This document shows, piece after piece, positions 1-36,065 of a stretch of DNA of 36,065 bases. The translations under genes and the position numbers were made by a program. Below the pieces are notes generated by a model. That model was not told the DNA's origin. It did no database searches and saw nothing but the letters and a program-made list of their open reading frames with translations. The stretch is from contig SYGQ01000196.1 of assembly GCA_005799475.1 (NCBI GenBank), positions 1 through 36,065 on the forward strand. Reading direction: 5' to 3'. Source of the stretch: Planctomycetia bacterium. Its GTDB lineage: Bacteria > Planctomycetota > Phycisphaerae > Phycisphaerales > SM1A02. Within the stretch, counting starts at the first letter, position 1. Each line of letters begins with the position of its first letter.

Positions 1-342
1 CACCGAGAACAAGTCATAGGGGGATTCGCGTGGTTCGGGGAATCCAGCCATGCCGCCGCGCTGGCGGAGGCGTGGGAGGAGATGCTGTCGGCCGGTCAAG
101 AGTTTGTGGGTGTAGCACTGGTGACCGACATCGAAGAGGAGCCGGTCGTGCGAGAAATCAAACACATAGTGCAATGCCACGGTGAGTTCGACAACACCAA
201 GATTTGGTGCGAGGTGTCCGCCGCTGCGGGAGACCTGATCACAGATCGCATGCCGGATCTCGGCGCACACCTGCGCCAGGTCCGCCGGAGGAAGTGCCTT
301 GAGATCGGATGGAGAACGGATCGAACCGAGTAAGTGGGTCAT
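1..342 (-). CDS. dxs: 1-deoxy-D-xylulose-5-phosphate synthase, N-terminal part (3' end cut off by window edge)
   Basis: My translation of the complement from ATG at 342: MTHLLGSIRSPSDLKALPPADLAQVCAEIRHAICDQVSRSGGHLAPNLGVVELTVALHYVFDFSHDRLLFDVGHQCYTHKLLTGR...GGMAGFPEPRESPYDLFSV; characteristic Dxs N-terminus (GGHLxPNLGVVELTVALHYVF, DVGHQxYxHKLLTGR). Missing from the ORF track because it is truncated. Confidence 0.96.
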   Translation of the reverse strand, partial: MTHLLGSIRSPSDLKALPPADLAQVCAEIRHAICDQVSRSGGHLAPNLGVVELTVALHYVFDFSHDRLLFDVGHQCYTHKLLTGRQHLLPRLRQRGGMAGFPEPRESPYDLFSV

Positions 343-368
343 GGCGCTTCCGAATCGAGTATAGCCCG

Positions 369-1253
369 CTATCTCGTGCGGCCCGCGAGGAATTCCGTGA
401 GCGTGAGGAGGTGCTCAGCGTTCTGGCCCAGGGGCTCGAGTGTCGCGAGCGCGTCGGCCCTCAGGCGCGCGATCTCCTGTCGCGTGCGATCAACGCCGTA
501 AACCTCTGGAAATGTCAGCTTGCCCGCCGAGGCGTCCTTGGCGACGGCTTTCCCGAGTTGCGCCTCCGACTGGGTGACATCGAGGAGATCATCGACGGCT
601 TGAAACATGAGTCCGATCAAGTCGCCCCAGCGGTCGCAGAGCGCGAACGCGCTCGGTCGCGCTCCGGCGCAAATGGCCCCGATCCGGCACGAACACCGGA
701 TGAGCGCACCAGTCTTGTGGCTATGAACTTGGCGCAGGCGATCCTCGGGAGACTGGTCCGCAGAAAACCCGCCAAGCGTGTCGAGCACCTGTCCCGTGAT
801 CATCGCGGATGTGGCGTTCGTCACCTCGTGCGCGATTCGCCCGGACTCGGTCGCTGCGGAACAGGCCGCATGCAGAGCGAGCGCCAGAAGGGCGTCGCCG
901 GCGAGGATCGCCATCGCGTCGCCGAAAGCGACATGGGCGGTGGGCTTTCCCCTCCGCAGTCGGTCGTTGTCGAGGGCTGGGAGGTCGTCGTGGACGAGAC
1001 TGAAGGCGTGCACCATCTCGACCGCACACGCCGCCTCGAGGGCCGCAAGTGGATCCCCGCCCACGGCCTCGCAGCACCGAAGAGCGAGGAGGGGACGGAG
1101 CCGCTTCCCGCCTCCGAGCAACGAGTAGGCAACCGCTTCCGCGAGATTCTGGGAATAGCCTGCCTCGGCAATGAACCGCGCGAGCCGCTGCTCAATCGGC
1201 GTCATGAGCGCCGCAGGGAAGACCTCCGACTCCTGCGTGAGTGCTGCGCGCAT
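369..1253 (-). CDS. ispA: Polyprenyl (geranyl/farnesyl) diphosphate synthase
   Basis: 294 aa; GGGKRLRPLL, first Asp-rich motif DDLPALDNDRLRRGKPTAH, second Asp-rich region QAVDDLLDVT; adjacent to dxs. Confidence 0.95.
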   Translation of the reverse strand: MRAALTQESEVFPAALMTPIEQRLARFIAEAGYSQNLAEAVAYSLLGGGKRLRPLLALRCCEAVGGDPLAALEAACAVEMVHAFSLVHDDLPALDNDRLRRGKPTAHVAFGDAMAILAGDALLALALHAACSAATESGRIAHEVTNATSAMITGQVLDTLGGFSADQSPEDRLRQVHSHKTGALIRCSCRIGAICAGARPSAFALCDRWGDLIGLMFQAVDDLLDVTQSEAQLGKAVAKDASAGKLTFPEVYGVDRTRQEIARLRADALATLEPLGQNAEHLLTLTEFLAGRTR

Positions 1254-1260
1254 CGTGCGA

Positions 1261-1266
1261 AGTGTA
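1261..1266 (-). promoter_or_regulatory. Candidate -10 (TACACT) for ispA
   Basis: Complement TACACT-TCGCACG-ATG(1253); divergent to 1292-1297. Confidence 0.4.
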
Positions 1267-1291
1267 GCCCCATTGCCGACGATCGCATCAC

Positions 1292-1297
1292 TATGAT
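1292..1297 (+). promoter_or_regulatory. Candidate -10 (TATGAT) for the MotA/TolQ-like gene
   Basis: TATGAT-CGCGTCC-ATG(1305); no SD. Confidence 0.45.
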
Positions 1298-1304
1298 CGC
1301 GTCC

Positions 1305-1979
1305 ATGTCCGCGCTGTACTCAAATCTTGAACTCTTCATGGAGCGGGGTGGACCAGTCATGTGGCCACTCCTCGCGCTCAGCATCCTCTCGGTCACGCTC
1401 ACTGTTGAGCGCGCTTGGTTCTGGCACAGGATGAGCGCGCGCGGTACCCGCGTGCGGCTGCGTGCCCTCGTGAACGCGCTGAGGATGAACGATGCGGAAA
1501 CGGTGGTGCTCTTGGCCAAGGAGGACGACGGTCCCTACGCTGCCGTGGCCGCCGATCTTGCGTGCGACGGTCCGTCAGACGCCATCGCCATCGCCGCTGT
1601 CGAGCGCCAACGGCCGCGGCTTGAACGATTTCTCAATGTGCAGTCGACCATCGTGACGGCGGCGCCCATGTTGGGCATTCTTGGCACGGTGTCGGGAATC
1701 ATCCGAAGTTTCGAACTCCTTGGCGGAAAGGACACGCTGAGCGATCCGCGCCTTGTGTCTGCGGGCATCGCCGAGGCCCTCGTTGCGACGGCCAGCGGGC
1801 TCGTCGTCGCCCTCGTCTCACTCTTCCCCTACATGTACTTTCGCGGCCATTCCGACAAGGCGATCGGGATCATGGAAGGGCTCATCGCGAGCGCGAAGCT
1901 GGGCGTTGAGAAGCAGGGCGGCGATCCAAATTCGTCGCTGCGCTCCACAAGCGCGGACACGCCGATGACAATCATTTGA
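1305..1979 (+). CDS. MotA/TolQ/ExbB-family proton channel protein
   Basis: C-terminal part of ORF 309..1979; MERGGPVMWPLLALSILSVTLTVERAWFW and TAAPMLGILGTVSGIIRSFELLG...GIAEALVATASGLVVALVSLFPY. Start at ATG 1305 (ATG 1293 also in frame); the 309-1292 extension overlaps ispA and is spurious. Confidence 0.9.
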   Translation: MSALYSNLELFMERGGPVMWPLLALSILSVTLTVERAWFWHRMSARGTRVRLRALVNALRMNDAETVVLLAKEDDGPYAAVAADLACDGPSDAIAIAAVERQRPRLERFLNVQSTIVTAAPMLGILGTVSGIIRSFELLGGKDTLSDPRLVSAGIAEALVATASGLVVALVSLFPYMYFRGHSDKAIGIMEGLIASAKLGVEKQGGDPNSSLRSTSADTPMTII

Positions 1980-3619
1980 TGAGTGCGAGCTCGACCGACT
2001 TCTCGCTCGTCCCCGTGGGCGCGTGCCCCATGACGGCCATCGTGCTCGATCCCTTGGGCAAGGCCATCATCATTGGGCGCGCGGCGGGGGCGTCTGTGCG
2101 GCTTGACCATCCCTCGATCTCGCGGCAGCACGCGTCGGTCGCCTTCCAGAACGGCATCTGGACGGTGACGGATCTCGGAAGTCGCCATGGCACTCTCGTC
2201 AATGGTGTGGCGATCTTGCCTCGGCAACCTACGCCGCTCAAGCATGCCGACCGCATCTCCTTGCGCCCGTGGACCATTCGAGTCGAGCACGGCGCACCGT
2301 CGATTTCGGAGACGGTCGTCCACACCTCCGATTCCGGTGTGGGGTCGAGCACGGTGCAGGTCGTCCAGACCGAGCCGGCAAGGACCGACGCCGAGCGCCA
2401 ACTGGACGGACTCATTCGGGCATCGCTGGCGATTCAGGGAGCGCCGAGCGAGGGGGCTCTCGCGCAGGAACTCACCCGTGCGTGTGTGGAGGGGACCCGC
2501 GCCGAGCGCGCGCTCTTGGTGCGCTTCTTTTCAGGGAACAATCGCATCGAGATCATCGGAGTTCACCCCCCAGGTGCTCAGAATCGCCGACCGGTCAGCC
2601 GGACGCTGCTGCGCGCCGCGAACGAAGGGAAGTCTGTCCGGCTGTGTGAGGATGACTCGTTCGGTGCCGCTGTGTCGATTGTGGGAACGGGGATCAACGG
2701 GGCACTGTGCGTTCCGGTGATGATGGACGCGACTCCGGAGGCGTTTCTCTACCTCGACCAGTTTGACTCGCTCGACCACTTCGACAAGGTGGCGTCGTTC
2801 AGTCAGGCCCTCGCGCGGATGAGCGCGTTCGCGCTCGCGCAGCTGCAGCGGCACGAACTCGAGCAGCGCCAGCGGGCGCTCATGGATGAACTCACCTCAG
2901 CGCGGCGCGTCCAAGAGCGCATGATGGGATCTGAGGCGGGCCGCGACGGCGTGATCGAGTGGAAGATGGCGAGCATTCCGGGTCAAGTGGTCGCGGGAGA
3001 CATCTTTGGCGTCAAGCCTGTTCGAAAGGGGGAGTCGACCGTCGTGTTCCTCGGCGATGTGAGCGGCAAGGGACTCGGTCCCGGTCTCCTCATGGCGGCC
3101 ATCACGGCGTACCTCGATGCCAGCCTTTCGGGCGGTCGCCCCCTCGGTCGCGCGCTTGTGGAACTCTCGAACTTCGTTCTGGCGCGCGCTGTGTCGGGGC
3201 AATTCGCCACATTCGTCGTCGCGGAGTTCGACAATGTTTCGCGAACCCTCTCCCTCTTCGACGCCGGCCACGGCTACTACTTCGTCGTCGGGCCAGACGG
3301 AGCCGCGAAGGAGATTCAAGTCTCGGGTGGGGTTCCCATCGGCGTCGTGGAGGACTTCGAGTTCGATCGCAATCCGATCACGATGGGTCGTGGGGATCGA
3401 CTCGTCCTCTTCAGCGACGGTGTGGCTGAGCAGACCAATGATGCTGGCGAAATGCTTGGCAAGGATCGCGCGGCGACTGCCCTGACAGGCAGCCGATCCT
3501 GCGCCGAGGACATCGATCGGCTTTCATCGCACCTGAAGACCTTCGCCGGAAACACCAAGTACATCGATGATGTCACGATCGCCAGCATCACCTTCAGCGA
3601 AAGTGACATCACGCACTGA
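1979..3619 (+). CDS. FHA-GAF-PP2C (SpoIIE/RsbU-type) serine phosphatase
   Basis: FHA motif GRAAGASVRLDHPSISRQHASV...DLGSRHGTLVNGV; central GAF-like region; PP2C/SpoIIE metal motifs VVAGDIFG, FLGDVSGKGLGPGLLMA, LFSDGVAEQTN. ATG 1979 overlaps the stop of the upstream channel gene (TGATG). Confidence 0.92.
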   Translation: MSASSTDFSLVPVGACPMTAIVLDPLGKAIIIGRAAGASVRLDHPSISRQHASVAFQNGIWTVTDLGSRHGTLVNGVAILPRQPTPLKHADRISLRPWTIRVEHGAPSISETVVHTSDSGVGSSTVQVVQTEPARTDAERQLDGLIRASLAIQGAPSEGALAQELTRACVEGTRAERALLVRFFSGNNRIEIIGVHPPGAQNRRPVSRTLLRAANEGKSVRLCEDDSFGAAVSIVGTGINGALCVPVMMDATPEAFLYLDQFDSLDHFDKVASFSQALARMSAFALAQLQRHELEQRQRALMDELTSARRVQERMMGSEAGRDGVIEWKMASIPGQVVAGDIFGVKPVRKGESTVVFLGDVSGKGLGPGLLMAAITAYLDASLSGGRPLGRALVELSNFVLARAVSGQFATFVVAEFDNVSRTLSLFDAGHGYYFVVGPDGAAKEIQVSGGVPIGVVEDFEFDRNPITMGRGDRLVLFSDGVAEQTNDAGEMLGKDRAATALTGSRSCAEDIDRLSSHLKTFAGNTKYIDDVTIASITFSESDITH

Positions 3620-3648
3620 CGGCCCGGCGTGAGGGCGACGAGTGGGGG

Positions 3649-4695
3649 TCACGGGCCGTGGGCAAAGTCGCCGGTGTTCGCGCAGGGAATCCAACGGCGC
3701 ACATCGCTGAGTTCACTGAGCCCGCTTGAACCCACGCTGCCATCGGCCATGCCGACAGAGACCGCCTCGTTGAAGCGGGCGAGGGGGACGGCCTGCGCCA
3801 CTTGCACTTGGAGGAAGCCAGCCTCCCCCATCGGATTGACGGGCGCCACAGGTGCGAGCAAGGACGCCATTGGGTCGGTGAACAGAGTTGGTCCACCCAA
3901 CGCAATGCCGCCGACATCTTGCATGGTGGCACCGCCGATGCCCCAGACTGCGGTGGGACCGAGTCGGTTGGGCGTGACCCACGCGGCACCGGGCTGCTGG
4001 TCTTGGAAGGCGTGGTAGTCGCCCGGATCAAGGTAGGTGCTGGCCGAAAACGCGACGAACTCGCTCGGCTTCGAGATTGACCCAAGCGTCCTCGCGACGA
4101 GCCTTCCGCGGACGGTGGCGCCGCCGACATCAGTCCAGCTCGAATCGCCGAACGCGAGCGTTGGCACCCCGCCGACGGTCGTCCACCACCCGCCGCAGTA
4201 GTACGCGTTGTAGCCAAACCCTGGTTCCACGGCGACACCCGCACCGGCAAGGGTGTCAACCCCGGCGAGCGTTCCTGGGAGTGTGACTGGAGGATCCTGC
4301 GCCTCGTAGATCGAGTCGTCGACATCTTCTTCGTCGGCCTCGCGGTAGCCCATCACCGCCTCGTAGTTGAAGTCGAGGAACGGGAGCAGCCGCCACGAGT
4401 AGGCCTGCGCGAGCCGTGCGTCGAGAACCTGCCCCGCGCGATTTCGGTAGTTGACTCCCCACGCCGTCTGTACGCCCGGATCAATGAAACCCGGAAGCAA
4501 CTTGTCCTCGTACTGCCCCGAGTAGAGGGTCCACGCCGTCATCACTTGCTTGAGGCGGTTGAGCTCCTTCGTCTTCTTGCCGCCCATGATCGCCCTCCCG
4601 AGGCCACTCGCGAGGAGGCCGAGCAGAACGGTGATGATCGCGAGAACGACGAGGAGTTCGACAATCGTGAAGGCACGGATGAGTCTTGGCTTCAT
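3649..4695 (-). CDS. Type II secretion/type IV prepilin-like protein (N-terminal cleavage/methylation domain)
   Basis: N-terminus MKPRLIRAFTIVELLVVLAIITVLLGLLASGL is a class III signal peptide variant (A|FTIVELLVV). Confidence 0.9.
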   Translation of the reverse strand: MKPRLIRAFTIVELLVVLAIITVLLGLLASGLGRAIMGGKKTKELNRLKQVMTAWTLYSGQYEDKLLPGFIDPGVQTAWGVNYRNRAGQVLDARLAQAYSWRLLPFLDFNYEAVMGYREADEEDVDDSIYEAQDPPVTLPGTLAGVDTLAGAGVAVEPGFGYNAYYCGGWWTTVGGVPTLAFGDSSWTDVGGATVRGRLVARTLGSISKPSEFVAFSASTYLDPGDYHAFQDQQPGAAWVTPNRLGPTAVWGIGGATMQDVGGIALGGPTLFTDPMASLLAPVAPVNPMGEAGFLQVQVAQAVPLARFNEAVSVGMADGSVGSSGLSELSDVRRWIPCANTGDFAHGP

Positions 4696-5966
4696 GTGGA
4701 GACTCCACTGTTGGCGGTCTGCCCGACGGTGATTGACTCGACGAGTCCAGCGCGGATCTTGTGGTGGCCGCTGCCGAGTTCGCCGATGGGATCGGGAGGG
4801 ACGATGTCGACTTTCTTCTCTCCCAGGCGCGCTTCGCCAGCCTTCACCTTGGCCTCAAAGGCCGTGCACTCGGCGAGGAGTCTCGAGAGGATTTCCTCTT
4901 CGGGCACATTGGCCACTCGGACTCCCTGAACATAGATGATCCCGCGTCGGTCACCGGCGAACACAGCCACATCGGCGCCTTCGGCTTCGCCGGGGCCATT
5001 CACGATGCAACCCATCACCGCCACCTTGATCGGCAGCGTGATCGCGGGCATGAGGGTGCGTTCGACTTCCTTGACGAGCGTGAAGAGATCGACCTGAATC
5101 CGCCCGCATGTCGGGCAAGCGATGAGTTCGACACCCTTGCGCTCGCGCTTGCCCAGGCAATAGAGCATCTCGAGCGCGTCCTTCACCTCGTCGATGTGAT
5201 CGCTCGCGTAGGAGATGCGCACCGTGTCGCCGATCCCATTGGCGATGAGTGTGCCCAGTGCCACCACACTTCGAATCGCGCCGCTGTCCTTGGTCCCCGC
5301 ATGGGTGACCCCGAGGTGAAGCGGGTAGTCGAATCGCGCGGCGATCTCGGTGTAGATGTCGATGACCAGCGACGCATCCATGCTCTTCGCGCTCACAACG
5401 ACCTGATCAAAGCGGCGGTCCTCGAAGATCTCGAGGTACTCCTCGAGTTTGGCGATCATCAGCGCAAGCAAGTGCCCCGAGCGGTGTTGGGCGAAGTACT
5501 TGCCCAACTCTTCCATGCGTCGCTGCTTGTCGCGCCGTTCGATGATGGATCCCTCGTTCACGCCGACGCGGATGGGGATCCCACGCTCCTTGCAGGCGTC
5601 AATGACCGCGTTCACCTGATCGCGGTCATTGATGTTGCCAGGATTGAGGCGGATCTTGTGGACCCCAGCCTCGATGGCTTCGAGGGCGCGCTGATAGTGG
5701 AAGTGCACATCGGCGACGATCGGCACGCGCACCTGCGGAATGATCGACTTGAGGGCCTCCGTGTCTTTGCGCTCGGGCACGGCGACTCGCACAAGGTTCG
5801 CTCCGGCGGCGTGGTATCGGTTGATCTCAGCGACGCACGCGTCGATGTCGTGCGTGTAGCCCGCGCACATCGTCTGAACCGAGATGGGCGCATCGCCTCC
5901 GATGAGGATCCGGCCCGTGCGATCATCACCGACCGAGATCTGACGCGTGGGTCGACGAGGAACCAT
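4692..5966 (-). CDS. ispG: 4-hydroxy-3-methylbut-2-en-1-yl diphosphate synthase
   Basis: GGDAPISVQTMCAGYTHDI, ADVHFHYQRALEAIEAGVHKIRLNPGNI, CPTCGR and VMGCIVNGPGEA Fe-S cysteines. Start assigned to ATG 5966 rather than track start 6050. Confidence 0.97.
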   Translation of the reverse strand: MVPRRPTRQISVGDDRTGRILIGGDAPISVQTMCAGYTHDIDACVAEINRYHAAGANLVRVAVPERKDTEALKSIIPQVRVPIVADVHFHYQRALEAIEAGVHKIRLNPGNINDRDQVNAVIDACKERGIPIRVGVNEGSIIERRDKQRRMEELGKYFAQHRSGHLLALMIAKLEEYLEIFEDRRFDQVVVSAKSMDASLVIDIYTEIAARFDYPLHLGVTHAGTKDSGAIRSVVALGTLIANGIGDTVRISYASDHIDEVKDALEMLYCLGKRERKGVELIACPTCGRIQVDLFTLVKEVERTLMPAITLPIKVAVMGCIVNGPGEAEGADVAVFAGDRRGIIYVQGVRVANVPEEEILSRLLAECTAFEAKVKAGEARLGEKKVDIVPPDPIGELGSGHHKIRAGLVESITVGQTANSGVST

Positions 5967-5972
5967 CACGGC

Positions 5973-5978
5973 ATTGTA
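5973..5978 (-). promoter_or_regulatory. Candidate -10 (TACAAT) for a leaderless ispG transcript
   Basis: Complement TACAAT-GCCGTG-ATG(5966). Confidence 0.45.
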
Positions 5979-6027
5979 GGGCGGGTCCGACACGAACCGG
6001 GTCGCGAACATAGGCTCCCCCACATTC

Positions 6028-6033
6028 AAGGAG
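6028..6033 (+). promoter_or_regulatory. Shine-Dalgarno AAGGAG for the MFS gene at 6042
   Basis: AAGGAG 8 nt upstream of ATG 6042. Confidence 0.7.
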
Positions 6034-6041
6034 ACCCGCAG

Positions 6042-7412
6042 ATGCCTCACGCCGAATCAGCGACCGCCGCGACCACGACGACTTCGTTCCTCCGCGGTCG
6101 CCTCTCAGTCATGATGCTGCTGCAATACGCGATTTGGGGGGCGTGGCTCCCGCTCTTCTGGCCCTACCTGAGTGATCACCTTCACTTCGAGCCCGCGCAG
6201 ATTGGCAACCTCTTCGCCGTCGGTGCGCTCGGAGCGATCGTCGCTCCTTGGATCGCTGGGCAGGTCGCCGATCGCTACTTCAACACCGAGCGATACCTCG
6301 GCATCAGCCACATTGTTGGTGGCTTCCTTGTCTGGCAACTCGCGACCCTGACCTCGTACTCCGGGTTTCTTTGGTTCAGTCTTTGCTACTCGATCATCTA
6401 TTCGCCGACACTGTCGTTGACGAATTCGCTCTCGTTCCACCACCTCAAGGACCGTGATCGGGACTTCGGAAGGGTCCGAGTGTGGGGGACGATTGGATGG
6501 GTGCTTGTTGGCATTGCGATCGGGCAATGGCTCCTTCGGGTCCACACGCCCGACGCGGCAGTGCTTCACGGGCTCGCCACTGAGGCGGCCGACGCCAAAG
6601 TCGCGGCTGCACATGCCGCGGGAATGGCAGATGCCTTCCGGCTCAGCGGAGTGCTCGGGATCATCATGGGCATCTTCTGCCTCGTCGGACTCCCTGCGAC
6701 GCCGCCGAGCAAGGGGAGACGTGCGAGCGCGGTCGCCGAGGCCATCGGTGAGATCCGGCTCGCGCCGCTCGTCACACTCTTCATGCTCGCGGTTCCGGTG
6801 TCGTGCATTCACCAGTTCTATTTCGTGCACACCTCGAGTTTCCTTGGTGCGGTTCAGCGCCATGCCGGCGGAGAGGGGCTCTCCAACTTTTTCAATTCGA
6901 TCTTTGGCGTCGGCGGCGGGGGGCTCATGACGGTCGGCCAGATCTGCGAGATCGCGGTGCTCGCGTTCATGCCCATCCTCGCCGTGCGGTGTTCACGGAA
7001 GACACTGCTTGGCATCGGACTCTTGGCGTATGCGCTGCGCATGGCGCTGTTTGCGCACTATGCCGCGATCGCTGCGGCGACTGGCGTGGCTGAAATCGTG
7101 GTCGTGACCACCGGCGTGGCGCTCCACGGCTTCTGCTTCGGCTGCTTCATCTTCGTGGCCTTCATGATCGTCGACGAGGAAACGACGGGCGATGTGCGCG
7201 CGAGCGCCCAGAGTCTCTTCAATCTCGTCATCGTCGGCTTCGGCATCATCGTCGGCAGCAAGGTGGCTGCGGGTGTCGCCAGCGCCTCGAGTACGAACGG
7301 CGTGATGGACTATTCGGCGCTCTTCAGTGTGCCGATGTGGGGAGCGCTCTTCTGCCTCGTCATGCTCGTGCTGTTCTATCTGCCGGGCCGTCGATCGAAG
7401 CGTGCGGACTGA
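6042..7412 (+). CDS. MFS transporter, nucleoside:H+ symporter-like
   Basis: MMLLQYAIWGAWLPLFWPYLSDHLHFEPAQIGNLFAVGALGAIVAPWIAGQVADRYFNTERYLGISHIVGG; multiple TM segments. Start at ATG 6042 with SD; the 4761-6041 extension is antisense to ispG. Confidence 0.92.
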   Translation: MPHAESATAATTTTSFLRGRLSVMMLLQYAIWGAWLPLFWPYLSDHLHFEPAQIGNLFAVGALGAIVAPWIAGQVADRYFNTERYLGISHIVGGFLVWQLATLTSYSGFLWFSLCYSIIYSPTLSLTNSLSFHHLKDRDRDFGRVRVWGTIGWVLVGIAIGQWLLRVHTPDAAVLHGLATEAADAKVAAAHAAGMADAFRLSGVLGIIMGIFCLVGLPATPPSKGRRASAVAEAIGEIRLAPLVTLFMLAVPVSCIHQFYFVHTSSFLGAVQRHAGGEGLSNFFNSIFGVGGGGLMTVGQICEIAVLAFMPILAVRCSRKTLLGIGLLAYALRMALFAHYAAIAAATGVAEIVVVTTGVALHGFCFGCFIFVAFMIVDEETTGDVRASAQSLFNLVIVGFGIIVGSKVAAGVASASSTNGVMDYSALFSVPMWGALFCLVMLVLFYLPGRRSKRAD

Positions 7413-7526
7413 CTCCGCCGAGCATGGCGTATTCGTTGGCCTCCGCATCGGCCGAGGCAGGGGTTCGCGCGCGGTTCTCGCGAGTACGGCACCGTGCGCT
7501 GATCACGAAAGTTGGTGCTCGCGGGT

Positions 7527-7563
7527 CTCGGACTCTTCTACGACTTCCGCGCCGGAGTCCGAG
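7527..7563 (-). other. Stem-loop straddling the topA stop codon
   Basis: Perfect 9-bp inverted repeat CTCGGACTC (7527-7535) / GAGTCCGAG (7555-7563), 19-nt loop, no U-tract. Confidence 0.5.
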
Positions 7564-10222
7564 CCCGATCGCGCAAGTGATCGGGGTGGGTCGCCAGCGT
7601 CACGACGCCTCCGGGGATGGCGAGCGCGTCAATGGGTGTGCCGTCTTCGACCGGCGTGCCATCGCGCCGGGTGACCACCACTTTGGGTTGATGGCGCAAG
7701 TGCTCGGCGAGTTCTGACTTGAGCGTGGCCTGAAGTGCCTCGTCGAGCTTCGCGAAACTCTCGCGGCCCTTGCACTTGGGAAACGCGCTGCACCCGAGCC
7801 ATGGTCCGCGCTTTCCCTCGCGCAGGTTCAGTTTCGACTGGCAGCGCGGGCATGATTGATCGACAACGACTGGCTTGGGGGCCGGGAGCTTGAGGCAGCC
7901 CTTCTTGTCGATGTTCAGAATGAAGCGATCGACGACCGGTGAGGGTGCCTGCCTTTTCGCCGCCTTTTTCCGAGGCGGCGGAGCGTAGGGCAGATCCTCG
8001 ACGAGGAACTCACCGAAGCGACCATGACGCTTGATCATCGGGACACCCTTGGGCGAGAGCAGATCGAGTTGCTCCGGCATCAGCGGTTGGCCGCGGCGGT
8101 CGACGGGATTCGCGAACTTGCATTCGGGATAGGCCGAGCAGGAAAGAAACCGCCCATTCTTGCCGAGGCGGTACTCGGTTCGCGCGCCGCATTGTGGGCA
8201 TGCGTATGCCGCTGGCTCGAGAACCGACTTCGCATGAGGCAATGTCATGGCCGCAGTCAGGAGTGGCTTGAGGATCTTCGTCGTGCCCTTGAGCATCGCG
8301 CGCCAGTCCTCTTTGCCTTGCGCGATCTCGTCGAGTTCCTCTTCGATGCGCCGTGTGAAATCAATCTCGACGAAGTTGGTCGCGAACCCCTGAACGAGGA
8401 AATCAGTGACGGCCATCCCGAGGTCGGTGGCATGGAAGCGCCGATCGACTTGCTCGACATACTCTCGTTCTTGGATGACCCTGATGATCGACGCGTAGGT
8501 CGAGGGTCGTCCGATGCCCTCGGACTCCAGCGCCTTGACAAGCGTCGCTTCCGAAAAGCGCGGCGGCGGGCTTGAGAACTTCTGCTCGCCTTCGAGGGCA
8601 ATCGGTGCGGCGATGGCGCCCTCCTTCACCAGAGGAAGCGTCTGCTCAGCGTCGGATGACGGGACGCCAGCAGCCCGGTAGCAACCGTCGAATGCGAGCA
8701 CGCGCCCGTTGGCCTTGAGGACCGCGCCCGTCCCCGCATCGCTGCGGAGAAATCGGATCGTCGTCGAGTCCCACTCGGCGTCCACCATCTGGCACGCGAC
8801 GAAGCCGCGCCAGATGAGGCCGTAGAGCCGCTGCTGTTCTTCAGTGAGACAGCTCGCGAGCGACTCGGGCGTGCGCCTGGGGTCGGTCGGCCGAATCGCC
8901 TCGTGGGCTTCCTGCGCACCCTGACTCTTCGTGCTGTAGATGCGTGGTGCCGCCGGAAGGTACGGTTCACCGAACTTGTCCTTGATGAAGCCCCGTGTGA
9001 GCAAAACCGCCTCGCGCGACAGGTGCGTGCTGTCGGTGCGCATGTAGGAGATGAGGCCCACTCGGCCCTCGCCGGGGACATCAATGCCTTCGTACAACTG
9101 TTGCGCGACGCGCATGGTGCGATCTGTGGCGAACCCGAGCCGACCGGCCGCGGCCTGCTGCAGCGTGCTCGTGGTGAACGGGGGATAGGGACGCGACTTC
9201 GTCCTCGTTGTTTCGATGGACGAGACCGTGTAGCGCGCCTTCGGATCGACCCGACCACTGAGTTTCGAGCGCCGTTGTGCACGACCGCGCCCCTCATCGT
9301 CGGCGGCGTGCGTCACCGAAACCTCAAGGAGCCCGGCGGCCGTCGCCGCGGTCTTCGCCAGTGACGAGAGATCGGCTTTCGAACTGGCCTCCGCCGCGAT
9401 CTTGAGCGACGCGCCGCCGACCTCCACGAGCTCGCATTCGAGGGAGGCATGGTCAGCGAGCCACTTCATTCGGTCGCGGACGAGCGGTCCGCGGTCGCGG
9501 TCGTCGCGCTGTGCGAGGAAGGCGTCCCATGCACGGCCAAGTTCCGTGGCACGATTCGGGTCCATGGTCAGCGTGGCATGGAACTCCCACGACTCGTCCG
9601 GCGTGAACGCAGCGATCGCGCGTTCTCGGTCGACGATGAGTCGCGTGGCCGGCGTCTGCACGCGCCCTGCGCTCAGGCCGCCCGCCACCTTCTTCCACAA
9701 GACCGGCGAAACGAGATAGCCCACGACACGATCGAGGATGCGCCGCGCCTGCTGGGCGTCGACACGGTTCATGTTGATGGCGCGGGGACGGGTGAACGCC
9801 TCCTGCACATCGGCCTTCACGACCGCATCGAAGACCACGCGCTTTGCCGCGGACGGATCGATCCCAAGCACGACCGCGAGGTGCCATGCGATGGCCTCTC
9901 CTTCGCGATCGAGGTCGGTGGCGAACCACACATCGTCGGCGGCCTTGGCCAATCTCCTGAGCTCGGTGACGGTGGCACCCTTTCCCTCGTGGACAACATA
10001 GGTCGGGTCGAAGGTCTCAAGGTCGACGCCGGGCACCGGTTGCTTCGTGCCCTTGGGAGCGCGGCTCGGCAAGTCCCGGATGTGACCAATGCTCGCGCGC
10101 ACCTCGAACCCCTTGCCGAGGTACTTCTCGATCGTCTTGGCCTTCGCCGGGCTCTCGACGATGACGAGCTGATAGGCACCCTTTGGTGCTGCGGAGGGCT
10201 TTCGCACGATTCGCTTAGCCAT
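7538..10222 (-). CDS. topA: DNA topoisomerase I (type IA) with C-terminal zinc-finger modules
   Basis: LVIVESPAKAKTIEKYLGKGFEVRASIGHIRDLP, DLDREGEAIAWHL, GLISYMRTDSTHLS, EGIGRPSTYASII; C4 zinc motifs CPQCGARTEYRLGKNGRFLSCSAYPEC and CPRCQSKLNLREGKRGPWLGCSAFPKC. Confidence 0.98.
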   Translation of the reverse strand: MAKRIVRKPSAAPKGAYQLVIVESPAKAKTIEKYLGKGFEVRASIGHIRDLPSRAPKGTKQPVPGVDLETFDPTYVVHEGKGATVTELRRLAKAADDVWFATDLDREGEAIAWHLAVVLGIDPSAAKRVVFDAVVKADVQEAFTRPRAINMNRVDAQQARRILDRVVGYLVSPVLWKKVAGGLSAGRVQTPATRLIVDRERAIAAFTPDESWEFHATLTMDPNRATELGRAWDAFLAQRDDRDRGPLVRDRMKWLADHASLECELVEVGGASLKIAAEASSKADLSSLAKTAATAAGLLEVSVTHAADDEGRGRAQRRSKLSGRVDPKARYTVSSIETTRTKSRPYPPFTTSTLQQAAAGRLGFATDRTMRVAQQLYEGIDVPGEGRVGLISYMRTDSTHLSREAVLLTRGFIKDKFGEPYLPAAPRIYSTKSQGAQEAHEAIRPTDPRRTPESLASCLTEEQQRLYGLIWRGFVACQMVDAEWDSTTIRFLRSDAGTGAVLKANGRVLAFDGCYRAAGVPSSDAEQTLPLVKEGAIAAPIALEGEQKFSSPPPRFSEATLVKALESEGIGRPSTYASIIRVIQEREYVEQVDRRFHATDLGMAVTDFLVQGFATNFVEIDFTRRIEEELDEIAQGKEDWRAMLKGTTKILKPLLTAAMTLPHAKSVLEPAAYACPQCGARTEYRLGKNGRFLSCSAYPECKFANPVDRRGQPLMPEQLDLLSPKGVPMIKRHGRFGEFLVEDLPYAPPPRKKAAKRQAPSPVVDRFILNIDKKGCLKLPAPKPVVVDQSCPRCQSKLNLREGKRGPWLGCSAFPKCKGRESFAKLDEALQATLKSELAEHLRHQPKVVVTRRDGTPVEDGTPIDALAIPGGVVTLATHPDHLRDRARTPARKS

Positions 10223-10233
10223 AGAAGGGGGGC

Positions 10234-10261
10234 ATCATGGGCGGTTTCTGAGTGTTGTCAA
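10234..10261 (-). promoter_or_regulatory. Candidate sigma70-like promoter for topA
   Basis: Complement TTGACA (10256-10261), 16-bp spacer, CATGAT (10234-10239), 11 nt before ATG 10222. Confidence 0.5.
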
Positions 10262-10304
10262 GTCCGGTCGGAGTTCACGCGCTGATCACGCGTCGGCCAA
10301 ATCC

Positions 10305-11240
10305 TCATTCTCCCCGCAGAAACTCGCCAGCGAACTGGGATGGCGAGAATTCTCCACGATCACCCGAGAACCAGGTCGACCCGTCGATTTGGGCGAAGCG
10401 CTTGAGCCAAGTGCGCTGCTGCCGCGCGAGCCTGCGCGTACGCGCCTTGATCACTTCGACTGCGCCATCGAGGGTGGCCTGTCCCGTGAGATGCGAGGAG
10501 AGTTCTCGGTAGCCGACGGCTTCTGCGGCTTGGGGGCCAAGTGGACCAGAGCGAAGCAACCTCCGGACTTCTTCGAGGAATCCGCAATCCATCATCCCCT
10601 TCACGCGCGCATTGATGGCGCGCGCGTTGCTCGCGGCGTCCGGGCGCAGTCCGGCGCAACGCCAGCCCACATGCAGGCGCGGCGGTCCAGCACTCCACTG
10701 GATCTGGTGCTCGCTCAACGGACGCCCCGTCGACTCGGCCACTTCGATCGCGCGTGTCAATCGCCTTCGGTCATTGGGATGGATGCGCGCGGCCGCCACA
10801 GGATCGACGCTGGCAAGGCGCGCGTGCAGCCGCGCGCTTTCGACGACGCCGAGTGCCGCGCGAAGCTCCTCATTCGCCGGTGGACCCTCGAAGAGTCCCA
10901 TGAGCAGCGCCTGCACATAGAGGTTCGTGCCACCGACCACAATCGCACAGTGGCCGCGCGAGTGGATCTGCGCGATGGCGTCCCAGGCCATGGTTCGCCA
11001 TGCTTCTACCGAGAATCCCTCCGCGTGCGGATCGGCGATGTCGAGGAGGTGATGGGGTACACGCGATCGTTCTTCGGGGGTCGGCTTCGCCGTACCGATG
11101 TCCATGCCCTTGTACACCTGCATCGAGTCCGCACTCACGATTTCGGCGCGTCCTGCGAGTGAGTCGGCCAGCGCGAGCGCCAACGCGCTCTTCCCGCTCG
11201 CGGTCGTACCGAGGACAAGGATTGCCGTGGCCCGTTGCAT
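10305..11240 (-). CDS. miaA: tRNA dimethylallyltransferase
   Basis: LVLGTTASGKSALALALADSL P-loop, EIVSADSMQVYKGMDIGTAKPT, HHLLDI, VVGGTNLYVQALL. Start assigned to ATG 11240. Confidence 0.97.
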   Translation of the reverse strand: MQRATAILVLGTTASGKSALALALADSLAGRAEIVSADSMQVYKGMDIGTAKPTPEERSRVPHHLLDIADPHAEGFSVEAWRTMAWDAIAQIHSRGHCAIVVGGTNLYVQALLMGLFEGPPANEELRAALGVVESARLHARLASVDPVAAARIHPNDRRRLTRAIEVAESTGRPLSEHQIQWSAGPPRLHVGWRCAGLRPDAASNARAINARVKGMMDCGFLEEVRRLLRSGPLGPQAAEAVGYRELSSHLTGQATLDGAVEVIKARTRRLARQQRTWLKRFAQIDGSTWFSGDRGEFSPSQFAGEFLRGE

Positions 11241-11270
11241 TCGACTTGCAGTTGTACCCTTCGCCCTCCA

Positions 11271-12482
11271 ATGCCTACGACGATCGAGCAAGTTGATGTG
11301 AAGGGGAAGCGGGTCTTCCTCCGCGCCGATTTCAATGTGCCGCAGGATGACACCGGCGCCATCACGGACGACCGGCGCATCCGTCTCACGCTGCCCACCA
11401 TCGACTCCGTGCTCGATCGCGGCGGAAGCCTCGTGATGGCGAGCCACCTCGGCCGCCCAGCGGGCAAGGGGTTCGAGGCCGAGTACTCGCTCTCTTGCGT
11501 GGCGGATGCGCTTCGGCGGCTCTCCCCAAAGTTGCGCTCGCTCACGCTCGTGGGGTCGCGTTGCACCGACGCGGACGCAGCTCGGGCTGCAGCGACACTG
11601 GGTGCGCCCGGCGCGATCCTCCTTGAGAACCTTCGCTTTGAGAAGGCCGAAAAGAAGGGCGACCCGGCGCTCGCTCTCGCGCTCGCCTCATACGCCGACA
11701 TCTACTGCAACGATGCGTTCGGCGCCTCACACCGGTCTGATGCCTCCATGTTGGCGCTGCCCCAGGCCATGCACGCGATGGGCAAGAGATGCGTAGCTGG
11801 TCTGTTGTTGGATCGCGAGATCCGCTACTTGAAGGGGGTGATCGATGCGCCCAGGAAGCCGTTTGTCGCCATCATTGGTGGGGCGAAAGTGTCGGACAAG
11901 CTTGCGGCGTTGCGCAATCTCTGCGGTCGAGTCGATGTGATCTTGATCGGCGGGGCGATGGCCTACACATTCCTGCGCGCGCAGGGGATGGCCACCGGCG
12001 CGAGCCTCGTGCAGGCGGAAATGATTGACGAAGCGCAGGCGATCCTCAGGCTCGCGACATCGAAAGGGACACGGATCGAACTTCCGACGGATCATTTGTG
12101 CGGTCGAGCCCTTGAAGGGGGGACCCCCACGCAAGTCTGCGCGGGCTCCATTCCCGATGGCTGGATGGGACTCGACATTGGTCCCGCATCAAGGGCATCG
12201 TTTTGCAAGGCCGTGCGCGCCGCGCGGACCATCGTCTGGCCCGGGCCCGTCGGGGTGTTCGAGATGGAGCCGTTTCACGAGGGGACATTCACGCTTGCGC
12301 AGGCGATCGCTCAGGCCACTTCCGCGGGGGCAACGAGTGTCGCCGGTGGTGGCGACACGGCAGCCGCCGTCGAGAAGGCCGGCTTCGCTGAGCGATTCAG
12401 TCACATCTCCACGGGCGGGGGCGCGTCACTCGAAATCCTTGAGGGCAAGTCGTTCGAGTGCCTCGCCGCTCTCGATTCGTGA
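11271..12482 (+). CDS. pgk: Phosphoglycerate kinase
   Basis: VDVKGKRVFLRADFNVPQD, MASHLGRPAGKG, LLENLRFEKAEKKGDP, AIIGGAKVSDKLA, VAGGGDTAAAVEKAG, STGGGASLEILEGK. Start ATG 11271. Confidence 0.98.
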   Translation: MPTTIEQVDVKGKRVFLRADFNVPQDDTGAITDDRRIRLTLPTIDSVLDRGGSLVMASHLGRPAGKGFEAEYSLSCVADALRRLSPKLRSLTLVGSRCTDADAARAAATLGAPGAILLENLRFEKAEKKGDPALALALASYADIYCNDAFGASHRSDASMLALPQAMHAMGKRCVAGLLLDREIRYLKGVIDAPRKPFVAIIGGAKVSDKLAALRNLCGRVDVILIGGAMAYTFLRAQGMATGASLVQAEMIDEAQAILRLATSKGTRIELPTDHLCGRALEGGTPTQVCAGSIPDGWMGLDIGPASRASFCKAVRAARTIVWPGPVGVFEMEPFHEGTFTLAQAIAQATSAGATSVAGGGDTAAAVEKAGFAERFSHISTGGGASLEILEGKSFECLAALDS

Positions 12483-12503
12483 CGCGCCTTGCGGCGGCGC
12501 GGG

Positions 12504-12522
12504 TATAGTTTCCGTTGAGGAG
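12504..12522 (+). promoter_or_regulatory. Candidate -10 (TATAGT 12504-12509) and GAGGAG SD for the TlpA-like gene
   Basis: TATAGT, 19 nt before ATG 12529, followed by GAGGAG; an SD-led start. Confidence 0.45.
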
Positions 12523-12528
12523 ACCCCC

Positions 12529-13623
12529 ATGATGATGCGCGCCCTGTCCTGTTTCGCTTCGCTCGTGCTCGCTGCCGCTGCGGCCGCTCAAGACGACACA
12601 AAGCTCAAGGTCGGCTCTGACGCACCAGCCATCGATGGTCTCGAGTTCGTGCAGGGCGAGCTCGTCGCGACGCCGAAGGTCCGCGTCGTCGAGTTCTGGG
12701 CCACCTGGTGTGGCCCGTGCCGGCAGTCCATCCCCCACATCAACGAACTCTTCCAGGCCAACGCCGGCAAGGGACTCGAAGTCATCGGGATCAGCGATGA
12801 GACGCGCGAGAAAGTGGAGCCGTTCATCCGAAAGCAGGGCGGTCGGATGAGCTACACGGTCGCCATCGATCCAGAAAAGAAGATGTCGCAGGCGTTCATG
12901 CAGGCGGCGGGTCAGAACGGCATCCCGTGCGCATTCGTGATCGGCCAGAACAACAAGATCGTCTACATCGGCCATCCGATGAAGGACGAGTTCGTGCGTG
13001 CCGTGAAGCTCTCCCTCGAGGGGCGCTACGACCCGGTGCTTTCGCGCAAGGCGGAGCCGATCCTCGAGGCCGCGCGACGCGCGGTCAAGACCCGGAACTT
13101 CAAGGACGCGTACAAGCGATACGACGAGGTCATTGCGCTCAGCCCGAGCGTGTTTACGGATGCGGCGCTGGAGAAGTACCGGGTAATGGTGAATGACGAA
13201 CGCGACACGGCCGGCGCCAACGCGCTCGCCAATGCGCTTCTGAGGGAGTTCACGGAGGCGTCCGACGCGGGTGCGCTTCGCGACCTTGCGAACACCCTTT
13301 CGACCGACCCCCGAGTGTCCGTTTACGATCTCGACCTCGCACTTCGATGCGCTGAGGCCATGCAGAAGGCCAGCCCAGGCGGAGACCCATGGCCGATGGC
13401 CACGCTCGCCTCGGTCTGGTACGCCAAAGGAGACTTCACCAAGGCCGTCGAGAACCAGCGCAAGGCGGTGCGTGTGGCAGCGCCATCAGCCAAGGGTGCG
13501 TTCAAGTCGACGCTTGAGTCCTATGAACTGGCCCAGAAGCGGGGGACCAAGGTGCCCGTGACCTCAAGCGTTCCTTCGAAGGGCGACTCGACTCCGGCGA
13601 CGGTTCCCGCCGACGGCAAGTGA
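12529..13623 (+). CDS. TlpA/thioredoxin-like family protein with signal peptide and helical C-terminal region
   Basis: Signal peptide MMMRALSCFASLVLAAAAAAQ; VVEFWATWCGPCRQSIPHINELF with CxxC. Start ATG 12529; the 12025-12528 extension overlaps pgk. Confidence 0.88.
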   Translation: MMMRALSCFASLVLAAAAAAQDDTKLKVGSDAPAIDGLEFVQGELVATPKVRVVEFWATWCGPCRQSIPHINELFQANAGKGLEVIGISDETREKVEPFIRKQGGRMSYTVAIDPEKKMSQAFMQAAGQNGIPCAFVIGQNNKIVYIGHPMKDEFVRAVKLSLEGRYDPVLSRKAEPILEAARRAVKTRNFKDAYKRYDEVIALSPSVFTDAALEKYRVMVNDERDTAGANALANALLREFTEASDAGALRDLANTLSTDPRVSVYDLDLALRCAEAMQKASPGGDPWPMATLASVWYAKGDFTKAVENQRKAVRVAAPSAKGAFKSTLESYELAQKRGTKVPVTSSVPSKGDSTPATVPADGK

Positions 13624-14339
13624 AGCCGCAGCCGCGCGCGGAATCGCTCTTCCGCCGTGCACTCAAAGGCCCGCTCGTCGGTCCATCGATCCTGTCGGCA
13701 GACTTTGGGCGTCTTGGCGCTCAAGTCAAGAGTGTGCTCCGTGGCGGCGCCGATTTCATCCACATCGACATCATGGATGGGCATTTTGTTGGCAACCTCT
13801 CGATGGGGCCGGCGGTGTGTGCCGCCGTGCGCCGCGCCGCGCCGAGGGCATTTCTCGATGTCCACCTCATGGTGACTGACCCTGGATTGTTCATCGATCC
13901 GTTCGCGCACGCCGGCGCCGACAACATCACCTTCCATGTCGAAGCGAAGGGATCCCCTCGCGCGTTGCTCCGGAGAATTCACGCGTACGGCATCTGCGGC
14001 GGCGTCGCGATTCGTCCGCAGACCCCTTGGCGTTCGCTCGAGGGGCTCCTGGCACACGCTGACCTGTTTCTTGTAATGAGCGTCAATCCAGGATTTGGCG
14101 GTCAGGCGTTTCTCCCGAGCGCGCTCCCCAAGGTGCGGGCACTCCGCGCGCGCGTATCGCGCCATCAACGCATCGAACTCGACGGCGGCATCAACGCCGA
14201 CACGGCGCGCCGCTGCGTTGGCGCCGGCGGCGATGCGCTCGTCGCCGGGAACTTCGTGTTTTCATCCAGCAACTACGCGAAGGCAATCCAGTCACTTCGC
14301 CCTGCGACGACGAAGCTAGGATTGCGCGACCGTGGCTGA
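13620..14339 (+). CDS. rpe: Ribulose-phosphate 3-epimerase
   Basis: GPSILSADFGRLG, FIHIDIMDGHFVGNLSMGP, DVHLMV, VMSVNPGFGGQAF, ELDGGINADTA. GTG start overlaps the upstream stop (GTGA). Confidence 0.97.
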   Translation: MKPQPRAESLFRRALKGPLVGPSILSADFGRLGAQVKSVLRGGADFIHIDIMDGHFVGNLSMGPAVCAAVRRAAPRAFLDVHLMVTDPGLFIDPFAHAGADNITFHVEAKGSPRALLRRIHAYGICGGVAIRPQTPWRSLEGLLAHADLFLVMSVNPGFGGQAFLPSALPKVRALRARVSRHQRIELDGGINADTARRCVGAGGDALVAGNFVFSSSNYAKAIQSLRPATTKLGLRDRG

Positions 14340-15168
14340 ACCGACCTGGGAAACACTGCCGAACCCTGCCACCAAGCGCGGTGTTCCCGAAGGACTCTGG
14401 ACGCAGTGCCCATCATGCGCGGAGACGCTGTTCGCCAAGGCGCTGGCGCAAAACCTCCATGTCTGCCCGCGCTGCGACTACCACGGCCGAATCAGCGCGA
14501 CGCAGCGGGTGGAGCAACTCCTCGACCCGGACTCGTTCGAGCCGTTTCACGCTGACATGGTTCCGCACGATCCGCTCGGGTTTGTCGACCTGAAGCCCTA
14601 CGCCGACCGCATTCGCCAGGCCCAGCGGATGACGGGGGAGAATGATGGCCTCCAGTCTGGCTTTGGATTCATCAAGGGCCGACGCGTGGTCGTGGCGGCG
14701 ATGGACTTCACCTTTCTTGCGGGCTCGATGGGTTCGGTCGTCGGCGAGAAGGTCGCCTGCGCGATCGAGCAGGCCCTGGATCAGCGGTTGCCGCTGGTGA
14801 TCGTCAGTTGTTCCGGCGGCGCACGAATGCAAGAGTCCGGATTCTCGCTGATGCAGATGGCCAAGACCAGCGCCGCGCTCGGACGCCTTGACGCTGACGG
14901 TGGGCTGTTCATCTCCGTCCTCTCAGATCCAACGACGGGCGGCGTCACCGCGAGCTTCGCCATGCTCGGCGATGTGATCTTCGCGGAGCCTCACGCGCTC
15001 ATCGGTTTCGCGGGGCCACGCGTCATCAAGCAGACCATTCGGCAGGACTTGCCGGAGGGATTTCAGACCAGTGAATTCCTCTTTGCCGCCGGCTTCGTTG
15101 ATCGCATCGTGCACCGCGCGAACCTGCGCAGCGAGATCAGCCGCGTCATCGATTACTCGGGGATCTGA
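14332..15168 (+). CDS. accD: Acetyl-CoA carboxylase carboxyltransferase subunit beta
   Basis: Zinc finger CPSCAETLFAKALAQNLHVCPRCDYH; SGGARMQES, SDPTTGGVTASFAMLGDV, IGFAGPRVIKQTI. Confidence 0.97.
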   Translation: MAEPTWETLPNPATKRGVPEGLWTQCPSCAETLFAKALAQNLHVCPRCDYHGRISATQRVEQLLDPDSFEPFHADMVPHDPLGFVDLKPYADRIRQAQRMTGENDGLQSGFGFIKGRRVVVAAMDFTFLAGSMGSVVGEKVACAIEQALDQRLPLVIVSCSGGARMQESGFSLMQMAKTSAALGRLDADGGLFISVLSDPTTGGVTASFAMLGDVIFAEPHALIGFAGPRVIKQTIRQDLPEGFQTSEFLFAAGFVDRIVHRANLRSEISRVIDYSGI

Positions 15169-18081
15169 GTGGCCAACGAGAGCGCGATGGCGAGGGCGCT
15201 CCGCGAGTGGATCGTCGCGTTGGCGAGCGCGGCGTGCTTCGTGTTGTCCTTTCCCCCGGTGGGTTGGTGGTGGCTTGCGCCGGGCGCTTATGCGGCGATC
15301 ATTCTGCTGGGGTCGGGGAGTCGCCTCGGACTCAACGCCGTCGCCGCGCTCTTCGTCAGCGCCCTTGTGAGTTGGCTCATCCTCGAGGCGTGGCTCACCC
15401 AAGTGGCCGCGCTCGGGTACGCAGTCCTCGCTCCCTTTATGGCCATCTACTGGCCCTTCGCCGCATGGCTCCTCCGACGGTGCCGCGCGAGTGCGATCGG
15501 GTCAAGGCTTCCCGTGTGTGTGCTCGCGCCGGTCGTCCTCGTCGCGGTCGAGTGGCTGCGGGGCACGGTCGTGATGGACGGGTACCCGTGGTTCATGATC
15601 GGCCACCCGTTGATCGACACGCCGTGGGCGCAGCTTGCCGATCTCGGAGGCGTACCAGTTGTGACGGCGCTCGTTGTGTTCGTTTGTGCGACCGTGTGCG
15701 AGTTGACCGGATGGTGCGGCAGTGTGCGCCGCGCGGTTTCGCTGGGGGCCCTCGTCGCTGTTCTCGGCGGCGCGTGGTGTTACGGATCGTGGCGAATCGG
15801 TGAGCGCGCGGTGCATCGAACTCTGGGGCCGGCGATCCTTGCCTACCAGACCAACCTGCCAGTGAGCAATGTCGCGCCGTGGCCGCGCGAGAGGCAGGAG
15901 AGTGATGTGGCGGATTTCGCGCGGGGGACACTTGGTGCGTGGCGAGACCTCGCCGATCGAGACATTCGCGTCGACCTCATTGTGTGGCCGGAAACGATTC
16001 TCCCGGGATTCGGGCTCGAGGAACCGACGCTCGCCACACTGCGCGACGGCGCGTGGTGGCCAGGTGATCGATTCGCGAGGATCCCGGCCGCGATCGTGCA
16101 GGCCACGGGGGCGCCGATGCTCGTCGGGAGCCCCGTCTATCTCGGACTCGCCCCATCGGGTGATCGGTGGTCGTGGACGGCGCACTACAACAGCGCCTAC
16201 CTCGTCGATCCCTCGGGATCGCGGCAGCGATACGACAAGGTCTTCCTGACGCCCTTCGGCGAACGAATGCCCTACATCTCCGCGTGGCCGTGGCTCGAGT
16301 CGAAACTGCTCACGGTGAGCGCGGTCGGCATGTCATTCGACCTCGACGAGGGCCACGCCGCGGCCCCTCTTGCGCTCGAGTGGGGGCCGCCTTCGGCGCG
16401 CGAGACCTGCCAGATCGCGACACCGATCTGCTTCGAGGACACGGTGGCGCGTGTGGTGCGGCGGATGGTGTACGCCGACAATGGCGTCAAGCGTGCCGGG
16501 CTCATCGTGAATCTCTCGAACGATGGATGGTTCGGCGACAGCGACGCGGGTCGTGCGCACCATGAGCTCATGGCGCGGTGGCGCTGCATCGAACTCAGGG
16601 TGCCGATGGTGCGCACGGCGAACACCGGGATCAGCGGCGCATACGACAGTTGCGGCGCGCCCATCGCGGGCGCAGTCCTCCCGTCGCGCAAGACCGGAAG
16701 CCTGCTCGCACAATGCGACTTCGACGATGCGTCCACTGTGTATGGCAAATGGGGAGAGGTACTATCGCCAGCGATGTGTGTGATCGCGTTGATGCTCGCC
16801 TTCGCGCCCCGCGCTCGTCGCGCGCTCGCTGGGGTGGCGTCCGCAGCACTCGCGCTCACGGTGCTCCTGACGATCCCCTCGTGCTCGGGCGACGGTCGCG
16901 GCTTCGCGCCGGTGCCAGACGGCACATGGAGTTCGCGCACCACCGCGCCGGATCCGAGTCTGATCCGATCGGCGGCCCCGACGACTGGACCTGCCGTCAC
17001 CGCGATTCCTTCGAAGCCCATCACGCCCCCGGTGGCGGTCGAAGCCGCTTCCGCGCCACCGGCGGCCCCGGTTCTTGAGTCGCCAGAGATTTCCGATCCG
17101 GTCGCTGCAGTCGCTCCTGCAGTCGACCCGACGGTCTCCTCGCCAACCCCGACAGAGGCGCCGTCCGCGGGCGCGCCCAGTTCGCGCGCGCAAAGCATCG
17201 TCGTCGCCGCATCCTCGAGTGATCAGCCGATCTACAGGGCCCACGCGATCGAGGGCCTCGAGTACTGCGCGCCCGAAGTCATTGAAGCCGTCGCGCGCCG
17301 CCTCCTCGTCGACCCCAACGAGGGCGTGCGCTTCGCCGCCGCTGTCGTCGTGGGGAAGCGCCGTCTCGTCGCCTGCGCGGAGCTGGTGGAGCCGCTGGTC
17401 CATGACCCCAACGACTCAGTGCGCGCTGCGGCGCTCTACGCGCTTGTGTGTTTGGGCCGCATCGTCGACCTCTCGCCGCTTGCCCAGTTGGCCATGAGCG
17501 AAGATGCGCAGACTCGGTCGAATGCGTTTTTTGTCCTCGGCGAGTTGGGCAATCCAAGCGCGATCGCGCTCGTCGAGAGCGTCGTCGGTCGGCGCCTCGA
17601 CAACGCGAACCCCGAACGGCTCCGAATCGTGGACCTCCAAGCGGCCGAGTCCATGGCGAAGATGGGCGACTACCGCCAATACGACCCCATCCGCGCCGCG
17701 CTGTATGCGCCGAGCGAGCAGAGCGAGATCGTTGCACTCGCGTGCCAGATGGTCGGGGAGGCCCAGGATCGCGCGGCGCGACCGCACCTGATCGGGATTT
17801 GGAACAGCAAGGGCCCCACCGAGCGGCCCATCGAAGTGCGCCTGATCGCGGGTGCATCGCTCGCACGAATCGGAGAGCCCAATCTTGAACCGATTCTTCA
17901 GGTGGCGTCTGCGGCGACGAAGGATCCGTCGCCAGCAATCCGGGCGCAGGCTGCGGCAACGCTTGGTTGGGTCAGGGGCGAGCGGGCGACTGCGGTCCTC
18001 ATGCCCCTCTTGGACGATCCGGTGCCGATGGTTCGTCTCACTGCCGCCGTCGCCTGCCTTCGCGCGGCTGGATCCTCCTGA
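15169..18081 (+). CDS. lnt: Apolipoprotein N-acyltransferase fused to a C-terminal HEAT-repeat region
   Basis: 970 aa. N-terminal TM segments; nitrilase-fold residues LIVWPETILPG (Glu), QRYDKVFLTPFGERMP (Lys), ICFEDT (Cys), LIVNLSNDGWFGDS. Then VASAALALTVLLTIPSCSGDGRG, a Pro/Ala/Ser-rich linker and HEAT-like repeats (DPNEGVRFAAAVVVGKRR, DPNDSVRAAALYALVCLG, SPAIRAQAAATLGWVRG). Confidence 0.93.
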   Translation: MANESAMARALREWIVALASAACFVLSFPPVGWWWLAPGAYAAIILLGSGSRLGLNAVAALFVSALVSWLILEAWLTQVAALGYAVLAPFMAIYWPFAAWLLRRCRASAIGSRLPVCVLAPVVLVAVEWLRGTVVMDGYPWFMIGHPLIDTPWAQLADLGGVPVVTALVVFVCATVCELTGWCGSVRRAVSLGALVAVLGGAWCYGSWRIGERAVHRTLGPAILAYQTNLPVSNVAPWPRERQESDVADFARGTLGAWRDLADRDIRVDLIVWPETILPGFGLEEPTLATLRDGAWWPGDRFARIPAAIVQATGAPMLVGSPVYLGLAPSGDRWSWTAHYNSAYLVDPSGSRQRYDKVFLTPFGERMPYISAWPWLESKLLTVSAVGMSFDLDEGHAAAPLALEWGPPSARETCQIATPICFEDTVARVVRRMVYADNGVKRAGLIVNLSNDGWFGDSDAGRAHHELMARWRCIELRVPMVRTANTGISGAYDSCGAPIAGAVLPSRKTGSLLAQCDFDDASTVYGKWGEVLSPAMCVIALMLAFAPRARRALAGVASAALALTVLLTIPSCSGDGRGFAPVPDGTWSSRTTAPDPSLIRSAAPTTGPAVTAIPSKPITPPVAVEAASAPPAAPVLESPEISDPVAAVAPAVDPTVSSPTPTEAPSAGAPSSRAQSIVVAASSSDQPIYRAHAIEGLEYCAPEVIEAVARRLLVDPNEGVRFAAAVVVGKRRLVACAELVEPLVHDPNDSVRAAALYALVCLGRIVDLSPLAQLAMSEDAQTRSNAFFVLGELGNPSAIALVESVVGRRLDNANPERLRIVDLQAAESMAKMGDYRQYDPIRAALYAPSEQSEIVALACQMVGEAQDRAARPHLIGIWNSKGPTERPIEVRLIAGASLARIGEPNLEPILQVASAATKDPSPAIRAQAAATLGWVRGERATAVLMPLLDDPVPMVRLTAAVACLRAAGSS

Positions 18082-18103
18082 GATCGAGTGATGCGCCCGA
18101 TGA

Positions 18104-18132
18104 TTGACAGTCTGGGGTGAGTGAGGTATCAA
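18104..18132 (+). promoter_or_regulatory. Candidate sigma70-like promoter for the mre cluster
   Basis: TTGACA (18104-18109), 17-bp spacer, TATCAA (18127-18132), in the lnt/coiled-coil gene intergenic region. Confidence 0.6.
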
Positions 18133-18214
18133 ACCCCGCTCGAGCGCACCGACTGGGTTGGATCCAGTGCCAGCGGATTGCGTAGGTTCGGCTGTCCCAT
18201 TTCTCAGGTCCACA

Positions 18215-19111
18215 GTGCACATTCTCACGAAAGTCTTCGTCGTCCTGGTGTCGCTCTTGGCGGTGGCCCTCGTTCCGCTCGCGGCGGTGCAGAGCAGCAA
18301 TCAGTCGGCTCTCAAGCAGCAGGCATCCGACAAGGAGGCTGCGGTGCGTGCCGCCCGTGCCGAACTTGATTCGGAGCGCGCACTCCGCGCGAAGTCTGAG
18401 AACGACACCGCCCTCCAGATCAAGGATCTCGACAGCGAAAAGATCCGACTGCAGAGCGAGCTCGCGCAGGCGGCGACGCGCCTGAAGACGATCGAAGGCG
18501 AGTCCGCGCAAGGCAAGGCGCGACTTGCTCAGTTGGAGCAGACGCTCGCCGTGATGACGGAGACCGATCGAGCGAAGACAGACCTCACGAAGACACTGAG
18601 CGAAGAACTCGATGCCCATCGCAAGCTCGCGCTCGATTGCGAAAAGGTCCGCATCGACATTGAGCAGCGCCTTGGGAAGAGCGACAGCGACCTCCGCGTC
18701 GCGCAAGAAGCCCTCGCCGACCTCAAGGAGCAAGTCAGCAGTCTCGCTGCCGAGAAGACGAAGTCCGATCAGGTCGTGCGCGACTACACGGCGAAGTTTG
18801 GTCAGGCTCCGAGCGACGAGTCCGCCGCAGCCGGCTCGGCCTCCTCGGTGGCTGACCGAAACCTCTCTGCGAGGGTGACTGATGTACGAAGGACAGACAC
18901 TGAGACCTATGCGGAGATCGACGCGGGAAGCCGCGACGGCGTGAAGGTCGGATGGTTGCTCACCATCGGCGATGGGTCACGCTTCATCGGAAAGCTACGG
19001 ATCACCTCTGTCGACATGAATTCGTCGGTCGGGATCGTTGAACTTGAGGACGCAGCGAGTCGCGGACCTGTCAGCGCTGGGCAGCGCGTCACCGCGCGCA
19101 AGGGTCAGTAA
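18215..19111 (+). CDS. Membrane-anchored coiled-coil protein with MreC-like organisation
   Basis: N-terminal TM (VFVVLVSLLAVALVPLAAV), long heptad-like charged region, then C-terminal DVRRTDTETYAEIDAGSRDGVKVGWLLTIGDGSRFIGKLRITSVDMNSSVGIVEL. GTG 18215 as start. Confidence 0.8.
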   Translation: MHILTKVFVVLVSLLAVALVPLAAVQSSNQSALKQQASDKEAAVRAARAELDSERALRAKSENDTALQIKDLDSEKIRLQSELAQAATRLKTIEGESAQGKARLAQLEQTLAVMTETDRAKTDLTKTLSEELDAHRKLALDCEKVRIDIEQRLGKSDSDLRVAQEALADLKEQVSSLAAEKTKSDQVVRDYTAKFGQAPSDESAAAGSASSVADRNLSARVTDVRRTDTETYAEIDAGSRDGVKVGWLLTIGDGSRFIGKLRITSVDMNSSVGIVELEDAASRGPVSAGQRVTARKGQ

Positions 19112-19134
19112 GGCGCTCTCGCGCGGGAGTACAG

Positions 19135-19452
19135 ATGGCAATGTTCGGCATCGGCAAGAAAAAGTCCTCGAATCTCGCAGCACCCTCTACGGCCGATGTT
19201 GGCGAGGGTGGTGCTCAGGCTCCAACACCTCCCGTCAAGCGAGGCCGTTCCGGGAAAGCAGCAAAGCCGCCGGTGGCCGCGAAGAAGGTGTCGCGCAAGT
19301 TCAGTGGGGACCTCGACATCTATACGGCCGTTCTGGCCGCCGCCTTCATCGCGCTCGCCGCAGGATGCGTGCTCGTCGCGATGGACAACCTCAGTGGCGT
19401 TGAGGGCACCGGGGACGAAGGCAATCCCTTCGCAGTACTATCCTCGCACTGA
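19135..19452 (+). CDS. Small single-TM hypothetical protein
   Basis: 105 aa; basic Ala/Pro-rich N-terminus then one TM (AVLAAAFIALAAGCVLVAM); between the coiled-coil gene and mreB, same strand. Confidence 0.75.
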   Translation: MAMFGIGKKKSSNLAAPSTADVGEGGAQAPTPPVKRGRSGKAAKPPVAAKKVSRKFSGDLDIYTAVLAAAFIALAAGCVLVAMDNLSGVEGTGDEGNPFAVLSSH

Positions 19453-19474
19453 GGACTCCGACGCGCACTCGGCC

Positions 19475-19508
19475 AAGGAGGTGGCCAACCATGGGCAACA
19501 ACCAATGA
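19475..19508 (+). promoter_or_regulatory. SD plus 5-codon upstream ORF (MGNNQ*) overlapping the mreB start
   Basis: AAGGAGG 19475-19481; ATG GGC AAC AAC CAA TGA 19491-19508; stop overlaps the ATGATG at 19505-19510. Confidence 0.45.
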
Positions 19509-20575
19509 TGGACTTGCAGAAGTTGATGGGCTGGTTCAGCGTCGACATGGGGATCGACCTCGGAACCTGCAACACGCTTGTGTGCGTCCGGGGCGAGGGC
19601 ATCGTCCTCAACGAACCTTCCGTCGTTGCGGTCCGCAAGGGCACCAACAAGGTGCTCATGAATGGCACCGCTGTGGGCTTCGCGGCCAAGGAGATGCTCG
19701 GGCGCACGCCGGGGTCGATTCAGGCCATTCGCCCGTTGAAGGACGGCGTCATCTCTGATTTCGAAATCACTGAGGCGATGCTGAAGTACTTCATCCAAAA
19801 GGTGATGGGCCGAAGCCGGATCTTCGGCCCGCGCGTGGTGATCTCGATTCCTTCGGGGATTACGGCCGTCGAGAAGCGCGCCGTCCTCGATAGTGCCGAA
19901 CGCGCTGGGGCGCGAAAGGTCTTCTTGCTCGAGGAACCGATGGCCGCCGCCATCGGCGCCAACCTCCCATTCGACGAGCCAACGGCCTCGATGATCGTCG
20001 ACATCGGTGGGGGCACGAGCGAGATCGCGATTCTTAGCTTGGCCGACATCGCGAAGGCTTCGAGCCTGCGCGTGGCCGGCGACGACTTTGATGAGTCGAT
20101 CATCAAGTACCTCGAGGAGAAACTCGGACTGCGCGTCGGGGAGCAGACGGCGGAGCAGATCAAGATTCGCATTGGAAGCGCCTGGCCACTTCAGGAAGAG
20201 TTGGCGATGAAGGTTCGCGGTCGAGATGTCCAATCGGGGCTCCCGCGGCAGATCGAGGTGAACTCAATCCAGATTCGCGATGCCTTGGCCGAACCCCTCA
20301 AGAAGGTGGCCGACGAGGTCGTGAAGACCCTTCGCGAAGCTGACCCCGAACTCGCGGCCGACCTGTGCAACCCCGACCTCGCGAACAACGGGATCACCGT
20401 CGCCGGTGGCGGTGCGCTGCTGCGGGGGATCGACAAGATGCTCGCCGATCGCACCGGCCTCGTGGTCAAGATCGCTGAAGATCCGCTGACCTGCGTGGCA
20501 CGCGGCACCTCTGTCTACCTCGAAAACCTCGAGCAGTACAAGTCCACCCTCGAATCGGATGTCGAGGAGTTCTGA
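19505..20575 (+). CDS. mreB: Rod shape-determining actin-like protein MreB
   Basis: GIDLGTCNTLVCVRGEGIVLNEPSVVAV, VVISIPSGITAVEKRAVLDSAERAGARKVFLLEEPMAAAIGA, MIVDIGGGTSEIAILSL, GGGALLRGIDKMLADRTGL. Confidence 0.98.
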   Translation: MMDLQKLMGWFSVDMGIDLGTCNTLVCVRGEGIVLNEPSVVAVRKGTNKVLMNGTAVGFAAKEMLGRTPGSIQAIRPLKDGVISDFEITEAMLKYFIQKVMGRSRIFGPRVVISIPSGITAVEKRAVLDSAERAGARKVFLLEEPMAAAIGANLPFDEPTASMIVDIGGGTSEIAILSLADIAKASSLRVAGDDFDESIIKYLEEKLGLRVGEQTAEQIKIRIGSAWPLQEELAMKVRGRDVQSGLPRQIEVNSIQIRDALAEPLKKVADEVVKTLREADPELAADLCNPDLANNGITVAGGGALLRGIDKMLADRTGLVVKIAEDPLTCVARGTSVYLENLEQYKSTLESDVEEF

Positions 20576-20598
20576 CCGCGAGGGGCGCATTCGTCCTC

Positions 20599-21444
20599 GT
20601 GCGAAAAATCCCACCCATCGCGCTCGTTCTCGTCGCCCTCACGCTCGGGGTGTTTCTGCCGACACCGTGGGTCGCCCCAGTAACGGCCGATCTCTCGGCG
20701 GTACTTTGGGTGCCACTCTCGCCGCTCTCGCACGCAGCTTCAGCCATTCGACTCTGGCTTCGCCCGGGGGATGCGGCCGTGAGCGCATCCGTACAGGCGC
20801 TCGAGTCCGATCGGGATCACTACCGTGGACTCTGGCACGCCGAACGCCTGCGCGTCGAGGAACTCGAACGACGAGTGGCCCAGTACCAAGCCACGACTGG
20901 AGCTGACCGTGGCGGCGGTGCGCTGCGGATGATCGGGGCCGATGTGCTCGCGCGCACGGCGACGCAGGGCGGCATTGCGATCAAGGTCAATGTGGGGCGG
21001 CGACAGGGGGTCAGCGCCGGCGATGTGGCCATCGTTGGAGGTGACGCGCTTGTTGGACGCGTCGCCGCCGATGTGGGAGAACTCTCGTGCTTCGTGACCT
21101 CGATCGCCGCCAAGGGGACCCCGAGAGTCGATGCCATCATCGTGGGCGCCGCTGAAGAGCGGGCACGATCACCGCGAACGATTCAGGTGCAGCTGGTGCC
21201 AGATGGCACCGGAGCGCTTGTGGGCGACATCGACCTCGGACTCAGTACAGCGCCCGGCGACACAGTTCGGGTTGCTGATCCGAGTTGGCCGCGAGGGGCG
21301 CAGGGCATGCGCGTGGGCCGCGTCGTCGAAGTTCGTCGCAAGGAGGCGCAGCCTCTTCGTGGCGAGGTGGTGGTCGTCCCGGTCATTGATGCCTCGACGC
21401 TCGCGACGATGGTGATCAAGCTGGCTTCGGGGCCGACGCCATGA
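20599..21444 (+). CDS. mreC: Rod shape-determining protein MreC
   Basis: N-terminal TM, coiled coil, beta domain with KVNVGRRQGVSAGDVAIVGGDALVGRVAADV; directly downstream of mreB. GTG start. Confidence 0.93.
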   Translation: MRKIPPIALVLVALTLGVFLPTPWVAPVTADLSAVLWVPLSPLSHAASAIRLWLRPGDAAVSASVQALESDRDHYRGLWHAERLRVEELERRVAQYQATTGADRGGGALRMIGADVLARTATQGGIAIKVNVGRRQGVSAGDVAIVGGDALVGRVAADVGELSCFVTSIAAKGTPRVDAIIVGAAEERARSPRTIQVQLVPDGTGALVGDIDLGLSTAPGDTVRVADPSWPRGAQGMRVGRVVEVRRKEAQPLRGEVVVVPVIDASTLATMVIKLASGPTP

Positions 21445-22034
21445 AGTGGCCGACCTTTCTCGTGGCCGTCCTCGTGGCGATCGTTGCCGATGCGTCCTTG
21501 ACGGGTGCGCTCGAAGTTGGCGGGATCTGGCCGCGCCTGACGATCGGACTCGTGGCCTTCGTCGCGCTCAACACGGACCCGTTGACCGCGACATGGGTCG
21601 CGCTGCTCGCCGGCGGACTCATGGACCTTTCGGAGCCATCGATGACGGGCCCGAGGTCGCCGCACTTCCTGCTCGGGCCCCACGCGCTTGGGTTGGCCTT
21701 CGGCGTACAGGCGCTCGTTGTGCTCCGCGGAAGCGTCATCCGTCGCAACCCGCTCGCCATGGGCGCGATGGCTGGCGTCCTTTGCCTGGCCGACGGCCTC
21801 GTGTGGGTCGCGCTGTGGACGGTCCGCTCGTGGTATCCAGACTCTCCGGCGCCGTGGGGCGACGCGTCATCGCTCGGGCAGTTCGGTCGCCAAGTGCTGC
21901 AGTCGCTGTCGACCGGCATCGTTGCGGTGGGGCTCGGATGGCTCCTTACGAAGTCCCTTCCGCTTTGGGGGTTCCCCAGCGTGCTCAGCCGCTCCCGCAC
22001 GCAGGGCGGCACCGCCCGCATCACGCGGCAGTAG
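21441..22034 (+). CDS. mreD: MreD-like integral membrane protein
   Basis: 197 aa, several TM segments; overlaps the end of mreC; classical mreBCD order. Confidence 0.8.
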   Translation: MKWPTFLVAVLVAIVADASLTGALEVGGIWPRLTIGLVAFVALNTDPLTATWVALLAGGLMDLSEPSMTGPRSPHFLLGPHALGLAFGVQALVVLRGSVIRRNPLAMGAMAGVLCLADGLVWVALWTVRSWYPDSPAPWGDASSLGQFGRQVLQSLSTGIVAVGLGWLLTKSLPLWGFPSVLSRSRTQGGTARITRQ

Positions 22035-22043
22035 AGTGCGCAC

Positions 22044-23291
22044 ATGGACCGCGCGGCCACGGTGGTTGCCCTCTTTGACGATGGCCGCTCAAGGTTTGGT
22101 CCACTGTGCGATCTCCGCGCGACCTTCGAACAGCGGCTCGGCGTGCTGTCGTGCGTCGAGCGGGCGCATCTCGTGCTCGGGAGAGTCGACGCTCTGTATC
22201 CGCCCGACTACCTCTTGGCGCTTCTCACCGAGCGGCATGCGAACTCGTCGATCAAGGTCGGCGCGTTGCCCGCCGATGCAGCCGAGGTGGTTCTCATCAA
22301 CGGCGCGCTCGACTGTCTCGACGACGCGGTGTCGCTGAGCTTCGGCGAGGTGATGGTCTCGGCAGATGGCGCGGTTGCGATGGCGCGGCTCTCTCGCGCG
22401 GATGCCGTGCGAGCGCTCGAGCGAGGGGTGTCGCTCGATCACTTGCCGTCCAAGGTCGTCAAGCGCCCGCTCTCGTCGGGACAGGTCGTGCGGGCGCCGT
22501 GGCAACTGCTTGAACGGCTCGGCACTTCCATCGCCGCAGACATCACGACCATCGCGCGCTCGGGCGAGATGACGGATCGAAGCGTGCATGGGCTCCACCG
22601 CTTCGGCCATGGTCCGCTGCTCATGGATCCCACAGCGAAAGTCCTCCCTGGGGCGGTGATCGACACGACCGATGGGGCGGTGCTCGTTGGTCCTGGAGTT
22701 GTCATCCGTCCCGGCGCCGTCGTGTGCGGGCCCTGCGCACTCTTGCACCATGCCACCATCATCGATCGTGCACTCATCAAGGCCCGCTCGGTGATCGGGC
22801 CGTGGTGCAAGGCCGGCGGTGAGGTTGGTTCTTGCGTGTTTCAGGCGTACTCGAACAAGGCGCACGACGGCCACTTGGGCGACGCACTCGTAGGCGAGTG
22901 GGTCAACATCGGTGCCGGTGCCTGCAACTCAAACCTGCTCAACACCTACGGCGATGTCGCGACGCGTCTCGACGCGTCCGGAAGCATGGAGCGCACGGGA
23001 CGGCAGTTCTACGGCGGGATCATCGGCGACCACGCCAAGGTCGGCATCCTCGTCGCGCTCACCACCGGCTCCACAATCGGGACCGGCGCCATGATCGCCC
23101 ACTCGCGGCCCCCGGCGTTCGTCGAACGATTCGCGTGGCTCACATCGGAGCGTTCCCAGTCGTATCGGTTTGATCGGTTCGCCGCGGCCATCACATCCAT
23201 GATGTCACGCCGAGAACTTGCACCCGGCCGTGCCTACCTCGACCGGCTACGGGCGCTGCACGGCGCTCACTTCCACCCCATCGGCGCGTGA
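22044..23291 (+). CDS. GlmU-family putative sugar nucleotidyltransferase / left-handed beta-helix acyltransferase-like protein
   Basis: N-terminus FDDGRSRFGPLCDLRATFEQRLGVLSCVER resembles the putative sugar nucleotidyl transferase (alternative bacterial GlmU) family; C-terminal hexapeptide-like repeats (GAVIDTTDGAVLVGPGVVIRPGAVVCGPCALLHHATI). Confidence 0.85.
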   Translation: MDRAATVVALFDDGRSRFGPLCDLRATFEQRLGVLSCVERAHLVLGRVDALYPPDYLLALLTERHANSSIKVGALPADAAEVVLINGALDCLDDAVSLSFGEVMVSADGAVAMARLSRADAVRALERGVSLDHLPSKVVKRPLSSGQVVRAPWQLLERLGTSIAADITTIARSGEMTDRSVHGLHRFGHGPLLMDPTAKVLPGAVIDTTDGAVLVGPGVVIRPGAVVCGPCALLHHATIIDRALIKARSVIGPWCKAGGEVGSCVFQAYSNKAHDGHLGDALVGEWVNIGAGACNSNLLNTYGDVATRLDASGSMERTGRQFYGGIIGDHAKVGILVALTTGSTIGTGAMIAHSRPPAFVERFAWLTSERSQSYRFDRFAAAITSMMSRRELAPGRAYLDRLRALHGAHFHPIGA

Positions 23292-26248
23292 GCGTGGGGG
23301 CGCCCATCCATGAGGCACTTGCCCGCGCGGTCCGCGGGGATGTCCGCATGGGTCGCCACGATCGGATGCTCTACGCCACCGACGCGAGCATCTATCAAGT
23401 CGAACCCCTCGGCGTCGTCATTCCCGCCGATGTGGACGATGCCGAGGCAGCGGCCCGTGCGTGCTTCCTCACGGGAACGCCCGTGGTGCCCCGAGGTGCG
23501 GGCACCGCGCTCGCCGGGCAGACCGTCAACCGCGGGGTCGTGATCGACCTCAGCGCCAACTGCCGCGCCATTGCTTCGATCGATGTTGCCGCGCGGCGCG
23601 TGCGCGTCGAGCCCGGCGTCGTGCTCGACCAACTCAACGGGGCGCTCGCCAAGCACGGGCTCGCCTTTGGCCCCGATGTCGCGACCGCATCGCACGCCAC
23701 GCTCGGTGGGATGATCGGCAACAACTCGGCAGGGGCGAACTCCGTGCTCTACGGGCGCACGGTTGAGCATGTGGTCGCCATCGACGCGCTCCTCTCCAGC
23801 GGCGAGCGGTTGCGATTCGACGAAGGGGCTGCCCTGCGAAGCGAGCGAGTACGCGAGATCACCGCAGCACTGGCCGAGATCGTCCTCCCGCTCGCGCCGC
23901 TCATCGATGAGCGGTTTCCAAAGATCCTTCGGCATGTCGACGGCTACAACCTCGACATCCTGCTCACCCAATTGCGCGCCTCAACACCGGGCACATTCGA
24001 CCGGGTGAATCTCGCGCACCTCCTGTGTGGCTCTGAGGGGACGCTCGCGATCACGCTCGGGGCGGACCTGGCCCTCGTGGATCGTCCCACGCACAAGGGG
24101 CTCGCCATCGCTGCCTTCGCGTCGGTGCGAGACGCCCTTGAGCCGCTCACTCGCATTTTGGCCACGGGGCCAAGCGCCGTTGAGCTCGTGGACGACATGG
24201 TGATCACCATGGCGCGCCGGAATCGCGCGCTCGCCCACGATGTTGATGTGCTTCCACAGCCGAGCGCAGGCAGCCTCGGTGCGGTGATTTATGTGCAGTA
24301 CTTCGCGGATTCTGCCGCCGAACTCGCCACGAAACTCGATGGGCTCGCGAGCACTCTGCCGGGGGTCATGCTCGTGCGGCACACGGATCCTGCTTCTATG
24401 GAACGGGCGTGGCGGCTCCGAAAGGCGGGCGAACCGCTTCTGCACGGCATCCCGGGGGCCCGCAAGCCAGTCACCTTTGTCGAGGACACGGCGGTCGATC
24501 CAGCGCACCTCAGCGCGTTCGTCGAGGAGTTTCGGGCCATCGTCGAGCGACATGGCACGACGGCCGCGTACTACGCACATGCGTCTGTGGGATGCCTCCA
24601 TATCCGCCCGCTCATCGCACTGGAAGACGAGCACGACCTCGCAAGGATGCGCGCGATCGCCGTCGAGGTCGCCGATCTCGTCGTCAAGTACAAGGGTGCG
24701 CTCAGCGGCGAGCACGGTGACGGCAGGGTGCGCTCGCCCATGCTCAGCCTGGTCCTCGGTCCCGACCTTGCGAAGGCACTCGGGCGCATCAAGCGAGTGT
24801 TCGATCCCTCCGGTCTCCTCAACCCGGGCAATCTCGTCGACAACGATCGGCCCGACGCGATCACCTCTCGGCTGCGTGTCAGGCCCGATGACGCACGATT
24901 CGTGCACGCGCCGACCGCGCCGACCTACTACTCGTACGAGCGCGAGGGGGGACTCGACCATGCCATCACGGGGTGCAACGGTGCTGGGCTCTGCCGGCGC
25001 CTCACTGATGGCGGGACCATGTGCCCATCGTTCCGGGCGCTCCGCGACGAACGGCACACCACACGCGGTCGCGCCAACGCGCTCCGTCTCGCGATCTCCG
25101 GGCAACTCTCGCGGACCCCGTGGCACGATGAGGAGACCGCGCGCACGCTTGCACTTTGCCTTTCGTGCAAGGCGTGCAAGTCTGAGTGCCCGAGCAATGT
25201 CGATCTCGCGAAGTTGAAGGCGGAGTTCACCGCACAGGGGTTCAATGAGCGTGGTGCAGTGCCCTGGCGGGTCCGCTTGCGCAGCGCGGTGCGTGGACTC
25301 TCGCGCACCGCGTCCGCGGCATGGCCGCTGAGCGCATGGCTCTCACGGTGGGGTCCTACGCGCCAACTCATCGCGCACACGCTGGGGTTTTCGTCGACGC
25401 GATCGCTGCCCGCCATCGGGCCGCCGCTGCGGCGCTGGCTCCAGCATCACCGTCGGGAGTCGCTGCGCCGTCGGGGACCTGAGTCGCTGCACGACCGGCC
25501 TTGCGTCGTCCTCTTCGGGGACTGCTTCACGCAGTGGTCCGAGCCCGCAGTCGGCGCCGCCGCAGTGACAGTCCTCGAGGCATTTGGATACCGGGTCGTG
25601 CTCTTCGAGTCGGGCTGTTGCGCTCGAGGAGCAATTTCATGCGGCCATCTCGCCGATGCGGCGCGAACGGTTGCCGCAACCGCGCAGGGACTCGAGGCGC
25701 TCGTCGCCCGTGTGAGCGCCGTCGCTGTGCTCTGCCTTGAGCCCTCGTGCTTGAGTGCACTCAAAGATGACTGGCTCGAATTGCGCAGCGGGATTGCCCC
25801 CGAGAGGCTTCGGGCGATCAGCCAGAGGGCGCACCTCGTGGAGGACTGGATCGACCGCGAGTGGGATCGTCATCCAACGCGTCCGTCCCTTTCGCATCCA
25901 GAGGAACGAGTGGTCTTTCACGCGCACTGCCACCAGAAGGCGCTCTGGGGATCCGAGACATCGTCGCGACTCCTTGCTCGGATCTTTGGCGATCGGCTCG
26001 AGGTGCTCGCGACCGGGTGCTGTGGCATGGCGGGAGCGTTCGGACTCGACGCATCGACGAGCGACCTCAGCGTGACGATCGCTCAGATGGACCTCCTTCC
26101 GAAGTTGGCTCGTGATGCCCGCGCGATCGTCTGCGCATCGGGGACGAGTTGCCGGCATCAGATTCACGACACGGTGAGCCGACGGGCGTTCCACCCGATC
26201 GAGCTCGTGGCGAGCGCGATCATGGATCGCGACCCCGTGACCGGATGA
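23288..26248 (+). CDS. FAD-binding and Fe-S-binding oxidoreductase (D-lactate/D-2-hydroxyacid dehydrogenase-like) with CCG domain
   Basis: FAD_binding_4 motif VVPRGAGTALAGQTVNRGVVIDL, GGMIGNNSAGANSVLYGRT; ferredoxin-like CLSCKACKSECP; CCG-type ESGCCARG and HCHQKALWG...ATGCCGMAGAFG. Confidence 0.95.
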   Translation: MSVGAPIHEALARAVRGDVRMGRHDRMLYATDASIYQVEPLGVVIPADVDDAEAAARACFLTGTPVVPRGAGTALAGQTVNRGVVIDLSANCRAIASIDVAARRVRVEPGVVLDQLNGALAKHGLAFGPDVATASHATLGGMIGNNSAGANSVLYGRTVEHVVAIDALLSSGERLRFDEGAALRSERVREITAALAEIVLPLAPLIDERFPKILRHVDGYNLDILLTQLRASTPGTFDRVNLAHLLCGSEGTLAITLGADLALVDRPTHKGLAIAAFASVRDALEPLTRILATGPSAVELVDDMVITMARRNRALAHDVDVLPQPSAGSLGAVIYVQYFADSAAELATKLDGLASTLPGVMLVRHTDPASMERAWRLRKAGEPLLHGIPGARKPVTFVEDTAVDPAHLSAFVEEFRAIVERHGTTAAYYAHASVGCLHIRPLIALEDEHDLARMRAIAVEVADLVVKYKGALSGEHGDGRVRSPMLSLVLGPDLAKALGRIKRVFDPSGLLNPGNLVDNDRPDAITSRLRVRPDDARFVHAPTAPTYYSYEREGGLDHAITGCNGAGLCRRLTDGGTMCPSFRALRDERHTTRGRANALRLAISGQLSRTPWHDEETARTLALCLSCKACKSECPSNVDLAKLKAEFTAQGFNERGAVPWRVRLRSAVRGLSRTASAAWPLSAWLSRWGPTRQLIAHTLGFSSTRSLPAIGPPLRRWLQHHRRESLRRRGPESLHDRPCVVLFGDCFTQWSEPAVGAAAVTVLEAFGYRVVLFESGCCARGAISCGHLADAARTVAATAQGLEALVARVSAVAVLCLEPSCLSALKDDWLELRSGIAPERLRAISQRAHLVEDWIDREWDRHPTRPSLSHPEERVVFHAHCHQKALWGSETSSRLLARIFGDRLEVLATGCCGMAGAFGLDASTSDLSVTIAQMDLLPKLARDARAIVCASGTSCRHQIHDTVSRRAFHPIELVASAIMDRDPVTG

Positions 26249-26261
26249 TGTGGCGCACCCC

Positions 26262-26267
26262 TATACT
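26262..26267 (+). promoter_or_regulatory. Candidate -10 (TATACT) for the response-regulator gene
   Basis: TATACT-GCGGTC-ATG(26274); no SD. Confidence 0.5.
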
Positions 26268-26273
26268 GCGGTC

Positions 26274-26771
26274 ATGGCAGGTACTGGCGCTCCGGAAACA
26301 GCGGAATCGGACGCATCAACTGAGGTCGACCTGAGCCGCGCGACCATTCTCGTCGTTGACGACAACCAGCAGAATCTTGAGTTGATTCAGGCCTACCTTG
26401 AAGGTCTTGCGTGCCGCATCATGACGGCTCAAGACGGGGCTGAGGCCATTGCGATCATCGACAGAGACACTCCCGATCTGGTTCTCCTCGATGTGATGAT
26501 GCCGCGGATGTCCGGGTTCGATGTGTGCAAGCGCGTCAAGGGTGGCGCTCGGACGAAAGAGATCGTGGTCATCATGGTGACCGCGCTGCACGAAGTGGGA
26601 GACATGGAGCGAGCTGTCGAGTGCGGCTGCGATGACTTCGTCTCAAAGCCCGTCAACAAAGTCGAGTTGCTGACTCGGGTCAAGGGGCTGTTGCGCCTGA
26701 AACTCCTGCGCCAGCAACTTTCCGGCCTGTTGGACAGGGGCCACCTCGGGGGGCGCGAAGGATCCGGTTGA
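26274..26771 (+). CDS. Response regulator receiver-domain protein (PleD-like REC)
   Basis: ILVVDDNQQNLELIQAYLE, PDLVLLDVMMPRMSGFDVC, VIMVTALHE, DDFVSKPVNKVELLTRVKGLLRLKLL; no output domain. Start ATG 26274. Confidence 0.93.
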   Translation: MAGTGAPETAESDASTEVDLSRATILVVDDNQQNLELIQAYLEGLACRIMTAQDGAEAIAIIDRDTPDLVLLDVMMPRMSGFDVCKRVKGGARTKEIVVIMVTALHEVGDMERAVECGCDDFVSKPVNKVELLTRVKGLLRLKLLRQQLSGLLDRGHLGGREGSG

Positions 26772-26782
26772 ATCCCGGAGCC

Positions 26783-27010
26783 TCAGGCCGCGTCGCGAGT
26801 CACGATGGCCGGAGTGTCACCGAGCCTGATCCATGGCTTCGCAGTCTCTCGCGGTTCCTGGGTCGCTTCGAGGTGCTGCAAGTAGCGGTGGAGGTCGTAG
26901 GGGTCGAAGCCCGCAAGCCACTCGCGATCGGCACCAGGATTGATCGCGACGATCATGCCGACGAGGTGCTCAATGGAACCGACGGTGCTGTCGTGACGCA
27001 GGTCGCTCAT
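26783..27010 (-). CDS. Small hypothetical protein (75 aa)
   Basis: Intact ORF MSDLRHDSTVGSIEHLVGMIVAINPGADREWLAGFDPYDLHRYLQHLEATQEPRETAKPWIRL, protein-like composition, fills an otherwise empty gap. Confidence 0.5.
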   Translation of the reverse strand: MSDLRHDSTVGSIEHLVGMIVAINPGADREWLAGFDPYDLHRYLQHLEATQEPRETAKPWIRLGDTPAIVTRDAA

Positions 27011-27060
27011 GGCGACTCATTCATCGGCAGCACTGGGGGATTGCATGAGGTTTTGCTGCG

Positions 27061-27858
27061 GTGCAAGAGGCGTCGTGCGAGGGCGCTTCCGCGTCGGGCC
27101 CATCCGGGCACAACCTCTTGTGGGGGAGAGACGGCGACTCACGAACTCTTGGAGCACGCTTTCGCTTGACCGCCTCTTCGCTCGTCCACTGGCTCCGACG
27201 CCCTCCGATCATCGTGGATGCCGGTCGAGCCTTCGAACCCACGAGCTCTGACGAGCTCCTCGAGCGGGCATGGATCGACGCGCGAAGCCGCAACTCCAGA
27301 CTCACGGATGGTCCGTGCTGGCATGTCTCGGGTGTCCACCGCAATGGACACGGCGGTGCATCGATCCATGTCGTCGGCACCACCTACCGAATGGGGGTCT
27401 GCCGAGGTGCCGTTGCGACGGGATTCGTCGGCCTCGGCATGAAGGCGCTCGCCCACTGGAACGGTAAGTTCCTCGTGGGTCGCCGGTCCGATGAGTGCCT
27501 CGGGTACCCGGGGTGTTGGGAGTTTGCTCCCTCGGGGGCTGTGGAACCCGGTGAAGATCCCGCTCGGGGCATCGTTCGCGAACTCCTCGAAGAGTGTGCG
27601 CTCGAAGTCACGCGTCCCCCGCGTGCACTTGCCATCGCGTTCGACTCCATCACGGGGAACTGGGAAATCGTCTACGACTTGCAGATCCGGCAGCCACCGG
27701 ATGCACCGCCGAACTGGGAGTACACCGACTTGCGACTGGTCGACCTCGCGCGGATGCCGACTCCGTACTCGCCGATCACGGAGAAACTTCTGGCGATCGC
27801 CCATCGTGCGGGCGTCGCTGCGCCGCAAGGAACAGACCATCGTCGGTCTCGCGCTTGA
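27061..27858 (+). CDS. NUDIX hydrolase domain protein (start uncertain)
   Basis: Nudix box GAVEPGEDPARGIVRELLEECAL matches GX5EX7REUXEEXGU except Ala at the last Gly; GKFLVGRRSDECLGYPGCWEFAPSG. Confidence 0.85.
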   Translation: MQEASCEGASASGPSGHNLLWGRDGDSRTLGARFRLTASSLVHWLRRPPIIVDAGRAFEPTSSDELLERAWIDARSRNSRLTDGPCWHVSGVHRNGHGGASIHVVGTTYRMGVCRGAVATGFVGLGMKALAHWNGKFLVGRRSDECLGYPGCWEFAPSGAVEPGEDPARGIVRELLEECALEVTRPPRALAIAFDSITGNWEIVYDLQIRQPPDAPPNWEYTDLRLVDLARMPTPYSPITEKLLAIAHRAGVAAPQGTDHRRSRA

Positions 27859-28480
27859 GCATGTCGGTGCCTGGCCCCACCCACTCGACAGCGCGGAGCG
27901 CATTGGACACGACTTGGCTTGCGGTCCGCCTCATGCGGCGAGAATGGACTTCATCGAACCGAGAGGTCAGCCGCCCGGTGAGTTGCGCCGGACTGAGGAG
28001 GTCGGTGAATCCTTTCGTCGACGCCAGGAGCGAGAGGCTCGAGCCAACAACATCAAGGCCGAGCTCGGTGTCGCCTGGCTCCCCGCGCGGCCAGGCGAAG
28101 CCGCCGCCGCCGTAGATGCCGATCTCGGTTCCGGAGAAGATCAGGAGTCGGAGGCTCGCATTGGTGGACTCGGGGTCAATGGCAGTCTTTCCCGCCTTAG
28201 GGATCCAGAGCAGGTTCACATGAAGGAGGTAGCCATTGAGGTCCCCGCCCTGTTCCAGGCGTTCGAGCGGGATGTCGCTCAGAATGAACGATGTGTTGGC
28301 GAGTTCTTGCGAGTAGGTTCCGGTGCCGAGGTCGGCGCGGAGTGTTCTTGGTGACGGGCCCAGTCCCGTGACCTCCAGTCGCTCCGGTGCGCTCACGCCG
28401 CAACAACAAAGAAAGACCGAAGAAAACAAGGTGGCCGCGATGGAAACGGCCTCGGACAGAGTGCGGGTCCTTAGCGCCAC
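27776..28480 (-). CDS. Putative lipoprotein
   Basis: From GTG 28480: VALRTRTLSEAVSIAATLFSSVFLCCCGVSAPERLEVTGLG..., hydrophobic signal with LCCCG lipobox-like site; start overlaps the stop of the amidohydrolase-like gene. Track start 28777 lies inside that gene and is rejected. Confidence 0.75.
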   Translation of the reverse strand: MALRTRTLSEAVSIAATLFSSVFLCCCGVSAPERLEVTGLGPSPRTLRADLGTGTYSQELANTSFILSDIPLERLEQGGDLNGYLLHVNLLWIPKAGKTAIDPESTNASLRLLIFSGTEIGIYGGGGFAWPRGEPGDTELGLDVVGSSLSLLASTKGFTDLLSPAQLTGRLTSRFDEVHSRRMRRTASQVVSNALRAVEWVGPGTDMLKRETDDGLFLAAQRRPHDGRSPEVSP

Positions 28481-29397
28481 GGCGTGGGCGATGCAGGGCG
28501 CATCGCGTCGGGCTGGGCCGCGGGTGCCGGCGTCGCGCTCGAGGGCGCCGTGAGGATCGCCTTCATGCCGAGTGTCGCAACCGGATTGCGCTCGACGATG
28601 CCACGAAGGGCGGCGCGCGGAATCGACGGCAGGTGCGTTCCGAGCGCGTACGAGTTGAGCGAGTAGATGGCCTCGACCGCCTGAGACGGCGAACCGAAGG
28701 GGAACCCGCTGCCGAAGAAGACCTTGTCGAGGACACCCGCTTCGCTCGCCAAGAGCAGCGTGTTGTAGAGGCGCCATGGCTGCGACGCGATCGTGCTGGT
28801 CTCTGTGTAGAGCCGCGGATGCTTGGAGAGGAGCGCGATGGTCTCATCGATCCACGGGAACCCGAAGTGGCCGAGAACGATCGGCAACTTCGGGAATGTG
28901 CGCGCGACTTCGTCCCATGGGGCGGGACGGTCGTACTCGAGCACCATGGACGGCGTCATGCAGCCCGGTCGTACGATGAACACCGGCATGCCACTCCGCA
29001 TGCAGCGGTCGTACAGGCGCATGGCATTCGAGTGGGTCGGATGAAATCCCTGTGCCGAAGGGGAAATGCTCACGCCAGCGAGCCCAAGCGACTGTGCCTT
29101 GTCGAAGTCATCGATCCATTCTGGAGACATCGGGTCGATCCCCGCTATGCCGACCAACCGATGGGACTGGCGCCGTACGAGGTCAGCGATGATCTCGTGG
29201 GGCACGATCGCCTGGAGCGCATGGGAGCGAAACCCATGCACCAGCGCACCGCCGACACACTCGACCGCGTGCGCATGCGCCCCGATTGTGCCGTCAAGGT
29301 CGCCGGGGCGCTTCGCCTGCGCGCGCACGGCTTCGGAAATCTCGTAGCCAAGTTGCTCCGAAGAGTGCCACACCCGCGTCAGTGTGTCGAAAATCAT
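28471..29397 (-). CDS. Amidohydrolase-2-like (TIM-barrel) protein, degenerate metal-ligand motifs
   Basis: LGHFGFPWIDETIALLSKHPRLYTETS, VFFGSGFPFGSPSQAVEAIYSL, RAALRGIVERNPVATLG typical of the C-terminal part of amidohydrolase-related proteins. Confidence 0.8.
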   Translation of the reverse strand: MIFDTLTRVWHSSEQLGYEISEAVRAQAKRPGDLDGTIGAHAHAVECVGGALVHGFRSHALQAIVPHEIIADLVRRQSHRLVGIAGIDPMSPEWIDDFDKAQSLGLAGVSISPSAQGFHPTHSNAMRLYDRCMRSGMPVFIVRPGCMTPSMVLEYDRPAPWDEVARTFPKLPIVLGHFGFPWIDETIALLSKHPRLYTETSTIASQPWRLYNTLLLASEAGVLDKVFFGSGFPFGSPSQAVEAIYSLNSYALGTHLPSIPRAALRGIVERNPVATLGMKAILTAPSSATPAPAAQPDAMRPASPTPWR

Positions 29398-29405
29398 CGC
29401 GTGCG

Positions 29406-29411
29406 AGTATA
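29406..29411 (-). promoter_or_regulatory. Candidate -10 (TATACT) for the amidohydrolase-like gene
   Basis: Complement TATACT-CGCACGCG-ATG(29397); no SD. Confidence 0.45.
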
Positions 29412-29419
29412 GCGATCGG

Positions 29420-30202
29420 TCAGGCCGAGTCCACCGTTGCGACCGTGATCGCGCAGGTTCCCAGCGTCATCCGAGAGGTCCGCACCGCCCCGAAGCCTGC
29501 CGCGCGAACGCGCACGGCCAGCGCTTCGGGATCAAGAAAGGTTTCGACCGACCGCGGCAAGTAGTGGTACGCGCCCGAGTCGTCGCGCGCCAAGAGTGTG
29601 GCCGTCCACGGCATGATGCGTCGGGTGTAGCAGCCGTGAATCGCGCGCACGAAGCGAGAACCCGGTTCGGCGAACTCCAGGATGGCCAATCGGCCCCCCG
29701 GGCGCAGTACCCGGCGGAATTGTCGCAAGGCGAGATCCGGGTCTGCGACATTCCGAATTCCGAAGGCGATGGAAACGATGTCGAATGAAGCATCGGAGAA
29801 CGAGAGCGCCTGCGCGTCGCCCTCAACGAATCGGATCGCTGCCACGGCGCCGCCCTCGCGGAGCGCTTTCGTGCGAGCGACCTCGAGCATGGCGGCCGTG
29901 TAGTCGAGGCCAACGACGCTCCGCGCGCCCTGACGGGCAAAGTGGGCGGCGAGGTCTCCGGTGCCGCAGGCCACATCGAGGACATCGGCACCAACGACAG
30001 GGTTGGACTGGTTGACGGCACGACGACGCCAGGACTGGTCGAGGCCGAAGGAGTGGATCCGGTTATTGATGTCGTAGGCGTGAGCGATCGCGGAGAACAT
30101 CTCGCGCACTCTCCCGGACTTCTCTCCGTCGACATGCGGATCCTGAGCCAGTCGTTGCGCGTTCCACGCAGGTTCCTTTGGTGGCGACGGCGCGCTGGGC
30201 AC
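29420..30202 (-). CDS. ubiE: UbiE/MenG (COQ5) methyltransferase
   Basis: VREMFSAIAHAYDINNRIHSFGLDQSWRRRAV, VLDVACGTGDLAAHFARQG, VSIAFGIRNVADPDLALRQFRRVLRPGGRLAILEF. GTG start. Confidence 0.95.
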   Translation of the reverse strand: MPSAPSPPKEPAWNAQRLAQDPHVDGEKSGRVREMFSAIAHAYDINNRIHSFGLDQSWRRRAVNQSNPVVGADVLDVACGTGDLAAHFARQGARSVVGLDYTAAMLEVARTKALREGGAVAAIRFVEGDAQALSFSDASFDIVSIAFGIRNVADPDLALRQFRRVLRPGGRLAILEFAEPGSRFVRAIHGCYTRRIMPWTATLLARDDSGAYHYLPRSVETFLDPEALAVRVRAAGFGAVRTSRMTLGTCAITVATVDSA

Positions 30203-30208
30203 GGGAGC

Positions 30209-30214
30209 ATCGTA
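30209..30214 (-). promoter_or_regulatory. Candidate -10 (TACGAT) for ubiE/menG
   Basis: Complement TACGAT-GCTCCC-GTG(30202). Confidence 0.4.
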
Positions 30215-30329
30215 GGGATTCCCGTGCGGGCGACCGATAAGGGGTCGGTGAGGGGGTGAGATAACGCTCCGTCTGAGAGGGTTCGCGTGACTGGCGACGC
30301 ACCGTCAAGCGCCAGCCGATGGACCCTGC

Positions 30330-31046
30330 ATGCCTACCAAAGTCATGAACACAGAACTGGCACTCGAGCGGATCCTCCAACTTTCCGTGAGTGGCGATCG
30401 AGGTGCCACACGAGCCTTCATCGAGCAAGCCACGATGCACGGGGCGACATCAATGATGCTGGCCACGGACTTGTACTGGCCCGCCATGCAAACGATCTTC
30501 CGCATGTGGCGGCAGGACCAACTGAGTGCGCTCGCCTACCAGTATGCGACACGGATCTTGCGCATGCTCGTGGACCAAGCGCAGGGGGGCTACGAGCAGG
30601 CGGCGCGCAACGGCCGTCGACTCTTGTGCGTGTGCGGACCCAATGAGAGCGAGGATCTCGCCGGCCAACTCTGCGCCGACATCCTCGAGGCCAACGGATA
30701 CGAAGTGCTCTTTGCCGGTGGGGGTGTCGCCAACGATGAAATCATGAGCGAGGTGGGGCAGCGGCGTCCCGACGCGCTTGTGGTGTTTGCTGCCGCAGCG
30801 ACCGATGCACCCAGAATCCGAATGCTCATCGACTCGATCCGCAGCATCGGCGCGCATCCGTCGCTGCCCATCATCTGCGGTGGAGGGGTGTTTGCCCGCG
30901 CCCCTGGGCTCGCCGAAGAAATCGGCGCCGATGCGACCGCCGATGATCCATTCGCTGTCGAGCGCATGGTGCGATGCGCAATCGCCACGCCGCGCGCCGT
31001 GGCCGCGGCGAGACCAATGACCCGGGCACGAGCAGCCGTAGCATGA
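30330..31046 (+). CDS. B12-binding-domain-like protein (helical cap plus Rossmann-like domain)
   Basis: Helical N-terminus LATDLYWPAMQTIFRMWRQDQLSALAYQYATRILRML; LLCVCGPNESEDLAGQLCADILEANGYEVLFAGGGVANDEIM. Confidence 0.75.
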   Translation: MPTKVMNTELALERILQLSVSGDRGATRAFIEQATMHGATSMMLATDLYWPAMQTIFRMWRQDQLSALAYQYATRILRMLVDQAQGGYEQAARNGRRLLCVCGPNESEDLAGQLCADILEANGYEVLFAGGGVANDEIMSEVGQRRPDALVVFAAAATDAPRIRMLIDSIRSIGAHPSLPIICGGGVFARAPGLAEEIGADATADDPFAVERMVRCAIATPRAVAAARPMTRARAAVA

Positions 31047-31050
31047 TCGC

Positions 31051-32082
31051 GTGGCTCGAGGCGGATCCCCAGCACTTCTCCTGAGGGCCCGGCGGCACCC
31101 GCTCGCGGCCGAGGTTTCGGCCTCGTTGCGGGCGGAATGCGCCCGTCCCCACGGTGCGCCAACCGCCGTCGCGTTCAGCGGGGGGGCCGATTCAACGGCA
31201 CTCCTCCTGCTCATGGCCGCGATTGCCCAACGGGAACGCCCGCTCGCTGCGCTGTGTGCGATTCATGTCCACCATCACCTGCGCGAAGCGGCCGACGGCG
31301 AAGCGCAGTCGTGCGCCGCGCTGTGTGCGCAGCTCTCAGTCCCCTTCATCATCCGTCATGTTCAGCCCACTCACGGCACGGGAGGGCTCGCACAGCGCGC
31401 GCGCACGCTACGGCACGCGGCCATCGAAGAGGCCGCCACGACGCATGGCGCCCAGTGGATCCTGATGGGCCACCACGCTGACGATGCGCTCGAGACGCTT
31501 CTGATGCGCCTTGGCCGCGGGACGGCATCACCCGGACTCTGTGGCATTCCGTGGGTTCGACGGGGCTGGCGCACGCCGAACCTGCGCGTGGCGCGCCCCC
31601 TGCTTCGCACCACGCACGCCGAGTTGGTTTCGTTTTGTGATGACATGGGGGTCGGGCATGTGTGCGATGTATCCAATGCTGCGCCGTCGACGGCGCGGGG
31701 GCTCTTGCGTGAGTCCGTGATCACGCCGCTCCGAGGTCGATGGGGCGCGATTGCCAGGCACGCCTCCGCTGCGGCGGACTCGTCTCGCGCCGCCGAGTGG
31801 GCCCTGCGCGAGATCGCGCGGCGCGACCGATGGACTGGGGAATCCATTGAACGAGGGGCGTTCCGCCGGGTGGGCCCGATTCGCGCCGGCGCACTCTTCG
31901 GGTGCGCCCTGCGAATGCGCGGCCTCGAGATTCCGTTGCGGGTGGTCCGGCTTGTGGCACGGGCCGCGTGCGACACATCCGTTCATCGTCGCGTGTTCAC
32001 TTCGGGTGCCGTGCGTGTGAGCGTGGCGGGCCATCTCGTCCGTGTCGGCGTCACGATTCCCGCGGCTCCGGCGCTACGGTGA
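31051..32082 (+). CDS. tilS: tRNA(Ile)-lysidine synthase
   Basis: PP-loop AVAFSGGADSTALLLLMAAI, HVHHHLREAADGEAQSC, ILMGHHADDALETLLMRLGRGT. Confidence 0.92.
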   Translation: MARGGSPALLLRARRHPLAAEVSASLRAECARPHGAPTAVAFSGGADSTALLLLMAAIAQRERPLAALCAIHVHHHLREAADGEAQSCAALCAQLSVPFIIRHVQPTHGTGGLAQRARTLRHAAIEEAATTHGAQWILMGHHADDALETLLMRLGRGTASPGLCGIPWVRRGWRTPNLRVARPLLRTTHAELVSFCDDMGVGHVCDVSNAAPSTARGLLRESVITPLRGRWGAIARHASAAADSSRAAEWALREIARRDRWTGESIERGAFRRVGPIRAGALFGCALRMRGLEIPLRVVRLVARAACDTSVHRRVFTSGAVRVSVAGHLVRVGVTIPAAPALR

Positions 32083-33048
32083 TTGAGGCGTCACCACGGT
32101 GGAGGCCGGTGGCGGGAGGGGCGGGAGACTTGCGAGACATGCGTCAAAATCGCTCTCGGTGGCGCATGTCACGCGTCCCTCGAGCACGACGAGGACAGTC
32201 GGAGCCTTGACCGCGTACTGGTGACCCTCGGGCAACTTCATGCGCTCGCAGCCTTCGCAGGGCATCTCGCCCAAGGCGTCACCCGAGAGCGGCACGCTGC
32301 CGGGGTTCGGCGGAATCTCGATGGCGATCACGCGAGTGTCCGTGATGGGGTGAGCGAGGTACCTCTCGAAGACCTCGCGACAGTGGCCACACTCGGGGCT
32401 GTACAGAATGACAATGGAACGGCCCTCAAGCGTCCGCGCGGTGAGCATGGGGGCGAGTCGCGAGAGACCCGTGTCCGGGATCATCCGTCCCTGCCATGCG
32501 ACAGGATCAAGGAAGATCGTTTCTGTGGCCGATCCCCTGGTGACTTCCGAGCGAGGTGCGAGATCGAGTCGCGCGCCCACGCCTATGCACGCGCCCCAGA
32601 TGACGACGACAGTGATGGGCTGCCAAAGACCGCCCACTCGCGCGGCAGGCTTCGCCGAGGGCGCGGCCTTCATGAGAATCGCATAGGCCGCGAGCGCCGC
32701 GATCGCTCCAAGAATCGGAAGCGCAATCGGCGCCGACGATGAGGCGTCGACGAGCGGCGTCGCGAGGAGCGCACTGACGGAGGCCACGGCAGCGAAGGCG
32801 TAGAAACCTGCGACGACCAGTGCGAACCTTCGACGCGCCGGTGATGCGGCGCCAAGCATGAGCAGCGTGAGAGCGGTGGCGGCCATCGCGCCGATGGCGA
32901 GCCGCGCCAGGACGAATTCGTCGATCCCCGCGCGTCGGCCCAGGCTTCCCACCCATCGCGGGAGCGCATCGAGACCGTGGTGGTGCCAGTGGCCCGCGGT
33001 GGCGAGGAGGAGGATCGGAAGCACGAGGCGCGAGGCGAGGTTCGTCAT
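32074..33048 (-). CDS. Multi-TM protein with C-terminal thioredoxin-like domain (paralog 2)
   Basis: Multi-TM N-terminus; IVILYSPECGHCREVFERYL (CxxC), EMPCEGCERMKLPEG, then APTVLVVLEGRV. Confidence 0.78.
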   Translation of the reverse strand: MTNLASRLVLPILLLATAGHWHHHGLDALPRWVGSLGRRAGIDEFVLARLAIGAMAATALTLLMLGAASPARRRFALVVAGFYAFAAVASVSALLATPLVDASSSAPIALPILGAIAALAAYAILMKAAPSAKPAARVGGLWQPITVVVIWGACIGVGARLDLAPRSEVTRGSATETIFLDPVAWQGRMIPDTGLSRLAPMLTARTLEGRSIVILYSPECGHCREVFERYLAHPITDTRVIAIEIPPNPGSVPLSGDALGEMPCEGCERMKLPEGHQYAVKAPTVLVVLEGRVTCATESDFDACLASLPPLPPPASTVVTPQSP

Positions 33049-33054
33049 GTCGTT

Positions 33055-34116
33055 TCAGGGAGCGAGGCAGCGAGCGATCGAGTCGCGGTCCTCATGGTCC
33101 GCAGCCATCCGCGTGATGACTCCGTCCTCGACGCGCATGAGGACCGGCGTGGTCAGGACATACTCGGGACCCTTTACCAACCGGCGCTGCTGGCACTCCC
33201 CGCATGGCATCTCCAGTGATGCGGCGGGATCGGTGTCGGGAATGGCGATGGTGAGCGTTGGCGTCGCGAGTGTGCCGGAGAAGTGCTCCGCGAGAAGTTC
33301 GTGGCAGTGTTCGCAGTCTTCGCGGTAGAACATGACGAACCATGTCCCGCTGTTGAGGCCCTCAGGCGCGCCCGGGTCGATGAGCCGCACCATCTCCTGG
33401 GCGTCAAGTCGGGTGCCAGTCCATGTGGCAAACTCGGGGATGTAGTAGGGGGCTGCCTGCGCAGGCCTCGGTGGCCACGGTGCGGCGACTGGTGTCGCAA
33501 TCGACGGGCTCGTCGCTTGCTGTGCCGTGGGACCGCGCTCGGGTGGTGGCTCAAGGTCGATGGCCGCACGAGCGGGCACGAGGATGAGTGGGATGAGGCC
33601 GATCACCACCAGAATCGCGAACCGAGGAAGCCCCGTCGATGCCGTGACGGGCGCAGCGATCGCGGACCGCTTCGCAAGAATCGCCGCCACAAGCAGCGTC
33701 AAGTCGATCGCGAGCATCAGCAGTGGATTCGGTCCCGACTGGCCGAAGCAGCCACAGGATCCCTTGAGGGCTCCCTCAATGCCGCCGCTCCTGAACGCTG
33801 GCACGAGCACACCAAGCAGCACCGCGCAGAAGACCACCAGCGTGACGATCGCCGCCACGCGAGCAAGCCTCGGCATGGCCAGCATGATCGCGGCAAGCGC
33901 GAGTTCGAGGAAGATGATCGCCCGCATCGCGTTGTCCAACCACTCGACGCCAGTCAGGCCGAGTGCGCTCCCGAGCGCGAGAACGGGCTCGAGGACGGGC
34001 GCGGGCAGGAGTTTCGGGTTGCGCTCGGCGAGCTTGAAGCTGGCGCCAGCGAGCACCCACAGCGGGATGATCAGACGGCAGCCGTATGCGAATGCGATGG
34101 CACGGGCTCGGGTCAT
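33055..34116 (-). CDS. MauE/DoxX-like membrane domain fused to thioredoxin-like domain (paralog 1)
   Basis: Start ATG 34116; MauE-like GALKGSCGCFGQSGPNPLLMLAIDLTLLVAAIL; FVMFYREDCEHCHELLAEHF (CxxC), EMPCGECQQRRLVKG, TTPVLMRVEDG. Confidence 0.82.
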   Translation of the reverse strand: MTRARAIAFAYGCRLIIPLWVLAGASFKLAERNPKLLPAPVLEPVLALGSALGLTGVEWLDNAMRAIIFLELALAAIMLAMPRLARVAAIVTLVVFCAVLLGVLVPAFRSGGIEGALKGSCGCFGQSGPNPLLMLAIDLTLLVAAILAKRSAIAAPVTASTGLPRFAILVVIGLIPLILVPARAAIDLEPPPERGPTAQQATSPSIATPVAAPWPPRPAQAAPYYIPEFATWTGTRLDAQEMVRLIDPGAPEGLNSGTWFVMFYREDCEHCHELLAEHFSGTLATPTLTIAIPDTDPAASLEMPCGECQQRRLVKGPEYVLTTPVLMRVEDGVITRMAADHEDRDSIARCLAP

Positions 34117-34180
34117 TGTGGTCCGATTGGAGACATCCGCTTCTTCGCGGCGTCCAGCGATTCTGCTCGGCCGGTCCTTC

Positions 34181-34756
34181 TCATTCGGGCTCGAGGGCCT
34201 CGCACAGGATGTGGAGGATCGCCTGATGCGCCTCTTGCACTGCGGCACCATCGACACCTGCCACCGTGATGGTGTGGGTGCACAGCGCGGCAGCGGGAGA
34301 CGAAGCGGCTCCAAGCAGCCCAAGCGAGGGAACTCCGCTCGCCTGCGCCGATTCGAGTGCGCGCAAAATGTTTGGACTCTTGCCTGAAGTCGAGAAGACG
34401 ACGAGGAGGTCACCGGGCGTCGCGAGCGCCCCGAGTTGCCGCGCGAACACCTCGTCGAACCCGAAATCGTTAGCGATGCATGTGAGCGCTGTCGGGTCGG
34501 CGTTCAGGCACACCGCGCGAAACGGTGGCCTCGTCGCTCGGTAGCGGCCGGTGAGCTCCTCGGCAAAGTGCAAGGCCTCCGCAGCCGATCCGCCATTGCC
34601 ACATGTCAAGATGAGGTGCCTCGATCTCACAGTCGAGCGCACGAGCGCAATGGCCTTCGCCAGTTCCTCGTGCATCGTGTGGAGCACCGCGAGCGCCTTG
34701 CCGAGTTCGGCAAGTCGCTTCTCCACGACGGCGCTCTCACTCATCGCGATCGGCAT
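34181..34756 (-). CDS. gmhA: SIS-domain sedoheptulose-7-phosphate isomerase-like protein
   Basis: ILTCGNGGSAAEALHFAEELTGRY, TCIANDFGFDEVFARQLGALATPGDLLVVFSTSGKSPNILRAL, QEAHQAILHILCEALE. Confidence 0.88.
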   Translation of the reverse strand: MPIAMSESAVVEKRLAELGKALAVLHTMHEELAKAIALVRSTVRSRHLILTCGNGGSAAEALHFAEELTGRYRATRPPFRAVCLNADPTALTCIANDFGFDEVFARQLGALATPGDLLVVFSTSGKSPNILRALESAQASGVPSLGLLGAASSPAAALCTHTITVAGVDGAAVQEAHQAILHILCEALEPE

Positions 34757-34762
34757 TCCCGC

Positions 34763-34768
34763 AGGATA
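34763..34768 (-). promoter_or_regulatory. Candidate -10 (TATCCT) for the gmhA-like gene
   Basis: Complement TATCCT-GCGGGA-ATG(34756). Confidence 0.4.
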
Positions 34769-34783
34769 GCGGCGATCGACTGT

Positions 34784-35980
34784 TCACCCGGCGACCGTGC
34801 CGAGGCGCCGCGCCTTCAGCCAGGGTTGCAACGCCGGGATCGCGACAAGTCCGAGCACGATCCAGATCAGCACCACGGTCCACGCACCCCCACCGAGAAG
34901 GGTCCCGGCGAGCCCGGCAGCGGGTCCCACCACATACCCGAGGCCGATGAGCGCTTCGTGGACCGAACCCGCATCGATCTGCGCGCTCCCGACGCGAAGC
35001 GCGTAGTAGAGCGCTGCGTAGTAGATCATTCCGTGTCCCGCGCCAAAGAGGCAGAGCCCGATCACCATCGCTGGCATGGAGTCGAATGCGACCACGATGG
35101 CGAATCCGCCCGCGAGCGCCACGGCGCCCGCAAGGAGTGCACCCCAGCGACCGTGCCAGAACGCCGCGTGGGCGAGGATCGCCACGACGCCGAGGCGTAC
35201 ACCGAGCCATGTGGCAGTGAGTGGCGTCTGTGCGGAGAGAGGGGTTCCCATTCGAGTCAGCAGGTAAGGCATCAGTGGAGAGAGTGCGCCGACAAGGAGG
35301 TACGACGCCGGGAGGATCACTCGCGCACAGGCCAGCTGCGGCCCGTACACGGCGGGTACAGGCTCGTGGTGGTCGTGGTGGAGCGGGGGCCGAGGCGCCA
35401 CCCAGTGCAGTGCCACGACGGAAAGCACACTCAACGGCGCAATCCCTGCGAGCGCGAGTCGCGGCGTGAACCATCCCTGGGACTGGGTCAGAGGCGCCAT
35501 CAAGAGAAGCGCGCCAGCGACCGAGGCCATCCAGACCAGGCACCAACGGCCGACCGCTCGCCGCGTGTCCTCGGCCGAGCGTCCCGCGCCCACATAGGCC
35601 TCAACGATCGGCCAGAGAAGGGCCCCCGTGAAGCTTGTGACGAGGGCGATGGCAATGAGACCAACCGACGATTGTTCGAGATAGACGAGCGGGGCCGTGA
35701 GCGCCTGCAAGGCAAAGAGCAGCGCCATCACGGCTCGTGGGGACATTCGGTGCTTCACCGCACGGACGACGCAGCCCGACCAGAGCGCGGCCACCATGTA
35801 GAGGGCGCCGGTCGCGATGTACAGCAGGTAGGTCTCGGTCTGCGTGAAGTGAAAGTCGCGTTCGGTCACGAAGCCAAGCCCATTCCAGAGGACGCCAGTG
35901 GCCAGCGAGTTGAGCAGGGTGATGGCCGCGATGCCGGCGGTCGAGTCGCGCCTTGGAGTTTCGCAGGTTGAGTCGGCCAT
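34784..35980 (-). CDS. MFS transporter
   Basis: About 12 hydrophobic segments; GALLWPIVEAYVGAGRSAEDTRRAVGRW, ICLFGAGHGMIYYAALYYAL, VHEALIGLGYVVGPAAGLAGTLLGG. Confidence 0.85.
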   Translation of the reverse strand: MADSTCETPRRDSTAGIAAITLLNSLATGVLWNGLGFVTERDFHFTQTETYLLYIATGALYMVAALWSGCVVRAVKHRMSPRAVMALLFALQALTAPLVYLEQSSVGLIAIALVTSFTGALLWPIVEAYVGAGRSAEDTRRAVGRWCLVWMASVAGALLLMAPLTQSQGWFTPRLALAGIAPLSVLSVVALHWVAPRPPLHHDHHEPVPAVYGPQLACARVILPASYLLVGALSPLMPYLLTRMGTPLSAQTPLTATWLGVRLGVVAILAHAAFWHGRWGALLAGAVALAGGFAIVVAFDSMPAMVIGLCLFGAGHGMIYYAALYYALRVGSAQIDAGSVHEALIGLGYVVGPAAGLAGTLLGGGAWTVVLIWIVLGLVAIPALQPWLKARRLGTVAG

Positions 35981-36017
35981 CGGCGGGGAGGCTAGCCACC
36001 CACCGGCTGCCTTGGAC

Positions 36018-36023
36018 TAGAAT
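36018..36023 (+). promoter_or_regulatory. Candidate -10 (TAGAAT) for the tRNA gene
   Basis: TAGAAT 11 nt upstream of the inferred mature tRNA 5' end; no convincing -35. Confidence 0.4.
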
Positions 36024-36034
36024 GCGGCGTCGGA

Positions 36035-36065
36035 GTACTCGTAGCTCAATTGGATAGAGCGTTGC
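36035..36065 (+). tRNA. tRNA 5' portion (possibly tRNA-Arg), truncated by window edge
   Basis: GTACTCG-TA-GCTC-AATTGGATA-GAGC-GTTGC: acceptor 5' strand, D-stem GCTC/GAGC, canonical D-loop with GG; anticodon lies beyond the window. Confidence 0.85.

Follow-up and report, generated by a model that had tools for sequence, protein, structure and literature searches.

Gene fusions are usually taken as permanent protein partnerships. In mycobacteria, one ORF joins the lipoprotein N-acyltransferase Lnt to a neighbour encoded separately in relatives (Lnt-Ppm1; Rv2051c / BCG_2070c). The partner is a Ppm-like (polyprenol-monophosphomannose synthase) domain, and the excerpt of that report speaks neither of an internal signal peptide or lipobox nor of a nested start (PMC3850990). 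OpuABC-type chimeric ABC transporters attach an extracytoplasmic domain to a polytopic membrane partner via a signal-anchor segment, which is drawn as a permanent anchor (PMC2861598). Embedded and overlapped spanin genes (lambda Rz/Rz1, P2) place a lipoprotein gene within or across a membrane-protein gene, the lipoprotein frame being shifted by +1 or -1 (PMC6139136). Leaderless genes of Actinobacteria and Deinococcus-Thermus, finally, carry a TANNNT box close to their start (PMC3160421, PMC12340547).

The planctomycete locus described here, found in a window of 36,065 nucleotides (the whole stretch of DNA that was analysed), has likenesses to each of these and departs from each. Its Lnt is likewise joined with a neighbour, which here is a HEAT-repeat lipoprotein; unlike the OpuABC segment, the joining segment strictly keeps a lipobox cysteine; and in contrast to the spanins the overlap is in frame, the upstream gene having lost its stop. 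The box and its position are those of known leaderless genes, but the putative promoter sits within another gene's coding region, in frame with it. The Lnt part shares its fold with the E. coli and P. aeruginosa enzymes, which have neither the HEAT domain nor the extra helix of the joined protein. Literature searches returned no report of an Lnt-HEAT fusion, of an internal LspA site, or of LspA cutting at a signal placed after eight membrane helices.

The joined lnt-HEAT reading frame and its relatives

The joined frame opens with a GTG that directly abuts the accD stop on the + strand, and has the following layout.

15169..18081, + strand: joined lnt-HEAT ORF, 970 codons and 970 aa, GTG start, TGA stop, open throughout
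15226..15690, + strand: LNT_N membrane domain, N-terminal part of Lnt, residues 20-174 (Pfam)
15952..16731, + strand: nitrilase-like catalytic domain of Lnt (CN_hydrolase), residues 262-521 (Pfam, NCBIfam, Lnt structure alignment)
15991-15993, 16237-16239 and 16429-16431, + strand: candidate catalytic residues E275, K357 and C421
16756..16806, + strand: last Lnt transmembrane helix, residues 530-546, placed from the Lnt fold (AF2 helices 524-528 and 532-544)
16759-16761, + strand: rare Val codon GTA (Val531), holding the -10 box
16760-16765, + strand: putative internal -10 box TACTAT (TANNNT followed by C), recognised from GTA codon bias, motif counts and the genus promoter consensus
16774..18081, + strand: HEAT lipoprotein gene proposed to be nested here, encoding a precursor of 435 aa; its ATG (M536), leaderless or nearly so, stands 8 nt past the -10 box
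16807..16833, + strand: positively charged loop PRARRALAG, predicted to be cytoplasmic in the full-length protein and to serve as the signal peptide's n-region
16834..16884, + strand: signal-peptide h-region and lipobox I-P-S-Cys572 (Cys codon 16882-16884)
16885..17175, + strand: Pro/Ala/Ser-rich linker, residues 573-669, low pLDDT, with a WSSR motif at 16927-16938
17176..18069, + strand: HEAT-repeat domain, residues 670-967 (Pfam, AF2, fold search)

An earlier note, made from the sequence letters, had described a stop-free frame through a complete Lnt with its Glu/Lys/Cys motifs, and this description holds. The NCBIfam lnt model TIGR00546 gives 210.4 bits, above its cut-off of 132.9, and is matched by all 39 fused members; E275, K357 and C421 do not vary in the alignment of these 39 homologues; and the regions of the lysine and the cysteine align with E. 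coli Lnt. The AF2 model of this part fits onto solved structures of Lnt (E 7.6e-18), Foldseek giving a target TM-score of 0.77 to 8b0p. By family model, catalytic residues and predicted fold, the ORF holds a complete Lnt, for which N-acylation activity would be expected. The further succession that the note had read, from a lipobox-like segment ending at Cys572 through a linker to a HEAT region, is also present, and the structure prediction that it had proposed as a check agrees: AF2 draws a continuous extra helix (549-568) beyond the last Lnt helix, falls below pLDDT 50 over 566-667 (low confidence, read as a disordered linker) and becomes confident from about residue 670, with a pLDDT of 96 in the HEAT domain. 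Pfam HEAT_2 matches three stretches, the best at 887-962 (95.6 bits). The fold search with the HEAT domain was topped by HEAT-like alphaRep structures and returned generic HEAT/ARM and designed repeat proteins only, and so assigns the domain no function. An identity with NCBIfam NF058595, the "lipo-invert" C-terminal anchoring domain, was rejected, as its score in the window (18.3 bits) lies below the cut-off of 37 and the match is weak in 5 of the 39 fused members.

Among relatives, sampled mostly as metagenome assemblies, 118 non-duplicate loci have both parts readable, 39 of them joined and 79 separate. The joined ORFs lie on independent contigs from at least eight genera of one family of lake-dwelling, uncultured planctomycetes and are 35-61% identical to that of the window. 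The earlier note had named, as what would refute it, close relatives that all encode two genes; this does not hold, all 16 fully readable members of the window's genus being joined, and the long Lnt homologues it had suggested looking for carry the counterpart of Cys572 in 39 of 39 cases. Joined loci occur also in genera g2, g6, g16, g18, g43, g47, g57 and g60 of the window's family; the named relatives among them are lake assemblies labelled Phycisphaerales or Planctomycetia. In 55 other members of this family lnt and HEAT are two adjacent genes, as they are in every sampled member of the sister families, and in this arrangement the HEAT gene follows directly 3' of lnt, often overlapping its end. 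Across a class sample of 61 genomes the HEAT gene adjoins lnt in most, always in a separate frame outside the window's family, and no such pairing outside the class was found among the matches listed. Because the genes are separate in these 55 members and in all sampled sister families, the joining is, on this distribution, a derived state. The dN/dS ratio stays below 1 over nearly all the junction, at 0.06-0.7 in the fast-evolving signal segment, with the frame kept.

A single joining event for all fused loci is ruled out by an AU test on a quick tree (p 6e-9). This rejection is owed to one locus of genus g47, L107, and implies at least two joining events; a parsimony count of three was dropped given the AU results. 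With L107 set aside, the remaining fused loci may form one clade (AU p 0.75). L107 itself is an independent joining of lnt and HEAT that kept the lipobox cysteine and has no internal promoter, and it offers a natural control for the route through the long precursor alone.

Wherever the flanks reach, the family keeps the gene order rpe-accD-lnt-HEAT-coiled coil-mreB-mreC, which suggests an envelope role for the HEAT lipoprotein. The gene between HEAT and mreB (window 18158-19111) encodes a coiled-coil protein with no Pfam match; it adjoins the HEAT gene in much of the family, and this neighbourhood is kept more weakly in the order. In another family of the class, f65, no Lnt scores above the family cut-off in six of seven genomes, but the HEAT protein is retained, its gene standing apart from any lnt; in the three loci read (L141:4761-5798 of G261, L142:4219-5412 of G237 and L143:4440-5450 of G254) a lipobox is visible in two. 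This is possibly a natural loss of Lnt, and since f65 retains the HEAT protein without Lnt, the idea that the HEAT protein is an obligatory Lnt cofactor is weakened. Two side observations concern other genes. One genome with an lnt-HEAT pair (G020) also carries a second, divergent Lnt of 27% identity (L064, C44:7051-8529) directly downstream of its LspA gene (C44:8610-9020), and the window holds at 23288-26245 a 986-aa ORF in which FAD-linked oxidase and 4Fe-4S dicluster domains are joined (GlcD/GlcF-like).

The lipobox cysteine and the segment before it

A script found that the separate HEAT proteins of the family begin with Met and an ordinary lipoprotein signal peptide in 53 of 55 cases, with lipoboxes such as LLGGC, LASGC and AATGC; some of those in two sister families carry a plain Sec signal. 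A W-S-S/T-R/K motif after the signal peptide is common to separate and fused HEAT proteins. Since the separate proteins start with a lipoprotein signal peptide and share this motif, the corresponding segment of the window, PRARRALAG-VASAALALTVLLTIPSC572, is by comparison the former signal peptide of a separate HEAT lipoprotein. The earlier note had assigned the lipobox to the acylating enzyme; the relatives identify it as the signal of the neighbouring lipoprotein gene, not that of Lnt.

In the alignment of the 39 fused proteins, Cys572 is the sole invariant column between G529 and A674. Over a fused tree of 13.2 substitutions per site, Fitch counting gives no change in the cysteine column, 4 at position -1 and 14-26 at the other positions. 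The residue at -1 is always G, A or S; the cysteine was located by a rule needing a small residue there, and a rule-free alignment gives the same column. The loop before the hydrophobic segment contains K or R in 39 of 39 (mean 3.0) and is nearly devoid of D and E, while the window's lipobox reads Ile, Pro and Ser at -3, -2 and -1, the Pro at -2 being found in sister species as well. A charged n-region, a hydrophobic h-region and a lipobox with an invariant cysteine, the marks of a type II signal peptide, are thus all present, internally in the full-length ORF and at the N-terminus of the proposed nested product. The contrast between no change at Cys572 and 14-26 at neighbouring columns indicates that a lipidation and cleavage site is under selection, and judged by these counts the segment evolves as a working type II signal peptide does; a relic lipobox is ruled out by the unchanged cysteine. 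The window's genome contains an LspA gene. Lgt was not found in its own assembly (95% complete) but is present in all 18 other members of the genus, and its absence is probably an assembly gap.

A promoter-like motif inside the last Lnt helix

The window segment proposed as a promoter is TACTATCGCCAGCGATG. In the alignment column of Val531, 32 of 32 Val codons are GTA, compared with about 4% of Val codons overall in the fused genes. A strict motif, TANN[AC]TC followed 7-14 nt later by an ATG in frame, occurs among the last-helix codons of lnt in 33 of the 39 fused loci, at a spacing of 7-8 nt in 29 of the 39 and of 11-14 nt in 4; elsewhere in all genes of the fused set the same pattern occurs once. 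Relaxing the hexamer or allowing GTG adds five loci (38 of 39) and leaves L107 alone without it. Under synonymous shuffling the motif is expected in 1-4% per sequence, and in 18% for genus g18, where it is retained in a shifted codon phase; this change of phase points to selection acting on the DNA. At the homologous place in separate genes no motif was found where that place is readable, and TANNNT-ATG stands at the own starts of 2 of 36 separate HEAT genes. A Shine-Dalgarno sequence, in turn, precedes the candidate ATG in 31 of 36 separate genes versus 3 of 32 fused ones, which is about the background of 6%, so an internal start driven by such a sequence was discarded.

The window's genus apparently has many leaderless promoters (L149-L168, G013:C18), of a TANNNT type also described for leaderless genes elsewhere (PMC3160421, PMC12340547). 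In 400 kb of one sister species, TANNNT peaks 6-9 nt before the first ATGs (39 of 247 ORFs) and is near zero before internal ATGs; its maximum, at 6 nt, is 8.1% against 0.1%. The consensus is TA[GC]N[CA]T-C, and no -35 box is conserved among these promoters. This genus-wide peak before first ATGs lends independent support to the reading of the motif as a promoter. Both strands of the window together have five such sites only, one of which stands before the nested frame of 435 aa (start at 16774) and another before a 308-aa gene (29397), and the 8 nt between box and ATG in the window fall within the spacing of about 6-9 nt that marks a leaderless gene. Fused loci thus appear to carry the promoter and the start of the HEAT gene inside the last Lnt helix, and the earlier suggestion of a HEAT lipoprotein start near ATG 16774 gains support from this conserved box just upstream.

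Two proposed routes to one lipoprotein and the alternatives

The explanation that we consider likely is an in-frame nested HEAT lipoprotein gene, with two routes to one lipoprotein and an LspA cut before Cys572 in both. On this account lnt and the HEAT gene, once separate neighbours, would have become one in-frame overlapping locus, and one ORF probably yields two proteins. By the first route, transcripts of the upstream accD-lnt operon would give the 970-aa precursor. Lnt C-termini are cytoplasmic by established topology, so that the charged stretch would form a cytoplasmic loop from which the old signal peptide re-crosses the membrane, leaving the HEAT domain outside. By the second, the -10 promoter in the last-helix codons would give a leaderless mRNA beginning at ATG 16774 and encoding the HEAT lipoprotein precursor only. 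Either product would receive its lipid at Cys572 from Lgt and would probably be cleaved before this residue by LspA, giving an identical mature HEAT lipoprotein. Cleavage of the long product would also free Lnt, which may be active in both forms and, once freed, could N-acylate the HEAT protein made from the same chain. As the HEAT start lies in frame inside lnt, a downstream lnt stop would truncate the lipoprotein, and the joined ORF would therefore persist. The account in which the full-length precursor is cut by LspA, Lnt acylates its own HEAT lipoprotein and the internal leaderless promoter adds extra lipoprotein is plausible, with our judgement leaning slightly against it. Several points sit uneasily with the two-route explanation: some 10 hydrophobic residues from the last Lnt helix would precede the charged region of the nested precursor, an unusual n-region (25-55 aa from Met to Cys); the box lies mostly 8 nt from the start, against a genus optimum of 6; Met536 may be an inherited membrane residue; the independent fusion L107 lacks an internal promoter; in the window, Pro occupies position -2 of the lipobox; and Lgt was not found in the window's assembly.

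An error of assembly, either a frameshift or an overlooked stop in one metagenome, might be thought of in a genome fragmented into 224 contigs, but it is refuted by the 39 homologues, joined on independent contigs at 35-61% identity with purifying selection running across the junction, and we regard it as having next to no chance. It is improbable, though worth keeping in mind, that nothing but the joined protein is made and that LspA cuts it at Cys572, ATG 16774 being no start and the box serving otherwise, for example in transcription of the downstream coiled-coil and mreB genes. Such a polyprotein would accord with the strict selection on Cys572, the purifying selection on the joined frame, the conservation of those downstream genes, and L107, joined with the box absent. 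However, in most genera the box stands 7-8 nt before an in-frame ATG or GTG, the leaderless geometry of the genus, and in most fused lineages the residue at the start site went from the split-type sequence to Met.

Somewhat less probable still is a stable fusion, with HEAT as a permanent periplasmic scaffold on Lnt, the former signal peptide as a ninth helix, and the cysteine either a relic or lipidated without cleavage. A continuous ORF in at least eight genera and the unbroken extra helix of the AF2 model would fit it, and OpuABC offers a precedent for a receptor domain joined to a transporter via a signal-anchor sequence (PMC2861598). A relic cysteine, however, would not be expected to stay unchanged over a tree of 13 substitutions per site while its neighbours vary; -1 is invariably G, A or S; the hydrophobic segment evolves fast, like signal peptides; and in f65 the two come apart, the HEAT protein staying while Lnt is absent from six of seven genomes. 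Of the fusion with a periplasmic scaffold proposed in the earlier note, the joined ORF is therefore real and conserved, whereas permanence is unlikely because the lipobox cysteine is the one invariant residue between 529 and 674 and equals the signal-peptide cysteine of the relatives.

This work brings to light a class-wide lnt-HEAT gene pair and, in its joined form, suggests that an in-frame overlap can mimic a fusion while the signals for expression and for separation both stay under selection. If LspA does cut at an internal signal that eight membrane helices precede, a lipoprotein signal can lie elsewhere than at the N-terminus, and predictors that scan only protein N-termini would overlook such lipoproteins. 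The locus would then be a natural case of an enzyme and one of its substrates arising from a single ORF.
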